Source: Lactiplantibacillus mudanjiangensis (lineage in GTDB: Bacteria; Bacillota; Bacilli; Lactobacillales; Lactobacillaceae). Taken from it: a stretch of 64,000 nt of DNA. The stretch's first letter is position 1; the number at the start of each line of letters is the position of its first letter. This document shows positions 1 to 64,000 of the stretch, in pieces. Location of the stretch: contig NZ_BJDY01000002.1 in the NCBI RefSeq assembly GCF_005405385.1, positions 1 through 64,000 on the forward strand. The letters run 5' to 3'. Below the pieces are notes generated by a model that saw only the letters and a list, made by a program, of their open reading frames with translations, ran no database searches and was not told the DNA's origin. The translations under genes and the position numbers were made by a program.

Positions 1-86
1 TGAAGCCAGTGAAGCCAGTGAAGCCAGTGAAGCCAGTGAAGCCAGTGAAGCCAGTGAAGCCAGTGAAGCCAGTGAAGCCAGTGAAG
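1..86 (+). repeat. 9-bp tandem repeat encoding Glu-Ala-Ser
   Basis: Nine perfect copies of TGAAGCCAG run from the left edge to base 81, followed by a partial copy that diverges at 87. The array continues off the window, so the copy number is unknown. Read in the frame of the translocase gene it encodes repeated E-A-S, so it is coding rather than intergenic. Such perfect short repeats are prone to copy-number change. Confidence 0.95.
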
Positions 87-1819
87 TGGCCAAACCTACT
101 CATGGGTTAGGGTTGTCTTTAGATGCCATTATGACTGAAGAAGACAATGCTCAAGCTGATTTAGCACTCTTTAAGAATGCGCCAACCGCTACCGACTCTG
201 ATGATGACGATTTGTATCAGCCGGTCGGTGTCCATCGACAACGCCCAAGCGCCCCAGTGGCACCAAGTCAAGTTGCTGCCACACCGGCATCGGCTAGCTC
301 GACACCGGTTAGTGCAACCGTAGTTGAGGAAGCGCCCGTTACCGAAGTGGTGCATACTGGTGATTCAGCGGCACCGGTTTTAGAAGAACAAGCGTTGGCT
401 GAATATCATTTACCGCCATTGAACTTGTTGAAAGCGCCGATCGTACCTGATGATTCGGAAATGGATGACTGGATTGAAAGTAAAGCCAGTGCGTTAGATG
501 AGTCATTAGATGCATTTGGTGTCGATGCGAACGTGGTTGATTGGACGGTTGGCCCAACGGTTACCCAGTTCCAAGTCAAACTCGCTCGTGGCGTTAAAGT
601 TAGCAAGATCACCAACTTAAATGATGATTTGAAGTTGGCTTTGGCTGCTAAAGATATTCGAATCGAAGCGCCAATTCCAGGTCGTAATACGGTCGGAATT
701 GAAATTCCAAATAAGAAGTCCCGCCCAGTCATGTTGTCGGAAGTCCTAGATTCAGCGAAATTTAGAGACAGTAAGTCACCATTGACGGTTGCACTTGGGG
801 TCGATTTATTTGGACAACCGCAAGTGACGGACTTACGCAAGATGCCGCATGGTTTGATTGCGGGGGCGACGGGTTCCGGTAAATCAGTCTTCATTAACAG
901 TATTCTGGTGTCGATTTTATATAAAGCGAACCCACAAGAAGTTAAACTGTTATTGATTGATCCAAAGGCCGTGGAATTAGCACCGTATGATAAAGTGCCA
1001 CACTTACTGGCACCGGTTATTTCTGAACCGAAGGCCGCTTCGGCAGCGTTGAAGTGGGTCGTTGATGAAATGGACAACCGCTACGATAAATTAGCGGCTG
1101 GTGGCGCACGTAACATTGAACAATTCAATGCCTTGGCTGAAGAGCATCAAGAATATGGCCTAAAAATGCCTTATATCGTGATTGTGATCGATGAATTAGC
1201 TGATTTGATGATGGTTGCTTCAAGTGAAGTCCAAGATTATATCGCCCGGATTACGCAAAAAGCACGGGCAGCTGGGATTCACTTACTAGTGGCTACCCAG
1301 CGGCCGAGTGTCGATGTCGTGACTGGGCTCATCAAGAATAATATCCCAACTCGGGTGGCGTTCATGGTGGCTAGTCAAATCGATTCACGGACGATTCTGG
1401 ATGCGAGTGGGGCGGAACGGTTGCTTGGTCGTGGGGATATGTTGTATCTCGGCAACGGTCAAAGTACGCCGATCCGCCTGCAAGGGACGTTTGTCGATAG
1501 TGAAATTGATGATATCGCCCAATTTGTTCGTGATCAAGCGGCACCGCACTATGAATTTCAACCAGATAATTTATTGAAACATGAAGAGGCTACTAAAAAT
1601 CAAGATGAATTGATGCCAGAAGTCTTGGCTTATATTGCAGACGAAGACACCATGTCGACGTCGAAATTGCAGCGAAACTTCTCAGTCGGGTACAACCGAG
1701 CAGCTAATATTATTGACGATCTTGAGAATCGGCATTATATTTCACCAGCTAAAGGCTCTAAGCCTCGTGACGTATACTTTACGCCTGAGGACTTAACGAA
1801 TTTACAAGCTAACTCATAA
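2..1819 (+). CDS. ftsK: DNA translocase FtsK/SpoIIIE, 3' part (5' end outside window)
   Basis: Hexameric ATPase that pumps chromosomal DNA through the closing division septum. The frame is open to the left edge through E-A-S repeats, so the GTG at 86 is not a real start; the N-terminal membrane domain lies upstream. What is visible is an acidic, Pro/Ala/Ser/Thr-rich linker (to about base 400), the alpha/beta motor with Walker A GATGSGKS near bases 865-888 and Walker B VIDELADL near 1186-1209, an HLLVATQRPSVDVVTG segment, and a C-terminal winged-helix gamma domain (SKLQRNFSVGYNRAA). In this family the gamma domain reads directional DNA motifs. murC follows after 57 bases. Whether the ortholog should be named ftsK or spoIIIE cannot be told from the motor alone. 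Confidence 0.93.
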   Translation, partial: EASEASEASEASEASEASEASEASEASEVAKPTHGLGLSLDAIMTEEDNAQADLALFKNAPTATDSDDDDLYQPVGVHRQRPSAPVAPSQVAATPASASSTPVSATVVEEAPVTEVVHTGDSAAPVLEEQALAEYHLPPLNLLKAPIVPDDSEMDDWIESKASALDESLDAFGVDANVVDWTVGPTVTQFQVKLARGVKVSKITNLNDDLKLALAAKDIRIEAPIPGRNTVGIEIPNKKSRPVMLSEVLDSAKFRDSKSPLTVALGVDLFGQPQVTDLRKMPHGLIAGATGSGKSVFINSILVSILYKANPQEVKLLLIDPKAVELAPYDKVPHLLAPVISEPKAASAALKWVVDEMDNRYDKLAAGGARNIEQFNALAEEHQEYGLKMPYIVIVIDELADLMMVASSEVQDYIARITQKARAAGIHLLVATQRPSVDVVTGLIKNNIPTRVAFMVASQIDSRTILDASGAERLLGRGDMLYLGNGQSTPIRLQGTFVDSEIDDIAQFVRDQAAPHYEFQPDNLLKHEEATKNQDELMPEVLAYIADEDTMSTSKLQRNFSVGYNRAANIIDDLENRHYISPAKGSKPRDVYFTPEDLTNLQANS

Positions 1820-1876
1820 TTTAAAAATCAAGGATTCATTACTGAATGAATTTCAATATGGGAGATAACAATAACA

Positions 1877-3187
1877 ATGGATAAAACAACGGTTTATTAT
1901 TTTGTCGGAATTAAAGGCTCAGGGATGAGTTCTTTAGCGTTAATTTTGCATGATAAAGGATTCCAAGTGGAAGGTTCAGATATTGAACAATATACCTTTA
2001 CGCAAAAGGGATTAGCTGCGGCCGGAATCAAAATGTTGCCATTTTCTGAAGACAACATTCATGATGGCTTAACGGTGATTGCTGGGAACTCATTTACCGA
2101 TGAACATCCTGAAATCAAAAAAGCACGTGAAATGGGCTTGCCTGTTTATCGTTATCATGAATTCTTAGGAAAACTCATGTCAGGTTACACGAGTATCGGG
2201 GTTGCTGGGACGCATGGTAAGACTTCAACGACTGGCTTGTTATCACATGTGTTAAGTAATATTGCGCCAACCAGTTACTTGATTGGTGATGGAACTGGTA
2301 AAGGGACACCTGATGCCCGTTTCTTCGTCTTTGAAGCCGATGAATATCGCCGTCATTTTGTGGCTTATCATCCTGATTATGCCATCATGACCAACGTTGA
2401 TTTTGATCACCCTGACTATTACCATGATTTAGCTGACGTCCAAAGTGCCTTTAAGCAATTTGGGAGTCAAGTTAAGAAGGGGATCTTTGCTTGGGGTGAC
2501 GATGAAAGTTTACGTCAATTAGACGTTGACACGCCAGTTTATTATTACGGGACCAGTGACCGTGATGATTTCCAAGCGGTTAATATCAAACGGACGACTA
2601 AGGGTTCTTCATTTGAAGTGAAATATCATGATGAATCTTTAGGTGAATTCGAAATTCCATTGTTTGGCGAACATAACGTTTTGAATAGTACAGCCGTCAT
2701 TGCGGTTGCCTACTTTGAAAAGGTCGATTTAGATGAAATTCGTCGCGAATTATTGAGTTTTAGTGGTGTTAAACGGCGCTTCTCTGAACATGAAGTTGGC
2801 GACATGGTCATGATCGATGACTATGCGCATCATCCATCTGAAATCAAAGCTACTTTGGATGCGGCTCGTCAAAAGTATCCTGATAAGGAAATTTTGGCCG
2901 TCTTCCAACCACATACGTATTCACGGACTAAGGCCTTGATGGATGGGTTTGCTTCAAGTTTAAGTAAGGCTGACCATGTCTTCTTAACCAACATCTTTAG
3001 TTCTGCACGTGAAAAGAGTGGGGATGTTTCCTCAAAAGATTTAGCAGCTAAGTTGCCAAATGGCGGTGAAATCATCACCATGGATGATCTATCGGCGTTA
3101 ACGGCTTATCATGATGCCGTGGTTGTCTTTATGGGCGCCGGGGATATTCAAAAGTATGAAAAGTTGTATGAAGAACAAGTGAAATAG
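1877..3187 (+). CDS. murC: UDP-N-acetylmuramate--L-alanine ligase MurC
   Basis: Cytoplasmic Mur ligase that adds L-alanine to UDP-MurNAc using ATP, the first peptide step of peptidoglycan synthesis. The 436-residue length is normal. An N-terminal Rossmann-type motif ([14 protein letters not shown]) is followed by the P-loop [11 protein letters not shown] near residue 110, the central [10 protein letters not shown] and [10 protein letters not shown] motifs, and the C-terminal domain ([14 protein letters not shown]). The start ATG lies behind a weak GGGAG. Placement after the ftsK-type gene suggests co-transcription. A strong terminator follows, so the unit ends here. Confidence 0.96.
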
Positions 3188-3206
3188 CGTATAAAAGTTC
3201 GGTGGG

Positions 3207-3237
3207 CGTCAACTCGTTAATGGGTTGACGTTTTTTT
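3207..3237 (+). terminator. Rho-independent terminator after murC
   Basis: CGTCAAC (3207-3213) pairs with GTTGACG (3224-3230) and seven T follow immediately. Confidence 0.9.
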
Positions 3238-3274
3238 GTTGAGTATTCGTCTGATAACAGCAGAAAAACAAGCT

Positions 3275-3303
3275 TTGATATATATAAACATTAGTGGTAT
3301 ATT
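3275..3303 (+). promoter_or_regulatory. Promoter of the large surface protein gene
   Basis: TTGATA (3275-3280), a 17-base spacer and TATATT (3298-3303). The transcript would begin near 3310, giving a leader of roughly 115 bases before the ATG at 3427. Confidence 0.65.
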
Positions 3304-3426
3304 TTAGTTGCATACGTAAATAATTTGATGATGACTTTTTTAATGGATTTATCTATTTCAGCCAGGATTAATATTTTGACTAAACAGTTTGGTAAATCCA
3401 TGGTCTTGCGGGGGAGATTTTTTAAG

Positions 3427-6400
3427 ATGAACAAAAAGAGTCGTAGTGGATTAGAACCAAAGTTGCATTTTAAGCTCTACAAGTCAGGTAAACATTGGCT
3501 AGTTGCAGGAATTACCGTATTCGCGGTAGGAACCGGCCTTACAGTTGGTATCACTAAACAAGCAAACGCAGCTACTGATGATACGGGTGATACTAATACA
3601 AATACAACCACGACTACTACATCGGCAGCAAAGTCGACATCAGTCACGCTGAAAGTTAATAGCGCGTCAACAACATCGGCAGCACCTGCGAGTGAGACGA
3701 CTACGGGTCAAACGACGACATCTCAGGCAGTTAGTTCGGACCGTACCGCTACTAGCCAATCGGCAACTAGTCAGGCTGAATCAACGTCAGCTGATTCGGC
3801 TACTAGTGATACAAATAAAAGCGCTAACAGTTCGGCGGCAGTGACTAGTTCGACAGCCACATCGTCCAGCTCAGCAGCAGCCAGTGTCGACAGCCAGTCA
3901 CCAGTTAGTTCAGCGGCACAATCAGCCCAAAAAGTTGAACCGGTAAATGATACGACGGCAGTTTCATCAGCGCCATCAGCTAATTCAGCCGCTGTTGTCA
4001 CCGATGTATCGGCAGCTACGCCAGTGACCAAAGTTGCGTCGCCACGAATGAGTCGAGCATTAATGGCTGTGGCAGTGCCGACTGCGGCAAGTACGCAAAC
4101 TTTTGGGACGGCAACTTGGTCATTAGATGCTAACGGCGTATTGACGTTAGGGGCAGGGACGTTGCCAGCTAAGGGGAATTTTTATCCAGCGCCGTGGTAT
4201 AGCAGTGCTGCAGACGTTAAAACCGTCAATATTACTGGTAAGCTTATTGCTCAAGATACATTGGCTTCAATGTTTTCGGGAATGACTAATTTAACGACGA
4301 TTAATGGCTTGAATAACCTTGATACGAGCCATGTGACGGATATGAGTTCATTATTTGAAAATGATCAAAGCTTAACAGCAATTGATCTATCGAGTTTTGA
4401 TACAAGTCAAGTCACTAATATGAACAGTATGTTCCATGGTGATAAAAGTTTAACAGCGCTGGATCTATCAACATTTAAAACGACTAAAGTTACTGATATG
4501 GGAGGGATGTTTGGCGGTGATAGTGGCTTAACAGCGTTGGATGTCTCCGGTTTTGATACGAGCCATGTGACGGACATGTTTGCGATGTTTTCTGGTGTAA
4601 GTGGGATAACAACACTGGATGTGTCAAATTTTGATACAGCGAATGTAGAAACAATGGCTTCCATGTTCTATGGCATTCAGGTTACAGACTTGAATTTAAG
4701 CAATTTTAATACGAGTCAAGTGACGAATATGGCTTACATGTTTGAAGATGCTAAGGCATTAACGACTTTAGATTTGACTAGTTTTGATACGAGTAACGTC
4801 ACAAACATGATCGAAATGTTTAGTGGCGCTTCTAAGTTAGCATCCTTAAATGTCACTAGTTTTAATACAGCCAAGGTGACCAGCATGTTTAGTATGTTTT
4901 ATGGTGACCTAGCGTTAACCAGTCTTGATGTGTCAAAATTTGATACTGGTAACGTGACTAGTATGCATGCCATGTTTTATATGGATCAGAATCTTAATAA
5001 GTTAGATGTGTCGCATTTTAATACGGCCAAGGTGACGGACATGTCCGATATGTTTAACATGGCTACCAGTGTTGACACGCAGACTGCTTTGACGGTCTTG
5101 GATGTGTCAAATTTTGATACCAGTAGTGTGACTGATATGAGTGCCATGTTCGCAGATCTGCATAAAGTAACGGTCTTGGATGTATCAAACTTTAACACAC
5201 AGCATGTGACTGATATGGAATCTATGTTTAACGGCGATACGCAATTGGAAAACTTGGACGTTTCACATTTTGATACGGGTAATGTCACAACAATGTCGCA
5301 CATGTTTTTAAATGATTCCAGTCTATTGGCATTAGATGTGTCGAATTTTGACACTGAAAAAGTGACTGATATGAGCACTATGTTTGATTATGATGGTAGT
5401 CTTAATTCATTAAATCTTGCGAGTTTCACGATTTCAACTAGTACCAATCTAAATCAAATGCTGACTAATCTCACTCACCTTAAAGTTTTAGTCTTAGGTG
5501 ATCAAATTGCAACACTTAATGGTGCCTGGCTAGAAGATCCTGAAATACCAGGTAGTTATTGGCAAAATAAGGCGACTGGTACAATTGAGAAGCCAGCCGG
5601 AGACTATAAGCAGAATTCGATGAATTTAATTGCAGACTATAATCCAACGATGGCTGAAACGTATATTTGGACACAGGCACCAGTTGATGTTCAGAATACG
5701 ACTAAGACAGCAACACGAACGATTAAGTATTATGATTTAGATCAAACGGCGGGCACGATGACGTTAATTTCTGGTGTGGATACGGTTAGTCAAAAAGTGA
5801 CTTATACGCAAACTGCACTCGTTGATTCTTATAACCATAAGCTACTTGGTTACGATACGAATGGTGATGGCGTAGTTGATACAACTGATCCAGATGCTGC
5901 TTGGTATATTGCCAGTGGTGACAGTGCAACGTTTGAGGCTGTGGTTAGTCCAGATCTAAGTTCACGAGGTTACCAAGAACCTGGACAGGCTATTATTGCG
6001 GCTAAAACGCCGGCTTTCAGTGAATTGAGCAATATCAGTCTTGGTATTTACTACGAGCATCAACTTAACTGGGTACCTGAATACCGAACAGTGATGAGAA
6101 CGATTGACTATCAAGATGAAAACGGTAATGCGATGACTGACTTGAACCCAGTTGTTCAGATTGCTAATTTTAAGCGGTCTAATAAATGGGATATGGTTAC
6201 TAATCAGCAACTTGTTACCGGTGATTGGTCAAGCGATGTGACTGAATTCGGCACACAGACTTCACCGATTGTGACGGGCTATACGACCAAAGATACTGAA
6301 GTAGCAGCAATGTCGGTAACAGCTGATACTGAAAATAGTACCGAAAAAGTGATCTATGCCCTCAACGATGAGTTGGCTAATATTCAATACGTTGATATGG

Positions 6401-7833
6401 ATGCGAACAATGTAATTGTTGCTAGTGATCAGGTCAATGGTAAATATCAAACATCGCAAGCTTATTCAACGGCTAATAAATTAGCAACATTGGCAAAACA
6501 AGGTTACGTTTTAGTCAATGATGGTGTTCCTGCGACGATTACTTTTGATACAGATAACCCACAAACATATACCGTTCAACTCAAACATCGGTATCAAACA
6601 CTGACACCGGTGGATGAAATGACGCCAGGGACACCAATCGATCCGACTGATCCTAATAGTCCGCTTTATCCAGATCTCTCTCTAGATTTGTCGGCGACGA
6701 CTAATCGGGTGATTCACTATATTTACACTGATGGTAATACGGCACAACCAACTGTCACACAAACGGTGACGGCAACCCGCACTGCAACGGTTGATTTGGT
6801 CACTGGCACGGTAGTGTATGGTGATTGGAGTAAGGTGACGGTGCCAGCGCAATCGACACCAGTATTAGCTGGCTATACGGCTGATATTGCTGAAGTTGGC
6901 AGTGCCGATGTAACTGCGGCTACAGGTGATTTAGCACCAGTAACGGTTACTTATACTAAAAATCAAGTACCAGTTAGTGATGGCACAATCACCGTCACTT
7001 ACGTGGACAGTACGACAGGCGCCAAATTAACTGAAAAAGTATTGAAGGGTACCGTGAGGACTGTAGCGGATTATCATACCACTGACACGATCGCCACTTA
7101 TCAGCAATTGGGCTATATTTTAGAGCACGATGGGTACCCGATGAAGGCAACTTATACAACTGATGGCCAAACGTATACGGTTTATTTGGCTCATGGTATG
7201 AAGGTAGTCACGCCAAATGATGGGACTAAACTAGATCTAACGAAGACTGTGACTCAGACGATTCATTATGTTTATGATAATGGTCAAACAGCGGTGCCAG
7301 ATAAAGTCACCACGCGAACCTTTACGCGCCAGGCGATTGTCGATTTGGTGACCGGTACGACCACTTATGGATCTTGGCAGTTAACGACTAATGACTCAGA
7401 ATTTCCAGCGACAACCTCGCCAAGCGTTTCAGGATATACGGCAGATCAAACGGTTTCTAAAGTGGTAGCCATCACCGCTGAAAGTGCGGACGATGTTCAA
7501 ACGGTAACTTATACTGGCGTGGTGACACCACAAGCACCGTCCGTGCCAAGTGACCCACAATTGCCAAGCCAGCCTGCTCAACCAGGAACGACCGGTGAAC
7601 AAACTGCGACGGTAATACCACAGACGACGGCGGTACCACGAGTGACAAAAGTGGTTGCTGTAAAACCTGTGACTGTGACTCAGTCTATTCAAGCGACACG
7701 ACCACAGCAACCAGTGACAGTGGCAACGGCTAAAATTAATGCTAGTCAGCCTAAGCTCAAGGTCTCAGTTGCTGATAAGCCAGCTTCAAAGGCAAGTTAC
7801 CACAAACCTCTGAACAGTCTAATCATGTTTTAG
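3427..7833 (+). CDS. LRR (BspA/DUF285-type) and mucin-binding-repeat surface protein, anchor out of frame
   Basis: Predicted exported adhesin of 1468 residues. The ATG at 3427 is chosen over the in-frame ATG at 3325 because GGGGGAG lies about 10 bases before it and the KxYKSGKxW export motif (KLYKSGKHW) then falls near residue 16; cleavage is likely after ANA48. Residues about 50-220 are Ser/Thr/Ala-rich. Residues about 276-671 hold around fourteen 26-residue repeats of the pattern LDVSxFDTSxVTDMxxMF (DUF285/BspA type). Residues about 755-1370 contain mucin-binding/Mub-B2-like repeats (HYVYDNGQTAVPD, DLVTGTTTYGSW). The frame stops 36 bases after a sortase motif that lies in another frame, so the product as read lacks an anchor and would be released. 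The ligand is unknown; a host or plant surface is inferred. Confidence 0.85.
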   Translation: MNKKSRSGLEPKLHFKLYKSGKHWLVAGITVFAVGTGLTVGITKQANAATDDTGDTNTNTTTTTTSAAKSTSVTLKVNSASTTSAAPASETTTGQTTTSQAVSSDRTATSQSATSQAESTSADSATSDTNKSANSSAAVTSSTATSSSSAAASVDSQSPVSSAAQSAQKVEPVNDTTAVSSAPSANSAAVVTDVSAATPVTKVASPRMSRALMAVAVPTAASTQTFGTATWSLDANGVLTLGAGTLPAKGNFYPAPWYSSAADVKTVNITGKLIAQDTLASMFSGMTNLTTINGLNNLDTSHVTDMSSLFENDQSLTAIDLSSFDTSQVTNMNSMFHGDKSLTALDLSTFKTTKVTDMGGMFGGDSGLTALDVSGFDTSHVTDMFAMFSGVSGITTLDVSNFDTANVETMASMFYGIQVTDLNLSNFNTSQVTNMAYMFEDAKALTTLDLTSFDTSNVTNMIEMFSGASKLASLNVTSFNTAKVTSMFSMFYGDLALTSLDVSKFDTGNVTSMHAMFYMDQNLNKLDVSHFNTAKVTDMSDMFNMATSVDTQTALTVLDVSNFDTSSVTDMSAMFADLHKVTVLDVSNFNTQHVTDMESMFNGDTQLENLDVSHFDTGNVTTMSHMFLNDSSLLALDVSNFDTEKVTDMSTMFDYDGSLNSLNLASFTISTSTNLNQMLTNLTHLKVLVLGDQIATLNGAWLEDPEIPGSYWQNKATGTIEKPAGDYKQNSMNLIADYNPTMAETYIWTQAPVDVQNTTKTATRTIKYYDLDQTAGTMTLISGVDTVSQKVTYTQTALVDSYNHKLLGYDTNGDGVVDTTDPDAAWYIASGDSATFEAVVSPDLSSRGYQEPGQAIIAAKTPAFSELSNISLGIYYEHQLNWVPEYRTVMRTIDYQDENGNAMTDLNPVVQIANFKRSNKWDMVTNQQLVTGDWSSDVTEFGTQTSPIVTGYTTKDTEVAAMSVTADTENSTEKVIYALNDELANIQYVDMDANNVIVASDQVNGKYQTSQAYSTANKLATLAKQGYVLVNDGVPATITFDTDNPQTYTVQLKHRYQTLTPVDEMTPGTPIDPTDPNSPLYPDLSLDLSATTNRVIHYIYTDGNTAQPTVTQTVTATRTATVDLVTGTVVYGDWSKVTVPAQSTPVLAGYTADIAEVGSADVTAATGDLAPVTVTYTKNQVPVSDGTITVTYVDSTTGAKLTEKVLKGTVRTVADYHTTDTIATYQQLGYILEHDGYPMKATYTTDGQTYTVYLAHGMKVVTPNDGTKLDLTKTVTQTIHYVYDNGQTAVPDKVTTRTFTRQAIVDLVTGTTTYGSWQLTTNDSEFPATTSPSVSGYTADQTVSKVVAITAESADDVQTVTYTGVVTPQAPSVPSDPQLPSQPAQPGTTGEQTATVIPQTTAVPRVTKVVAVKPVTVTQSIQATRPQQPVTVATAKINASQPKLKVSVADKPASKASYHKPLNSLIMF

Positions 7834-7910
7834 CCAGTGTATTAGGGTTATCTTTGGCGACATTGTTAGGCAGTTTGGGTCTTTATAAGAAGCAACGCGA
7901 AGAGAAGTAA
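7797..7910 (+). pseudogene. Displaced LPQTSE sortase signal and membrane anchor of the surface protein
   Basis: Thirty-seven codons in the minus-one frame encode LPQTSE, a hydrophobic stretch (VLASVLGLSLATLLGSLGLY) and the basic tail KKQREEK, then TAA. This is a complete sortase A signal of the LPQTxE type typical of the L. plantarum group. Adding one A to the AAA run at 7788-7790 would join it in frame to the preceding protein through KGK. It therefore represents the original C-terminus, cut off by a one-base deletion or by a sequencing error. Confidence 0.88.
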
Positions 7911-7920
7911 TGGCACTTAG

Positions 7921-7950
7921 GACATCCTGTTAATTGGGATGTCTTTTCTT
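7921..7950 (+). terminator. Terminator after the surface protein gene
   Basis: GACATCC (7921-7927) pairs with GGATGTC (7937-7943), followed by TTTTCTT. Confidence 0.8.
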
Positions 7951-8007
7951 GTTTAACCTAATACCTAATTATAATAAAAACTTATAATTTTCACAGATAC
8001 AAACTGT

Positions 8008-8036
8008 TTTACCTTCCCTGACTAATCTGATACACT
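8008..8036 (+). promoter_or_regulatory. Promoter upstream of the BI-1 gene
   Basis: TTTACC (8008-8013), a 17-base spacer and TACACT (8031-8036). It implies a leader of about 170 bases with a strong hairpin (GTCACTAGC 8121-8129 with GCTAGTGAC 8137-8145) and a possible long-range TAAACC/GGTTTA helix. Confidence 0.5.
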
Positions 8037-8214
8037 AGATAGCAAGAAAGTTGAGGTGACTGATTGAGATGGTAAACCAAAGGTGGGCAAGTCATATGAT
8101 TGACAAATTGGTCTATCGAGGTCACTAGCGCGATTTGCTAGTGACGACTCAATTAGTGCTGTCAACTCGGACTTTACCGGTTTAGACTTAAATTTTAGGT
8201 GAAAGAGGGATTCT

Positions 8215-8937
8215 ATGAATAATTTTCAACAAGAACCGCAACAAGGGCCACGGACCATTAATACTCAGATTGGCTTGCGGAGCTTTTTAACAAGAATGTA
8301 TGGTTATATGGCGTTAGCCGTATTAGTTTCAGCCGTTGTCGCTTACTTATCAATGACCGTTTGGAAACCTGTGATTTTTGGCGCTTTTGCATCACATCCA
8401 CTCATGTTTTTGATGATCTTTGTCATTAGTATGTTTGCGTTAATCGGTGGGATTCAAGTGAATGCCACACGCAATCCGGCGATGAGTTTCACGTTATTGA
8501 TGCTCTTCGCGGTGATCTTTGGGGCTGAAATGTCAATCACGTTGGCCTTGTACACGAAGGCTGTCTTAGCTGGAGCCTTTGTTTCAGCTGCTGCGGTCTT
8601 TGGAACTATGGCGGTTATCGGGACAACGTCGAAGCGCGATATGTCAAAATTAGGGACGCATTTATTTGCGGCTTTGATTGGCTTAATCGTGGCATCGGTA
8701 GTTAACTTGTTCTTACAAAGTGAAGCCATCAGCTACATTTTCTCATACATCGGTGTGCTAATCTTTGCTGGGTTATCTATGTGGGATGCTAACCGGATGC
8801 GGGACATGTACTTACAATATGGTGACCAAGTTTCCGCTAACGGTTTGGCCATTACTGGAGCTTTACAGTTATACTTGGACTTTGTTAACATTTTCATGTA
8901 TTTCGTCCAAATCTTTGGTGGCGCAAGTCGCGACTAA
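8215..8937 (+). CDS. Bax inhibitor-1 family membrane protein (YetJ/YbhL-like)
   Basis: 240-residue polytopic membrane protein. About seven hydrophobic segments are visible, starting at LTRMYGYMALAVLVSAVVAYLS, and the family-typical ending DFVNIFMYFVQIFGG is present. Characterized bacterial relatives (YetJ) act as pH-sensitive calcium leak channels; that function is inferred by family. The start ATG follows GAAAGAGGGATTCT. It is a single-gene unit with its own promoter, a long structured leader and a terminator. Confidence 0.88.
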   Translation: MNNFQQEPQQGPRTINTQIGLRSFLTRMYGYMALAVLVSAVVAYLSMTVWKPVIFGAFASHPLMFLMIFVISMFALIGGIQVNATRNPAMSFTLLMLFAVIFGAEMSITLALYTKAVLAGAFVSAAAVFGTMAVIGTTSKRDMSKLGTHLFAALIGLIVASVVNLFLQSEAISYIFSYIGVLIFAGLSMWDANRMRDMYLQYGDQVSANGLAITGALQLYLDFVNIFMYFVQIFGGASRD

Positions 8938-8953
8938 TTTAAATATGAAGTTG

Positions 8954-8990
8954 AACGAGTTTGGGATAGAAAACCCAGGCTCGTTTTTTC
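8954..8990 (+). terminator. Terminator after the BI-1 gene
   Basis: ACGAGTTTGGG (8955-8965) pairs, with G-T wobbles, with CCCAGGCTCGT (8974-8984), followed by T-rich sequence. Confidence 0.85.
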
Positions 8991-8996
8991 TTTATT

Positions 8997-9069
8997 GCTG
9001 AAACGTGCGCCCAAAGACTGCGCCTTCCGCTTAGCTACGCCTAGTCAAGGATTGAAGGATCATAATCAA
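8997..9069 (+). repeat. Half copy of the long-palindrome repeat family (P0)
   Basis: Begins GCTGAAACGTGC, carries CGCTTAGCTACG and GATTGAAGG, and ends near ATAATCA. This matches the left half of the full palindromes at 9104, 48046 and 58467 but has no matching right half. It lies directly upstream of a full copy. Confidence 0.7.
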
Positions 9070-9103
9070 GTTTTTAGATTCATTGTACTTAAATTGCTGA
9101 AAC

Positions 9104-9214
9104 GTGCAAAAAAAGCCTGGAACCTGTGCTTAGCTACGACAACCAAACGATTGAAAGACCCAATCATTTGGTTGTCTAGGCTAAGCACAGGTTCCAACCC
9201 GGCTTTTTTTGCAC
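9104..9214 (+). repeat. Long-palindrome repeat, copy P1
   Basis: About 111 bases fold end to end. The outer arm GTGCAAAAAAAGCC (9104-9117) pairs with GGCTTTTTTTGCAC (9201-9214). The middle arm ACCTGTGCTTAGC pairs with GCTAAGCACAGGT. The inner arm GACAACCAAA (9138-9147) pairs with TTTGGTTGTC (9167-9176) around the loop CGATTGAAAGACCCAATCA. It shares its GCTGAAACGTGC entry, CTTAGCTACG and the loop with copies at 48046 and 58467, while the arms differ. It lies between the BI-1 gene and polA and could also terminate transcription. Confidence 0.88.
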
Positions 9215-9295
9215 TCTGTTTTAAAGTCCCGTTTAACGCGATTCTTTGGTACAATTAAAGGTAACTGATACTCGGACTTAAAGGAGCGGAATATA

Positions 9296-11944
9296 ATGGC
9301 AAAAAAATTATTATTGATTGATGGCAATAGCGTCGCGTTTCGGGCGTTTTTCGCGTTGCATAACCAACTCGACCGGTTTGTGAATGCGGATGGGTTGCAC
9401 ACGAATGCCATTTATGGCTTCAACACGATGCTTGACCACATGATCAAAGCGGTTAAACCAACCGATATGTTGGTCGCTTTTGATGCGGGTAAGACGACTT
9501 TTCGGACGGCGATGTTCGATGATTACAAAGGTGGCCGGGCGAAAACGCCGGGTGAATTTGGCGAACAAATGCCATACATCAAAAAGTTATTGGATGCTTA
9601 TGGGATTCAACACTACGAATTAAAAGATTATGAAGCCGATGACATTATCGGGACGTTAGCCAAGCAAGCTGACGAAGCCGGATACACCACGACGATCGTG
9701 ACTGGGGATCGCGATTTAACCCAATTAACGACTGATCGGACGACTGTGGCGGTGACCGTGAAGGGTGTTTCAGAGGTTGAACGCTATACCCCAGAACATG
9801 TCCAAGAAAAGCTCGGCATTACGCCAACGCAAATCATCGATATGAAGGGCCTAACGGGTGATACGTCTGATAATTATCCGGGTGTCACTAAAGTCGGTGA
9901 AAAGACCGCTTTGAAGCTACTGAAAGAATATGGCTCCATTGAAGGCGTCTACGAAAATATCGATGGCATGAAGAAGAGCAAGATGAAGGAACATTTGATT
10001 GAAGATCATGAGTTAGCGACGCGGGCGAAAGTCTTAGCGACGATTAAACGTGATGCGCCAATCAAGGTAGGCTTAGCTGATTTGCCATATGAAGGCCCTA
10101 ATGTTGAAACGTTAGCCGAATTCTATCAAGAAATGGATTTCCAATCATTCTTGAAGAAGTTAAACGTCGGGCCGGCTGAACCAGCGACACCAATCGATTA
10201 TACGGTCTTAACCAAAGATAACTTAGCGGAACTCGATCAATTCAAAACGGCGGTTGAGTTCTATCTTGAAATGCCAACGGCTAATTATCATGTTTCAGCT
10301 TTTGCCGGGTTTGCGATTGGGCATGATGGACATTGGTATATCAGTCGGAATATGGATTTATTACAAGAACCTGCCTTAAAAGACTTGTTGGCTAGCACCA
10401 CGGTGCAAAAAAATGTCTTTGATATGAAGCGGACGATTGTCGGCTTACATCGATTGGGACTAGAATTCCATGCGGTTGATTTTGACCTCTTACTGGTTTC
10501 TTACTTATTGGATACCAACGATAACAGTAATGACCTTGGTAATTTGGCGGAACAACACGGCTACATGGACTTACCAACCGATGAAACAATTTACGGCAAG
10601 GGTGTCAAACGGGCCATTCCCGATGATGATACGGTCTTCTTTAGCCATTTAGCTCGGAAGTTAGCGGCCATCGCGGCGTTACAACCAACGCTACTTAAAG
10701 AACTTGATAAAAATGAACAAACACCGTTATATCACGATATTGAAAAACCAATGGCGTTAGTCTTGGCCCAAATGGAAATGGCTGGGATTAAGGTCGATGC
10801 GAGTCGTTTACAAGCGATGGGCAGCCAATTCAAAGAACGATTAAGTGAAATTGAACAAACCATTTATCAAGAAGCGGGTCATGAATTTAACATTAATTCA
10901 CCTAAGCAATTAGGCCAAATCTTGTTTGAAGAAATGAAGTTACCCGTGATCAAAAAGACGAAGACGGGGTATTCAACGGCGGTCGATGTCTTAGAAAAAC
11001 TAGCACCAGAAGCGCCAATCGTGGCGAATATCTTGCAATATCGCCAGATTTCGAAGATTCAGTCGACTTATGTGGAAGGGTTGCTTGATGCCATTCATTC
11101 AACTGATCAAAAGGTCCACACGCGTTACTTACAAACATTGACGCAAACGGGCCGATTGTCATCGGTTGACCCGAATTTGCAAAATATTCCAGTGCGGTTA
11201 GAAGAGGGTCGGCGGATTCGCCAAGCCTTCGTGCCGAGTCATGATGATTGGCAAATCTTCTCGTCTGACTATTCGCAAATTGAATTGCGTGTGTTAGCCC
11301 ACATTACCCATGATGAGAACTTGCAAGCGGCCTTTAAAGAAGGCGACGATATTCATACGGCGACAGCGATGCGGATCTTTAACTTAGCGTCACCAGAAGA
11401 CGTCACGCCAAATATTCGACGTCAAGCGAAGGCGGTTAACTTCGGGATTGTGTATGGCATTAGTGATTATGGGTTGTCACAAAACATCGGGATTACGCGG
11501 AAACAAGCCAAGCAATTTATCGATGCTTATTTCCAAGAATATCCAGGCGTTAAGCAATATATGACTGATATTGTCAAACAAGCCCGCGACCAAGGTTACG
11601 TTGAAACGATTTCCCACCGTCGTCGCTATTTGCCAGACATCAATGCCCGTGGCTTTAACCAACGCTCATTCGCTGAACGGACGGCAATGAACACGCCAAT
11701 TCAAGGGAGTGCCGCAGATATTATCAAGATTGCGATGATCCAGATGCAACAAGCATTGAAGGACGCTGGTCTGAAGGCAACGATGTTGTTACAAGTGCAT
11801 GATGAATTGATCTTCGAAGCGCCTGCCAGTGAAATTCCAACGTTAGAAAAATTAGTACCGAGTGTGATGGACTCTGCGATCGAACTAGAAGTGCCATTGA
11901 AAGTGGAAAGCCACTTTGGAAACACTTGGTATGATGCCAAATAG
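9296..11944 (+). CDS. polA: DNA polymerase I
   Basis: Repair and Okazaki-fragment maturation polymerase, 882 residues. The N-terminal 5'-3' exonuclease/flap domain (LLLIDGNSVAFRAFFA, YEADDIIGTLA, GLTGDTSDNYPGV) spans about residues 1-290. The middle domain lacks the Asp-x-Glu proofreading motif: where other enzymes have DTET this one reads EFYLEMPTA, so 3'-5' exonuclease activity is probably absent, as in Bacillus. The C-terminal family A polymerase has motif A DYSQIELRVLAH, the O helix RRQAKAVNFGIVYG, and motif C QVHDELIFE. An AAAGGAG site precedes the ATG. mutM follows after 13 bases, forming a repair operon with coaE. Confidence 0.97.
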   Translation: MAKKLLLIDGNSVAFRAFFALHNQLDRFVNADGLHTNAIYGFNTMLDHMIKAVKPTDMLVAFDAGKTTFRTAMFDDYKGGRAKTPGEFGEQMPYIKKLLDAYGIQHYELKDYEADDIIGTLAKQADEAGYTTTIVTGDRDLTQLTTDRTTVAVTVKGVSEVERYTPEHVQEKLGITPTQIIDMKGLTGDTSDNYPGVTKVGEKTALKLLKEYGSIEGVYENIDGMKKSKMKEHLIEDHELATRAKVLATIKRDAPIKVGLADLPYEGPNVETLAEFYQEMDFQSFLKKLNVGPAEPATPIDYTVLTKDNLAELDQFKTAVEFYLEMPTANYHVSAFAGFAIGHDGHWYISRNMDLLQEPALKDLLASTTVQKNVFDMKRTIVGLHRLGLEFHAVDFDLLLVSYLLDTNDNSNDLGNLAEQHGYMDLPTDETIYGKGVKRAIPDDDTVFFSHLARKLAAIAALQPTLLKELDKNEQTPLYHDIEKPMALVLAQMEMAGIKVDASRLQAMGSQFKERLSEIEQTIYQEAGHEFNINSPKQLGQILFEEMKLPVIKKTKTGYSTAVDVLEKLAPEAPIVANILQYRQISKIQSTYVEGLLDAIHSTDQKVHTRYLQTLTQTGRLSSVDPNLQNIPVRLEEGRRIRQAFVPSHDDWQIFSSDYSQIELRVLAHITHDENLQAAFKEGDDIHTATAMRIFNLASPEDVTPNIRRQAKAVNFGIVYGISDYGLSQNIGITRKQAKQFIDAYFQEYPGVKQYMTDIVKQARDQGYVETISHRRRYLPDINARGFNQRSFAERTAMNTPIQGSAADIIKIAMIQMQQALKDAGLKATMLLQVHDELIFEAPASEIPTLEKLVPSVMDSAIELEVPLKVESHFGNTWYDAK

Positions 11945-11957
11945 GAAGTGATCAGAC

Positions 11958-12779
11958 ATGCCAGAATTACCCGAAGTTGAAACCGTTCGCCGTGGATTGA
12001 ACCGGTTAGTTAAAGGCGCAACGATTGCCAGTATTGAGGTTCGTTGGCCTAAAATTATTAATAATGATGTCGACAGTTTTAAATCTCGTTTGATTGGACA
12101 AACGATCGAACGTGTTGATCGGCGCGGTAAATATTTGCTGTTTCGATTTAGTGATGGCTTAACGATGATTTCTCATCTTCGTATGGAAGGCAAGTACAAT
12201 GTGGTTCCAGCCAATGAGGACCAAGATAAGCATACTCACGTGATCTTTCATTTAACCGATGACCGTGACTTGTTGTATAACGATACGCGGAAGTTTGGTC
12301 GGATGACCTTAGTGCCAACTGGCGAAGAAGTGACGGTGGCAGGACTTAAAACTATCGGCCCAGAACCGACGGAAAACGACTTAACCGTGGCTTATTTGAC
12401 AGACATTTTTAGTCAGTCTAAGAAGATGATCAAGCCGTTATTACTTGACCAAAGTAAAATTGCCGGGATCGGGAATATCTATGCTGATGAGACGCTTTGG
12501 ATGAGTAAAATTCATCCGATGCGGCCAGCCAGTTCGTTGACTGATGATGAAATCGTGGTCTTGCGACAAAGCATTATTGATGAAATGGCGATGGCTATTA
12601 AAGGTCATGGCACCACGGTGCATTCATTTTCGACCTTTGGTGAGACCGGAAAATTCCAGAATCAGTTGCATGTTTATGGCCATGAGGGCGAACCTTGCGA
12701 ACGCTGCGGGTCTTTGATTGAAAAAATCAAAGTCGCACAACGCGGGACGCACTTCTGTCCACATGAACAACAATTATAG
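11958..12779 (+). CDS. mutM: Formamidopyrimidine-DNA glycosylase (Fpg/MutM)
   Basis: Bifunctional glycosylase/AP lyase that removes 8-oxoguanine and other oxidized purines, 273 residues. The catalytic N-terminus PELPEVETVRRGL is intact (Pro2 nucleophile after Met removal, Glu3). The helix-two-turn-helix region (LLLDQSKIAGIGNIYADE) is present. The C-terminal zinc finger begins CERC but ends FCPHEQQL, so the fourth zinc ligand, usually Cys in FCPxCQ, is Glu; the neighbouring His might substitute. The gene lies between polA and coaE and is separated by only a few bases from each. Confidence 0.96.
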   Translation: MPELPEVETVRRGLNRLVKGATIASIEVRWPKIINNDVDSFKSRLIGQTIERVDRRGKYLLFRFSDGLTMISHLRMEGKYNVVPANEDQDKHTHVIFHLTDDRDLLYNDTRKFGRMTLVPTGEEVTVAGLKTIGPEPTENDLTVAYLTDIFSQSKKMIKPLLLDQSKIAGIGNIYADETLWMSKIHPMRPASSLTDDEIVVLRQSIIDEMAMAIKGHGTTVHSFSTFGETGKFQNQLHVYGHEGEPCERCGSLIEKIKVAQRGTHFCPHEQQL

Positions 12780-12788
12780 GAGTTGGCG

Positions 12789-13385
12789 ATGACAAAATTA
12801 ATTGGTCTTACTGGTGGGATCGCGACCGGCAAATCAACGGTTTCGGCGATTCTTGCTGAAAATGGGCTACCGATTGTCGATGCAGATAAAATCGCGTGGC
12901 AAGTCGAGGGACCCAATACCCCGGTACTTGCACAAATCGTGGCCCATTTTGGCCCGCAAGCGCAATTACCTGATGGCAGTTTGAATCGGAAATGGCTCGG
13001 ACGGTTAGTCTTTAATGATGCGACTGCCTTAGCTGAATTGACGGCGATAACCCAAATGCCAATTCAAACGGCGGTCTTACAAGCAATTGTGGCGGCGGGA
13101 AAAACGCAGCCTCCAGCCGTTATTTTAGATATTCCGTTGTTATTTGAAAGTGGCTGGCAACATATTTGCGATCAAGTGATCGTGGTAAGTGCCCCGGCCG
13201 AGGTTGTTTTGTCCCGGTTAATGGCGCGTAATGACCTAACCGCGGCAGCGGCTCAGGCGCGAATCAATAGTCAATTGCCACTCGCAACGAAGGTCAAACA
13301 AGCCGATGTCGTGATTGACAACGGTGGTAACATTGATAAAACGCGAACGGCCGTGTTAAAATGGCTGAAAACGATTAATGTTTAA
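12789..13385 (+). CDS. coaE: Dephospho-CoA kinase
   Basis: Catalyses the last step of coenzyme A synthesis, the ATP-dependent 3'-phosphorylation of dephospho-CoA. The 198-residue protein has the P-loop GLTGGIATGKST near residue 6, DADKIAWQV and the lid region VVSAPAEVVLSRLMARN. The ATG at 12789 is preferred to the in-frame TTG at 12783 because AGGAG (12778-12782) then sits six bases upstream. It is the third gene of the polA-mutM-coaE unit. Confidence 0.95.
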   Translation: MTKLIGLTGGIATGKSTVSAILAENGLPIVDADKIAWQVEGPNTPVLAQIVAHFGPQAQLPDGSLNRKWLGRLVFNDATALAELTAITQMPIQTAVLQAIVAAGKTQPPAVILDIPLLFESGWQHICDQVIVVSAPAEVVLSRLMARNDLTAAAAQARINSQLPLATKVKQADVVIDNGGNIDKTRTAVLKWLKTINV

Positions 13386-13422
13386 TTCATAAATGTAAGT
13401 AGAAAAACGAGGTGAGCAGTCC

Positions 13423-13935
13423 ATGCAATGTCCACACTGTCATCATAATGGCTCCCGGGTTGTCGATAGTCGTCCAACTGACGATGGTCGCGTGATTCGG
13501 CGGCGCCGTGAATGTGAAAACTGTGGGTTCCGCTTTACAACTTTTGAACGGGTTGAAGCAACCCCATTACTAGTCATTAAAAAGAACGGTGCGCGCGAAG
13601 AATTTAATCGCGAAAAGATTTTGCGCGGGATTATTCGTTCCGCCGAAAAACGCCCCGTTAGTATGGAAACTATGACCGGCGTCGTTGATGACGTCGAAAA
13701 TAAAGTCCGTTCCTTAGGTGAAAATGAAATTTCGAGCCAAGTGATCGGTGAATACGTTATGGAAAAATTAGCAGATATTGATGAAATTTCGTATATTCGA
13801 TTTGCCAGTGTTTATCGGCAATTTAAAGATATGCACGTTTTCTTAAATGAACTGCAAGATATGATGGAACGCGACAAGGTTAAGTTGGCTAAAGCGCCAA
13901 AAAAAGCCAAGTCGGTGAAAGATAAAAAAGAATAA
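13423..13935 (+). CDS. nrdR: Transcriptional repressor NrdR
   Basis: Zinc-ribbon/ATP-cone regulator that represses ribonucleotide reductase genes when dATP is high. The protein is 170 residues, slightly longer than usual because of a Lys-rich tail. Four cysteines (CPHC at the N-terminus and CENC near residue 31) form the zinc ribbon. The ATP-cone follows from about residue 49 ([19 protein letters not shown]). As in many Firmicutes it stands directly before dnaB and dnaI, with 12 bases to the next gene. Confidence 0.97.
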
Positions 13936-13947
13936 TGGTGATGCAAC

Positions 13948-15330
13948 ATGCCTAAAGAAGAGCCAAGCTTAACACCTAAAACGGGCTTCATTGTTCCTAA
14001 GATGTTGCCATTATCAGCGGCTGATCAAACGGTATTAGCCCAATTGTATTTGCCGTTAACAGGACCGTTAGCTTATAGCTTGTATGCGGCTTTACAGGGG
14101 TTACAACGTGATTCAGGTCCTCGTGAGACCCATGCCACGTTACTCAACAGTTTAAATGTGGATCTACCGACGGTGTTGACGGCTCGCCAGAAACTGGAAG
14201 CGACTGGGTTATTGCGGACTTATCGGCAAACCGATCCTGCAGGTGAGTGGCTGCTTTATCATTTGCAGGCGCCAATGACGGCAGCTCAGTTTTTAGCGGA
14301 TGATTTGCTCAGTGTATTGTTGCTCGATGCAGTGGGTGAGTCACGCTTTAAACAATTGGCCGCAACGTTTACGCCCGCTACTCCAGATTTGAGTCATGCG
14401 ACTGAAGTGACGGCAAACTTATTGAGTGTTTTTCATATTGATAGTGAAAAAGTCACCCATACGCCAACGGTAGTTCAAGCCGTTCGTCAACAAGTACCAG
14501 CCACGAGTGCAACCTCGGCGCCAAGTTTAGCAACCACTGATTTCGATTGGCAAGTGCTCGGTCAAATTTTAGAGCAAAACTACGTGAACTTGGATCAAGT
14601 CCAAGCTTCACGTCAATTGATTGTGACTGAGAGCCGAGTTTACGGGATTAGTGAAGTGGAAATGGGTAAATTGATTAGTGAGGTTGCCAGTTTAACCACG
14701 GGTAAATTTGATCCCCAACAGTTAAAATTAGTGATCGCTAAGCGCTATCAACGACCAAGTACACCAGTATCTGCGGCACCAACCAGTGCAGCGGCTCCGG
14801 CACAGTCGACCTCGGCAGCTAAAGATAAACTGACGGCAGCCGAACAACAATTAGTGATGATTGCGCAAAACACGACACCGTATGATTTTATTGAAGCCTT
14901 GAAAAAAGAAAAACACGGATTTGTGACAAGTGGTGAGAATCGCTTAGTTCATGATCTAGTCGGGCGGGGTGTCTTGTCGAACGCGGTGATTAATTTATTG
15001 ATTTATTATTTATTACAAAATCGTGAATTAACCACAATCAATAAGAATTTACTAGAAACGATTGCCAATGATTGGCAACAACATCAGATTACCACGCCGG
15101 AAGCCGCACTTGCGTACTTACGACAACGGCAACAACCGAAACCAGCGCGGTCGCGGCGAAATAGTCGGCCAACGCGTAAAGAAGTGGTGCCGGATTGGGC
15201 TAAAAAGTCCGCGGCCAGTGGCGCCAGCGCACCAGCAAGTGCCAGTTCGGCTAGCATGACGACCGCCGAACGTGAAAAGTTGGCAGCTCGGATTGCCAAG
15301 CTCAGTACTAATGCAGATAAGGAGGGTTAG
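13948..15330 (+). CDS. dnaB: Replication initiation / membrane attachment protein DnaB (Firmicute type)
   Basis: Primosome component that, with DnaD and DnaI, loads the replicative helicase; it is not the E. coli DnaB helicase. The 460 residues include an N-terminal winged-helix region (LTPKTGFIVPKMLPLSAADQ onward), a central DnaD-like domain (YGISEVEMGKLISEVAS), an Ala/Ser/Pro-rich linker and a second DnaD-like region (LLIYYLLQNRELTTINKNLLETIANDW) followed by a basic tail. The stop is three bases before dnaI, whose ribosome site lies inside this gene, so the two are coupled. Confidence 0.92.
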   Translation: MPKEEPSLTPKTGFIVPKMLPLSAADQTVLAQLYLPLTGPLAYSLYAALQGLQRDSGPRETHATLLNSLNVDLPTVLTARQKLEATGLLRTYRQTDPAGEWLLYHLQAPMTAAQFLADDLLSVLLLDAVGESRFKQLAATFTPATPDLSHATEVTANLLSVFHIDSEKVTHTPTVVQAVRQQVPATSATSAPSLATTDFDWQVLGQILEQNYVNLDQVQASRQLIVTESRVYGISEVEMGKLISEVASLTTGKFDPQQLKLVIAKRYQRPSTPVSAAPTSAAAPAQSTSAAKDKLTAAEQQLVMIAQNTTPYDFIEALKKEKHGFVTSGENRLVHDLVGRGVLSNAVINLLIYYLLQNRELTTINKNLLETIANDWQQHQITTPEAALAYLRQRQQPKPARSRRNSRPTRKEVVPDWAKKSAASGASAPASASSASMTTAEREKLAARIAKLSTNADKEG

Positions 15331-15333
15331 CCC

Positions 15334-16269
15334 ATGGAAAATATTTCGGAGACGCTGAAAACGTTAATGAATCGCCGTAATTTGAATCAGCGCTATCAAG
15401 ATCTGATGACGGCTGTGTATCAAGATCCTGATGTACGTGACTTCTTAACGGCGCATCAAGCGGAACTTTCACAGGACGCCCTAGAACGCAGTGCCAGTAA
15501 GTTATATGAATTTTGTGAGGAAAAGCGGAAGATTGCTCGGCATGAACCAAGCCAAGCGCCAGGTTATCAGCCAGAACTTGTGATGAGTAATCACTTGATT
15601 GATATTGCCTATCAACCGACTGCTCAGTTGCAAGAGGCCCAAGCTGCTCGTGCATTGAAACAGCGGGTGCGTTCAATTAGTATGCCGAAAAATATTCAAG
15701 ATGCAGATTTGAAATCATATGATCCAGATGGTGATCGGGCGGCAGCGTTAGTGTCGGCGTTGGACTTTATTGATGCTTACACCCAAACGCCCAAACGATT
15801 CCATCGTGGGTTGTATCTTTATGGGTCATTCGGTGTCGGCAAGACTTACTTGCTCGGTGCCATGGCGAATGAATTAGCCGCTCGTGGCTTTCAGACGACG
15901 TTGATTCATTTTCCAAGTTTTGCGGTCGAGATGAAACGCTCAATTGGCAATAATACGTCCGGTGATAAAGTCGATGCCATCAAGCGTGCACCAATTTTAA
16001 TGATTGATGATATTGGTGCCGATGCCTCATCAACGTGGATTCGCGATGATGTGCTCGGAGTGATTTTGGAATATCGAATGCAAGAAGAATTGCCAACGTG
16101 CTTTTCATCGAATTTCTCAATGCAAGAATTACAGGCTGGTTACTTAACGATTTCCCAAAAAGGGGACGAAGAACCGGTCAAGGCCCAACGGATTATGCAA
16201 CGAGTCCGATATTTAGCGACCGAGATTGAAATGATTGGTCGCAATCGCCGTTTGAATCCAACTGATTAA
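15334..16269 (+). CDS. dnaI: Primosomal protein DnaI (helicase loader)
   Basis: AAA+ ATPase that loads replicative helicase rings at origins and stalled forks. The 311-residue protein has an N-terminal helicase-binding region (about 1-140), Walker A LYGSFGVGKTYLLG near residue 165, Walker B ILMIDDIGAD near residue 225, and a sensor/arginine-finger end RIMQRVRYLATE. GGAGGG at the end of dnaB supplies its ribosome site. It is the last gene of the nrdR-dnaB-dnaI unit, closed by a terminator. Confidence 0.96.
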   Translation: MENISETLKTLMNRRNLNQRYQDLMTAVYQDPDVRDFLTAHQAELSQDALERSASKLYEFCEEKRKIARHEPSQAPGYQPELVMSNHLIDIAYQPTAQLQEAQAARALKQRVRSISMPKNIQDADLKSYDPDGDRAAALVSALDFIDAYTQTPKRFHRGLYLYGSFGVGKTYLLGAMANELAARGFQTTLIHFPSFAVEMKRSIGNNTSGDKVDAIKRAPILMIDDIGADASSTWIRDDVLGVILEYRMQEELPTCFSSNFSMQELQAGYLTISQKGDEEPVKAQRIMQRVRYLATEIEMIGRNRRLNPTD

Positions 16270-16272
16270 AAT

Positions 16273-16308
16273 AAAACGTGTGGCTCAAAGTAGTCGCACG
16301 TTTTATTT
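16273..16308 (+). terminator. Terminator after dnaI
   Basis: AAAACGTG (16273-16280) pairs with CACGTTTT (16297-16304), followed by ATTTTG. Confidence 0.75.
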
Positions 16309-16323
16309 TGCTTAAAAATCGAG

Positions 16324-16351
16324 TTGACTTTTGAAACAAAAGTGGTTTAAT
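16324..16351 (+). promoter_or_regulatory. Promoter of the thrS T-box transcript
   Basis: TTGACT (16324-16329), a 16-base spacer and TTTAAT (16346-16351), just upstream of the T-box stem I. Confidence 0.55.
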
Positions 16352-16359
16352 TGAAAACA

Positions 16360-16588
16360 GATGCAAAAGACATGCTCAATTAATCATGGATCACAGAGAC
16401 CAAGACACTTTCTGGAAGTCTTGGACCAGATTTTTTGAGATACCACTTTTGCGGTAATGCTCAACAGAGCCGGAACGCGTCCGTTATTAGCGCTAATGAG
16501 TCAGTGACTTTAAGTTACTGAAAAATCGGGTGGAACCACGTCAATCACGTCCCTATTACTAGTTATGTCTAGTAGTGGGGACTTTTTT
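16360..16588 (+). promoter_or_regulatory. T-box riboswitch, threonine (specifier ACC)
   Basis: tRNA-sensing leader of thrS. Stem I is closed by GCAAAAG (16363-16369) with CTTTTGC (16446-16452), and the codon just before the 3' strand is ACC (16442-16444), a Thr codon followed by a purine as T-boxes require. The T-box core GGGTGGAACCACG lies at 16528-16540. The terminator GTCCCTATTACTAG (16549-16562) pairs with CTAGTAGTGGGGAC (16569-16582), followed by six T. Uncharged tRNA-Thr would favour the antiterminator and read-through into thrS. Confidence 0.95.
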
Positions 16589-16650
16589 GTCGTCCCGGCG
16601 CATGGTTCGTTTTGGTGAGTGGGTAAATTTTGAAGGAGTGTGTCTATTTT

Positions 16651-18615
16651 ATGGCAAGTATTAAGGTTAAATTTCCAGATGGCGCGGAAAAGCAATTCGA
16701 TGCCGGCGTAACGACGGAAGATATTGCAAAATCAATCAGTCCCTCATTGGCTAAACGGTCAGTGGCTGGGAAGTTCAACGGTGAAGTCGTTGATTATCGC
16801 CAACCCTTAACCACGGATGGTGCCATTGAAATCGTGGCTGCTGATAGTGATGAAGGTTTAGCAGTGTTACGTCAAACTGCTGCCCAAATCTTGGCTAATG
16901 CGGTTAAACAACTCTTCCCAAACATTCACTTTGGGAGTGGTGAAGGCAATGCTAACGGCTTCTTCTTTGATACCGACAATCCGGACGAAGATGGCAAGCA
17001 AGTTAGTGAAGACGATTTGGAAGCTATTACGTTGAAGATGCAAGCCATCGTCAAAGAAAACTTACCAATCGAACGTGAAGTTTTATCAAAGGCTGACGCG
17101 TTAGCTTTAGTTGGTGACAACCCTTACCAACAAGACTTAGTTAACGAACGTGCTGCTGCCAATGACGGTCAAGTCGTTGTTTACAAGCAAGGCGATTTCG
17201 TTGATTTATCAGATGGGGCTCAATTGGCTTCAACTGGTAAAGCCAAGATCTTCAAGTTATTGTCGGTTGCCGGTGCATACTGGCAAGGCAAGTCCAGCAA
17301 TCCAATGTTACAACGAATTTACGGGACAGCATTCTTGAAGCAAAAAGACTTAGATGCTGACTTAAAACGGCGTCAAGAAGCCCGCGAACGTGATCACCGG
17401 GTGATCGGGAATGAACTTGATTTATTCTTCGTTGATCCTAAAGTCGGTAATGGCTTACCTTACTGGATGCCAAATGGTGCCACGATCCGTCGTCAAATCG
17501 AACGTTACATCATCGACAAGGAAGTTGCTAACGGCTACCAACACGTTTACACCCCAGTTTTAGCTAACTTGGATGTTTACAAGCAATCTGGTCACTGGGA
17601 TCACTATCGTGAAGACATGTTCCCACCAATGGACATGGGTGATGGCGAACAATTGGAATTACGTCCAATGAACTGTCCTTCACATATCCAAATTTACAAC
17701 CATCATATTCGCTCATACCGTGAATTACCATTGCGGATTGCGGAACTTGGGATGATGCACCGTTATGAAAAATCTGGTGCTTTGACTGGGTTATCACGTG
17801 TTCGTGAAATGACCTTAAATGATGGTCATACGTTCGTTGCCATGGATCAAATTGAAGAAGAATTCAAGAAGATCTTGTCATTGATGGTTGAAGTTTATGA
17901 AGACTTTGATATTTCAGATTACCGGTTCCGTTTAAGCTACCGCGACCCTGAAAATAAAGAAAAATACTTCGATGATGACGCAATGTGGGAACGGAGTCAA
18001 AAGATGTTGAAGTCAGCCATGGATGACATGGGTCTCGACTACTTCGAAGCTGAAGGGGAAGCTGCTTTCTACGGTCCTAAGTTGGACGTTCAAACGAAGA
18101 CGGCCCTCGGTGGTGAAGAAACGTTATCAACCATCCAATTAGACTTCTTATTACCAGAACGCTTCGACTTGAAGTACGTTGGTTCTGATGGTGAAGAACA
18201 TCGTCCAGTCATGATTCACCGTGGGTTAGTTTCAACGATGGAACGTTTCACGGCTTACTTGACTGAAATCTATAAGGGTGCGTTCCCAACTTGGTTGGCA
18301 CCTAAACAAGTCACGATCATCCCAGTTAACAATGGTGCTCACGGCGAATACGCTGAAAACGTTCGTCGTCGTTTGGCTGAAGCTGGTATTCGGGTTAGTG
18401 TTGATGACCGGAACGAAAAGATGGGTTACAAGATCCGCGAATCACAAACTAAGAAGATTCCATACTTGTTAGTTGTTGGGGATCAAGAAGTTTCAACCGG
18501 GAATGTTTCGGTACGTAAGTACGGGGAAGAACGGACTGAATCTGAAGCCGTTGATATGTTCATCGGTGCCATCACTCAAGAAGTTCGAAACTACAGTCGG
18601 GGCGCTAGCAAATAA
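16651..18615 (+). CDS. thrS: Threonyl-tRNA synthetase
   Basis: Class II synthetase charging tRNA-Thr, 654 residues. The domains in order are TGS ([16 protein letters not shown]), the editing domain (about residues 65-230; its zinc-editing motif is less clear), the catalytic core with motif 2 and zinc residues ([46 protein letters not shown]), and the anticodon-binding domain ([12 protein letters not shown]). ATG 16651 is chosen over the in-frame TTG at 16630 because AAGGAG at 16633-16638 then lies about 12 bases upstream. Expression is controlled by the preceding threonine T-box. Confidence 0.97.
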
Positions 18616-18620
18616 AACCC

Positions 18621-18649
18621 TTGACACTAATTTTTGACTCTGGTATTAT
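18621..18649 (+). promoter_or_regulatory. Promoter of infC-rpmI-rplT
   Basis: TTGACA (18621-18626), a 17-base spacer and TATTAT (18644-18649); close to consensus and immediately upstream of the leader. Confidence 0.85.
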
Positions 18650-18655
18650 ATTGGA

Positions 18656-18780
18656 GTTGAGAAAAAAAGCAGAAGCACCCGCTTCTCGCCTAGGTGACTA
18701 AAGTCGTCGGGCAGATGAACGATGAATTAATTCCCATTAACGGGGTTGAGCGGGCGTATTATGCGCCCGCTCTTTTTGTG
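18656..18780 (+). promoter_or_regulatory. L20-type leader with attenuator terminator upstream of infC
   Basis: The transcript start region contains AGAAGCACCCGCTTCTCGCC and further paired segments, and ends in a strong terminator, GAGCGGGCG (18748-18756) with CGCCCGCTC (18764-18772) plus TTTTT. This layout matches the known Firmicute L20 leader, in which free ribosomal protein L20 binds the leader and promotes termination upstream of infC-rpmI-rplT. The family assignment rests on recognition, not on a covariance search. Confidence 0.8.
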
Positions 18781-18812
18781 GATTTCTCGAAATTTTACGG
18801 AGGTGAATTACC

Positions 18813-19328
18813 ATAGCTAAGGATTCAATGGTTAATGACGGCATCCGTGCTCGCGAAGTACGTTTGATTGCCAGTGATGGTGAACAATTAGGTGTCAAGT
18901 CACGACAAGAAGCAATGCAGATTGCTGAAGATGCAAGCTTAGACCTTGTTTTAGTTGCACCGAAAGCGAAACCACCTGTAGCCAGAATTATGGATTATGG
19001 GAAGTATCGTTTCGAGCAACAAAAGAAGCAACGTGAAGCACGTAAGAAACAAAAAGTTGTTAGCATCAAAGAAGTGCGCTTAAGCCCATCCATTGACACC
19101 AATGACTTTAACACAAAGCTGAAAAATGCTGAAAAGTTCTTGTCAAAAGGTGACAAAGTTCGGGTTTCCATCCGGTTTAAGGGTCGTGCCATTACTCATA
19201 AAGAGATTGGTCGTCAAGTCTTAAATCGAATGATTGAAGCCACTAAAGAATTTGCGTCAGTTGAAGCTTATCCAAAGATGGATGGGCGGAGCATGTTCTT
19301 GGTGTTAGCACCAAAAGCTGAGAAGTAA
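18813..19328 (+). CDS. infC: Translation initiation factor IF-3, probable ATA start
   Basis: Binds the 30S subunit, prevents 50S joining and checks start-codon pairing. The ATG at 18828 has no ribosome site at usable distance: GGAGGTG lies at 18799-18805, 22 bases away. Five codons upstream, in frame, is ATA at 18813, seven bases after that site, giving [10 protein letters not shown]. infC genes are known to use rare starts such as AUU so that IF-3 represses its own translation. The product is 171 residues with an N-domain ([12 protein letters not shown]), a linker rich in Lys/Arg ([18 protein letters not shown]) and a C-domain. It is the first gene of the infC-rpmI-rplT operon. Confidence 0.93.
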
Positions 19329-19350
19329 ATTTCTAGGAGGATTATTGATT

Positions 19351-19545
19351 ATGCCAAAACAAAAGACAAACCGCGCTGCAGCAAAGCGTTTTAAAGTGAC
19401 CGCTAAGGGTAAGATTAAGAGTGCCAATGCTTTTACTAGCCACCGTTTCCATGGTAAGACTAAGAAGCAACGTCGCCAATTACGTGGTACGGCTATTATT
19501 GAAAAGCCAATGGTCAAAACATACCACAAGTTATTACAAAAATAA
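19351..19545 (+). CDS. rpmI: 50S ribosomal protein L35
   Basis: 64-residue basic protein ([20 protein letters not shown]) of the large subunit. The ATG at 19351 is chosen over the in-frame TTG at 19345 because AGGAGG lies at 19335-19340 and the family sequence begins MPKxKT. It lies between infC and rplT, the conserved order, under the L20-type leader. Confidence 0.97.
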
Positions 19546-19582
19546 TTCACAACGTTTTAGTTAAATCTAGGAGGAAACAAAC

Positions 19583-19942
19583 ATGGCTCGAGTTAAAGGT
19601 GGAACTGTTACACGCAAGCGTCGCAAACGCATTTTAAAATTAGCTAAAGGTTACCGTGGTGCAAAGCACATCCAATTTAAGGTTGCTAAGGACCAAGTAA
19701 TGAAATCTTACGAATACGCATTCCGCGATCGTAAGAAGCGTAAGAGTGATTTCCGTAGTTTATGGATTGCCCGTATCAACGCGGCAGCTCGTTTAAACGA
19801 CATGAGTTACAGCAAGTTAATGCATGGTTTGAAGCTTGCTAACATCGACATGAACCGTAAGATGTTGGCTGACTTAGCTGTTAACGATGCTGATGCATTC
19901 AAAGCTTTGGTTGACGAAGCTAAGAAAGCTCTTGCAGCTTAA
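19583..19942 (+). CDS. rplT: 50S ribosomal protein L20
   Basis: 119-residue, strongly basic 23S rRNA-binding assembly protein ([26 protein letters not shown]; ending DEAKKALAA). In Bacillus it also represses its own operon by binding the infC leader, and a matching leader is present upstream here. AGGAGG precedes the ATG. A terminator follows. Confidence 0.97.
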
Positions 19943-19981
19943 TTAAAAAAATCCAAGCCATTAACGGCAAGGTTGAGAAGG

Positions 19982-20012
19982 GATGTCATCATTTGGATGG
20001 CGTCTCTTTTTT
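19982..20012 (+). terminator. Terminator after rplT
   Basis: GATGTCATC (19982-19990) pairs with GATGGCGTC (19996-20004) with two G-T pairs, followed by TCTTTTTTT. Confidence 0.8.
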
Positions 20013-20131
20013 TATACATTGGTATTTTTCTGCGTATTAGCGAGGGTATTTAGGCTATAATTAAAATGCAAACTCATGTAAATTAGGGTTGTTGGAAAAA
20101 TGAAATACTGTCGTGGCGCTGTTTGTTTAGT

Positions 20132-20159
20132 GTATTCCCCACGCACGTAGGGATGATCC
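20132..20159 (+). repeat. CRISPR type I-E-like 28-mer, copy 1 (orphan)
   Basis: Begins GTATTCCCCACGCACGTAGG and ends GATGATCC. It closely resembles type I-E repeats of lactobacilli (recalled form GTATTCCCCACGCATGTGGG, ending GGTGATCC). A CCC/GGG and ACG/CGT stem remains, with one C-A mismatch. No second repeat lies at array spacing and no cas genes are in the window. It is followed by a strong hairpin (GTGGTTAAGGTCTTT with AAAGACCAACCAC, about 20160-20199) and a terminator at 20249-20280. Confidence 0.6.
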
Positions 20160-20248
20160 CGTGGTTAAGGTCTTTGAGATAATAAAAAAGACCAACCACA
20201 AGGATTAGTCTAAAGATTAGTTTCACCGCGCCGAATTCGCGACTTGGC

Positions 20249-20280
20249 AAGGGTTGGTAATGACAACCTTTGTCTTTTTA
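20249..20280 (+). terminator. Terminator-like hairpin downstream of CRISPR-like copy 1
   Basis: AAGGGTTG (20249-20256) pairs with CAACCTTT (20264-20271), followed by GTCTTTTTA. It could end a short structured RNA starting upstream of 20132; a TATAAT-like box lies at about 20056-20061. Confidence 0.55.
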
Positions 20281-20297
20281 TATACACTAATTATAAT
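20270..20297 (+). promoter_or_regulatory. Promoter of the small HTH gene
   Basis: TTGTCT (20270-20275), a 16-base spacer and a perfect TATAAT (20292-20297). The transcript would start about 8 bases before the ATG-proximal GGAGG. Confidence 0.6.
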
Positions 20298-20312
20298 GTG
20301 GAGGTTAGGACA

Positions 20313-20528
20313 ATGCAAGAAATTAATATCGTACGTGAGATACAAACACTATTAGATAGTGATTTGACGGCTTATAGGATAGGCAAAGATACAGGTGTAG
20401 ACAACACGCTCATAAGGCGTTTAAAGAGTGGTGAAAGGCCCGTAGAAAACATTAGTGTTAAGGTAGCACAAAAGCTATTAGACTATCGCTATAAGGTGAT
20501 TAAAGATGATAGGGTTTGTGATGAGTAG
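20313..20528 (+). CDS. Small helix-turn-helix (Cro/XRE-like) DNA-binding protein
   Basis: 71-residue protein of unknown role. The stretch LTAYRIGKDTGVDNTLIRRLKSGERPVEN followed by SVKVAQKLLDY resembles a minimal XRE-type helix-turn-helix. The ATG at 20313 is preferred to the upstream open frame because GGAGG sits at 20300-20304 and a TATAAT lies at 20292. Codon use (ATA for Ile, AGG for Arg) and AT-richness differ from the neighbouring housekeeping genes, suggesting transfer from a phage, plasmid or other mobile source. It lies between two CRISPR-like 28-mers, with no partner gene. Confidence 0.65.
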   Translation: MQEINIVREIQTLLDSDLTAYRIGKDTGVDNTLIRRLKSGERPVENISVKVAQKLLDYRYKVIKDDRVCDE

Positions 20529-20712
20529 GCATGATGGTTGTGAGATGAGTTGCAAGGATCGTTGAGATACATAGACAAGTAAGCGATTATAGTTAATATG
20601 TAAGAGTGCGGTATGTGGTGGCTGTAAAACAGTACGTTGACGCGCTTAAAGAATTGTATTTGTATTATGAGAAGGTATAACGCTTTATATTGCGTTATGT
20701 GGCTATGTATGA

Positions 20713-20740
20713 GTATTCCCCACGCATGTAGGGATAATCT
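20713..20740 (+). repeat. CRISPR type I-E-like 28-mer, copy 2 (orphan)
   Basis: Matches copy 1 at 25 of 28 positions by eye (differences at positions 15, 24 and 28). Both copies share GTAGGGAT where the usual lactobacillus repeat, as recalled, has GTGGGGGT, so they likely share an already altered ancestor rather than decaying separately. About 30 bases of spacer-sized sequence follow before a strong terminator at 20770. Confidence 0.6.
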
Positions 20741-20769
20741 CACTATCTTGAAAATTACCAATCATTAAT

Positions 20770-20815
20770 AAGGCTTATCGAATCGAGTTTACCTTGATTC
20801 AATAAGCCTTTTTTT
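20770..20815 (+). terminator. Terminator after CRISPR-like copy 2
   Basis: AAGGCTTAT (20770-20778) plus GAATC pair with GATTC and ATAAGCCTT (20802-20810), followed by TTTTT. The stretch from 20816 to 21088 holds no gene that I can see. Confidence 0.85.
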
Positions 20816-21088
20816 ACTGATTTTCATAGTGAAAAGTAGTGTGAAGTACAAGATGGTTAAAAACCAGTCAATCAAAATCCATTAACTATTTGACTTCCAA
20901 GTCGGTGTATCGTTAAATCGATCATCATTTAAATTTGCTTAATAAACAAAAACCAACTATGATGTAGAGATGACTTCATTAGCATTTTAATGAAAATCCG
21001 CATCAAGGATTACCGGTAGTATGATAAAATAGGTCAGTAAGGTCCCGGCCAAACACCTAATACGATAACAGTAGCGAAGGGGAAAACA

Positions 21089-21616
21089 ATGATTAAGCAA
21101 TTTAAACCAACTTGGATGCTCGATGCCATCTATAACATTACACCGGCCCAATTACGGGCTCAAGGGATTAAGGCGGTTTTGACCGACCTTGATAATACGT
21201 TGATTGCTTGGGACAATCCTGATGGTACCCCGGAACTTAAGCAGTGGCTACATGCGTTACAAGACGCGGGTATTCCTGTCGTGGTTGTTTCCAATAATTC
21301 ACAAGACCGTGTCGCTAAGGCGTTACAAGCGCTGGATTTGCCATTCGTGTCACGTGCGTTAAAACCATTGCCATTTGGGATTAATAAGGCCCGTCGTCAG
21401 TTAGGACTACGGTCTAGTGAAGTGGTGATGGTCGGTGACCAGTATATTACGGATATGTGGGCTTCCCGGTTAGCGGGGGTGGCCAGTATCTTAGTACGGC
21501 CAATCGTGATGACCGATGCGTGGAATACACGGATCAATCGTTTCTTTGAACGGTTTATTAAGAAGAGCCTAGCCCGGCGTTATCCGACAATGCATTTTCA
21601 AAAGGAGCTTAAATAG
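21089..21616 (+). CDS. yqeG: YqeG family HAD phosphatase
   Basis: 175-residue HAD-superfamily IIIA phosphatase, related to phosphatidylglycerophosphate phosphatases. The nucleophile motif DLDNTLIAWD lies near residue 33, motif II is VVSNNS, and motif III/IV is GDQYITDMWASR. Its substrate in lactobacilli is uncertain. GAAGGGG precedes the ATG. It overlaps yqeH by one base (TAGTG) and opens the conserved yqeG-yqeH-yhbY-nadD-yqeK-rsfS cluster. Confidence 0.93.
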   Translation: MIKQFKPTWMLDAIYNITPAQLRAQGIKAVLTDLDNTLIAWDNPDGTPELKQWLHALQDAGIPVVVVSNNSQDRVAKALQALDLPFVSRALKPLPFGINKARRQLGLRSSEVVMVGDQYITDMWASRLAGVASILVRPIVMTDAWNTRINRFFERFIKKSLARRYPTMHFQKELK

Positions 21617-22749
21617 TGAGCGAAGCACAAGAAACTTTATATTGTATCGGTTGTGGCGCAGCCATTCAAACAACCGATCCTAAAGCAGCAGGTTATACGC
21701 CTGCTTCAGCGTTGAAGAAGTCATTAGCTGATGACACTCAAGATCTTTATTGCCAACGTTGTTTCCGATTACGGCATTATAATGAAATCGTGCCAGTCGG
21801 TTTAACCGATGACGATTTTCGGCATTTATTAGCGACGATTCGTGACGCCGATGCGTTAGTCGTTTATGTCGTGGATATTTTTGATTTGAATGGGAGTATT
21901 ATTCCCGGTTTACAACGGTTTGTCGGTGATAATCCGATCTTACTAGTTGGGAACAAAGAAGACGTCTTACCACGTCAATTACGTCGAACGAAGCTCAAAG
22001 AATGGATGAAACAACAAGTTTTTGCCCATGGCATCAAGCCAGTTGATGTGGCATTAACTAGTGCAAAACGTGGGAATGCGATCGATGACTTGTTAGCTTT
22101 AATCGAAAAGTATCGTCGCGGTCGCGATGTGTATGTGGTTGGGGTCACCAATGTTGGGAAGTCAACGTTGATTAACCGGATTATTGCCAATAATACTGGC
22201 TTAAAAGACTTGATTACCACATCTCGATTCCCTGGGACCACGCTCGATAAGATTGAAATTCCATTGGATGACGGCCACAAGATGGTTGACACCCCTGGGA
22301 TCATTCATCAAGAACAAATGGCCCATGTTTTAACTGGAGATGATTTGAAGCTGGCGTCACCACAAAAGGAAATTCGGCCTAAAAATTACCAATTAGGTAA
22401 TGGGCAAACGCTTTTCTTAGGTGGTGTTGCCCGTTTGGACATCATTGATACCGTGAAACCAGCGGGGGTCGTTTATGTAGATAACAACTTAACGTTGCAT
22501 CGGACGAAAACTGAAAACGCTGAAAACTTCTATGAAAAGCATGTCGGTGAATTGATCACGCCACCAACTGGTGATGCCGTGGCCGATTTTCCACCATTGG
22601 TTCGGCATGAATTCAAGACGACTGCGGTTAGTGATGTCGTCTTTGAAGGTCTCGGTTGGGTCACTGTGCCTGCTGACACGCGTGTCGCTGGTTGGGCGCC
22701 TCAAGGGGTCGATGTGTTAACACGACCAGCAATGATTAATAGACAATAG
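21616..22749 (+). CDS. yqeH: Ribosome biogenesis GTPase YqeH (circularly permuted)
   Basis: 377-residue GTPase needed for 30S subunit assembly. An N-terminal zinc finger (CIGCGA and CQRCFRLRHY) is followed by permuted G motifs: G4 NKED and G5 TSAKRG come before G1 GVTNVGKSTLIN and G3 DTPG. The C-terminal domain completes the fold. The GTG start overlaps the yqeG stop and AAAGGAG lies 8-15 bases upstream, so the two are translationally coupled. yhbY follows after 9 bases. Confidence 0.96.
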   Translation: MSEAQETLYCIGCGAAIQTTDPKAAGYTPASALKKSLADDTQDLYCQRCFRLRHYNEIVPVGLTDDDFRHLLATIRDADALVVYVVDIFDLNGSIIPGLQRFVGDNPILLVGNKEDVLPRQLRRTKLKEWMKQQVFAHGIKPVDVALTSAKRGNAIDDLLALIEKYRRGRDVYVVGVTNVGKSTLINRIIANNTGLKDLITTSRFPGTTLDKIEIPLDDGHKMVDTPGIIHQEQMAHVLTGDDLKLASPQKEIRPKNYQLGNGQTLFLGGVARLDIIDTVKPAGVVYVDNNLTLHRTKTENAENFYEKHVGELITPPTGDAVADFPPLVRHEFKTTAVSDVVFEGLGWVTVPADTRVAGWAPQGVDVLTRPAMINRQ

Positions 22750-22758
22750 GAGAATGAC

Positions 22759-23073
22759 ATGGAAAACTTACGTGGAAAACAAAAACGCTATTTAAGAAGT
22801 CAAGCGCATCATTTGCGGCCAATGTTTGCCGTTGGTAAAAATGGCTTAACTGAAGAATGGTTAAATCAATTAGTGGTGGCGCTTGATAAGCGTGAATTAA
22901 TTAAGGTCAACATCTTACAAAATGCTGATGTGACCACTGATGAAGTCAAAGAAGCGATTGAAAGTAACACCCCAATTACGGTGGTTCAAACGATTGGTCG
23001 CGTCTTAGTGCTTTATTTACCAGCTAGCAAGGCTGATTACCAAAAGATTTCATTGGCAGTTGCCAAGATCTAG
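22759..23073 (+). CDS. yhbY: Ribosome assembly RNA-binding protein YhbY
   Basis: 104-residue CRM-domain protein that binds pre-50S ribosomal RNA. The family pattern LRGKQKRYLRSQAHHLRP, the GxxG loop VGKNGLTEEW, and the ending VLYLPA are all visible. AGGAG lies just before the ATG. It sits between yqeH and nadD as in other Firmicutes. Confidence 0.95.
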   Translation: MENLRGKQKRYLRSQAHHLRPMFAVGKNGLTEEWLNQLVVALDKRELIKVNILQNADVTTDEVKEAIESNTPITVVQTIGRVLVLYLPASKADYQKISLAVAKI

Positions 23074-23086
23074 GGAGGAATTTGGT

Positions 23087-23722
23087 TTGAAGACGGTTAA
23101 TCAAACAGCTACGCAAGTTGTTGCTGAAATGGTAACCGATATCCCGCAAAAGCGGGTCGGTATTCTTGGTGGTACTTTTAATCCACCACATTTGGGCCAT
23201 TTAATCATGGCACAACAAGTGGGTGACCAACTGGGGTTAGATGAAGTTCGGTTTATGCCGGACGCCCAGCCACCTCATGTGGATGAGAAAAAAGCGATCG
23301 CAGCCAGTGACCGCCAGCATATGGTGGAACGCGCCATCGCGGATAATCCGTTATTCAAATTAGAAACCGCTGAGCTCAAGCGCGGTGGTAAAAGTTATAC
23401 GTACGATACGATTAAAGCCCTCAAGGCCCAACATCCAGAGGTGCATTATTACTTCATTATTGGTGGCGACATGGTAGACTATTTACACACTTGGTATCGC
23501 ATTGATGATCTGGTGAAGTTAGTCACTTTTGTCGGGATCAAACGTAATGGGTATCCGACAACGAGTCAATATCCCGTGATGTGGGTCGATGCCCCATTAG
23601 TCGATATTAGTTCAACGCAGATCCGGCAGAAAGTTAGTCGGGGACACACGGTGAAATATCTGGTTCCAGCAGCGGTTGAAGATTATATTAAGGAGCATCA
23701 CTTATATGAGCAAGCCAATTGA
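23087..23722 (+). CDS. nadD: Nicotinate-nucleotide adenylyltransferase NadD
   Basis: Converts nicotinate mononucleotide and ATP to deamido-NAD. The nucleotidyltransferase motif GGTFNPPHLGHLIMAQ lies near residue 27, and the ISSTQIRQKV motif (SxTxxR) near residue 175. TTG 23087 is proposed as the start because GGGAGGAA at 23073-23080 is about 7 bases upstream; the open frame extends back to 23060 but overlaps yhbY. The N-terminal extension before the motif is about 20 residues longer than usual. The last 17 bases overlap yqeK. Confidence 0.94.
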   Translation: MKTVNQTATQVVAEMVTDIPQKRVGILGGTFNPPHLGHLIMAQQVGDQLGLDEVRFMPDAQPPHVDEKKAIAASDRQHMVERAIADNPLFKLETAELKRGGKSYTYDTIKALKAQHPEVHYYFIIGGDMVDYLHTWYRIDDLVKLVTFVGIKRNGYPTTSQYPVMWVDAPLVDISSTQIRQKVSRGHTVKYLVPAAVEDYIKEHHLYEQAN

Positions 23723-24323
23723 GTATCAAGAAAATCTAGTGCCATACACCCATGACGAATTAATGGCCAAAGTGGCGGCCAAGTTAACGCCAGCACGCTA
23801 CCAGCATTGTTTACGCGTTGAACAAACGGCTCGTGAACTAGCGGCAGCTAATGGTGTTGATCCAGAGCTCGCCGCAATTACGGGATTGTTGCATGATTAT
23901 GCCAAACAACGTGACGATGCAACCTTTATTGAGTTGATCAAAACGCGTGGGCTTGACCCTGAACTCGTGCATTATGGCAATGGGGTTTGGCATGGTGTCG
24001 TTGGGGCAGAATTAATCAAAGATGAGCTCCACATTGCGAATGAAGATATTTTACAAGCGGTACGGTTGCATACAGTCGGTGCGCCGTACATGTCAAAGTT
24101 AGCCCAGATTACCTTTATGGCTGATTTTATTGAACCTAACCGGGACTTCCCGGGGGTTGAAGAAGCACGGAAATTAACGAAGCAGTCCTTGGCTGCGGGT
24201 GTTCGGTATCAAATCCAACATACCTTAGCGTACTTGGTTGAAAAGGGCCAAGCGGTTTATCCGCAAACCTTAGCAACTTATAATGCTTGGGTTGGTGGTG
24301 TGGGCACCGTTACGACTAAATAA
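23706..24323 (+). CDS. yqeK: Bis(5'-nucleosyl)-tetraphosphatase YqeK (HD domain)
   Basis: 205-residue HD-domain hydrolase; characterized Firmicute YqeK enzymes split Ap4A symmetrically into ADP. Metal-binding residues appear in HCLRVEQTA, LLHDYAK and HTVGAP. ATG 23706 is chosen because AAGGAG (23690-23695) lies 10 bases upstream; it overlaps the end of nadD, implying coupled translation. rsfS follows after 23 bases. Confidence 0.94.
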   Translation: MSKPIEYQENLVPYTHDELMAKVAAKLTPARYQHCLRVEQTARELAAANGVDPELAAITGLLHDYAKQRDDATFIELIKTRGLDPELVHYGNGVWHGVVGAELIKDELHIANEDILQAVRLHTVGAPYMSKLAQITFMADFIEPNRDFPGVEEARKLTKQSLAAGVRYQIQHTLAYLVEKGQAVYPQTLATYNAWVGGVGTVTTK

Positions 24324-24346
24324 TTAAACAACAAAGGAAGAAATAC

Positions 24347-24703
24347 ATGGATAGCAAAGCATTATTACAATTAACGGTTGAAGCCGTAGATGACAAACGG
24401 GCCGAAGATGTTGTGGCCTTAGACGTGGAAAAAGTGAGCTTGATGGCTGATTACTTCGTGATTGCCTCAGCTGACTCAAAACGTCAAGTACAAGCGATTG
24501 CGGATAGCGTCGTTGAATTTATCCGTAAAGCGGGTTCTGATGTCAAAAGTGTTGAAGGACGTTTGGCCGGTGAATGGATTTTAATCGATTGTGGTGACGT
24601 GGTTGTGCACGTTTTCCAAAAGGATGCGCGTCAACATTACAACTTAGAAAAATTATGGGCCGATGCACCATTAGTTGATATCGCCCAATGGGTAAACGCA
24701 TGA
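24347..24703 (+). CDS. rsfS: Ribosomal silencing factor RsfS
   Basis: 118-residue Iojap-family protein that binds L14 on the 50S subunit and blocks subunit joining in poor growth conditions. The family pattern DYFVIASADSKRQVQAIAD and the ending GDVVVHVFQKDARQHYNLEKLWAD are present. AAAGGAAG precedes the ATG. Its stop overlaps the next gene as ATGA. Confidence 0.96.
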   Translation: MDSKALLQLTVEAVDDKRAEDVVALDVEKVSLMADYFVIASADSKRQVQAIADSVVEFIRKAGSDVKSVEGRLAGEWILIDCGDVVVHVFQKDARQHYNLEKLWADAPLVDIAQWVNA

Positions 24704-25434
24704 TCTACCAGACGTTTGCCGAATTATACGACGAACTCTTCGATCCAGCCATGTACCAGCAATGGCTGGATTTTGTGCGTCGTCAATTACCTAATCAAGA
24801 TGGTGAAGTCTTGGAATTGGCCTGTGGAACGGGTCGCCTAGCCGTTTTATTAGCCCAGTCAGGCTATCACGTGACGGGGCTTGACTTGTCTGATAATATG
24901 TTAGCCTTGGCCCAACAACATGCCGAAGAAGCTGATGTTGCGATTCCGTTAGTTGAAGGGAATATGTTAGATTTATCAGAAATTGGGACGTTTAGTGCGG
25001 TGACGTGCTTTGCGGACTCATTTTGTTATTTACCGGATATTGACCAGGTTCAACAAGCGTTTAGTGAGGTGGCTAAGCATTTAACGGCCGATGGCAAGTT
25101 TTTGTTCGATGTCATTACGCCACACCAAACGGATGATATTTATCCGGGGTATATGTACAATTATCGTGATGATGAACGGGCGTTTATGTGGACCAGCTAT
25201 GCGGGCGAAACGCCTCATAGTGCGGAACATGACTTAACGTTCTTCATTTGGAACGCAGATAAGCAAGGGTTTGATGAAGTGAGTGAATTGCATCAAGAAC
25301 AAACTTATGACTTGGCAACTTACCAACAGGCCTTAGCAGCGGCTGGCTTTAGTCGCGTGACGGTGACGGCTGACTTCGGTCAACAAGCACCGGATGAGCA
25401 AACTACCCGTTGGTTCTTTGACTGTCAAAAGTAG
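24700..25434 (+). CDS. Class I SAM-dependent methyltransferase (YqeM-like)
   Basis: 244-residue methyltransferase with motif I VLELACGTGRLAVLLA, post-I GLDLSDNML, and a C-terminal beta sheet region. The substrate is unknown. ATG 24700 forms an ATGA overlap with the rsfS stop; an in-frame ATG at 24688 would overlap more. The same methyltransferase position after rsfS is conserved in Firmicutes (yqeM). The downstream tmcAL gene begins 9 bases after its stop. Confidence 0.88.
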   Translation: MIYQTFAELYDELFDPAMYQQWLDFVRRQLPNQDGEVLELACGTGRLAVLLAQSGYHVTGLDLSDNMLALAQQHAEEADVAIPLVEGNMLDLSEIGTFSAVTCFADSFCYLPDIDQVQQAFSEVAKHLTADGKFLFDVITPHQTDDIYPGYMYNYRDDERAFMWTSYAGETPHSAEHDLTFFIWNADKQGFDEVSELHQEQTYDLATYQQALAAAGFSRVTVTADFGQQAPDEQTTRWFFDCQK

Positions 25435-25443
25435 GTGATCAAT

Positions 25444-26592
25444 ATGCGGGCAGTTGGGGTTATTACGGAATATAATCCATTACACAACGGCCATGTTTAT
25501 CAGTTACAACAAGCTAAGGCACTAACCGGTGCAGATTGTACCGTCGTCGTGATGAGCGGCAATTGGTTACAGCGTGGTGAACCAGCGATCCTGGATAAAT
25601 GGACTCGGGCCCAGTTAGCGTTACAAACGGGTGCGGATCTAGTGATTGAGTTGCCGGTTTTTTATGCGATGCAGCCGGCCCATTTATTTGCCCAAGGCGG
25701 GGTACGACTCTTAGCTGAGTTAGGGTGTGAAAGCTTGGTTTTTGGCGCGGAACATCCAGATTTGGATTTTAGTCAGTTAATGGCCGCTTTTCCATCGGGA
25801 CGTGAGGCGTTTAAACAGTTCAATGCGACCTATGCAACGTTGTTTAACGCGGCTTTAAAGACCGCTACGGGGCAAGCGTTGACTAAGGCGAATGATATGT
25901 TAGGGTTCTGCTACTATGTGGCTAATCAACGCCTAGGCGCACCGATGCGCTTGATACCCATGCAACGGCTCGGCTCAGATCACAATGATACTGCGATTCA
26001 AGGAGATCAGTTTGCCAGTGGCACGGCAATTCGCCAAGCTGCTTTAGCAGGTAACTGGGATCAAGTTGAACGAGTTGTGCCGGCAGAGACACTCGCCCAG
26101 TTAAAATCGAATCGGTTAGTCAGTTGGGCCGATTTTTGGCCGCATTTGCAGTATCAATTGCTCACTACTACGGTTGATCGCAGTGGTCAGTATGATCAAA
26201 TGGCAGAGGGTTTAGAATATCGGATGCAGGATATGGTTCAAAATGCGTCAAATTTTGAAGACTTTTTAGCACAGGTCAAATCCAAACGGTACACGTATAC
26301 GCGCTTGCAACGGGTGGCCGCAGCGGCATTGTTACAATTGACTACTACTGAGGTGCAGACGGCACAAGCGCGTCCTTATTTGCGCGTATTGGGCTTTAGT
26401 GCCACCGGTCAGCAATATTTGCATCAAGTTAAAAAGTCGTTGACGATGCCACTATATACGAAGATTAATAAGGATCTACGGTTGCACGAACTTGCCTTGG
26501 ATTATCGCGCTGGTCGGGTGTATGAGTTGATTAATCAGCAACATCAAGATTTATATCGACGACCGTGGCGATTTACGGATAATCTTGGTTGA
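25444..26592 (+). CDS. tmcAL: tRNA(Met) cytidine acetate ligase TmcAL (YlbM)
   Basis: 382-residue enzyme that activates acetate with ATP and forms N4-acetylcytidine at the wobble base of elongator tRNA-Met, as shown for Bacillus YlbM. The nucleotidyltransferase motif VITEYNPLHNGHVYQL lies at the N-terminus, and the SGNWLQRGEPAI motif near residue 38. ATG 25444 is preferred to GTG 25435, since AGGTGA lies 5 bases upstream of the ATG. It is the last gene of the yqeG cluster; a hairpin at about 26626-26649 without a T-run follows. Confidence 0.94.
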   Translation: MRAVGVITEYNPLHNGHVYQLQQAKALTGADCTVVVMSGNWLQRGEPAILDKWTRAQLALQTGADLVIELPVFYAMQPAHLFAQGGVRLLAELGCESLVFGAEHPDLDFSQLMAAFPSGREAFKQFNATYATLFNAALKTATGQALTKANDMLGFCYYVANQRLGAPMRLIPMQRLGSDHNDTAIQGDQFASGTAIRQAALAGNWDQVERVVPAETLAQLKSNRLVSWADFWPHLQYQLLTTTVDRSGQYDQMAEGLEYRMQDMVQNASNFEDFLAQVKSKRYTYTRLQRVAAAALLQLTTTEVQTAQARPYLRVLGFSATGQQYLHQVKKSLTMPLYTKINKDLRLHELALDYRAGRVYELINQQHQDLYRRPWRFTDNLG

Positions 26593-26659
26593 CCGCTACG
26601 TGTTTTCTTGGTATGGTGGTGTTTATTGACGGGCTTTTGCGCCTGTCAAGGAAAAAACA

Positions 26660-26688
26660 TTGACAAAGGATTTTCACACAGGTATAAT
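26660..26688 (+). promoter_or_regulatory. Consensus promoter of yceD-rpmF
   Basis: A perfect TTGACA (26660-26665), exactly 17 bases, and a perfect TATAAT (26683-26688). It is the strongest sigma-A promoter I see in the window, about 28 bases before the gene. Confidence 0.95.
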
Positions 26689-26716
26689 TTATCACGTTGC
26701 ATTAGGAGGTTTTTAA

Positions 26717-27271
26717 ATGAAATGGTCTTTGAGCCAGCTGCGAAGCTATCGTGATGAACCACTTCAGTTTGATGAAGCATTGGACTTAAAACACGACCTG
26801 ATGACGCGTTATCCAAAAGATATCTATGATGTTGAAGCCGTTCAAGTGACCGGCTACGCGTCATATGATAAGGGTAACGTGCTAATTTCAGCGAAGGTTG
26901 AGGCCCGGTTAACGGTGCCTTCAACACGTTCACTGACGCCAGTGGCATTGCCATTGGCCTTTCAAATGACAGAAATTTACGTCCCAGAAGGCACGGATCT
27001 GAAACGTTTTGACGAAGAAGATACGGTGATTGTCTTACCGGAAGACGAAATGCTCGATTTTGATGTTGCTGTAGAGGATAACATTTTGGTTCGTATCCCC
27101 ATGCAGATTCTTTCTGAAGCTGAACAAAATGGCGAAGCAATGCCCACTGGACAAGGGTGGGAGGTTATCAGTGAAGATGACCTTGCGAAGCAAGCTGCAG
27201 AACATAAAACTGTTGATCCGCGTTTAGCAAAGTTAAAAAACCTGTTCCCTGATCAGGAAGCCAAGGATTAA
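26717..27271 (+). CDS. yceD: YceD family (DUF177) protein
   Basis: 184-residue protein of the DUF177/YceD family, which in bacteria almost always precedes rpmF and is linked to 23S rRNA production. The family ending VDPRLAKLKNLFPDQ, close to the usual PRFAxLxxLL pattern, is visible. AGGAGG stands before the ATG. Its molecular activity is not known with certainty. It shares the consensus promoter at 26660 with rpmF. Confidence 0.92.
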   Translation: MKWSLSQLRSYRDEPLQFDEALDLKHDLMTRYPKDIYDVEAVQVTGYASYDKGNVLISAKVEARLTVPSTRSLTPVALPLAFQMTEIYVPEGTDLKRFDEEDTVIVLPEDEMLDFDVAVEDNILVRIPMQILSEAEQNGEAMPTGQGWEVISEDDLAKQAAEHKTVDPRLAKLKNLFPDQEAKD

Positions 27272-27333
27272 ATTGCGCTAGACCTATCATAATCTCACAT
27301 TAAGTGAAAATTATTTAAAGGAGGTGTAGGTTG

Positions 27334-27513
27334 ATGGCTGTACCAGCAAGAAGAACATCTAAGATGCGTAAACGCAACCGTCGTGGTCATATTAAATTGG
27401 CTACACCAAATTTGGCACCATGCCCAAATTGTGGCGAATTACGGATTTCTCATCGCGTTTGCCCAAGTTGTGGTTTCTACAACGGTAAACAAGTCGTAAA
27501 AGTAAACAACTAA
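27334..27513 (+). CDS. rpmF: 50S ribosomal protein L32
   Basis: 59-residue large-subunit protein ([19 protein letters not shown]). A complete zinc ribbon, CPNC and CPSC, is present near residues 28-48. ATG 27334 is selected over the adjacent TTG 27331 because the family starts MAVP; AAAGGAGGTG lies at 27317-27325. It pairs with yceD and ends at a terminator. Confidence 0.97.
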
Positions 27514-27582
27514 TTTGATTTAGTTGCTGAAAAGCCGCAGTGCGGCCATGGCGCATGGGACTTTTCATCTGAATACGATCTA

Positions 27583-27607
27583 AAAACTCGCTTAGGCGAG
27601 TTTTTTT
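27583..27607 (+). terminator. Terminator after rpmF
   Basis: AAAACTCGC (27583-27591) pairs with GCGAGTTTT (27596-27604), and the T-run continues to 27607. Confidence 0.9.
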
Positions 27608-27700
27608 GTACATATTTTTATCATGATTAACGGTCGCTTTTTGATTTGAGTGGTCGTATGCTTAAAGTGAACTAGTTAAGTTAAAGGAGACTGATCATCA

Positions 27701-28644
27701 ATGACAACAGCTGCAAAGATTGTCTTAGGTGCTTGGGCGTGGGGCGATACCGATAATTATTTTGGTAACGGCTATTCGGCCGAACATTTTAAGGCAGTTT
27801 ACGATGAAGCAATTAAACGGGGCTTGAACTTTTGGGACACTGCTTATGCGTATAGTAAAGGCAATTCTGAAACGATTTTAGGGCAATTAATGCGGACCAC
27901 GCCGCGTGAAAAGTTGGTTGTTTCGACGAAGTTTACACCACAATTGGCCGGTACCGGTGAGCATCCGGTCATGGACATGTTCAAGGGAGTACGCAACGAC
28001 TAGGAACGGCTTATTTTGATTACTATTGGATTCATAATGATGACGATGTTGAAAAATGGACGCCACAGCTTATTCCACTCCTGAAAAGCGGCCAAATCAA
28101 GCATATTGGGATTTCAAATCATACGTTACCCGAGATTAAACGGGTACAAGCTATTTTAGGTGCGGCTGGTTTTAAATTAGACGCGGTGCAGAATCATTTA
28201 AGCTTGTTAGATCGGACTTCCGAACAAGCGGGCATTTTGGCTTATTGTCATCAACAAGCCATCACCTTTTTTGCGTACATGGTTTTGGAACAAGGTGCCT
28301 TAACCGGTAAATATGATGTCGATCATCCTTTCCCGGCAGATAGTGCACGAGGAAAGGTCTATAATCCACAATTACCTGAATTAACGACTTTGATTCAACA
28401 ATTGAAGGCAGTCGGCGCTAAGCACGATTTGTCCGTGGCCCAAACGGCGATGGCCTGGGCTTTATCTAAAGGTACATTACCGATTATTGGTGTGACTAAG
28501 GTTCATCAAGTCACGGAGGCGGCTCAAGTGGCGGTAACAAACTTATCGGCTGCCGAAGTCGCAACGCTAGAAGCAGCGGCTGCGAAGACAACTGCTAATA
28601 CGATCGGATTTTGGAAACAGGATATGCGTGAAACAGGAAAATAA
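27701..28644 (+). pseudogene. Aldo/keto reductase, frameshifted
   Basis: Two frames join to one aldo/keto reductase of about 314 residues. The first part (27701 to about 27987) carries FWDTAYAYSKGNSE with the catalytic Asp and Tyr, and VVSTKF with the catalytic Lys. It then reads into a stop at 28003. From about 27988 the minus-one frame continues with QRLGTAYFDYYWIHN, containing the catalytic His, and runs unbroken to 28644. One extra G in the GGG at 27985-27987 would restore the reading frame (FKGSTQRLGTAYF). This is either a recent pseudogene or a base-calling error. GTTAAAGGAG precedes the ATG. Substrate unknown. Confidence 0.9.
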
Positions 28645-28660
28645 CGCTTAAATTGATTGT

Positions 28661-28686
28661 AGACTCGTGAAAAACGAGTCTTTTTT
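28661..28686 (+). terminator. Terminator after the aldo/keto reductase gene
   Basis: AGACTCGT (28661-28668) pairs with ACGAGTCT (28674-28681), followed by TTTTT. Confidence 0.9.
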
Positions 28687-28787
28687 ATTTATTTTTCTCC
28701 TTTTGGGAAAAACGACATGGTGTGTCGCACGGTTATGCTATGATAACGGCGACATAAAATAATAAGTACAAAAGGAGTTTGATGATC

Positions 28788-29375
28788 ATGTCAAAAAAAT
28801 GGTTAGCGGGTTTAGCAGTGGGTACAGCTTTAACGGGGGCTGGTGCAGTTGTTGGGGTTGTGTCTGATCAGGTGAGTCAACCAGTGACTGCCCAAGCTGC
28901 GACTAAGATAAAAAAAGTAGTGATTAAGAAATTAATCTGGAAAGACGGTAAATGGCATGACTTCAAGGTTACCTTGCCATATGGTAAAACAACGGCCGTT
29001 AAAACACCGAAGTATAAAGGTTATAAAGATATGGAAGATAGTACCATTGGTGCCATTACGGTATTTAAAGATGGTAGCGTTGGCTATGGAACAAATCCAT
29101 TTGTCTTTATGAAGGTCATTTCTGCTAAACAGCAAGCAAAAAATGCTAAATCCAAGAAAGCTGTGACGGCTAAAGGCAGTCTCGCCTATTACACAACTTC
29201 TAATTTACATGAAAAATATGTTAAGTATACGGTCAAAGGTCTGGTTGGCACGATGGTTAAGATTAAGGCACCTAAAGTCAAAGGCTATAAGAGTAAGACA
29301 AAGACGATTAACATTGGAATTATGGGTAAAAATAAAGGCTGGAATTATAATATGTATCACTATGTTAAAAAGTAA
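28788..29375 (+). CDS. Small lysine-rich secreted protein, function unknown
   Basis: 195-residue protein I do not recognise. A signal peptide (MSKKWLAGLAVGTALTGAG, cleavage likely after AQA near residue 37) is followed by a strongly basic mature chain. Two halves show a weak repeat: a Tyr/Lys segment ending PKYKGYK near residue 80 and another ending PKVKGYK near residue 168. No cysteines or sortase motif were seen, so it is probably released or held by charge on the anionic wall. ATG 28788 is taken because AAAGGAG is 10 bases upstream; ATG 28782 is also in frame. It is a single-gene unit between terminators. Confidence 0.75.
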   Translation: MSKKWLAGLAVGTALTGAGAVVGVVSDQVSQPVTAQAATKIKKVVIKKLIWKDGKWHDFKVTLPYGKTTAVKTPKYKGYKDMEDSTIGAITVFKDGSVGYGTNPFVFMKVISAKQQAKNAKSKKAVTAKGSLAYYTTSNLHEKYVKYTVKGLVGTMVKIKAPKVKGYKSKTKTINIGIMGKNKGWNYNMYHYVKK

Positions 29376-29436
29376 AACTGTTTTTGTTTAAAGATATCTA
29401 TTTCAATACAATGTCTGAAGACATACTACCAATTAG

Positions 29437-29472
29437 TCAATCGAGAATGCATAGTTCTTGGTTGATTTTTTT
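29437..29472 (+). terminator. Terminator after the secreted protein gene
   Basis: TCAATCGAGAA (29437-29447) pairs with TTCTTGGTTGA (29455-29465) with G-T wobbles, then seven T. The AT-rich stretch up to 29614 holds a plausible gnd promoter (TTTAAT, 17 bases, TACGAT at 29575-29580). Confidence 0.85.
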
Positions 29473-29614
29473 ATATATTAAATAATATGAAAATAACTTT
29501 CGCAAAAATATAAAAAATATGAAACTTTTTTGATAAAACGGCTCAAATTACTTTAATTAATCCCGCGTTTTTGGTACGATTGTCACGTAGTAAAATTTGG
29601 GAGGCTAACATCTA

Positions 29615-31051
29615 ATGAGTAACAAAAAACCACAAATTGGTGTCATTGGTATGGCTGTCATGGGTAAAAATTTGGCTTTGAACATTGAAAGCCGCGGCTA
29701 TCAAGTCGCTATTTTTAACCGGACAGGTGCCAAAACTGAAGAAGTAATGAAGAACCATGCAGAAAAGAAGTTAACGCCAAGTTATAAGATCGAAGACTTC
29801 GTGGCTTCACTTGAAAAACCACGTCGGATTATCATGATGGTTAAAGCTGGGAAACCAACTGACGCTGTGATTGATGAATTATTGCCATTGCTTGATAAAG
29901 GCGATGTGTTGATCGATGGTGGGAACACGAACTTCAATGATACGATTGCTCGGAATGCCCGTTTGGACAAATCCGGCATCAACTTCATTGGGATGGGTGT
30001 TTCCGGTGGTGAATTAGGTGCCTTACAAGGGCCTTCTTTGATGCCAGGTGGCCAAAAAGAAGCTTATGACTTAGTTGCCCCAATCTTGGAACAAATCTCA
30101 GCCAAAGCTCCTCAAGATGGCGCACCATGTGTCACTTACATCGGCGCTAACGGTGCCGGTCATTACGTTAAGATGGTTCATAACGGGATCGAATACGGTG
30201 ACGAAGAATTGATCGATGAAAGTTACAACATTATGCGTAATGTTGCGGGCTTATCAGTTGATGAAATGTCTGACGTCTTCACTGAATGGAACAAGGGCGA
30301 ATTAAGCAGTTACTTAATCGAAATTACGGCTGACATCTTGTCACGTAAAGACGACTTAGGTGACGACAAGACGAAGCCTATCGTTGACATGATCTTAGAT
30401 CGTGGGAACAACAAAGGGACTGGTAAGTGGAGTTCCGAAGATGCCTTGAACGTCCAAGTACCACAATCAGTGATCACGGAAGCCGTTTATGCACGTTACA
30501 TCTCAATGATGAAGAACGAACGGGTTGCTGCTTCTAAGAAGTTAGCTGGTCCTAAGAACGATGTGCAATTACCAGCCAAAGAAGAATTGGTTGAAAAGAT
30601 TCGCGAAGCCCTTTACTTCAGTAAGATCATGAGCTACGCACAAGGTTTCGAACAATTACGCTTTGCCGCTGAACATTACGGCTGGGACTTGAAGTACGGC
30701 GAATTGGCACAAATCTGGCGCGCCGGTTGTATCATCCGGGCTCAATTCTTACAAAACATTACCAATGCTTTTGATAAGAAGCCTGATTTAAACAACTTAT
30801 TGATGGATGACTACTTTGCTGATATCGCAGCGAAGTACCAACAATCAACGCGTGACGTCTTAAGCTTGGCTATCCAAGCCGGCGTTCCCGTACCATCATT
30901 CAGTGCCGCATTATCATACTACGACTCATACCGGGCTGAAGTTTTACCTGCTAACTTGTTACAAGCACAACGGGATTATTTTGGTGCCCATACCTACGAA
31001 CGGACTGACCGTGAAGGGTTATTCCATTACACTTGGTATGAAGAACAATAA
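29615..31051 (+). CDS. gnd: 6-phosphogluconate dehydrogenase, decarboxylating
   Basis: NADP-dependent third enzyme of the oxidative pentose phosphate and phosphoketolase route, giving ribulose 5-phosphate and CO2. The 478-residue length is typical of the long GndA type. Motifs visible are the nucleotide-binding [24 protein letters not shown], the catalytic [19 protein letters not shown], and the C-terminal [11 protein letters not shown]. In heterofermentative lactobacilli it links gluconate and glucose to phosphoketolase; that is family knowledge. Monocistronic. Confidence 0.97.
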
Positions 31052-31066
31052 ATCGTTAAGTTAACC

Positions 31067-31104
31067 ATAACGACCTCAATCTGTACGATTAGGGTCGTTT
31101 TTTT
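31067..31104 (+). terminator. Terminator after gnd
   Basis: AACGACC (31069-31075) pairs with GGTCGTT (31093-31099), extended by partial pairing inside the loop, followed by a T-run. Confidence 0.85.
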
Positions 31105-31106
31105 GC

Positions 31107-31147
31107 GCAAAAAACGACTGATTAGCCATTAAAGCTAGTCAGTCGTT
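31107..31147 (-). terminator. Terminator of the minus-strand small gene
   Basis: AACGACTGATTAGC (31113-31126) pairs with GCTAGTCAGTCGTT (31134-31147). On the minus strand it is followed by TTTTTT. Confidence 0.85.
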
Positions 31148-31166
31148 GTTGAATTTAAAGTTAATT

Positions 31167-31466
31167 TTACCAAATTGGACTTAGCATTGATGCTACAGCG
31201 ACGCCCCAATAATATTCAGAGGTGCGGGCCGTTTGCGTGTAAAGGGTATTCAACGCTTTGATTGGATGCTGCATGTGGGTACGAATAGCGCCAACCATAA
31301 TCGCGTTAGCTTTAGTTGCACTTAAAAGATAATTTTCCTCTTTTGCCAACTCTTGCGCACAAGCGAGTAATTTTGCCTCTAACTCAGGTTCTTTAGCAAC
31401 TTCTGGATCATTATAAACGGCACTAATTTGTTGGAATAAACGTTCTGCTTTTTCGTTCTTTAACAT
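31167..31466 (-). CDS. Small helical protein, possibly bacteriocin-immunity-like
   Basis: 99-residue, all-helical-looking, mildly acidic cytoplasmic protein (MLKNEKAERLFQQISAVYND; ending YYWGVAVASMLSPIW). Length and helix pattern resemble the enterocin A-type immunity family, but I see no diagnostic motif, so this is a guess. ATG 31466 is chosen because GGGGG lies 7-12 bases upstream; the frame runs back further to 31523. It is divergent from rarA and has its own terminator. No bacteriocin gene or transporter is adjacent. Confidence 0.6.
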   Translation of the reverse strand: MLKNEKAERLFQQISAVYNDPEVAKEPELEAKLLACAQELAKEENYLLSATKANAIMVGAIRTHMQHPIKALNTLYTQTARTSEYYWGVAVASMLSPIW

Positions 31467-31553
31467 GTTAATCATCCCCCATGACACTGAATTATAGCAC
31501 TTTAATTGAATAATGATAGTCAATATTTTAAAAATAAATAATGACCGCTTTTT

Positions 31554-31582
31554 TTGTATCGAACGTACGTTTGCGTTATAAT
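31554..31582 (+). promoter_or_regulatory. Promoter of rarA
   Basis: TTGTAT (31554-31559), a 17-base spacer and TATAAT (31577-31582). This places transcription start near 31589, downstream of the first in-frame ATG at 31541, ruling that start out. Confidence 0.75.
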
Positions 31583-31618
31583 TACCTTAACAGTTTGACG
31601 ATGAAACGGGGTGCTAAA

Positions 31619-32947
31619 TTGAAACAAGAATCACTTTTTAATACGTATCGGGGGACTAGTAGCCCGTTGGCTTATCGGGTCCGGCCAACTACGCTGGATG
31701 GTTTTAAAGGTCAAGACCATTTATTGGGACCGGGAAAGTTATTACGGCAACTCATTGCCGAAGATCAGATGCCCTCGTTGATCTTTTGGGGTCCTCCCGG
31801 TGTTGGTAAGACCACGTTGGCGGAAATTATTGCCCGGCAAACGAAATCGCACTTTATCACATTTAGTGCGGTGACAACTGGGATTAAAGAAATTCGGACG
31901 ATTATGGATGAAGCCGAAGCCAATCGTGACTTTGGCGAACGTACGATGGTCTTCATTGATGAAATCCATCGTTTCAATAAAGCGCAACAGGATGCGTTCT
32001 TGCCTTACGTTGAGCGGGGGAGTATTACCCTAATTGGTGCGACAACTGAAAATCCATCATTTGAAATTAACGCGGCTTTATTGTCACGTTGTAAGGTTCT
32101 CGTCCTCAAAGAGTTGACAACCGACGCGCTGACGGAAATTTTGAAAGCGGCGTTAGCGAGTCCACAAGGGTTTCCGCAGCTAACGGTCAACCTACAATCG
32201 GATACCTTACAATTGATTGCTGAATTTGCCAATGGTGATGCGCGAATGGCCTTAAACACACTAGAAATGGCCGTTTTAAATGGTGAACATGAGGGCCAAA
32301 CAACGACGATTACGACGGCTGGGTTACACCAACTCATTAATACTAAATCGTTACGCTACGATAAAAATGGTGAAGAACACTATAATATGATTTCGGCGTT
32401 ACACAAATCGATGCGCAATAGTGATGTAGATGCGGCTATTTATTGGCTTATGCGCATGCTTAATGGTGGCGAAGATCCGTTATATATTGCGCGGCGACTG
32501 ATTCGATTTGCTAGTGAAGATATTGGACTCGCTGATCGTCAAGCCTTGCCATTAACCGTCGCGGTTTTTCAAGCTTGCCAATTGATTGGGATGCCAGAGT
32601 GTGATGTGAATTTGACTGAAGCCGTGACTTATTTGGCATTAGCGCCAAAATCAAATGCGTTGTATGCGGCCAAGTCGGCGGCTCAAGCTGATGTGCGCGC
32701 CAAAGGTAACTTACCGGTACCATTACAGATTCGAAATGCGCCGACGACCTTAATGAAAGATTTAGGTTATGGCGACGATTATCAATATGCGCATGATACG
32801 GCGGCTAAGTTGACAACGATGACCACCATGCCCCCAGAATTGGCTAACCAGACGTATTATGAACCGACCGATCAAGGCCAAGAAAAAGCGTGGCAACAAC
32901 GACTCACAGCGATTAAGCAATGGCACCAGGCACATCCGGCTGATTAG
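31619..32947 (+). CDS. rarA: Replication-associated recombination protein A (RarA/MgsA)
   Basis: AAA+ ATPase acting at stalled replication forks. The 442-residue protein has Walker A WGPPGVGKTTLAE, Walker B VFIDEIHRFNKAQQD, sensor GATTENPSFE, and the C-terminal RarA tetramerization domain (KSMRNSDVDAAIYWLMRML). TTG 31619 is taken as start because GGGGTG lies 5 bases upstream; ATG 31601 is in frame but has no clear ribosome site. Both lie downstream of the promoter. Monocistronic. Confidence 0.93.
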   Translation: MKQESLFNTYRGTSSPLAYRVRPTTLDGFKGQDHLLGPGKLLRQLIAEDQMPSLIFWGPPGVGKTTLAEIIARQTKSHFITFSAVTTGIKEIRTIMDEAEANRDFGERTMVFIDEIHRFNKAQQDAFLPYVERGSITLIGATTENPSFEINAALLSRCKVLVLKELTTDALTEILKAALASPQGFPQLTVNLQSDTLQLIAEFANGDARMALNTLEMAVLNGEHEGQTTTITTAGLHQLINTKSLRYDKNGEEHYNMISALHKSMRNSDVDAAIYWLMRMLNGGEDPLYIARRLIRFASEDIGLADRQALPLTVAVFQACQLIGMPECDVNLTEAVTYLALAPKSNALYAAKSAAQADVRAKGNLPVPLQIRNAPTTLMKDLGYGDDYQYAHDTAAKLTTMTTMPPELANQTYYEPTDQGQEKAWQQRLTAIKQWHQAHPAD

Positions 32948-33037
32948 TCCTCAAAATTGCTTTTAAGTGAAAACCTGCTAGAATGAGAGCTAAATGAAGG
33001 TTTCCCTTGATTTCAGGTGTAGGAAAATTAGCGTATT

Positions 33038-33054
33038 CATGTTAAAATAACATG
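33038..33054. promoter_or_regulatory. Palindrome CATGTTA-AAA-TAACATG upstream of the response regulator gene
   Basis: A perfect 7-3-7 inverted repeat 90 bases before the regulator gene. The central TTAAAAT could also serve as a poor -10 box. It may be an operator, possibly for autoregulation; the binding protein is unknown. Confidence 0.45.
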
Positions 33055-33143
33055 TTGTACATGTTTATTGGGGGTCGTTTCTCATTAAACACTAAGCAGT
33101 ACGCAAGTTAGATAAGTTGAATATTAGGAGTGACTAAAAGTAA

Positions 33144-33830
33144 ATGAGTCGAATATTAATTATTGAGGACGAAAAGAATCTCGCCCGCTTTGTCGAACTG
33201 GAATTAAAACATGAAGGTTACGACATTCAAGTTGAATATAATGGCCGTAAAGGCTTAGACGCTGCGTTAGCTGAAGATTTTGACGCCATCTTACTCGATT
33301 TAATGTTGCCAGAATTAAATGGGTTAGAAGTTTGCCGTCGGGTGCGTGAAGTCAAGAATACGCCAATTATCATGATGACTGCTCGTGATTCAGTTATTGA
33401 TCGGGTTTCTGGCTTAGACCATGGGGCCGATGACTATATCGTTAAACCATTTGCAATCGAAGAATTATTGGCACGTTTACGGGCCTTGTTACGCCGAATT
33501 GACCTTGAAAGCGAACAACAAAGCACGAAACAAACGACGGTTACTTACAAAGACTTAACGATCGAAAAAGAAAACTTAGTTGTTAAACGGGGCGATGAAG
33601 TCATCAACCTGACTAAGCGTGAATACGAATTATTATTAACGTTAATGGAAAATATCAACGTGGTCTTAGCGCGAGATGTCTTGTTAAACAAGGTCTGGGG
33701 TTATGAATCCGAAGTTGAAACCAATGTCGTTGATGTCTATATCCGTTACTTACGGAACAAGATTGACCGACCAGGCGAAAAGAGTTATATCCAAACTGTT
33801 CGTGGGACAGGATACGTGATCCGGTCCTAA
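33144..33830 (+). CDS. OmpR-family response regulator (ArlR/LisR/CsrR-like)
   Basis: 228-residue DNA-binding response regulator. The receiver domain has acidic residues E8, D9, the phosphoacceptor D52 (ILLDLMLPE), Thr in MMTARD and Lys in IVKPF. A C-terminal winged helix (EYELLLTLMENINVVLARDVLLNKVWG) follows. It overlaps the kinase gene by one base (TAATG), so the pair is co-translated. Relatives control cell-envelope, stress and virulence genes; targets here are unknown. GGAG precedes the ATG. Confidence 0.95.
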   Translation: MSRILIIEDEKNLARFVELELKHEGYDIQVEYNGRKGLDAALAEDFDAILLDLMLPELNGLEVCRRVREVKNTPIIMMTARDSVIDRVSGLDHGADDYIVKPFAIEELLARLRALLRRIDLESEQQSTKQTTVTYKDLTIEKENLVVKRGDEVINLTKREYELLLTLMENINVVLARDVLLNKVWGYESEVETNVVDVYIRYLRNKIDRPGEKSYIQTVRGTGYVIRS

Positions 33831-35485
33831 TGACGACCACCACGGATGCTTCGGTTACGACACCGCAACCACGTAAACGTTGGTCATTGAAGTGGAAATG
33901 GGCGCTAGGGACCGCAATCGGGACCGCGCTCATTTTTATTTGTTTTTCAATCTTGGTGTATAAGAGTTTCACGAACCTCTTATTGCGTCAAGAACAACGT
34001 GACGTGGTGAGTGCCGTCACCACGGTTCAGCAATCCTTGCGAACCGAAACTAAAGATCTCACGATTAAATCAGTGGCCGCTAAATTACAACCAGAAGCCA
34101 ATGTTGAGCCAGCGACCAGTATGGAATCGCGGAAAAAGGGGGCCCTTCAAACAACCATTTTCTCAGATTCCGATTTAACTGCGTTGTCACGAACAAATCT
34201 GGCTGTGACCGTCTACAATCCTAGCGGTATTACGCTCTATATCTCACGTAAAGATGCGCATGAGTTCCAAAAAACGACCACGCGTCAGACTGAAACAGTG
34301 GGGCATGGAAGTCAGATGCAGTTGGTAGGGCGCGCACCGATTCATGCATCAACGGGACATCAATTGATCGGTTACGTTCAGATAACGAATAATTTGAAAG
34401 ACTACCATACGACGACGCACAATTTGGTTTGGATTTTTATTGTGATGACGTTGATTGCTGTCTTTGGTGCAACATTGTTTGGTTATTTTTTGGCGGCGTT
34501 CTTATTACGGCCGATGCGAAAAATCACGCAAACGATTAACGCGGTCAAAGATGACCCACAGACAGATTCCCGAGTACCTGATCTAAATCGTAACGATGAG
34601 TTGGCTGACTTAGCAATGCTGTTTAACGATATGCTAGATCAGATGCAACGCTATATTACGCAGCAGCAGCAGTTCGTCGAAGACGTCTCACATGAATTGC
34701 GGACACCGGTCGCAATTATTCAAGGCCACATGGAACTGTTGAATCGCTGGGGGAAAGACGATCCGCAAGTCTTAGAAGAATCCTTGTCGGCGTCGTTGTC
34801 AGAAACTAAGCGGATGCAAAGCTTGGTTCAAGAAATGCTGGACCTTTCACGGGTTGAACAACTAGAGATTAACTTTGGTCATGAGACCTCCGATGTTCAA
34901 AAACTTGTGACACAAGCATTTAATGATTTTAAGATGATTCATCCAGACTTTGTGTTTACCTTCGATGACGATGTTAAGCAACCAATTTATGCTCAAATTT
35001 ATCGAAATCATTTGGAACAGTTGTTGATTATTTTGCTGGATAATGCGGTGAAATATTCAACCAAGCGTAAAGAAATCCATCTATCTTTGTCGACGGATAT
35101 TCGTTACGTGGAAGTGGCGGTTCAAGATTTTGGTGAGGGGATTGCTAAAGATAACCTTGATCGCGTCTTTAATCGGTTCTACCGCGTGGATAAGGCGCGG
35201 AGCCGTGATAAAGGCGGTAATGGGTTAGGGTTGTCGATTGCCCAACGGTTAGTCGAAGGCTATCATGGCAAGATTAGTGTGGAATCAGTGGTCGGACATG
35301 GGTCGATCTTCCGATTCCGATTGCCGATCTTGAAAGATCCAACGTTGCTGGCGCAAGCCGAAGCGGATACGGATGCCGTTGAAAAGATTGCCAAAACAGA
35401 ACGACCAGCTGGCATTAAACCAGCAATACAAGATTTAGATGAAGCACCTTTGGATGATCATGAGCACGATGATACATCAAAATAG
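33830..35485 (+). CDS. Sensor histidine kinase (ArlS/LisK/CsrS-like)
   Basis: 551-residue membrane kinase, partner of the preceding regulator. A first transmembrane helix near residue 30 (ALGTAIGTALIFICFSILV), an extracellular sensor of about 150 residues, a second helix near residue 205, HAMP, HisKA with phospho-accepting His288 (EDVSHELRTPVAI), and HATPase with N box NAVKYS, G1 DFGEGI and G2 GGNGLGLSIA are visible. An acidic tail rich in Asp and His ends the protein. A terminator follows. Confidence 0.95.
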   Translation: MTTTTDASVTTPQPRKRWSLKWKWALGTAIGTALIFICFSILVYKSFTNLLLRQEQRDVVSAVTTVQQSLRTETKDLTIKSVAAKLQPEANVEPATSMESRKKGALQTTIFSDSDLTALSRTNLAVTVYNPSGITLYISRKDAHEFQKTTTRQTETVGHGSQMQLVGRAPIHASTGHQLIGYVQITNNLKDYHTTTHNLVWIFIVMTLIAVFGATLFGYFLAAFLLRPMRKITQTINAVKDDPQTDSRVPDLNRNDELADLAMLFNDMLDQMQRYITQQQQFVEDVSHELRTPVAIIQGHMELLNRWGKDDPQVLEESLSASLSETKRMQSLVQEMLDLSRVEQLEINFGHETSDVQKLVTQAFNDFKMIHPDFVFTFDDDVKQPIYAQIYRNHLEQLLIILLDNAVKYSTKRKEIHLSLSTDIRYVEVAVQDFGEGIAKDNLDRVFNRFYRVDKARSRDKGGNGLGLSIAQRLVEGYHGKISVESVVGHGSIFRFRLPILKDPTLLAQAEADTDAVEKIAKTERPAGIKPAIQDLDEAPLDDHEHDDTSK

Positions 35486-35492
35486 TGATGGA

Positions 35493-35523
35493 GGCGTTTG
35501 GGGTAACAGCCAAGCGCCTTTTT
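35493..35523 (+). terminator. Terminator after the two-component system
   Basis: GGCGTTTGG (35493-35501) pairs with CCAAGCGCC (35510-35518), followed by TTTTT. Confidence 0.88.
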
Positions 35524-35611
35524 GGTGTCCAAATATTGATAGTTGAAGATTGAAAGTCAAATATGATGATAGAAATCATACTAGTATTAGTTTGAATTAT
35601 GACCAAATTAG

Positions 35612-36007
35612 TCACCTACGCCAGCCAGTGACTATGCCGGCTGTGGGGAACGGTTTCAGCCAAAAAACGGGCTTCCACCTCGCTTTTAAGCCTAGCCAAA
35701 ACCGCTAGTCTCAAAAGTCGTCCACATCGTAAAGTCCGGTAAAATCATCCGGCCTAACGATGTTTTCACGGCCGACGCCATCACTGGCTGGCTCCGGTTA
35801 GTTTGCAATATCATTTTAGTAATCACTAACACAGCCGAAAGTGAGTCCAAATTGAGCCCAGCCGTGGGAGCTCTTAGCGATTTATCACTTAGAGTCTGGC
35901 GCTTTTGAAACACGGACTTGGTGGTTCAAAACGATGGTCGAGACCGGTTTTTGGCTCGACCGGTCCGTCCACAGCGTTCCGGCTCAATGTGGACGAACGG
36001 TAGGTGA
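35612..36007 (+). repeat. Dispersed structured element, copy A (about 396 bp)
   Basis: Bounded by TCACCTAC and GTAGGTGA, a perfect 8-base terminal inverted repeat. Internal pairs: GCCAGCCAGTGA with TCACTGGCTGGC; hairpin ACATCGT...ACGATGT containing CCGG...CCGG; GGGCTT...AAGCC; CTCTTAGCGA with its partner; and GGTCGAG...CTCGACC near the right end. It is clearly homologous to copies at 39322 and 57983 and to the inverted half at 47816. Weaker similarity continues about 80 bases left (from AATATTGATAG near 35530) and about 20 bases right (to CCACTTTTG). No open frame is conserved. It lies between a terminator and the prenyltransferase promoter. Confidence 0.93.
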
Positions 36008-36036
36008 TTAGTAAGGCCACTTTTGCCCCGCTCTGT

Positions 36037-36064
36037 TTGCAAGCCCTTCAAAGACTGGTATAGT
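36037..36064 (+). promoter_or_regulatory. Promoter of the prenyltransferase gene
   Basis: TTGCAA (36037-36042), a 16-base spacer and TATAGT (36059-36064), just right of repeat copy A. Confidence 0.65.
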
Positions 36065-36100
36065 GAAGAGGCAAGTTAATTATTTAGGGGGGCGTTGGGG

Positions 36101-37066
36101 TTGACGAACGAAACAGCTTATCGGCCAATGACGGTTAAAATTTTCTTACAGTTCATTCGGTTGAATGCCAAAGCGGCGAGTGTTGTGCCGTATTTTATTG
36201 GGATTTTATTTTCAATTTATTATTTTCATGCGTTTAATTGGGTAAATTCGTTAATTTACTTAATTGCGCAAGTCGCAATCGCACTATTTGTGACGGGGTT
36301 TAATAACGTTCAAGATTATTATTTAGCGGTGGATCTGCATTATCGCGATACGTATAATATTATTGGTCGTGAACATTTGTCACCGAAACGGTCGTTACAT
36401 TTGATGTTGGTGATGCTAGCAACTGCAATTATTCTTGGGATCGTATTGGTTTTTAAAACGAATTTGCTCTTATTATTCATGGGGGCAGCGGCCATTGGCG
36501 TGGCAATCTTCTATACGTATGGTCCGGTGCCATTCTCACGTTTTCCACTAGGGGAGTTACTGTCGGGAACTGTCGAAGGCTTTGGGGTCTTTTTCTTAGC
36601 GGTTTATATGAATGTGGCAACGCCGGTTTTAATGGGCTTTACGTTTGCCTGGCCACAATTCGCAATCGTTGGAAACCTACAAAATATTCTTGTTATGATT
36701 TTAGTTGGTCTTCCAAATATCTTTTTGGTGGCGAACATCATGTTAGCTGATAATATTTGTGACTTGGATCAAGATATTCGTAACAAACGGTATACGGTCC
36801 CATATTATATCGGTCGTAAACGGGCAATTAAAACCTATGATGTTTTAGCCTTATTAGCGTATATCCCAGTGCTTGTTAGTGTGGGACTACAGATTTTACC
36901 GTGGTATCAATTGTTAGTATTGTTAGTTTTACCTAAGATTTTAAAGAATATCAAGGTTTTCAATGCTGAACAAGTCAAAGAGACCACGTTTAACACCGCA
37001 CCACAAAACTTAATGCTGTTTCAAGGCATGCAAATTTTAGCGCTAATTATTGGCATCATTTTATAG
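36101..37066 (+). CDS. menA: UbiA-family prenyltransferase (MenA-like)
   Basis: 321-residue integral membrane enzyme attaching a polyprenyl chain to an aromatic acid; 1,4-dihydroxy-2-naphthoate in menaquinone synthesis is the likely substrate. The Asp-rich motifs NNVQDYYLAVD near residue 70 and DNICDLDQDIRNKRYT near residue 220 bind Mg-diphosphate. About eight to nine hydrophobic helices are visible. TTG 36101 is chosen because AGGGGGG lies about 8 bases upstream; TTG 36095 is too close. No other men gene is in the window. Confidence 0.88.
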   Translation: MTNETAYRPMTVKIFLQFIRLNAKAASVVPYFIGILFSIYYFHAFNWVNSLIYLIAQVAIALFVTGFNNVQDYYLAVDLHYRDTYNIIGREHLSPKRSLHLMLVMLATAIILGIVLVFKTNLLLLFMGAAAIGVAIFYTYGPVPFSRFPLGELLSGTVEGFGVFFLAVYMNVATPVLMGFTFAWPQFAIVGNLQNILVMILVGLPNIFLVANIMLADNICDLDQDIRNKRYTVPYYIGRKRAIKTYDVLALLAYIPVLVSVGLQILPWYQLLVLLVLPKILKNIKVFNAEQVKETTFNTAPQNLMLFQGMQILALIIGIIL

Positions 37067-37071
37067 TCAGC

Positions 37072-37106
37072 AAAAAAGCCAACCGCAAATTTCGGTTGGC
37101 TTTTTC
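37072..37106. terminator. Bidirectional terminator between menA and yidC
   Basis: AAAAAGCCAACCG pairs with CGGTTGGCTTTTT; it has A-runs and T-runs on both sides, serving the two convergent genes. Confidence 0.92.
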
Positions 37107-37117
37107 GTTACAATCAT

Positions 37118-38056
37118 TTAGTTACGGTGACGTTGTTGCTTACCGGCGTTACGACCACCAGTTGGGCGAGCGTTACGTGGTGTTGCAGCATCATCATCAG
37201 CCGGTTGTTCAGTTGCTTGGACGGGTTTAGCCGTTGCACTAGCAGCTGGCATCACTGGCTTAATTGGGTGTTTTTTAAGTTCAGCCTCAACTTCGCGACG
37301 AATACGTGGCCGGAAGAAGTTGATAATCAACGTTTGCAAGCAGGCGAAGAGCCCACCAACGAAGAAGTATAATCCTAAACCAGCTGGCGCAGACATCGAA
37401 ACAAAGAAGATCATGACTGGACTAACGATTAACATCGTCCGCATTGTTTTCTTTTGTTCTTGTGGTAAACCGATCATAGACAAGTAACCTTGACCAACAT
37501 AAGAAACAAAAGCTAGGGCAGCTAACAAGAAACTGGATTTCCCTAAGGTGATACCCATGAATTGTGCTTTTGACAATTCTGGCAAGTAGCGAATCGCGTA
37601 ATACAAAGCAGAGAAGACTGGCAATTGAATCAATAATGGTAAACAACCAATCCCACCGGTCATGCTAATCCCGTTGTCTTTATAGAGTTGCATCATTTGA
37701 TTGCTGACAGCTGCTTTTTCTTCTTGCGTTGTCGCTGCTTTTTGAGCCGCTTGAATCTTCTTCATTTCTGGTTGAACAGCGGCCATCTTTTCTTGTTGAT
37801 AGGTGGACTTGCGTTGTTGGTTAACCATCATTGGCAATAGGACTAAACGAACCAACACGGTTAAACCGATAATGGCCCAGCCATAGTTATTGCCAAAAAG
37901 GTGGGCCATCCATTGCATGACAACTTGCCCAGGTTTAGCCAGGTAATCGTAAATAAAGCCATACGGTTTCCCATTTTTTGTCTGAACACAGCCACTTAAA
38001 AATAAGGCTAAACTGGAGAGTGCCAGTGTGACGGTCAGCGCTTTTTTATTTTTCAC
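37118..38056 (-). CDS. yidC: Membrane protein insertase YidC/OxaA
   Basis: 312-residue lipoprotein insertase that folds membrane proteins with or without Sec. A type II signal ends at LSGC (Cys23). Five membrane segments follow, from WAIIGLTVLVRLVLLPMM, with a cytoplasmic Lys/Gln-rich loop and a long basic C-terminal tail (ending GGRNAGKQQRHRN) that may contact ribosomes. Start GTG 38056 has GAAGGGG about 12 bases upstream. acyP lies just upstream on the same strand; the pair matches the common Lactobacillales YidC2 arrangement. Confidence 0.95.
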   Translation of the reverse strand: MKNKKALTVTLALSSLALFLSGCVQTKNGKPYGFIYDYLAKPGQVVMQWMAHLFGNNYGWAIIGLTVLVRLVLLPMMVNQQRKSTYQQEKMAAVQPEMKKIQAAQKAATTQEEKAAVSNQMMQLYKDNGISMTGGIGCLPLLIQLPVFSALYYAIRYLPELSKAQFMGITLGKSSFLLAALAFVSYVGQGYLSMIGLPQEQKKTMRTMLIVSPVMIFFVSMSAPAGLGLYFFVGGLFACLQTLIINFFRPRIRREVEAELKKHPIKPVMPAASATAKPVQATEQPADDDAATPRNARPTGGRNAGKQQRHRN

Positions 38057-38120
38057 TAGTTAATAATCCCCTTCACTTTTTTACATATAAACATGATGAT
38101 ACTAGAGAGCGGCAGGGATT

Positions 38121-38393
38121 TCAATTGGTTATCCGAAAATTATGATAGTTTTGTGGCTCGCTTTCATGCACGATTAAATGATCAACGCGACCAAAATCAG
38201 TTGGAGATTGACGAATAACGTCGATAAACACGGCGATTCGTTGATCTTCTCCTTCGGCTTCAATAAAAACGGAGCCATCCATTAAGTTTCGGACGATACC
38301 ATTAACACCGCACTTATCGGCGGCGACTTTAGTGGCCCAGCGAAAACCGACGCCTTGCACGCGGCCACTGGCTTGGAGGGTTACTGCTCGCAT
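38121..38393 (-). CDS. acyP: Acylphosphatase
   Basis: 90-residue enzyme hydrolysing acyl phosphates such as acetyl phosphate. The active-site loop GRVQGVGFRW with its Arg, and the catalytic Asn in GIVRNLMDGSV, are intact. GGAAGTGAC precedes the ATG. Transcribed with yidC, 64 bases downstream, and divergent from trmH. Confidence 0.96.
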   Translation of the reverse strand: MRAVTLQASGRVQGVGFRWATKVAADKCGVNGIVRNLMDGSVFIEAEGEDQRIAVFIDVIRQSPTDFGRVDHLIVHESEPQNYHNFRITN

Positions 38394-38457
38394 ATTGTCA
38401 CTTCCTTTATTCTAGCGTCTATCTAATATAATAGCATGGAATGGCTGGACTGTAAGG

Positions 38458-38484
38458 TTGTGAGGTGCTCGAATATGCTATACT
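38458..38484 (+). promoter_or_regulatory. Promoter of the SPOUT methyltransferase gene
   Basis: TTGTGA (38458-38463) and TATACT (38479-38484) with a 15-base spacer and an extended -10 TG one base upstream. It lies downstream of the first in-frame ATG at 38465, supporting the start at 38522. Confidence 0.55.
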
Positions 38485-38521
38485 AGTCGATATTAACCAG
38501 CGGATAGAATTGGAGTTTAAC

Positions 38522-39292
38522 ATGGAAAAAATTAATTCATTGCAAAATGCCCACGTTAAAGGGTGGAAAAAGTTACAAACGAAAAAAGGTCGAAAACAAC
38601 AAGGTCAATATTTATTAGATGGTTGGCACTTAGTTAACGAGGCTGTTAAAGCCCACGTTGCCATTCGCACGTTGTTGATTACGGCGAAACAGTTGGCAAC
38701 GGAACCGGATTTAACCCAGTTTCCAGCGGTAATTGAAATTTCTGAAGAAGTAGCGAGTCATATCAGTGCCACCGTTACCCCACAAGGTGTGTTTGCGGTT
38801 GCGAATTTGCCAAAAGCGGCTGCTGATCCGTTAGCGAATTTGGATTTAACGCGGCCGTGGTTGTTATTAGATAATGTGCAAGATCCCGGTAACATTGGGA
38901 CAATGGTCCGAACGGCCGATGCAGCTGGCTTTGCCGGTGTGGCATTTGGGACTGGGACCGTAGATATTCATCAACCAAAAGTTGAACGATCGATGCAGGG
39001 GAGCCAGTTTCATTTACAATTAATCAGTACTGATTTGGGTGAATTAGTGGCCCGGTTCCACGCTGAAGATAAACCAGTCTACGGTTCGGAGTTGAATCCA
39101 GAAGCGGCGCAATATTTAGATATCGATGCACCAGCCAGCTTTGGCTTGATTATGGGGAACGAAGGTAACGGGATGAGTGATGTGCTACTGGCGCAAACCG
39201 ATAAGAATCTTTATATTCCAATCAAGGGTCGTGCCGAGTCCTTGAACGTGGCGATTGCCGCCGGAATTCTTATGTTTGGCTTATATCGCTAA
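38522..39292 (+). CDS. TrmH/SpoU family rRNA or tRNA 2'-O-methyltransferase
   Basis: 256-residue SPOUT-fold methyltransferase. An N-terminal substrate-binding domain (KGRKQQGQYLLDGWHLVNEA) is followed by SPOUT motif 1 LLDNVQDPGNIGTMVRTADA, motif 2 GLIMGNEGNGMS and motif 3 SLNVAIAAGILMFGLYR. The exact RNA target is unknown. ATG 38522 has TGGAG 6 bases upstream. In many Firmicutes this gene lies near pheST and yidC/acyP, as here. Confidence 0.93.
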   Translation: MEKINSLQNAHVKGWKKLQTKKGRKQQGQYLLDGWHLVNEAVKAHVAIRTLLITAKQLATEPDLTQFPAVIEISEEVASHISATVTPQGVFAVANLPKAAADPLANLDLTRPWLLLDNVQDPGNIGTMVRTADAAGFAGVAFGTGTVDIHQPKVERSMQGSQFHLQLISTDLGELVARFHAEDKPVYGSELNPEAAQYLDIDAPASFGLIMGNEGNGMSDVLLAQTDKNLYIPIKGRAESLNVAIAAGILMFGLYR

Positions 39293-39321
39293 GGATAGAA
39301 ATCTGATTGGTATTAAATGAG

Positions 39322-39695
39322 TCACCTACGCCAGCCAGTGATTCTGCCGGCTGTGGGGACCGGTTTCAGCCAAAGGACGGGCTTCCACCTCGCTTTTAAG
39401 CCTAGCCAAAACCACTAGTCTCAAAAGTCGGCTACATCGTAAGACCGGGAAAATCACCCGGACTAACGATGTTTTCACGGCCAGCGCCATCACTGGCTGG
39501 CTCCGGTTGTATTGCGAATACCAAGCAATCTTGTAATCACCATCATAACCGAGAGTGCCTCCACATTGAGCCCAGCCGTGGGAGCTCTTAGCGATTTATC
39601 GCTTAGAGCTTGGCGCTTTTGAGACACGCTGTGGGTGGCTCAAAACGACGGTCCACCCACAGCGTTCCGGCTCAAGGTGGGCGAACGGTAGGTGG
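39322..39695 (+). repeat. Dispersed structured element, copy B (about 374 bp)
   Basis: Same family as copy A, starting TCACCTAC and ending GTAGGTGG. It keeps the GCCAGCCAGTGAT/ATCACTGGCTGGC pair, ACATCGT...ACGATGT with CCGGG...CCCGG, and CTCTTAGCGA. It lacks the roughly 24-base hairpin that copies A and C carry near the right end; instead CGCTGTGGGTGG pairs directly with CCACCCACAGCG. Similarity continues to CTACTTTTGA near 39714. It lies between the methyltransferase gene and the HD gene. Confidence 0.93.
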
Positions 39696-39841
39696 CAAGA
39701 AAATCTACTTTTGAATCAGCGAGCGTCGTCCCCAAAAGTTATATCGTTTGTTAAATTAAGCTTGTTTGGTAAACAAAATACTTTCAAATTCACTTACTTT
39801 TTAGTAGAATAGCGGTAGTTATTAAGTAAAGGGAGCTTTCA

Positions 39842-40345
39842 ATGAAAACCAATGCATGGAAACAAGATCCTGAATATGTGGCGATTGTGGCCGACTTATT
39901 AGCCCAACCAGCCGTTCAACATTTAGCTGATTTTACCCAACACCATCATTCGAATCGCTTAGATCATTCAATTGCAGTCTCATACGATAGTTATTTGTTA
40001 GCTAAGAAGTGGCATTTAAACACGACCGCGGTTGCCCGTGGTGGTTTGTTACACGATTTGTTTTATTATGATTGGCGTGAAACCAAGTTTGATCTTGGCT
40101 CCCATGCGTTTATTCATCCCCGGGTAGCGTTGCGCAACGCTGAAAAGTTAACCAAACTAACCCCGATGGAAAAAGATATCATCTTAAAGCATATGTTTGG
40201 GGCAACGCTGGCGTTACCTAAATACCGGGAAAGTTTGTTAGTTTCTTTAGTCGATGATTATGAAGCAGAACATGAATTTTTTGGACCCTTACGTACGAAG
40301 GTGGCCAAACAGTTAGATCGATTCCGGGGGACAACTGCCGGGTAA
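39842..40345 (+). CDS. HD domain protein
   Basis: 167-residue predicted metal-dependent phosphohydrolase. The HD pattern appears as HSNRLDHSIAVSYDSYLLAKKW, GGLLHDLFYYDW and a later Asp in LVSLVDDYEAE. The substrate is unknown; small nucleotides are usual for the superfamily. AAGGGAG precedes the ATG. The HxlR regulator begins 34 bases downstream and may share its transcript. Confidence 0.88.
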   Translation: MKTNAWKQDPEYVAIVADLLAQPAVQHLADFTQHHHSNRLDHSIAVSYDSYLLAKKWHLNTTAVARGGLLHDLFYYDWRETKFDLGSHAFIHPRVALRNAEKLTKLTPMEKDIILKHMFGATLALPKYRESLLVSLVDDYEAEHEFFGPLRTKVAKQLDRFRGTTAG

Positions 40346-40379
40346 GATTGGTCTGCGGATGTTTTTTGGAGGTCATGGA

Positions 40380-40751
40380 ATGTCAGAAATGATGCTAGAT
40401 ACGGTCAGTGATTCGACCGTGGAATCCCAATTTGAACTGTGTCCTAAGTTTGAAAAGACTTTTTCAATCTTAGGCAAAAAGTGGAACGGACTCATTATTG
40501 ACGTCCTGCTAGAAGACGGGCCGCAACGTTTTAAGAACTTAGCGCGTAGGGTGCCGAAGTGTAGTGACCGTGTCTTGGTCGTTCGCTTAAAAGAATTAGA
40601 AGAAAATGGCATTGTTAGTCGGGTGACACACTGTGATTCGGCTTTGATTGAATACCGCTTAACGGCCAAAGGGGCTGATTTGCGGCAAGTCATGAATACC
40701 GTGCACATGTGGTCTGATAAGTGGTTTAGTCCCGCACAATCTTGTGAATAG
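40380..40751 (+). CDS. HxlR-family winged-helix regulator
   Basis: 123-residue transcription factor. The family pattern CPKFEKTFSILGKKWNGLIIDVLLEDG with an N-terminal Cys, RFKNLARRVPKCSDRVLVVRLKELEENG, and the wing VEYRLTAKG-like VTHCDSALIEYRLTAKG are visible. Several HxlR members sense aldehydes or oxidants through that Cys; this is family inference. ATG 40380 is chosen since GGAGG (40368-40372) lies 7 bases upstream. Target genes cannot be told. Confidence 0.92.
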   Translation: MSEMMLDTVSDSTVESQFELCPKFEKTFSILGKKWNGLIIDVLLEDGPQRFKNLARRVPKCSDRVLVVRLKELEENGIVSRVTHCDSALIEYRLTAKGADLRQVMNTVHMWSDKWFSPAQSCE

Positions 40752-40754
40752 GGC

Positions 40755-40783
40755 TTGACGCTGACTGTCGTTTGCCATAGACT
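40755..40783 (+). promoter_or_regulatory. Promoter of the pheST T-box transcript
   Basis: TTGACG (40755-40760), a 17-base spacer and TAGACT (40778-40783), about 50 bases before the T-box stem I. Confidence 0.55.
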
Positions 40784-40837
40784 GGCATATGTAAAGAAAA
40801 AAGCATTGACGAGAACTAGTAACTAGTTTGACATCAT

Positions 40838-41059
40838 CTACAGGGAAGTGAGCCATCGATTGCGAGCTCACTGGTGGTGCTGATTAGTGAATTCACTCTC
40901 TGAGCTGAAATTGGGCGTTTTGATTAAACAAATAATTTTCCGGTGCCACCGATCGTTATGCGGTGAAAGTGCGTTGTTTCATGACTTAGTGTCATTTGGA
41001 GACAACGAACAAGGGTGGTACCGCGATAACCTCGTCCCTTTTTAGGATGAGGTTTTTTT
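40838..41059 (+). promoter_or_regulatory. T-box riboswitch, phenylalanine (specifier TTC)
   Basis: Leader of pheST. CAGGGA (40841-40846) pairs with TCTCTG, and the specifier side reads GAA-TTC-A with TTC, a Phe codon, at 40892-40894. The T-box core AAGGGTGGTACCGCG lies at 41011-41025. The terminator AACCTCGTCC (41028-41037) pairs with GGATGAGGTT (41045-41054), then seven T. Read-through is expected when tRNA-Phe is uncharged. Confidence 0.94.
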
Positions 41060-41097
41060 GTGTCGAAAAACGTGAGTAAAGATATTGGAGGAAGACT

Positions 41098-42144
41098 ATG
41101 AGCTTACAAGATCGGTTAACTGAACTACGCGATCAAGGCTTGGCAGACATTAAGTCCGCTGATGTTTTGAACAAAGTCAACCAAATCAAGGTTGATTTGT
41201 TAGGTAAAAAAGGACCTATCACCGAAGTATTACGTGGGATGCGCGACTTAACTCCTGAAGAACGACCAAAAGTTGGGGCTTATGCCAACGAGATCCGTGA
41301 TCACTTGCAAAATGCGATTGATCATCGGCGGTCTGAATTAGAAGAAGCTGCGGTTAACGCACAATTGGCTGCAGAAAAGCTAGACGTGACCTTACCAGGT
41401 CGGACGGTTCCTCAAGGCCAACCACATGTGATTACCCAAATTATCACTGAATTAGAAGACTTATTCATCGGTATGGGTTACGAAATTGAAGACGGGGATG
41501 AAGTTGAAGAAGATTATTATAACTTCGAACGTTTGAACTTACCTAAGGATCATCCCGCTCGTGATATGCAAGATACGTTCTACATCACCAAGGAAGTCTT
41601 ATTACGGACCCAAACGTCAGCCGATCAACCACGCGCATTGGAAAGTCATGACTTTTCAAAGGGCCCATTGAAGGTGTTAACCCCCGGCCGGGTTTATCGT
41701 CGGGATACAGATGATGCCACGCATTCACATCAATTCCACCAAATTGAAGGGTTAGTCGTTGATAAACATATTACGATGGCTGATTTGAAAGGTACGTTGA
41801 CTTTGGTTGCCAATACCTTATTCGGTGATCAATTTGACGTGCGGTTACGTCCAAGTTACTTCCCATTCACGGAACCTTCTGTTGAAGCCGATGTGACTTG
41901 CTTTAACTGTAATGGTAAGGGCTGTGCCGTCTGCAAGCAAACCGGTTGGATCGAAGTCTTAGGGGCTGGGATGGTACATCCACGCGTCTTAGAAATGTCC
42001 GGCATTGACCCTGAAGTCTACGGTGGTTTTGCCTTTGGTTTAGGACCAGATCGTTTTGCAATGTTGAAGTATGGGGTTGATGATATCCGTAACTTCTACT
42101 TAAATGATGTTCGGTTCTTGTCACAATTCTACAAGAAAGGTTAG
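41098..42144 (+). CDS. pheS: Phenylalanyl-tRNA synthetase alpha subunit
   Basis: Catalytic subunit of the heterotetrameric class II synthetase, 348 residues. An N-terminal coiled coil is followed by motif 2 ([26 protein letters not shown]) and motif 3 ([20 protein letters not shown]). A CxxC-type zinc-like cluster ([16 protein letters not shown]) lies near residue 270, as in many Firmicutes. TTGGAGGAAG precedes the ATG. pheT follows 9 bases after the stop. Confidence 0.97.
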
Positions 42145-42153
42145 GCGGCCCAG

Positions 42154-44571
42154 ATGAAAATTTCTTATGCATGGTTACGCGATTATTTACAATTGGATAT
42201 TCCGGCTGATGAATTAGCCGAAAAGATTGAACGGACAGCCGTTGAAGTTGACGGTGTGATTCGTCCTAGCGAAGGCTTGAAGAAAGTTGTCGTTGGGCAT
42301 GTCTTGGAATGTGTTGAACATCCTGATTCAGATCATTTACACATTTGCCAAGTTGATGTTGGTGAAGAAGAACCGATCCAAATCGTCTGTGGCGCACCGA
42401 ACGTGGCTGCTGGCGAAATGGTGATTGTGGCTTTACCAAATTCTTGGATTGGCGGGCATACTAAGATTAAGCGTAGTAAGATGCGTGGCGTCGTCTCTAA
42501 CGGGATGTTATGTGCCTTAGACGAATTAGGTTTTGATGAAAAGTTAGTGCCAAAAGAAGTGGCGGATGGGATCTTTATTTTGCCAGCCGATGCCACTCCT
42601 GGCGAACCGGTTTTCAGTTACTTAGGGATGGATGATGAAATCATCGACATGTCTGTTACACCTAATCGTGGGGACATGTTGAGCATGAATGGCACGGCAC
42701 ATGAGTTAGCCGCTATTTATGATCAAACTCCAAAGATGCCAACAGTTGCTTTGACTGAGGATGCCAATGATTTAGCGGATGACGCCTTAACCGTTACCGT
42801 TGAAGCAGATGAACATGACGTGCCAACTTATAAGATGCGGTTAATCAAGAATGTCACGATTAAACCAAGTCCATTGTGGCTTCAAATTCGGATTTGGAAT
42901 GCCGGTATGCGGCCAATTAACAACGTGGTCGATGCGACAAACTACATCTTGATGCAATATGGGCAACCATTGCACGCTTTTGACTACGATAAGTTGAGCG
43001 CAGGTCATGTGAATGTTCGTTTGGCTAAAGCAGGCGAAAAATTAACCACCTTAGATGATGAAGAACGTGACTTATTGCCAACTGATTTGGTTATTTGTAG
43101 CGATGATCAACCGATTTGTTTAGCTGGGACGATGGGTGGCTTAGCTACTGAAGTCACTAACGAAACCACAACGATTGCGCTAGAAAGTGCCGTTTTTGAT
43201 GCTGTTCGTGTTCGGAAAACAGCGCATAACCATGGCCTACACAGTGAAGCATCAATGCGTTACGAACGCGGCATTGACCACAGTGCCACGCAAACGGCGT
43301 TAGATGCCGCCGCTGCGATGATTGCTGAATTAGGCGATGGGACGGTTGCCACTGGGACAGTCGCTGGCCGTGAAGAAACGATTGCGCCCGTTGTCGTTGA
43401 TATCACCTTATCACGAATTAATCATGTGTTAGGGACCGACTTGACTATGGATACTGTTGCGGATATCTTCCGTCGTTTAGACTTCCCAACGACTATTAAT
43501 GAAGACACGTTAACAGTCACAATTCCAGCTCGTCGTTGGGATATTCACATTCCTGCTGACTTGATTGAAGAAGTGGCCCGCTTATATGGTTATGACAACT
43601 TGCCTTCAACGTTACCAACCGGTCAACCAACGATTGGTAAGCTAAATGAAACGCAACAATTGATTCGCGATACGCGGAAGTTGATGGAAAGTGCTGGCTT
43701 AACGCAAGCCATCAGTTATTCATTGACGACGCCAGCAAAAGCACAAGCCTTTGAGTTACATGCGAGTGAAGTCACTAAGTTAGACTTCCCAATGAGTTCT
43801 GAACGCTCAGCGTTACGGTTGAACCTCATTTCAGGCTTGTTAGATGATTTAGCTTATAACAACGCCCGTAAAGAACAAGATGTGGCGTTGTACGAAACTG
43901 GTCGGGTCTTCTTTAGCCAACCAGAACAAGTTCGCCCACACGAAGTTGAACATTTAGCTGGGGCCATTACAGGGTCAATGGTACCTGCTGAATGGGGAAT
44001 TGCGGCGCAACCAATTGATTTCTATCAAATCAAAGGGATTGTTGCGGGTTACCTGAAGAGTTTAGCGTTAGCTGATCCAATCACTTATGTGGCTAGTGCA
44101 GATCATCCAGAAATGCATCCGGGTCGGACTGCTGATATCTATGTTGGTGATCGCTTGGTTGGGTTTGTGGGACAAGTTCATCCAAATACGACCAAAGCTT
44201 ATAAGATTCGGGAAACCTATGTCTTTGAACTTGATTTGGCAGCCTTGATTGCCTTACCAAAGGAACGGCAACAATATCAACCAATCTCGAAGTTCCCAAG
44301 TATCACGCGGGACGTGGCCATGTTAATCAATGATGACATTACTAATGCACAAGTGGTTGACTTGATTACGGACAAGGGTGGGGCGCATTTGCGTTCAGTT
44401 AAACTCTTCGACGTTTATAACGGTAAGCATGTCCCTGCTGGGAAGAAGTCCTTAGCATACACGTTGACCTATCAAGATCAAAATGCCACTTTAGTGGATG
44501 ATGATGTGACAGCTGCCTTCGATAAAGTTTTGAAGGCGTTGACCACTGAGTTCGATGCTGAAATTCGTTAA
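42154..44571 (+). CDS. pheT: Phenylalanyl-tRNA synthetase beta subunit
   Basis: 805-residue partner of PheS that holds the editing site and tRNA-binding domains. The order is EMAP-like tRNA-binding domain (residues about 40-155, VVVGHVLECVEHPDSDHLHICQVDVG), B3/4 editing domain (MRPINNVVDATNYILMQYGQPLHAFD), B5 domains, core-like domain and a C-terminal anticodon-binding ferredoxin fold (SKFPSITRDVAMLIND). Controlled with pheS by the upstream T-box. A terminator follows. Confidence 0.97.
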   Translation: MKISYAWLRDYLQLDIPADELAEKIERTAVEVDGVIRPSEGLKKVVVGHVLECVEHPDSDHLHICQVDVGEEEPIQIVCGAPNVAAGEMVIVALPNSWIGGHTKIKRSKMRGVVSNGMLCALDELGFDEKLVPKEVADGIFILPADATPGEPVFSYLGMDDEIIDMSVTPNRGDMLSMNGTAHELAAIYDQTPKMPTVALTEDANDLADDALTVTVEADEHDVPTYKMRLIKNVTIKPSPLWLQIRIWNAGMRPINNVVDATNYILMQYGQPLHAFDYDKLSAGHVNVRLAKAGEKLTTLDDEERDLLPTDLVICSDDQPICLAGTMGGLATEVTNETTTIALESAVFDAVRVRKTAHNHGLHSEASMRYERGIDHSATQTALDAAAAMIAELGDGTVATGTVAGREETIAPVVVDITLSRINHVLGTDLTMDTVADIFRRLDFPTTINEDTLTVTIPARRWDIHIPADLIEEVARLYGYDNLPSTLPTGQPTIGKLNETQQLIRDTRKLMESAGLTQAISYSLTTPAKAQAFELHASEVTKLDFPMSSERSALRLNLISGLLDDLAYNNARKEQDVALYETGRVFFSQPEQVRPHEVEHLAGAITGSMVPAEWGIAAQPIDFYQIKGIVAGYLKSLALADPITYVASADHPEMHPGRTADIYVGDRLVGFVGQVHPNTTKAYKIRETYVFELDLAALIALPKERQQYQPISKFPSITRDVAMLINDDITNAQVVDLITDKGGAHLRSVKLFDVYNGKHVPAGKKSLAYTLTYQDQNATLVDDDVTAAFDKVLKALTTEFDAEIR

Positions 44572-44585
44572 TTAAATATGATCAG

Positions 44586-44622
44586 GGAGTTTGGGGCGTG
44601 ATTGTGCCTCAAGCTCCTTTTT
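44586..44622 (+). terminator. Terminator after pheT
   Basis: GGAGTTTGGGGC (44586-44597) pairs with GCCTCAAGCTCC (44606-44617) with wobbles, followed by TTTTT. Confidence 0.9.
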
Positions 44623-44736
44623 AGATATATTGATGAAATACTCTAAAAAAAGTTAAAAGTCTGTCAGAGTTAGTGCAAAGCGGCGGTCAGTTTTGTATAA
44701 TTGACAAGATGAACTAACTAGATGGAGGGGCGAATT

Positions 44737-45918
44737 TTGAATAACGATCAAAATAACCAAGATAAACCGGAAGAAAAAGCTCACGAAACGCCGGTGCAAC
44801 CTAACCGGACGCTTCAAAAGCAACGGAAGTCATTTTCTAAACGCGTCATTGGTGGCGTCGTTGGTATTTTAGTGGCTTTGTTGGTGATTATCGGTGTGCT
44901 GGGGTATCGCTACTTTGATAATGCGACTCAGCCATACAATAAGAGTGACACGCGCGTTGTGCAAGTTGAGATTCCTTATGGTGCCAATAGTAAAAAGATT
45001 GCGGAAATCTTACAATCAAAACACGTGATTAAGAGCGGTTTTGTATTTGACTATTGGACCAAGGCCCATAACTTATCTAACTTTCATGCGGGTTATTACC
45101 AATTGAAACCATCAATGTCTTTAGCGCAAGTCGCTAAAGCGTTGAACAAGGGTGGTTCTTCTGAACCAATCCAAAGTTCCACCGGTCGCGTATTGGTTGT
45201 TGAAGGTAGTCAAATTAAGACGATTGCTAAAACCATTCAGAAACAAACCGATTTTACATCCAAGGAATTCTTAACATTGATGAAGGATCAAACCTTTATC
45301 AAGACCTTAGCTAAGAAGTATCCTGACTTATTGGGTTCTGCCATGAAAGCGAAGAACGTCCGCTATCGCTTAGAAGGTTATCTCTTCCCCGCAACTTATA
45401 CGGTGGGCAAGAAGACCACGTTGAAAGCGTTAGTGACGCAAATGGTTGGTAAGACGGATGACGAATTACAACCGTACTACAAGCAAATCAAGAAGTCGAA
45501 GATGTCCGTTCAAGAAGTCATGACCTTAGCCTCACTCGTTGAACGCGAAGGAAGCACGACTAAGGATCGCCGCTTGATTGCTGGGGTCTTCTTGAATCGG
45601 ATCGATGCCAAATGGCGATTAGACTCTGATATTTCCGTGTTCTATGCGATCAATTCCGATAAGTCGACGTTAACAAATAAAGATTTACAAAATAAATCAC
45701 CATATAACTTACGGTTACATTTAGGCTATGGCCCTGGACCATTTAACAGTCCTAGCTTAATCTCGATCAAAGCGGTCTTAGATCCAGCCAAGCGTAGTAA
45801 GGATTACATGTACTTCGTTGCTGACTTGAAGACGGGTAAAGTTTACTATGCTAAAGATGCGGCTGGACATGCTGCAAATATTCAAAAAGTTGCCAAACAC
45901 AACGAATCTAGTAATTAA
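44737..45918 (+). CDS. mltG: Endolytic murein transglycosylase MltG
   Basis: Membrane-bound YceG-like lytic transglycosylase that cuts nascent glycan strands and sets their length, 393 residues. A cytoplasmic polar N-terminus and one transmembrane helix ([21 protein letters not shown], about residues 38-58) precede a LysM-like region and the catalytic domain with [24 protein letters not shown] (catalytic Glu) and [26 protein letters not shown] 44737 is chosen because GGAGGGG (44724-44730) lies 6 bases upstream; ATG 44722 would overlap that site. udk follows 17 bases later. Confidence 0.95.
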
Positions 45919-45935
45919 GAATGAGGCTAAATGAA

Positions 45936-46565
45936 ATGAGTGAAACCAAACATCGCCGACCCATCGTTATTGGGGTGACTGGTGGTTCCGGTAGTGGGAA
46001 AACGACTGTTAGCAAAGCAATCTATAATCAGTTATCCGGACAATCATTGCTAATTTTGCAACAAGATTCCTACTATAATGATCAAGCTGACATGACGATG
46101 GCTGAACGTCGGGCCGTTAACTACGATCATCCATTGGCATTTGATACGGATTTGATGATTGAGCAAATTAAAACGTTGCTTGATTACAAACCAATTGAAA
46201 AGCCAGTCTATGATTACGAACAATCAACGCGTAGCAGTGAAACGATTCATCAAGAACCACGTGATGTCATTATTGTGGAAGGCGTCTTGATCTTAGATGA
46301 TCAACGTTTACGAGATTTGATGGATATTAAGGTTTTCGTGGATACAGATGATGATATTCGGATCATTCGCCGGATTCAACGTGATATCAAGGAACGTGGT
46401 CGGACCTTAGATTGGGTGATTGAACAATATTTGGCGACCGTTAAACCAATGTATCACCAATTTGTGGAACCAACCAAGCGTTATGCGGACATTATTGTGC
46501 CCGAAGGTGGCGAAAATGAAGTTGCCATCGATTTGTTAACGACCAAAGTTCGTTCTATTTTGTAA
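45936..46565 (+). CDS. udk: Uridine kinase
   Basis: 209-residue enzyme of pyrimidine salvage, phosphorylating uridine and cytidine. P-loop [14 protein letters not shown] near residue 15; [19 protein letters not shown]; and [17 protein letters not shown] are all present. ATG 45936 is preferred over ATG 45921 because GAGG lies 9 bases upstream. It sits between mltG and greA, an order shared by many Lactobacillales. Confidence 0.97.
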
Positions 46566-46671
46566 ACTAAACGCTCAGACTATAAAAATTTGGGTGAGAG
46601 AGTTTACAATTAAAAACTGACATGGTAGGCTGGTCAATGTTAACTATACAAGAACTAGAGGAGTGGACACA

Positions 46672-47154
46672 GTGGCTGAAGATAAAACATATCCAATGAC
46701 CGAAGAAGGTAAGGTTAAGCTCGAACATGAACTTGAAGACCTTAAACTTAACCAACGGCCAGAAATTATTAACCGCATTAAGATTGCGCGGAGTTACGGT
46801 GATTTATCCGAAAACTCTGAATATGAATCAGCAAAAAATGAACAAAGTTTATTAGAAAACCGAATTAAAACGGTTGAACACATGATTCAATACGCAGAAA
46901 TTATTGATAGCGAACAAATCGATGCAACCGAAGTTTCGGTTGGTAAGATTGTGACCTTTCAAGAATTGCCTGATGAAGAACCTGAAAGCTACACCATTGT
47001 TGGTGCGGCCGAAGCTGATCCAATGGGAGGCAAAATCTCAAATGACTCTCCAATTGCTAAGAGCTTAATTGGCCATCACGTCAATGATGAAGTTAGCATT
47101 GCGATTCCAGTTGGGACGATGCAAGTGAAGATCTTAAAGGTTGAAAATGCCTAG
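46672..47154 (+). CDS. greA: Transcription elongation factor GreA
   Basis: 160-residue factor that lets stalled RNA polymerase cleave its transcript and restart. An N-terminal antiparallel coiled coil ([38 protein letters not shown] with the acidic tip) is followed by an FKBP-like C-terminal domain ([20 protein letters not shown]). GTG 46672 is chosen because AGAGGAG lies 8 bases upstream; GTG 46663 overlaps that site. A terminator follows. Confidence 0.97.
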
Positions 47155-47161
47155 ATAAATT

Positions 47162-47200
47162 AAAAGCCACTAACGTCAAAGCGATGTTAGTGGCTTTTTT
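47162..47200 (+). terminator. Terminator after greA
   Basis: AAAAGCCACTAAC (47162-47174) pairs with GTTAGTGGCTTTT (47186-47198), with a T-run to 47200. Confidence 0.93.
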
Positions 47201-47218
47201 GTAAAAAGGAGGATCAAA

Positions 47219-47755
47219 ATGGATTATTTGCTTTTACTTCGAGGGGTGAATGTTGGCGGCAAAAGTCGGGTGCCGATGGCTGAACTTCGGGATCAGTTGA
47301 CAGCTGCCAACTTTACGAATGTGCGCTCATATATTAATAGTGGTAATTTGATGGTGACGAGTTCATTGGACCAAGCCACTTGTGAACGAGTGATTGTGCA
47401 AGTGTTAGGTGAGCAGTTTGCTTTTGAGATCCCGTTTAGATTAGTGGACAAACCGACTTTTATCGCGACACTAAAACAAGCACCGGCATGGTGGGGTGCT
47501 GATCCACAATTACGACACAATGCCTTGTTTAAGTTATCCACCTATGACACCGCACTTGATGAGTGGTTAACACAACATGTGACGACTGATTACGATCAAA
47601 TTTCAATTACACCAACCGTTATTTTTTGGACCTCAACCTTCAAAGTGAACTATAGTCGGTCATTTTATGCCAAAATAACGGGCACACCGTTTTATAAACA
47701 GACTAGCGCACGTAATTACAATACCACGATGAAGTTAAAACAATTGTTGCTATAG
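47219..47755 (+). CDS. DUF1697 family protein
   Basis: 178-residue protein with the DUF1697 signature (YLLLLRGVNVGGKSRVPMAELRDQL, SYINSGNLMVTS, and the ending ARNYNTTMKLKQLL). The biochemical role is not established. AAAGGAGGATC precedes the ATG. It lies alone after the greA terminator; downstream is repetitive intergenic DNA and convergent genes. Confidence 0.92.
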   Translation: MDYLLLLRGVNVGGKSRVPMAELRDQLTAANFTNVRSYINSGNLMVTSSLDQATCERVIVQVLGEQFAFEIPFRLVDKPTFIATLKQAPAWWGADPQLRHNALFKLSTYDTALDEWLTQHVTTDYDQISITPTVIFWTSTFKVNYSRSFYAKITGTPFYKQTSARNYNTTMKLKQLLL

Positions 47756-47815
47756 GTGAGATCAATATGCCCTCACACTTGGTTATGATGGGTTACTAAA
47801 CTAGTTAGCAGCCAC

Positions 47816-48009
47816 AAATATAACCGGAGTCAACCAGTGATGGTGCCAGCTGTGAGAACATCGTTAGTCCGGGTGGCTTTCCCGGTCTTACGATGTGGAC
47901 GACTTTTGAGACTGGCGGTTTGGGCTAGGCTTAAAAGCGAGGTGGAAGCCCGCATTTTGGGCTGGAATCGGTCCCCACAGCAGGCAGAATCACTGGCTGA
48001 CGTAGGTGG
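47816..48009 (-). repeat. Dispersed structured element, inverted partial copy D (about 194 bp)
   Basis: Reverse-complement match to the left half of copies A-C. Read on the minus strand from 48009 it starts CCACCTAC, keeps GGGCTTCCACCTCGC, ACATCGT...ACGATGT with CCGGG...CCCGG, and stops after CCGGTTATATT. The right half is missing. The long-palindrome repeat P2 lies 36 bases to its right. Confidence 0.9.
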
Positions 48010-48045
48010 TTAATTTAGGTATCTTCTAATATTTATAGCCGAAAC

Positions 48046-48156
48046 GTGCGACAAAAGACTGCTCCCTCCGCTTAGCTACGGAATAAGAACGATTGAAAGT
48101 GCACAATCATTCTTATTCCTAGGCTATACTCGGTAGCAAAGCGTCTTTTGTCGCAC
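48046..48156. repeat. Long-palindrome repeat, copy P2
   Basis: Outer arm GTGCGACAAAAGAC (48046-48059) pairs perfectly with GTCTTTTGTCGCAC (48143-48156). Inner arm GGAATAAGAA (48080-48089) pairs perfectly with TTCTTATTCC (48110-48119) around the loop CGATTGAAAGTGCACAATCA. The sequence before it, GCCGAAACGTGC, matches the start of P0 and P1. It lies at the 3' end of the minus-strand LiaF-like gene and may act as its terminator. Confidence 0.9.
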
Positions 48157-48164
48157 GCTATAGA

Positions 48165-48896
48165 TTACAGATAATTTAAAGTTAAACCAGATAGTGAGAG
48201 TCGTCCGGTGAGCGTAATTCGTGGACCAGCCGTGGTTGGTTCGCCAATGGTTTCGATGTGACTCATGTTGTTGGCTAATTCAACTTGAACTTGCCAAGTT
48301 TTAGGTAGGTAGAGTTCAACGCCAGATAGCGACACGTCCAAGTTAATAATGGCAGTGTTGTCGGCTAAAGTCACATCATCAAAGTAAATCTTTGCACCGC
48401 CAGTGGAAACGCGGATATTGGCGGTTGCCAGGGCTTCGCTGTGAATGTAACGAATACTGTTACTCATCGATAAATCAAGGTCAACGTGAGCATCATCAAT
48501 GGTGGCTGTCGATTCGGTCGTCCAGTCGTCATGATGATGATGACTAAAATTTTGGCCGTGGTGCGCCCAGCGTTTTACTAATGCCCGATGCGGTGTAAAG
48601 ATCAAATTGAGGCCAATACTGAGTAGGACGGCCGCACCTAAAATGGTCCAAGGAACGAGGTTAGTAATGCCTAATGGTTTTGCGTAGAGCATCGCCAGAA
48701 AGGCTAGAGAAAAGACGCTACCGGTAATCATCATGTAGCGTAAGCTGTTGAGCAAGACAGCGACTAAGATGATCGTGAGAATTAAAGTACCGACTCCTAA
48801 GTGGGCGGCAAAGATACCTAATTGGCTAAGAACTAAGATGATGGCACTAACGAGGAAGAAAATCCCCCAGAACCAGCGTTGACGTTTAAATGGCAT
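48165..48896 (-). CDS. LiaF-like membrane protein
   Basis: 243-residue protein with an N-terminal block of about four short transmembrane helices (FWGIFFLVSAIILVLSQLG onward to about residue 100), a His-rich linker (FSHHHHDDW), and a C-terminal beta-rich domain (DLDLSMSNSIRYIHSEAL, NLDVSLSGVELYLPKTW) like LiaF/DUF4097-type envelope stress proteins. LiaF inhibits the LiaS kinase in Bacillus; here the partner is instead the LytTR regulator upstream, separated by one base. The function is inferred. P2 follows its stop. Confidence 0.82.
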   Translation of the reverse strand: MPFKRQRWFWGIFFLVSAIILVLSQLGIFAAHLGVGTLILTIILVAVLLNSLRYMMITGSVFSLAFLAMLYAKPLGITNLVPWTILGAAVLLSIGLNLIFTPHRALVKRWAHHGQNFSHHHHDDWTTESTATIDDAHVDLDLSMSNSIRYIHSEALATANIRVSTGGAKIYFDDVTLADNTAIINLDVSLSGVELYLPKTWQVQVELANNMSHIETIGEPTTAGPRITLTGRLSLSGLTLNYL

Positions 48897-48897
48897 A

Positions 48898-49350
48898 TTA
48901 AGACTCCTTTTTAGTTAAAATGGCTTTGAGCTGCTGATAATAGCGACGTGATACATAGAGTTGTTTATGAGTCGCTTGAAATTCAATTAAGTTGCCAGTT
49001 AGCGACTTCGTTAGTGAATAAATGGCCGTGGTGTTGACAATGGCAGATTTTGATACCCGGAAAAATATTTCCGGCAATTGTTCGGCCAACTCATATAGGC
49101 GAGTAGCCGTTTTATAAGCCGCGGTCCGAGTGTGGACACGAATATCATGACCACTGGCTTCGATAAAAATAATCTCGCTTAACGGTAATTGAATCATTTG
49201 ACCTTGTTGTGAAACGGGTAACGTAGCTGCTGGTGCGGTTAATTTTTCGAGTGCTTGCACGAGCGTCGTCAATTGTTCATCGGCGGCAGGGGCGCGGACT
49301 TGAATTTCTGGTGCGCTTAATTGGGGATCGATTTCAACGTGAATCTGCAA
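48898..49350 (-). CDS. LytTR-domain transcriptional regulator
   Basis: About 150-residue regulator with a short N-terminal region (about 1-55) lacking a receiver domain and a C-terminal LytTR DNA-binding domain (IQLPLSEIIFIEASGHDIRVHTR, RVSKSAIVNTTAIYSL, LYVSRRYYQQLKAIL). TTG 49350 is proposed because AAGGAGG lies 8 bases upstream; ATG 49356 and GTG 49359 are in frame but too close to that site. It is co-transcribed with the LiaF-like gene, which suggests a two-gene envelope-response unit in which the membrane protein controls the regulator, as in LytTR regulatory systems. Confidence 0.88.
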   Translation of the reverse strand: MQIHVEIDPQLSAPEIQVRAPAADEQLTTLVQALEKLTAPAATLPVSQQGQMIQLPLSEIIFIEASGHDIRVHTRTAAYKTATRLYELAEQLPEIFFRVSKSAIVNTTAIYSLTKSLTGNLIEFQATHKQLYVSRRYYQQLKAILTKKES

Positions 49351-49531
49351 CCCCATCACCTCCTTGGTGTTATAAGTACACCATATTGCGAATGACTTGT
49401 AAATCCGAATCCCCTAAGTGGTCAGTTTTCAGACGCAAGTGGTGCTTTGTGCACTAACCGGCAATGTTGCGTTTTATGGTTGAAAAGGGGACAATAACTG
49501 TAAACGATTACAACAAGTGAGGGTGACACGC

Positions 49532-49837
49532 GTGAAAATTACAATTACAGCGGCAGCGAATCAATGGTTTCATGAAGATATGGGCGTCACACCGGGTAAT
49601 GGCGTGCGCTTTTATGGTAAAACATATGGCAAAACAGCGGTCCACAGTGGGTTTTCAATCGGATTAGCCCGTGATGACGAACCGCATCAACCAATTGCTA
49701 GTACCGTGGTCGATGGGGTGAATTATTATGTTAATGATCGCGATGAATGGTTCTTTAAGGGCTATGATTTGACCGTTGACTATGATGAGGCCAATGATGG
49801 GCCTAAGTATGATTATGTGCCAAATAACGAAGATTAA
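49532..49837 (+). CDS. HesB/IscA-like protein (YneR-type)
   Basis: 101-residue protein (MKITITAAANQWFHEDMGV; FYGKTYGKTAVHSGFSIGLA) resembling the Firmicute HesB-like branch of the iron-sulphur carrier fold. None of the usual conserved cysteines is present, so iron-sulphur binding is doubtful. GTG 49532 is selected because GAGGGTG lies 8 bases upstream. Convergent with yfhO and separated by a bidirectional terminator. Confidence 0.82.
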   Translation: MKITITAAANQWFHEDMGVTPGNGVRFYGKTYGKTAVHSGFSIGLARDDEPHQPIASTVVDGVNYYVNDRDEWFFKGYDLTVDYDEANDGPKYDYVPNNED

Positions 49838-49880
49838 AAAAATGCTACCACAACCATTTTTTGGCTGTGGTAGCATTTTT
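49838..49880. terminator. Bidirectional terminator between the HesB-like gene and yfhO
   Basis: AAAAATGCTACCACA (49838-49852) pairs with TGTGGTAGCATTTTT (49866-49880). Confidence 0.93.
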
Positions 49881-49889
49881 GCGTTTGAC

Positions 49890-52544
49890 CTAATCGGTTG
49901 AGCGACGACGATAACGACGATAGCCAAACCAACCTAAGGTACTTAAAGCTGTCAGACCACTTAAAATGGTGCCGGCAACGAAGTATGGTGGGCGATACGT
50001 TAAGGTCACGGTATGTTTACCTTTGCTAAGTGGTACGGCGACAAACGTATTAATCACTTTGTGTGTCTTAACGGTCTTGCCATCAACTTTGGCGTGCCAA
50101 CCTTTTGAATAAGGAATGGTCGTCATTAAGACTTGATGGTTTTTCTTGATATTAATCGTCCCAGTTAGGCGGCGACTAGTATGCTTGGTGATCGTCCAAG
50201 GTGATTTTTGGAGCTTCTTAGCAGACTGTTTGAATTGTTGATTGCTAAGTTTGTATAACGTAAAGTTTTGTAACCAGAGGGACGTTTTCTTCATTTGAAT
50301 CCCAAAGGTGACGGTCTTACCTTTACTATGCGTCGCAACGTTGACGGCGATGGTATGGCGGTAAGTTGGATATTGTTTCAATGCTTTACCGTTGATATAG
50401 AAGCTGGCGTTTGACGTTGACAAGTTTTGACCAAAGGTAATGTAGTAAGAATCATTCGTCTTTGGCGTAAACTTAAAGTAAATCGATCCAGTCTTGGCTA
50501 AGTCTTGTTTATTAACTACAGAACCTGTCAAAGTGACCACTTTTTTGACGTTTTGGAAGACGACTTGGTCAAAGTTTTCAGCTGAAATGAGGGCCGAAGT
50601 TGAGCGATTGGCCAAGGTTTGATAGATCAATTCTTGACGCGCAATCGGATCACCAGTGGTTTTGGAGACTTTCAAGTTCAAAATCTTATCGGAAGCGCCG
50701 AACCCTAACCCTAAAGCGTAGGGATTTTGGTAAACGTTCACTTTTTGATTGCTTAATTGACTAGATTTGGTGTAATAGCGTAAATCGGGCTTGGTGCTGG
50801 TAACCGGAATATAACTATTGAAGTTTTCACTGTTTGATACACCTGATGGAATATTTTTATCCATAAAGTACTGCATATCTAGTAAGGAATCGGTAATTAA
50901 TGTCCCGTTGGAATAGGTGACAACCCCATCTCCATCGGGTTGTCCAATTGAGCCAAAGAAGTTCGGAATAATACTTTCAAAGGTCGAACTAAAATGATCG
51001 CCGCCATTATAGTTGGCTTGCAACGGATCATCTTTAGTACGAGTAAACGTCTTACCAATACGGTAGAAGCCACTATTTGAACTTTGAATGCCGCTAACGG
51101 TTTTATCCAGAATTTGCGTATAGTCGCCAAATTCACTCTGTGAGACGTATGAAATATTATTGAGCGAAGCAACCGCGTTAGTGGTCATATCAGTAGTGAC
51201 TAGCACTAATGCGACGATCTGATAGAGCTGCAAGTAACGTCGTTTAGGCGCGACTAATAAGACAAGTGAGATTGCGGCTAAGCCAGCGGTAATCCCGATG
51301 TTGCCCATGCTGACATAGGTCACATGTTTGATATTCAAAGCCACTGTAATAAACATTGCGGCGAAGATCCCGAGCGCGACTAATGCTTGCCAAAGTTTGA
51401 TGGTCAAGTCTTTAGTGATCGCTTGCGCGGCTAACCAGACGACCCAGAAACAAAAGACAAACGAGAATCGGTAAGGATACCAAACTGGAAATTGATCCGC
51501 ATGCCAAAGTAAGTCTAATGGTTCGAAACAAAATGAGAGTAAGATCACGCCGGTGACGACGAGCGCGCTAAGTTTAACAGGCCAACTTGGTTTGTGGCGC
51601 AAAAAGTAAACGATAAAGCCAATGATGGCAATCCAAGCGATATAAACGTTAGGTTGGCCTGATGGCATTTGATCGAAGTTAAAGCTACCAATCACGTACT
51701 TGGCGAGCATCTTCCAAGGGGCGTATTCAAATTTCCAACTAATTTTTGTTTCATTATATTGCGCTTTACTTTGTAATAAGGCATAAAAAGTTGGAAAAAG
51801 TAGCCAAGCAGATAGTGCGACGCTGACTAAGCCACCCCAGGCAAACTTCCCAATTTGTTGCAGCAACGTTTTAAAGTTGGTCCAGTACTTGGTTGCGGCA
51901 TACAACCAGTATAAACAACTGAACAAGATAACCATATAACCCATATAATAGTTATCGATTAACATAACGGTTAACCAGCCGGCAAACCAGCGAATTTTAC
52001 CGGTTTTGAAGAGCCGTTCGAGCCCTAGAATGACCATTGGTAAAATCGCGGTGGTGTCTAACCAGATCAAGTTAAGTTGATTGGCGATCATCCAACCCAT
52101 TAATGCGTAGACGGTACTGAACATTGGGACTAACCAACCGCTTTGAGTCCGTGTTTTGGTTAGTAACCAGCCAAACGCTAAGCCGGCAAAACCATATTTC
52201 AGGATCGTGATGATAAAGATCCCAGTTGTAATTGATTTGCCAGGGAAGGCCAATAAGATCAAGTTGAATGGACTCATTAAGTAGTAAGCCCAGACACCCA
52301 ACATATCGCCACCAATGGTTTTAGAGAACGAATAAAAAAAGGCGCCAGGATCATGTAAAATCGTATGACGGAAATAAGAGAACATGTCCACATACTGTTG
52401 ACCCATGTCGACGGTCAATAAACTACTGGAACCAAATGGCGCCATGTGTCGATAAATAAAATAGCCAGTCATTAATATTAATGGCAGCCAAAAACTTAGC
52501 CAGAGCGGCCAAGTATGCTTGTCAAAAATACGACGGATTTTCAA
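49890..52544 (-). CDS. YfhO family membrane protein
   Basis: 884-residue protein with about twelve to thirteen transmembrane helices in the first half (WPLWLSFWLPLILMTGYFIY onward), a large extracytoplasmic region (about residues 450-850) and a last helix near residue 860 before a basic tail RRYRRRSTD. The family is GT-C-like; Bacillus and Listeria relatives glycosylate lipoteichoic acid. That role here is inferred. TTG 52544 has GAGGTGG upstream. Monocistronic, divergent from pbp2B. Confidence 0.9.
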   Translation of the reverse strand: MKIRRIFDKHTWPLWLSFWLPLILMTGYFIYRHMAPFGSSSLLTVDMGQQYVDMFSYFRHTILHDPGAFFYSFSKTIGGDMLGVWAYYLMSPFNLILLAFPGKSITTGIFIITILKYGFAGLAFGWLLTKTRTQSGWLVPMFSTVYALMGWMIANQLNLIWLDTTAILPMVILGLERLFKTGKIRWFAGWLTVMLIDNYYMGYMVILFSCLYWLYAATKYWTNFKTLLQQIGKFAWGGLVSVALSAWLLFPTFYALLQSKAQYNETKISWKFEYAPWKMLAKYVIGSFNFDQMPSGQPNVYIAWIAIIGFIVYFLRHKPSWPVKLSALVVTGVILLSFCFEPLDLLWHADQFPVWYPYRFSFVFCFWVVWLAAQAITKDLTIKLWQALVALGIFAAMFITVALNIKHVTYVSMGNIGITAGLAAISLVLLVAPKRRYLQLYQIVALVLVTTDMTTNAVASLNNISYVSQSEFGDYTQILDKTVSGIQSSNSGFYRIGKTFTRTKDDPLQANYNGGDHFSSTFESIIPNFFGSIGQPDGDGVVTYSNGTLITDSLLDMQYFMDKNIPSGVSNSENFNSYIPVTSTKPDLRYYTKSSQLSNQKVNVYQNPYALGLGFGASDKILNLKVSKTTGDPIARQELIYQTLANRSTSALISAENFDQVVFQNVKKVVTLTGSVVNKQDLAKTGSIYFKFTPKTNDSYYITFGQNLSTSNASFYINGKALKQYPTYRHTIAVNVATHSKGKTVTFGIQMKKTSLWLQNFTLYKLSNQQFKQSAKKLQKSPWTITKHTSRRLTGTINIKKNHQVLMTTIPYSKGWHAKVDGKTVKTHKVINTFVAVPLSKGKHTVTLTYRPPYFVAGTILSGLTALSTLGWFGYRRYRRRSTD

Positions 52545-52742
52545 AATGCCACCTCAATCCTTAAATGTTTAAGTCTATCGTCTAGGATAGCATAAGTCAT
52601 GGCTCACGGTCGCCCATTTTGACAAATTAACTTGTGACTGGAAACCGTGTCAGCGCGGCTTAAATGTGAATTTGTGATGAAGTTACCCCATGAATACCAG
52701 GCATGTTTAATCAATTATAAAGAAGCTGATAATTTTCGATGT

Positions 52743-52771
52743 TTGAAATGCGAAATTGAAGGATTTATAGT
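52743..52771 (+). promoter_or_regulatory. Promoter of pbp2B
   Basis: TTGAAA (52743-52748), a 17-base spacer and TATAGT (52766-52771), giving a leader of about 120 bases. The 354-base gap from 52545 also contains an imperfect run of AGTGCTA/AGTGCACT/AGTGTTA motifs at about 52815-52850; nothing else is evident. Confidence 0.6.
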
Positions 52772-52898
52772 ACACTATTGATTGATAAATGCGCAACCGA
52801 TACAATAGCATAAGTAGTGCTAATATTTAAGTGCACTAGTTAGTGTTATTAAATTGGTTTGATAATACTAACTAAGTTTAAGAACGGGAGTTTGAGAA

Positions 52899-54935
52899 TT
52901 GAAACTGTTTAAAAAAGCATCTGACAACCGTGACCCCAATAAGTCACATATACCATTCCGCCTGAATTTCTTATTCTTCGTGGTCTTTCTATTATTTGCG
53001 GCGTTGATTGGCCAATTAGCTTATTTACAAGTGGATTATGGTCAAAAATTTGCGACGGCCGTTAACTCAGCGAACAATACGACCGCCACAGCGAGTGTCC
53101 AACGTGGATCGGTCTATGATTCGACTGGTCGAGTTTTGGTTGGGAACAAGTCTCACCAAGCAATCCAATATACGAAAGGACTCAATGTGGCCTCGTCTAA
53201 GATGTATACGATTGCCACTAAGTTAGGTCAATACTTAACGATCTCAACGAGTAGTTTAACGGATCGAAACAAAGCCGACTATTACTTGTCTAATAAGTCG
53301 AACTTAAAGGCCGTAGCTAAAAAGGTTAAAACGTCAACTGATTCAGATGTGCTCTATGATCGTGAAGTCACCTACACTGAAAAGAACTTAATTCAGAATA
53401 TGACGTCGGCGGATAAGAACGCGGCGGCTATTTTTGCCAAGATGAGTGCGGCCTATTCATTATCAACAGTTAACATCAAGTCAACCGGTGTTTCCAGCAC
53501 GGAATTGGCTGAGATTGGTGAACATCAATCTGAAATGCCTGGGATTAAAGTCGGGACCAGTTGGACGCGAAGCTATCCAAATGGGACCAGTATTACCAGT
53601 GTGCTAGGGACCGTTACCACTGAAAAGCAAGGGTTGCCAAGTGATAACATTAAGACGTTGTTAGCTGAAGGTTACTCTCGTGATGATTCAGTTGGGCAAA
53701 GCCAATTAGAAAAACAATACGAAAACGTTTTGAAGGGGACTAAGTCACAAACTGAAGTCAAAACTCAAGACGGTGTGATTCAAAAAGAAGTTAAAAAGTA
53801 TGGTGGTCAAAAGGGTGATAACCTGAGTTTGACGATCAATGCGAAGTTCCAAAAAGCGGTTCAAAGTATCATGATGTCTGAAACGAAGTCAGTTGGTGCC
53901 AATAATCCATACTTACCTGGTGCTTATGCGGTTGTCATGAATCCATCGACCGGCGCGATTTATGCGTTGGCTGGTGCGAGTCGGAATATTTCAACTGGAA
54001 AAGTGACCGAAAACGCCTTAGGAACGATTAACCAGACCTTCGTTATGGGGTCAGTTGTTAAGGGTGCTACGGTTATGGGTGCCTTGCAATCTGGTGTTAT
54101 TACGCCAACGAACAATACGTTGACTGATATGCCAATTAAGTTGGCTGGGACCGCCTCAAAGACGTCTTGGTTTAACAAGACTGGGAGTGCCAACCTATCA
54201 TTAGGGGCCTCTGAAGCCATGGAAGTTTCTTCTAACTCGTACATGATGCAGTTAGCGATGAAGGAAGGCAATTACTCATATGCTTCAGGTAAAGCTTTGA
54301 CGATGTCAACGTCAGTGTTCTCAAAACTACGTGGTTACTTCAATGAATTCGGTTTAGGTGTTAAGACTGGTGTTGATTTACCAGGTGAATCAACTGGTTA
54401 TGAAGGGTCATCTAGTCAGACTAATATTGGTAAAGCGTTAGATTTATCCTTTGGGAACTACGATGCCTATACCACGATTCAAGTGGCCCAATATATCTCA
54501 ACCATGGCCAATGGTGGTCGGCGGATCGCGCCACATATTGTGTCTGCGGTTACTGGGACTAATGCTGATGGGACGCAAGGTAAAGTGAAGACTAATGTGA
54601 CGTCTCGAGTCTTAAATACGGTTGATGTGCCATCATCTTACTTCGATATCGTGCAAAAAGGGTATTATTTAGTGGTTCATGGGACGAGTACTTATAAGAC
54701 CGGTGGAGCCTTATCAAGCTTGTCACCAGCTGTTGCAGCCAAGTCTGGGACTGCCGAAACGTATCATGGTTCAACGGCAACTGAAACGTTGAGTTTAGCG
54801 ACGTATGCACCATACAACAATCCTAAGGTTGCGATTGCGATCGTCTTCCCTGGGATGAACTCTAGTGGTGGGACTGCTAACATGGATACTGCTAAGTTGA
54901 TCTACAAACAATTCTGGAAGTACTATTCTAAATAA
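52899..54935 (+). CDS. Class B penicillin-binding protein (PBP2B-like transpeptidase)
   Basis: 678-residue peptidoglycan transpeptidase, probably septal. One N-terminal transmembrane helix (LNFLFFVVFLLFAALIGQLAYL), a dimerization domain (about residues 55-320), and a transpeptidase domain with S385-V-V-K388, S444-S-N446 and K615-S-G-T618. The SxxK reads SVVK rather than the commoner STFK. No PASTA domains follow. TTG 52899 has GGGAG 8 bases upstream. Here it stands alone rather than in the division cluster, near mltG and yfhO envelope genes. Confidence 0.94.
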   Translation: MKLFKKASDNRDPNKSHIPFRLNFLFFVVFLLFAALIGQLAYLQVDYGQKFATAVNSANNTTATASVQRGSVYDSTGRVLVGNKSHQAIQYTKGLNVASSKMYTIATKLGQYLTISTSSLTDRNKADYYLSNKSNLKAVAKKVKTSTDSDVLYDREVTYTEKNLIQNMTSADKNAAAIFAKMSAAYSLSTVNIKSTGVSSTELAEIGEHQSEMPGIKVGTSWTRSYPNGTSITSVLGTVTTEKQGLPSDNIKTLLAEGYSRDDSVGQSQLEKQYENVLKGTKSQTEVKTQDGVIQKEVKKYGGQKGDNLSLTINAKFQKAVQSIMMSETKSVGANNPYLPGAYAVVMNPSTGAIYALAGASRNISTGKVTENALGTINQTFVMGSVVKGATVMGALQSGVITPTNNTLTDMPIKLAGTASKTSWFNKTGSANLSLGASEAMEVSSNSYMMQLAMKEGNYSYASGKALTMSTSVFSKLRGYFNEFGLGVKTGVDLPGESTGYEGSSSQTNIGKALDLSFGNYDAYTTIQVAQYISTMANGGRRIAPHIVSAVTGTNADGTQGKVKTNVTSRVLNTVDVPSSYFDIVQKGYYLVVHGTSTYKTGGALSSLSPAVAAKSGTAETYHGSTATETLSLATYAPYNNPKVAIAIVFPGMNSSGGTANMDTAKLIYKQFWKYYSK

Positions 54936-54953
54936 TTAAATTTCCGTTTTTTG

Positions 54954-54986
54954 ATACCAGTATCTTAATTGATACTGGTATTTTTA
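54954..54986 (+). terminator. Terminator after pbp2B
   Basis: ATACCAGTATC (54954-54964) pairs with GATACTGGTAT (54971-54981), followed by TTTT. Confidence 0.9.
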
Positions 54987-55062
54987 GGTTATTAATGGTA
55001 TAGTAATTCAAGTTAAGGGCTCCAGCCCTGTATTATGCGAATGAGTTTGGAGGGTCAACAAC

Positions 55063-55212
55063 ATGCGGGTACACATTACTTTAGAATGTACAGAATGCCA
55101 TGAACGTAACTACTTATCTTCAAAGAACCGCCGGAACAATCCGGACCGAGTTGAATTTAAGAAGTATTGTCCACGGGAACACAAAGTTACATTACATCGC
55201 GAAACTAAATAA
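55063..55212 (+). CDS. rpmG: 50S ribosomal protein L33
   Basis: 49-residue large-subunit protein ([20 protein letters not shown]; ending KVTLHRETK). A CxxC pair is followed by YCPRE, so three of the four zinc-ribbon cysteines are present. TTGGAGGG stands 9 bases before the ATG. The stop codon is embedded in the following terminator hairpin. Confidence 0.95.
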
Positions 55213-55236
55213 CAACAGGGTTACCTGTTGTTTTTT
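55211..55236 (+). terminator. Terminator overlapping the rpmG stop
   Basis: AACAACAGG (55211-55219) pairs with CCTGTTGTT (55224-55232), followed by TTTT. Confidence 0.88.
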
Positions 55237-55242
55237 ATGCGA

Positions 55243-55327
55243 CATTGTCATCAGACAATGGGTATCTCATTTGTTAGCAAATGGTCGGTTGCTTGGCAAT
55301 CGTCCGTGTTGATGAATGAGATTTTTT
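55243..55327 (+). promoter_or_regulatory. Structured intergenic RNA / attenuator candidate before yqgN
   Basis: CATTGTC (55243-55249) pairs with GACAATG (55254-55260); CATTTG (55268-55273) with CAAATG (55278-55283); CGGTTGC (55286-55292) with GCAATCG (55296-55302). ATCTCATT (55264-55271) can instead pair with AATGAGAT (55315-55322), directly before TTTTTT. The last helix excludes the CATTTG hairpin, an arrangement like a terminator/antiterminator switch. Confidence 0.5.
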
Positions 55328-55377
55328 AGTATTAACGGTTAAATAATCAACGGGCATCTTGGGAGGATTTAACTGCG

Positions 55378-55947
55378 ATGATAGATAAAAAGGCGTTTCG
55401 AAAGCAACAGATTGAACGGTTATCACAGATGACGACTACTGTACGCCAAAGTCAGTTGATGAGCTTACAACAGCAGTTACTGGCGAGTTCAGCCTGGCAA
55501 CAAGCTAAGGTGGTTGCTATGACGATTAGCAGTGATATCGAAGTTGACACTGCCCCATTGATTAAAGCGGCTTGGGACGCTGGCAAGCAGATTGTGATAC
55601 CACAGACGTTACCTCATCGTCAAATGGCGTTTAAGCCATATACCGCGACTAGTCGGCTTGAACGAACCGCTTTTGGTATCTTAGAGCCGGCTGACGGACC
55701 GATCATCGATAAATCAGCAATCGATTTAATCTTAGTTCCAGGTTTGGGCTATAGTCGTGATCAACATGCCCGCATTGGTTTTGGTGGTGGCTACTATGAT
55801 CGTTACTTGGCGGATTATCCCGGTGTGAAATTAACCCTGGCCTATCAGATTATGGCGTTTGACCATGCTGAATGGCCGGTCGATGAATATGATGTTTTAT
55901 TAGACGAATTAATCGTAGCAGAGGATGGTGTTAACAACGGACGTTAA
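55378..55947 (+). CDS. yqgN: 5-formyltetrahydrofolate cyclo-ligase
   Basis: 189-residue enzyme converting 5-formyl-THF to 5,10-methenyl-THF with ATP, returning stored folate to the active pool. An N-terminal basic region (KKAFRKQQIERL), then LILVPGLGYSRDQHARIGFGGGYYDRYL near residue 120, carries the conserved GxGxGYYDR motif. GGGAGGA precedes the ATG. The rhomboid gene starts inside its 3' end, so the two are coupled; this yqgN-rhomboid-yqgQ-glk order is common in Firmicutes. Confidence 0.95.
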   Translation: MIDKKAFRKQQIERLSQMTTTVRQSQLMSLQQQLLASSAWQQAKVVAMTISSDIEVDTAPLIKAAWDAGKQIVIPQTLPHRQMAFKPYTATSRLERTAFGILEPADGPIIDKSAIDLILVPGLGYSRDQHARIGFGGGYYDRYLADYPGVKLTLAYQIMAFDHAEWPVDEYDVLLDELIVAEDGVNNGR

Positions 55948-56611
55948 ACGATGGTGGCACACACAACCAGCCATCACCCAAGTCTTATTAGGACTGACCG
56001 TTGGGGTCTTTCTAATTGAATGGCTATTGGGTGGTAGCACGATGACAACCGTGTTATATTTTTTAGGGGCTAAAAATGATCAAGCCATTATTGCCGGTCA
56101 ATGGTGGCGCTTTATCACGCCGGTATTCTTACATATGGGCTTAATGCATATTGCGGTCAATGGCGTTGTCATTTATTTTATGGGCATGCAAATCGAAGCG
56201 TTATTTGGCCATTGGCGGATGTTGGTGTTGTATCTCTTAGGTGGGATTAGCGGCAATATCATGAGCTTTGCACTATCACCAGACCAATCAGTTGGTGCTA
56301 GTACGGCAATTTTTGCGTTATTTGGAGCATTTTTGATGGTCGGGGAATCATTCTGGGAGAACCCAGTGATTCGCCAATTGACGCAACAATTTTTACTACT
56401 GACGGTCGTCAACTTAGTCTTTGATGTTTTCTCAACTGGGATTGATATTTGGGGTCATGTCGGTGGTCTGGCCGGTGGCTTTTTATTGGCTTACGTACTT
56501 GGCGTACCGCGGGTGGGACCGATTCCAAAGGTCAAACGAATTTTAGCGGCGGTGGTGTTGATCTTAGCATGGGTCGCGTTGTTGAAATTAGGTTTTACAA
56601 ACTGGCAATAA
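55925..56611 (+). CDS. Rhomboid family intramembrane serine protease
   Basis: 228-residue membrane protease (YqgP/GluP type without the extra cytosolic domain). About six helices carry the catalytic Ser in VGASTAIFALFG near residue 125 and the catalytic His in GHVGGLAGGF near residue 178; HMGLMHIAVNGVVIYFMG provides the oxyanion region. The start is uncertain: ATG 55925 touches the GAGG site, and GTG 55928 is also in frame. It overlaps yqgN by 23 bases. Substrates are unknown. Confidence 0.93.
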   Translation: MVLTTDVKRWWHTQPAITQVLLGLTVGVFLIEWLLGGSTMTTVLYFLGAKNDQAIIAGQWWRFITPVFLHMGLMHIAVNGVVIYFMGMQIEALFGHWRMLVLYLLGGISGNIMSFALSPDQSVGASTAIFALFGAFLMVGESFWENPVIRQLTQQFLLLTVVNLVFDVFSTGIDIWGHVGGLAGGFLLAYVLGVPRVGPIPKVKRILAAVVLILAWVALLKLGFTNWQ

Positions 56612-56621
56612 ACTGTATAAT
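56594..56621 (+). promoter_or_regulatory. Promoter of yqgQ-glk inside the rhomboid 3' end
   Basis: TTTACA (56594-56599), a 16-base spacer and TATAAT (56616-56621), giving glk an extra start independent of yqgN. Confidence 0.6.
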
Positions 56622-56638
56622 TAATCGAGGATATGCAC

Positions 56639-56875
56639 ATGAAAACACTTTACGATGTCCAACAATTACTGAAGCAATTCGGCGTTTATATTCACGTGGG
56701 CAAACGAGTTTGGGATATTGAATTGATGGCGATTGAGGTTGATCATTTGTATCAATCCGGCGTAATCGATGCCAAGCTCTATGCGCGTGTTAAAATCGTA
56801 TTGAGTCATGAGCACCGGATCGAAGACACACGGGCGCAAGCTGCGTCCGACCAGAATAATGGAGGGATTTTGTAA
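56639..56875 (+). CDS. yqgQ: YqgQ family protein (DUF910)
   Basis: 78-residue protein of the YqgQ family (MKTLYDVQQLLKQFGVYIHVGKRVWDIELMAIEVDHLYQ); a small helical fold proposed to bind nucleic acid, function unproven. ATG 56639 is preferred over ATG 56633 because CGAGG lies 8 bases upstream. It almost always precedes the ROK glucokinase gene, whose ribosome site lies within its last codons. Confidence 0.93.
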   Translation: MKTLYDVQQLLKQFGVYIHVGKRVWDIELMAIEVDHLYQSGVIDAKLYARVKIVLSHEHRIEDTRAQAASDQNNGGIL

Positions 56876-56876
56876 C

Positions 56877-57839
56877 ATGGATCGCAAATTAATCGGGGTC
56901 GACCTTGGCGGTACGACTACTAAGTTCGCTATTTTAACGGAAAACGGTGATATTCAACAAAAGTGGAGTATTGACACCACGATTTTAGATGAAGGGGCTC
57001 ACATTGTGCCTAACATCATCGATTCAATCAACCATCATATCGACTTATACAAGATGAATAAGTCTGACTTTGTTGGGATTGGGATGGGAACTCCTGGGAC
57101 AGTTGATATTGCTGCCGGTACTGTTATTGGCGCTTACAACTTGAACTGGAAGACCTTACAACCTGTTAAGGAACAAATTGAAGCCGGAACTGGCATCAAG
57201 TTTGTTTTAGATAATGACGCCAATGTGGCTGCTTTAGGCGAACGTTGGAAGGGTGCTGGCGAAAACGGCGATGACGTTGTCTTTGTTACCCTTGGTACTG
57301 GTGTCGGCGGTGGGGTCATTGCTGGTGGCCGTTTATTACACGGAACGGCTGGTGCCGCTGGTGAAATCGGTCATGTGACCGTTGAACCAGAAGGCTACAT
57401 GTGTACTTGTGGCAAACGCGGTTGTTTGGAACAATATGCTTCCGCTACTGGTGTGGTTCACGTGGCACGCGATATGGCTGAAGAATTCTCTGGCGAATCT
57501 AAGTTGAAACAACTTTTAGATAACGGTGAAGAAATCAGTTCAAAGATTACCTTCGACTTGGCTAAAGAAGGCGACATTTTAGCTAAGAGTGTCGTTGACA
57601 AAGTTAGCTTCTACTTAGGCCTAGCTTTAGGTAACGTGGGTAACACCATGAACCCAGCTTCAATCGTTATCGGTGGTGGCGTTTCAGCTGCCGGCGACTT
57701 CTTATTGAAGCAAGTTGACCATTACTTCAAGCAATACACGTTCCCAACAGTTCGGAACACAACTGCTTTGAAGTTGGCTGTTTTAGGCAATGATGCCGGT
57801 GTTATTGGTGCAGCTTCATTAGCCACCCAGTTTATTTAA
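56877..57839 (+). CDS. glk: ROK-family glucokinase
   Basis: 320-residue ATP-dependent kinase making glucose 6-phosphate. The phosphate motif GVDLGGTTTKFA lies near residue 8, the catalytic Asp in DNDANVAALGE, the ROK zinc site CTCGKRGCLEQYAS near residue 178, and IVIGGGVSAAG near the end. ATG 56877 has GGAGGG (56861-56866) 10 bases upstream; longer in-frame starts overlap yqgQ. A terminator follows. Confidence 0.96.
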   Translation: MDRKLIGVDLGGTTTKFAILTENGDIQQKWSIDTTILDEGAHIVPNIIDSINHHIDLYKMNKSDFVGIGMGTPGTVDIAAGTVIGAYNLNWKTLQPVKEQIEAGTGIKFVLDNDANVAALGERWKGAGENGDDVVFVTLGTGVGGGVIAGGRLLHGTAGAAGEIGHVTVEPEGYMCTCGKRGCLEQYASATGVVHVARDMAEEFSGESKLKQLLDNGEEISSKITFDLAKEGDILAKSVVDKVSFYLGLALGNVGNTMNPASIVIGGGVSAAGDFLLKQVDHYFKQYTFPTVRNTTALKLAVLGNDAGVIGAASLATQFI

Positions 57840-57860
57840 ATTAAAATGATTGACGAAAAG

Positions 57861-57887
57861 AGTTTGGGCAAAACCCAGGCTTTTTTT
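57861..57887 (+). terminator. Terminator after glk
   Basis: AGTTTGGG (57861-57868) pairs with CCCAGGCT (57874-57881) with two wobbles, followed by six T. It resembles the terminator after the BI-1 gene. Confidence 0.88.
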
Positions 57888-57982
57888 GTTTCCTCGAATA
57901 TTTATAGTCAAAAAGCTAAAGGTTGAAAGTTAAATGTATTGGTCGAAACCGTACCAACATTGACTTAAGTTGGATTAAATTG

Positions 57983-58382
57983 TCACCTACGCCAGCCAGT
58001 GATTCTGCCGGCTGTGGGGACCGGTTTCAGCCAAAGTGCGGGCTTCCGCCTCGCTTTTGAGCCTAGTCAAAACCACTAGTCTCAAAAGTCGTCCATATCG
58101 TAAAGTCCGGGAAAAATACCCGGACTAACGATATTTCCACGGCCGGCGCCATCATTGGCTGACTCCGGTTGTATTGCGACTACCAATCAATTTCGTAATC
58201 ACCATCATAACCGAGAGTGAGCTCACATTGAGCCCAGCCGTGGGAGCTCTTGGCGATTTATCGCTTAGAGATCGGCGTTTTTGAAACGCGGTTTAGGCGG
58301 TTCAAAACGACGGTTCAGACCGCTTCTTGGCTGAACCGGTCCGCCCACAGCGTTCCGGCTCAATGTGGGCGAACGGTAGGTG
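57983..58382 (+). repeat. Dispersed structured element, copy C (about 400 bp)
   Basis: Starts TCACCTAC and ends GTAGGTGG. Relative to copies A and B several helices changed on both sides: ATATCGT...ACGATAT (A/B: ACATCGT...ACGATGT) and GGTTCAG...CTGAACC (A: GGTCGAG...CTCGACC). It is flanked by an extra inverted repeat, CTAAAGGTTGAAAG (57916-57929) and CTTTCAACCTTTAG (58446-58459). Palindrome P3 follows. This fills most of the 855-base gap between glk and the rhodanese gene. Confidence 0.93.
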
Positions 58383-58466
58383 GCAAGTATGACTACTTTT
58401 GATCGATGAATGCTTATCATATCAACGATTATTGCTAAAACCTAGCTTTCAACCTTTAGTCAAAAA

Positions 58467-58576
58467 GTACGACAAAAGACTAACAATGCAACCGAGCTAC
58501 GGCATACGAACGGTTGAAAATACACAATCATTCATATGCCTGGGCTATGCCCGGTAGAAAACTGTCTTTTATCGAC
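58467..58576. repeat. Long-palindrome repeat, copy P3
   Basis: Outer arm GACAAAAGAC (58471-58480) pairs with GTCTTTTATC with one mismatch. Inner arm GGCATACGAA (58501-58510) pairs with TTCATATGCC (58531-58540), one C-A mismatch, around CGGTTGAAAATACACAATCA. It shares GAGCTACG and GGGCTATGCC with the corresponding positions of P1 and P2. It looks slightly decayed compared with P1 and P2. Confidence 0.85.
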
Positions 58577-58694
58577 TCCTTTTTTCGATAGGTGTTGTTG
58601 GCGCTTACGAAATTTATCAATTGCCGCCTAACCGCGGTTTACAGGGCCTAAAGATATGTGTAGAATATAGAAGTAGCAATTTAGGAGGGATACT

Positions 58695-59108
58695 GTGATT
58701 TTAGGAGCAATTAGCGGATTAACAATTGTCAACATCGTCTTGTTAATTTTGATCGCGGCTTATTTTGTGTGGTCATTATATAACTACATTCGGCGGCGTC
58801 AAGTGTCAACGATGTTAGAAGAAGAAGACTTTCAAGCTGGGATGCGTAAAGCCCAAGTGATTGATTTGCGTGAAAAGAAAGACTTCGATGCGGGCCATAT
58901 TTTAGGCGCCCGGAACATGCCATTCACGAATTTTAAGGCACGGATGAGTGACTTACGTGATGACATGCCGATCTATTTGTATGACCAAACCCATAGTTTA
59001 AGTACGCGGGCAGTGGTTTTATTAGCTAAACAAGGTTATAAGGATCTTTACATCTTAAAGCCCGGCTATGCAAAATGGGAAGGCAAAACCAAAAAAGCGA
59101 AGTATTAA
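58695..59108 (+). CDS. Membrane-anchored rhodanese-like protein (YqhL-like) without catalytic Cys
   Basis: 137-residue protein with one N-terminal transmembrane helix (IVNIVLLILIAAYFVWSLY) and a rhodanese domain (VIDLREKKDFDAGHILGARNMPF). The active-site loop reads YLYDQTHSLSTRA: the Cys expected after the IYLYD-like strand is Asp, so sulfurtransferase activity is unlikely and a binding role is more probable. AGGAGGG precedes the GTG start. It follows glk, as yqhL does near glcK in Bacillus, but after a repeat-filled gap. Confidence 0.9.
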   Translation: MILGAISGLTIVNIVLLILIAAYFVWSLYNYIRRRQVSTMLEEEDFQAGMRKAQVIDLREKKDFDAGHILGARNMPFTNFKARMSDLRDDMPIYLYDQTHSLSTRAVVLLAKQGYKDLYILKPGYAKWEGKTKKAKY

Positions 59109-59158
59109 AAAAATGGCGGCCCGAACAAAATTTCTTTGTTCATGCCACCATTTTTTTA
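59107..59158. terminator. Bidirectional terminator between the rhodanese and DUF3042 genes
   Basis: AAATGGCGG and GAACAAA pair with TTTGTTC and CCACCATTT; flanked by an A-run and a T-run. Confidence 0.88.
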
Positions 59159-59159
59159 A

Positions 59160-59336
59160 TTAACCGTTATGAGCGGAACGACTTTTACGTAGTGCTTTTT
59201 TACGGTTGTCTTCAATTTTGTTTTCTTGATCTTCGATTGGATCAACGATTTGTTTCTTGAATGACAAGACGGAACCGATCACGGCACCTGCCGTAGCAAC
59301 AACACCGAATAAGAAACCGCGTGTAAATGATTTCAT
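59160..59336 (-). CDS. DUF3042 family small membrane protein
   Basis: 58-residue protein (MKSFTRGFLFGVVATAGAVI; ending RKKALRKSRSAHNG). One N-terminal helix is followed by KKQIVDPIEDQENKIEDNRKKA, matching the DUF3042 pattern found in Lactobacillales. Function unknown. AGGAGGG lies 8 bases before the ATG. The gene is short and easily missed. It is divergent from the phosphodiesterase gene. Confidence 0.88.
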   Translation of the reverse strand: MKSFTRGFLFGVVATAGAVIGSVLSFKKQIVDPIEDQENKIEDNRKKALRKSRSAHNG

Positions 59337-59430
59337 AAATAGACCCTCCTAGTAAGTTCTTACGTTTATTATGATTGTTTTGCGGCTGGATAGCAATATA
59401 AATAACTTAAATTATATGGGGGCAATTCAA

Positions 59431-60174
59431 GTGGCAAGAGAATTAACACAAATTATTGCACATCGTGGCAGTAAAGGTACCCGTCCTGAGAATACATTAC
59501 CGGCCTTTCATGCGGCACTTATGGATGGGGCCGATGGGATAGAAACCGATGTGCATTTATCAAAAGATGGGCATCTCATCATTATGCATGATGAAAAAGT
59601 TGATCGGACGACCAATGGTACCGGACGGATTGTTGACCACACCTTGGCCGAGTTAAAGCAACTCGATGCGGGTGGGTGGTACGATGCGGCGTATGCCGGT
59701 ACCCAAATTCCAACATTGGATGAAGTCGTGCAACTACTTATCCGACAAAAGTTTACCGGTATTTTTAATTTAGAACTTAAAACGAATAAAATTCATTACG
59801 AGGGCATCGAAACGATGGTGGCGGATTACTTTAACCATCATGAAGTGCCATTTAAATTAGTCTATTCAAGCTTTTATGGTAAGTCTATCGAACGATTACA
59901 TGCGTTGCAACCAGATGTTGAATTCGACAGTTTATTTCAAACGAAGTTTAAAACGGCTAAACGATTACACGCCGAACAAATTATTATTGGTTATCATCCC
60001 GATATTCGCTGGGTACGACGGCACTGGTTATTATTACCGAAAGTCCAGTTGCGGCCGTGGACGGTGAATACGGAACGTGATATGAAGTTTTGTTACCGCC
60101 ATCGGTTTGCGGGACTGATTACTGATTATCCTGGTTTAGCCCACCGATTACGGGTCCAAATGCAAGGAGGTTAA
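59431..60174 (+). CDS. Glycerophosphodiester phosphodiesterase
   Basis: 247-residue GDPD-family TIM barrel that hydrolyses glycerophosphodiesters to glycerol 3-phosphate and an alcohol. The signature IIAHRGSKGTRPENTLPAFHAAL, GIETDVHLSKDGHLIIMHDEKVDRTTNGTG and NLELKTNK carry the catalytic His, Glu and Asp. No signal peptide is seen, so it is cytosolic. GTG 59431 is preferred because GGGGG lies about 8 bases upstream; ATG 59416 overlaps that site. miaA follows after 3 bases. Confidence 0.93.
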   Translation: MARELTQIIAHRGSKGTRPENTLPAFHAALMDGADGIETDVHLSKDGHLIIMHDEKVDRTTNGTGRIVDHTLAELKQLDAGGWYDAAYAGTQIPTLDEVVQLLIRQKFTGIFNLELKTNKIHYEGIETMVADYFNHHEVPFKLVYSSFYGKSIERLHALQPDVEFDSLFQTKFKTAKRLHAEQIIIGYHPDIRWVRRHWLLLPKVQLRPWTVNTERDMKFCYRHRFAGLITDYPGLAHRLRVQMQGG

Positions 60175-60177
60175 AGA

Positions 60178-61101
60178 TTGAAAAAACGAGTCTTACTTAT
60201 TGCCGGGCCAACCGCGGTCGGTAAAACAGCCTTGTCATTAGATTTGGCACGCCAATTTAATGGTGAAATTATTTCTGGTGACTCAATGCAAGTTTATCGT
60301 CGACTAGATATTGGGACGGCGAAAGTATTGCCAACTGAACAGGCAGGCATCCCGCATCATCTGATTGATATTAAGGACGTTCAGCAACGATTTACGGTCG
60401 CTGAATTCGTGAGCCGGGCCACCGATTTGATTACGCAATTAAATGCGGCCGGAAAATTACCTATTATTGTTGGTGGGACGGGCTTTTATTTACAATCGTT
60501 GTTAGCGGGCTATCAATTTGGACCAACGGATGCTGAACCTGATCTGACTTATCGGCAACATTGGTTTGATTTAGCGGCCGAACAAGGTCCAGATACAGTC
60601 TGGCAAGCGTTACAGGACTTAGATCCAGTAGCGGCAGCAACAATTGATCCACATAATACGGTTCGGGTCGTGCGGGCCTTAGAATATCATCAGACGAGTG
60701 GCCAATTATTTTCAGCGCAAGCGGATACTGAGACCGATGCGTTAGATGCGTTGACGATTTGTTTAACGGCCGAACGCTCACTATTATATGATCGAATCAA
60801 TCAGCGGGTTGACCAGATGATGACGACCGGATTATTAGCCGAAGCACAGTGGTTGTATGATCAGGGCGGCATCACACTGCCAGCGGGTAAAGGGATTGGC
60901 TATCATGAGCTGTTTCCTTATTTTGCGGGTGAGATTGAACTTGATCAAGCCGTGGCGCAAATTAAGCAAGATTCGCGGCGCTATGCCAAACGCCAGTTAA
61001 CTTGGTTTAGAAACAAAATGACGGTCGACTGGTATAACTTAATTGAACAGCCCGATGAACTTAATAATATTAAGCAAAACCTCATTAGTTGGTTGAATTA
61101 A
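60178..61101 (+). CDS. miaA: tRNA dimethylallyltransferase MiaA
   Basis: 307-residue enzyme adding a dimethylallyl group to A37 of tRNAs reading UNN codons. P-loop AGPTAVGKTALSLDLA, SGDSMQVYRRLDIGTAK, GIPHHLIDI, GGTGFYLQSLL and the end motif YAKRQLTWFRNK are intact. TTG 60178 follows AAGGAGG by 7 bases. It is coupled to the phosphodiesterase gene and lies before glnRA, a common Firmicute order. Confidence 0.96.
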   Translation: MKKRVLLIAGPTAVGKTALSLDLARQFNGEIISGDSMQVYRRLDIGTAKVLPTEQAGIPHHLIDIKDVQQRFTVAEFVSRATDLITQLNAAGKLPIIVGGTGFYLQSLLAGYQFGPTDAEPDLTYRQHWFDLAAEQGPDTVWQALQDLDPVAAATIDPHNTVRVVRALEYHQTSGQLFSAQADTETDALDALTICLTAERSLLYDRINQRVDQMMTTGLLAEAQWLYDQGGITLPAGKGIGYHELFPYFAGEIELDQAVAQIKQDSRRYAKRQLTWFRNKMTVDWYNLIEQPDELNNIKQNLISWLN

Positions 61102-61128
61102 AAATAATTGGTATACCTCAATAAACAA

Positions 61129-61145
61129 TGTGATATTTTCTTACA
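61129..61145. promoter_or_regulatory. GlnR operator
   Basis: TGTGATATTTTCTTACA matches the GlnR/TnrA consensus TGTNA-N7-TNACA exactly. It ends 7 bases before the glnR -35 box, consistent with autorepression under nitrogen excess. Confidence 0.92.
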
Positions 61146-61152
61146 TGAATGA

Positions 61153-61181
61153 TTGACATTCCACGGTGTGATTGCTACTAT
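61153..61181 (+). promoter_or_regulatory. Promoter of glnR-glnA
   Basis: TTGACA (61153-61158), a 17-base spacer and TACTAT (61176-61181). Confidence 0.88.
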
Positions 61182-61209
61182 TAAGCATGTATTAACGAGG
61201 AGGGTCGTC

Positions 61210-61590
61210 ATGAAAGAAAAGGAATTACGTCGTTCACTTGCTGTCCTACCAATTGGTACAGTTATGAAGTTAGCTAGTTTATCTGCACGTCAGATTCGCT
61301 ATTATGAAGAGCAGGGCTTGATTCAGCCGGAACGCAATGCTGGCAATCGTCGGATGTTTTCGTTAAACGATGTGGATCGGTTATTAGAAATCAAGGATTA
61401 CTTGGCTGATGGGATTAACATGGCTGGAATTAAAGAAATTTATGCCCAGCAACAGCAAAAAGCTGCGCAACAGGCAGAAGCTTTAGCGCAACCGTTGACA
61501 GATATTGATGTTCGGCGAATCTTACATGACGAGTTTCTGAATATCGGGGGTCTCAAGACCAAGGATGGTCCGGAATATCCAACTCATTAA
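61210..61590 (+). CDS. glnR: Nitrogen regulator GlnR (MerR family)
   Basis: 126-residue repressor of nitrogen genes. The N-terminal MerR winged helix (GTVMKLASLSARQIRYYEEQGLIQPERNAGNRRMFSLNDVDRLLEIK) and the C-terminal tail that senses feedback-inhibited glutamine synthetase are present. ATG 61210 follows GAGGAGGG; upstream in-frame starts lie within the promoter. A GlnR box precedes its promoter. glnA begins 44 bases downstream in the same unit. Confidence 0.97.
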   Translation: MKEKELRRSLAVLPIGTVMKLASLSARQIRYYEEQGLIQPERNAGNRRMFSLNDVDRLLEIKDYLADGINMAGIKEIYAQQQQKAAQQAEALAQPLTDIDVRRILHDEFLNIGGLKTKDGPEYPTH

Positions 61591-61634
61591 TGCGTCTGCA
61601 CCCAGTTAGTCAATCAATTTAAGGAGCGATTTTC

Positions 61635-62978
61635 ATGGCAAAACAGTATACAAAGGACGATATTCGTAAGATTGTCAAAGAGGAGAACGTTAACTTTTTA
61701 CGGTTAATGTTTACTGATTTATTTGGGACCATTAAAAACGTAGAAGTACCTGTTTCACAATTGGAAAAATTGTTGGACAACAAATTGATGTTTGATGGCT
61801 CTTCCATTGACGGTTTCGTCCGGATCGAAGAAAGTGACATGTACCTATATCCAGATTTATCTACTTGGTTAATCATGCCTTGGAATACGGAACATGGTAA
61901 GATCGCTCGGATTATTTGTGAAGTTTACACGGCTGATCGTTTGCCTTTCGAAGGGGACCCACGGAACAACTTAATCCGGGTACTCAGCGATATGCGTGAA
62001 GCTGGTTTTACGTCCTTTAATATCGGGACTGAACCCGAATTCTTCTTATTCAAGATGAATGAAAAGGGCGAACCAACCACTGAATTAAACGATAAGGGGA
62101 GTTACTTTGACTTAGCCCCAATGGACTTAGGTGAAAACTGCCGGCGTGATATCGCGTTGGAATTAGAACGCCTTGGGTTCAATGTGGAAGCCAGTCATCA
62201 TGAAGTTGCCCCTGGCCAACATGAAATCGACTTTAAGTATGCAGACGCTTTAAGTGCCGCGGATCATATCCAAACGTTCAAACTCGTTGTCAAGACGATT
62301 GCACGGAAGTACAACTTATGGGCAACCTTTATGCCAAAACCACTCAATGGGGTTAATGGCTCAGGGATGCACGTGAACATGTCCTTGTTCCATGATCAAG
62401 GCAATGCGTTCTACGACGAAAGTGAACAAGATGAATTGAAATTATCAACGGATGCTTACCACTTCTTAGGTGGGTTAATGAAGCATGCCCGGAGTTACAC
62501 GGCGGTTACCAACCCAACGGTTAACTCTTACAAACGGTTAGTGCCAGGTTACGAAGCCCCAGTTTATGTGGCTTGGTCAGGCTCAAACCGTTCACCAATG
62601 ATCCGGGTCCCAAGTGCGCGTGGTTTGTCCACTCGTTTGGAACTACGGAGTGTCGATGCGTCAGCTAACCCATACTTGGCTTTTGCCACAGTCTTGGAAG
62701 CTGGACTTGATGGGATTAAGAATGGGATTGAACCACCAAAGAGCGTCGACCGTAACATTTATGTGATGGATGAAGACGAACGTCAAAAGGCCGGGATTGC
62801 GGACTTACCATCAACATTGCATAATGCGTTGAAGGAATTCCAAACTGACCCAACGATGAAAAAAGCGTTAGGACCACATATTTATCAAAGTTTCTTGGAA
62901 GCCAAACGTCTCGAATGGGCGTCATACCGGCAACAAGTTAGTGAATGGGAACGCGAACAATACATGGAATTGTATTAA
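61635..62978 (+). CDS. glnA: Glutamine synthetase type I
   Basis: 447-residue dodecameric enzyme forming glutamine from glutamate and ammonia; the short GSI-alpha length lacks the adenylylation site. Visible motifs: the latch-side [30 protein letters not shown], the metal-binding [18 protein letters not shown]-binding [17 protein letters not shown], and [26 protein letters not shown]. In Firmicutes the feedback-inhibited enzyme activates GlnR. GGAG precedes the ATG. Confidence 0.98.
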
Positions 62979-62989
62979 TCCGTTTTTTC

Positions 62990-63024
62990 GACAAAAAGAA
63001 GTCCTGTGGGGCTTCTTTTTTGTC
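62990..63024 (+). terminator. Terminator after glnA
   Basis: GACAAAAAGAAG pairs with CTTCTTTTTTGTC, with CC/GG at the loop base. Confidence 0.85.
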
Positions 63025-63159
63025 ATCAAATGAAAAAAATTTATAAAATTGAAAAATTAGGCGCACAAACCTTTATTATTGAGCGGTTTTTCGGTAACAT
63101 TAACAACAGTAACGCAATTCAGCAATTTGCCAATTATCAATGATTGCAAGGAGATTATC

Positions 63160-64000
63160 ATGGAAAAACAAAGTCAGCCTGATCTTGAACAAAACGAACA
63201 AGATCAACCTACACGGGCGTTAACCGATAGTTTACAACAAAAGTTGGACTATTTATCAACGTTACGTCAAGCAATTACGGCTGGTGATGACCGATTGATC
63301 TACGAATTGATCGATGGTGATCACTATCATCAAGCCTTATTAAATGAAGAACCGAATGCGACGCGCAACACGCAAGTCGATTTGATTACGGATGTTCATC
63401 CAGCAATCAGTCATTACCTAAGTACCAAATTAATTGATTATTTGGCGCATGAATACCCATTCTTTTATTACGAAGAAACTCAACTCGGTGAATTCCAGAT
63501 TTACTTCGGTAACTGGTGGGATCGTCGCCAGTTTGGTAAGTTGAACGTCTTAAAAGTGGCGTTCGAATTTAGCCAAGCTGAATTTAATAAATTACAAAAA
63601 ACCTTTGAATTAGCCGCGGCCCATAAGCGGTTTAATACTGATGGCATACAACGGATTTCCGCAGCTAACGATCAATTACAAGCTTTAATTGACGCGCAAG
63701 ATGATCGTGATCGTCAAAAAGATGACTTACGGCAACAGCTCAAAGAAAATGGGCAACGTAATTCACTCTTTGATTCTGGTCGGATCAAGGAAGAACGGCA
63801 ACAAATTATTGACCAATTAACGAAGTTGGCCGATGAAGATGAACAAGCCAACAATGCCCATGCCACGATGAAAGATAATGAAGCTAAGATTTTGACATTG
63901 TCTAAAGAAGACACGATTTTAGCTTATGAAAAGCAAGCGATTGAAACCGCCTTTAAGAGTTTCGAAAACTTTAATGAGCGTAACCGTAGCCTCTATACCG
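63160..64000 (+). CDS. Coiled-coil protein, 5' part (cut by window end)
   Basis: Open frame of at least 280 codons running off the right edge. ATG 63160 follows AAGGAG. The first 130 residues are globular (YLSTLRQAITAGDDRLIYELIDGDHYHQAL, FGNWWDRRQFGKLNVLKVAFEFSQ). From about residue 140 the chain is charged and heptad-like (KTFELAAAHKRF, QLKENGQRNSLFDSGRIKEERQQIIDQLTKL), so a long coiled coil is likely. I do not recognise the family firmly; SbcC-like or envelope-spanning annotations are possible for such proteins but not supported here. It follows the glnA terminator. Confidence 0.8.
   Translation, partial: MEKQSQPDLEQNEQDQPTRALTDSLQQKLDYLSTLRQAITAGDDRLIYELIDGDHYHQALLNEEPNATRNTQVDLITDVHPAISHYLSTKLIDYLAHEYPFFYYEETQLGEFQIYFGNWWDRRQFGKLNVLKVAFEFSQAEFNKLQKTFELAAAHKRFNTDGIQRISAANDQLQALIDAQDDRDRQKDDLRQQLKENGQRNSLFDSGRIKEERQQIIDQLTKLADEDEQANNAHATMKDNEAKILTLSKEDTILAYEKQAIETAFKSFENFNERNRSLYT

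Follow-up and report, generated by a model that had tools for sequence, protein, structure and literature searches.

The locus at 35612-36007 of the window (the whole stretch of 64,000 nucleotides of Lactiplantibacillus mudanjiangensis DNA that was analyzed) carries one copy of a dispersed element, in which both strands of the same helices appear to change together from copy to copy. The question raised by this locus is whether such changes reflect selection on a fold and, if so, whether that fold acts as RNA or as DNA. A preliminary description of the sequence had proposed either a structured RNA or a hairpin-recognized DNA element.

The paired changes on which that proposal rested were for the most part recovered. 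A string search located ACATCGT/ACGATGT in copies A (35724/35757) and B (39434/39466) and ATATCGT/ACGATAT in copy C (58095/58128). Two pairs differ between GGTCGAG/CTCGACC of copy A (35936/35955) and GGTTCAG/CTGAACC of copy C (58312/58331), and the helix GCCAGCCAGTGA/TCACTGGCTGGC (35620/35781) does close the left half. Two further claims stood only in part. GGAC (35991) pairs with GTCC (35845) in copy A as described, but its equivalent in copy C, given as GCGG/CCGC, reads GGGC/GCTC in the alignment. Likewise, the 12-nt helix CGCTGTGGGTGG/CCACCCACAGCG of copy B exists (39627-39638 and 39653-39664), but its interpretation as a selected replacement for a lost hairpin is not compelling. It lies next to the deletion and repeats the downstream 12-mer exactly in inverted form, from which we infer that a template-switch mutation accounts for it equally well or better.

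Four copies of the element are present in the window, namely A, B, C and a fourth, inverted half copy (Table 1). The interval 35612-36007 represents the core only, the whole element with its ends measuring ~545 bp; copy A has a degenerate left, upstream arm (about 35543-35611) and has lost most of its right arm. In the genome of this species, a pattern search allowing up to 3 mismatches detected at least 138 right-half and at least 129 left-half sites, and the reversed patterns gave none. The fetched stretches of this genome, a few of which overlap, contained 137 element matches (100 with both core ends), and the own-genome alignment used below comprises the 76 copies that passed end and length filters.

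Table 1. Coordinates of the element, its structured units and its ends (positions in the window unless a locus is named; R1, covariance model of the unit)
Feature	Position	Strand	R1 score (bits)	Remarks
Copy A, core	35612-36007	+		396 bp; interval under study
Left structured unit, copy A	35639-35776	-	101.1	
Right structured unit, copy A	35857-35976	+	102.4	
Copy B	39322-39739	+		Damaged; has a deletion inside and an inverted 12-mer (39627/39653) resembling a template switch
Left unit, copy B	39349-39485	-	96.9	
Right unit, copy B	39571-39664	+	67.1	Damaged
Fourth copy	47821-48008	-		Inverted; left half alone recognizable
Unit of fourth copy	47845-47982	+ (sense strand)	90.7	
Copy C, complete element	57916-58459	+		Intact; 544 bp, both terminal inverted repeats
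Left target-site duplication, copy C	57908-57915			TCAAAAAG
Right target-site duplication, copy C	58460-58467			TCAAAAAG
Left terminal inverted repeat, copy C	57916-57932	+		CTAAAGGTTGAAAGTTA
Right terminal inverted repeat, copy C	58443-58459	-		TAGCTTTCAACCTTTAG on +; 16/17 identical to left
Left structured unit, copy C	58010-58147	- (sense, inferred)	100.7	Without outer helix P1
Right structured unit, copy C	58233-58352	+ (sense, inferred)	106.2	Without P1
Second-subfamily copies	L131 2572-3120; L133 2529-3066; L134 2522-3070; L135 1965-2514			

In the L. mudanjiangensis genome the element is a non-autonomous DNA transposon (a miniature inverted-repeat transposable element, MITE), as defined by the terminal inverted repeats (TIRs) and target-site duplications (TSDs) observed there directly. 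AT-rich arms extend outside the core and end in CTAAAGGTTGAAAGTTA and its inverse, the TIRs being 17 bp long. Conservation is lower in these arms than in the core (commonest-base fraction 0.59-0.78 versus 0.78-0.98 in 20-column means), the low end of the core range being the central spacer. The TIR pattern CTAAAGGTTGAAAG(A/T)TA had 104 matches with at most one mismatch, versus none for the reversed control, and exact duplications of 7 bp (11 cases), 8 bp (14) or 9 bp (1) were found in 26 of the 46 both-ended elements, where pairing the flanks of different elements gave a chance level of ~0.1. Both ends have been kept in many copies with internal deletions, several of whose junctions lie, by eye, at short direct repeats. 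The second subfamily consists of four full copies that are 93-96% alike mutually and resemble part of a main-type copy at ~75%; the likeness among the four suggests recent movement. Among 20 further TIR-bearing places, 19 proved to be element sequence (full copies, deletion derivatives or second subfamily) and one (L142) a lone TIR. No autonomous parent was found among the 100 of the 104 TIR matches that were listed and the 20 fetched places, open reading frames having been listed for L131 and L134 only. Cargo of a plasmid or phage was considered and rejected, since copy C matched neither the plasmid nor the phage collection at the DNA level (E-value of 1e-5).

The core is composed of two homologous multi-branched units of ~185 nt (an estimate that includes P1), inverted relative to one another and arranged centre-out, the strand inferred to fold running in each from the middle of the element towards its end. 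RNAalifold, applied to the 76 copies, folded the core into two three-arm units, one on the left and one on the right, with a central hairpin between them. The right half corresponds to the left half in inverted, diverged form. A single HMM, built from the right units together with reverse-complemented left units, recognized both halves in 13 of the 20 fetched relative loci. Each unit is planned as a long closing helix (P1), the sequence of which is free to vary, followed by a junction of three hairpins with conserved letters (GCCGTG, GGACG/TGGCG, GCGAGG, AGNCCGC..GGCT and CCACAGC); 28 columns, some of them paired, are invariant in 30 sequences across genera. The units of copy C have fold z-scores of -5.1 and -7.5. 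Neighbouring units were oriented centre-out in 33 of 35 pairs from 60 relative loci (34 of 36 when one own-genome locus is added). This count used 61 of 70 loci, leaving out six loci from a genus outside the family, L187 and L199 (the same places as L156 and L161) and L166, in which two units, also centre-out, lie at a contig end.

Covariation above the phylogenetic background, on which the preliminary proposal depended, was observed directly in alignments larger than the one from which it arose: within the genome, across genera, and in P1. In the own-genome alignment (132 pairs), the mean APC-corrected G was 4.87, versus -0.02 +/- 0.25 under a tree-based null (maximum 0.57 in 40 simulations), 0.04 +/- 0.30 under a uniform-rate null and 0.2-0.6 for slid structures, which served as a control. 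Individually significant pairs numbered 6 of 132 by the within-structure E-value (3 of 132 under the uniform null) and 1 of 132 by the all-pairs E-value. On the tree of the 76 copies, double changes on the same branch led from Watson-Crick to Watson-Crick in 73 cases, to a mismatch in 3, and from G.U to A.C in one.

Across genera, the mean over 100 rows was 59.3 versus a null of 0.12 +/- 1.7, and 13 of 27 pairs were significant. When all 8128 pairs were considered, 9 of the 10 significant ones fell inside the structure (9 of 11 under the uniform null). The rows derive from 109 hits, 105 of them distinct, minus five from the outside genus, with columns of more than half gaps removed; the counts are subject to the caveat that the alignment was fitted to the covariance model. 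P1 lies outside that model. It forms at least 8 pairs, with G.U allowed, in 91 of 99 units (85 distinct arms), versus 16.5% when flanks were swapped between units.

These data bear on the possibility that the element is merely a selfish DNA repeat, with a fold that has no role and covariation fixed by chance in a few master copies and spread by hitch-hiking. Single changes from Watson-Crick on terminal branches, which lead to A.C in 143 cases and to G.U in 137 on the plus strand, agree with such a repeat, as do the decay of copies and their loss of arms. Against this, the double changes on terminal branches comprise 48 from Watson-Crick to Watson-Crick and only 3 to a mismatch, changes at the tips are rarer at paired than at unpaired sites (2.09 versus 5.23 per site, the unpaired class including the fast central loop), and the covariation between genera contradicts it. 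A fold without a role is accordingly regarded as very unlikely.

The strand that folds was approached through mismatch types, using the 117 Watson-Crick pairs predicted on both strands in order to avoid strand bias. The asymmetry is a direct observation: on the plus strand, the left half has 107 extant A.C and 39 G.U, and the right half 40 and 127, respectively. By a sign test over pairs, either half splits 26 to 11 (p=0.02 each), with the direction reversed between them. From this opposite wobble asymmetry, the left unit appears to fold on the minus strand and the right unit on the plus strand. In the fitted cross-genus alignment, G.U exceeded A.C on the sense strand by 144 to 12, and P1 agreed (G.U 16, A.C 4, p=0.012). 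The excess concerns mostly G-C pairs, however, and related sequences are not independent. A control for mutation bias at unpaired sites was mixed, three of four comparisons running parallel to the strand asymmetry and one opposing it, over few sites. In the left half, changes per site were 10.25 for G>A versus 3.81 for C>T (with just 4 G sites) and 6.31 for T>C versus 2.82 for A>G; in the right half they were 5.25 for C>T versus 3.67 for G>A, and, in the opposing comparison, 2.71 for T>C versus 1.6 for A>G.

The asymmetry also weighs on a mutational explanation without selection, in which changes in one hairpin arm are transferred to the other by template switching and quasipalindrome correction. 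The inverted 12-mer adjoining the deletion in copy B fits such an event, and the deletion derivatives joined at short direct repeats point the same way. The process nevertheless predicts equal numbers of G.U and A.C, whereas the observed asymmetry is opposite between the halves and repeated in P1 (subject to the mutation-bias caveat), and it leaves the 28 invariant columns unexplained. As the sole cause it is largely refuted by the conservation across genera and is the least probable of the readings considered, although it may have contributed some events.

Covariation supports the proposal of a structured RNA or a hairpin-recognized DNA element, without fully separating RNA from single-stranded DNA. 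The main rival to an RNA is that the folds act as single-stranded DNA, forming a hairpin recognition site for a transposase or the replication machinery on the transferred strand, since the geometry is identical to that of the RNA reading. For a cut-and-paste transposon, the transferred strand is here the one ending 3' at the element's own end, and the minus strand of the left unit and the plus strand of the right unit are exactly the two transferred strands. The inverted order of the units also resembles that of the paired REPs of REPINs, as far as the accessible part of the source describes them (PMC3116915). The evidence from relatives, given below, opposes this rival, which we hold to be unlikely without dismissing it.

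The unit is distributed widely in the family. A DNA similarity search matched 47 of 397 sampled Lactobacillaceae genomes in 7 of 40 genera, and the covariance model R1 (E-value of 0.001 or less, best hits up to 8 per genome) matched 123 of 397 genomes in 14 of 40 genera, including 18 of 21 within the genus. The right-half pattern was absent from the other sampled members of the genus, the one match in 21 genomes being L. mudanjiangensis itself. Copy number is locally high: an exact hairpin pattern had 171 matches in the L. mudanjiangensis genome; five genomes of genus g16 had 328, 322, 320, 170 and 159, one genome each of two other genera (g4 and g15) had 159 and 146, respectively, and genome G005 had 122. 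The reversed hairpin gave 0 or 1 in these nine genomes with 122-328 matches. As a separate observation, in genome G098 of genus g12 (C4 201792-202154 and C5 138504-138711) the hairpin hits are 168-181 bp apart in one orientation, a spacing by which the unit may form tandem arrays too.

Single-stranded DNA recognition is harder to reconcile with what accompanies the unit in these relatives. In 27 of the 60 relative loci, a single unit was detected at an E-value of 0.01 without a recognizable partner within the stretch at hand. Moreover, none of the 33 unit pairs from other species and genera was enclosed by TIR and TSD, while the same method, as a positive control, recovered 27 of 46 own-genome elements. 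The MITE label, and transposition by these ends, consequently apply to the L. mudanjiangensis genome only.

A third line of evidence against recognition as DNA comes from another genus, in which the unit occurs at loci matching a small RNA family verified on Northern blots. In a class-wide sample, R1 matched 5 of 299 genomes, comprising L. mudanjiangensis and four genomes of one outside genus. The link to SSRC8 depends on the R1 E-values in this sample, which are 1e-4 to 6e-4 for each genome. Six R1 loci from that genus match the Rfam family SSRC8_2 (RF02616) on the same strand as R1; one (L186) scored 92.3 bits, above the cut-off of 72, and the other five 45.1-51.7 bits, below it. They share with SSRC8_2 the layout GCCGTGAG .. 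TTTTGAGAC..GGCTCAAAA .. CTCAC. Unlike the Lactobacillaceae units, these loci number only one or two per genome, with no inverted pair among the hits. One of them (L185, 1009-1121) lies between two genes, presumably grpE and dnaK as read from their translations, and on their strand. The SSRC8_2 model itself gave no match up to an E-value of 0.5 in nine Lactobacillaceae loci. According to the part of the report available, SSRC8 of S. pyogenes was detected by Northern blotting and sequenced by means of circular RACE (PMC3675131).

No known RNA family accounts for the element: nothing relevant was found in Rfam release 15 over the stretches scanned. At the gathering score, the whole window yielded a T-box leader and an L20 leader only, and in lax scans the intact copy C gave sub-threshold hits only and the units of nine relative loci gave none. 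Lac-1 of L. johnsonii, which is genic according to the portion of its description at hand, is different (PMC2267715). No earlier description of the element was found in the literature, most subscription journals having been outside the search. The unit fills an annotation gap: about a third of the Lactobacillaceae genomes sampled (the 123 above) contain this RNA-like family, which Rfam leaves unmatched in those stretches.

The window contains several other features. The T-box leader (40797-41042) is followed by a gene at 41098, which we take to encode a phenylalanyl-tRNA synthetase subunit, and the L20 leader lies at 18661-18784. A second short repeat family occurs at 8994-9058, 9093-9157 and 48035-48099 (TTGCTGAAACGTGC .. 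GCTTAGCTACG .. GATTGAAAG); similar letters adjoin, by eye, other copies of the main element (L103 and L090), and this is perhaps another small mobile element. Positions 1-86 hold a tandem repeat of 9 bp (TGAAGCCAG), and 4297-5384 a coding-looking repeat of 13 copies, mostly spaced at 78 bp.

With regard to gene context, the elements are located beside the 3' ends of genes. A total of 97 lie between genes that are tandem (49), convergent (42) or divergent (6), with 3 more incomplete. For 128 gene 3' ends, 7 others with gaps of more than 250 nt having been excluded, the distance between stop codon and element is ~20 nt. A terminator was found past the element in 31 cases, before it in 26, on both sides in 1 and not at all in 70, with a shuffled control giving 1 of 128. 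From this placement and the terminator positions, some copies are likely to be transcribed by read-through, in the absence of transcript data from Lactobacillaceae. A strict read-through model was not supported by the orientation of single units in relatives, which weakens it by giving no significant sense preference: the upstream gene was co-directional in 17 cases and opposite in 9 (p=0.17), while units between tandem genes were divided equally, 5 sense and 5 antisense. No spacer promoter and no conserved promoter were found in a scan of copies A and C; copy C had 2 candidates versus 1.5 expected, near chance, and copy A had 5 versus 0.8 expected, all within the flanks. The unclear orientation preference and the spacer without a promoter both favor folding as single-stranded DNA.

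The explanation that we prefer, with moderate confidence, is a MITE that carries a pair of conserved multi-branched structured RNA units, the action as RNA being inferred without transcripts from this family of bacteria. Selection at the RNA level is most likely because of the conserved junction letters, the freely varying P1 and the resemblance to the small RNA. Junction letters conserved so strongly are more usual in RNA and also count against recognition as DNA. In the mechanism envisaged, an unidentified transposase would act in trans to copy the element into intergenic sites near gene ends and terminators, and the units would act as RNA, produced by read-through of neighbouring genes or from a promoter that was not found. 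Owing to the inverted arrangement, one of the two units is read in the correct sense whichever side transcription enters from. The folded RNA might keep functional elements spreading or tolerated; its most plausible role would be to bind a cell protein, or to shield or insulate mRNA 3' ends, as REP elements of Escherichia coli do. The streptococcal SSRC8 would then be a relative or an architectural twin of the unit. More tentatively, the unit can be viewed as a family-wide structured RNA, present in more than 100 copies per genome in several lactobacilli and often in inverted pairs, selected at the RNA level and spread here by a transposon. It would possibly be a bacterial counterpart of SINEs, a mobile cellular RNA related to the streptococcal one and binding a common cell partner.

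REP, ERIC and BOX, which are high-copy structured repeats, have long been known, yet opinions differ as to whether it is RNA or a transposition substrate that their folds serve as. The present family makes that question testable in harmless food bacteria, by virtue of a folded strand read from wobble pairs, a consensus that is sharp across genera and captured by a covariance model, and a layout shared with a Northern-verified small RNA. BOX elements of Streptococcus are modular, consisting of boxA, boxB and boxC. The definition of REPINs and BIMEs calls for a RAYT tyrosine transposase and for short REP palindromes in an inverted pair; identity with these was rejected, the requirement for short REPs being unmet by multi-branched units of ~185 nt.

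As described in the accessible text, REPINs and BIMEs combine two inverted hairpin units, have many extragenic copies, are non-autonomous and also occur as solo units (PMC3116915). To that extent the present element, likewise a non-autonomous inverted pair with many extragenic copies and solo units, resembles them; unlike them, its units carry three hairpins each and are enclosed by TIR and TSD. The pneumococcal BOX, RUP and SPRITE repeats are, in the part of their account available, high-copy and intergenic with extensive structure, some being expressed, and BOX is almost wholly missing from other streptococci except for related elements of S. suis (PMC3049150). Our element shares their copy number, intergenic position and extensive structure; unlike BOX, its unit is family-wide and has a cross-genus consensus. 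Bacterial MITEs, as far as the consulted portion of a recent source goes, are short and non-coding, with terminal inverted repeats, AT-rich intergenic targets and structured transcripts; the 7-9 bp direct repeats of QMITE2 in Coxiella and small RNAs borne by MITEs are also reported there (PMC10969869). The element conforms to this picture in its shortness, lack of coding sequence, TIRs, AT-rich intergenic targets and duplications of 7-9 bp, comparable to those of QMITE2. In contrast to such MITEs, its interior holds a conserved multi-branched unit, present in 14 genera, in duplicate, and it is this cargo, an inverted pair of a conserved, family-wide structured unit that is unmatched by Rfam here, that sets it apart.
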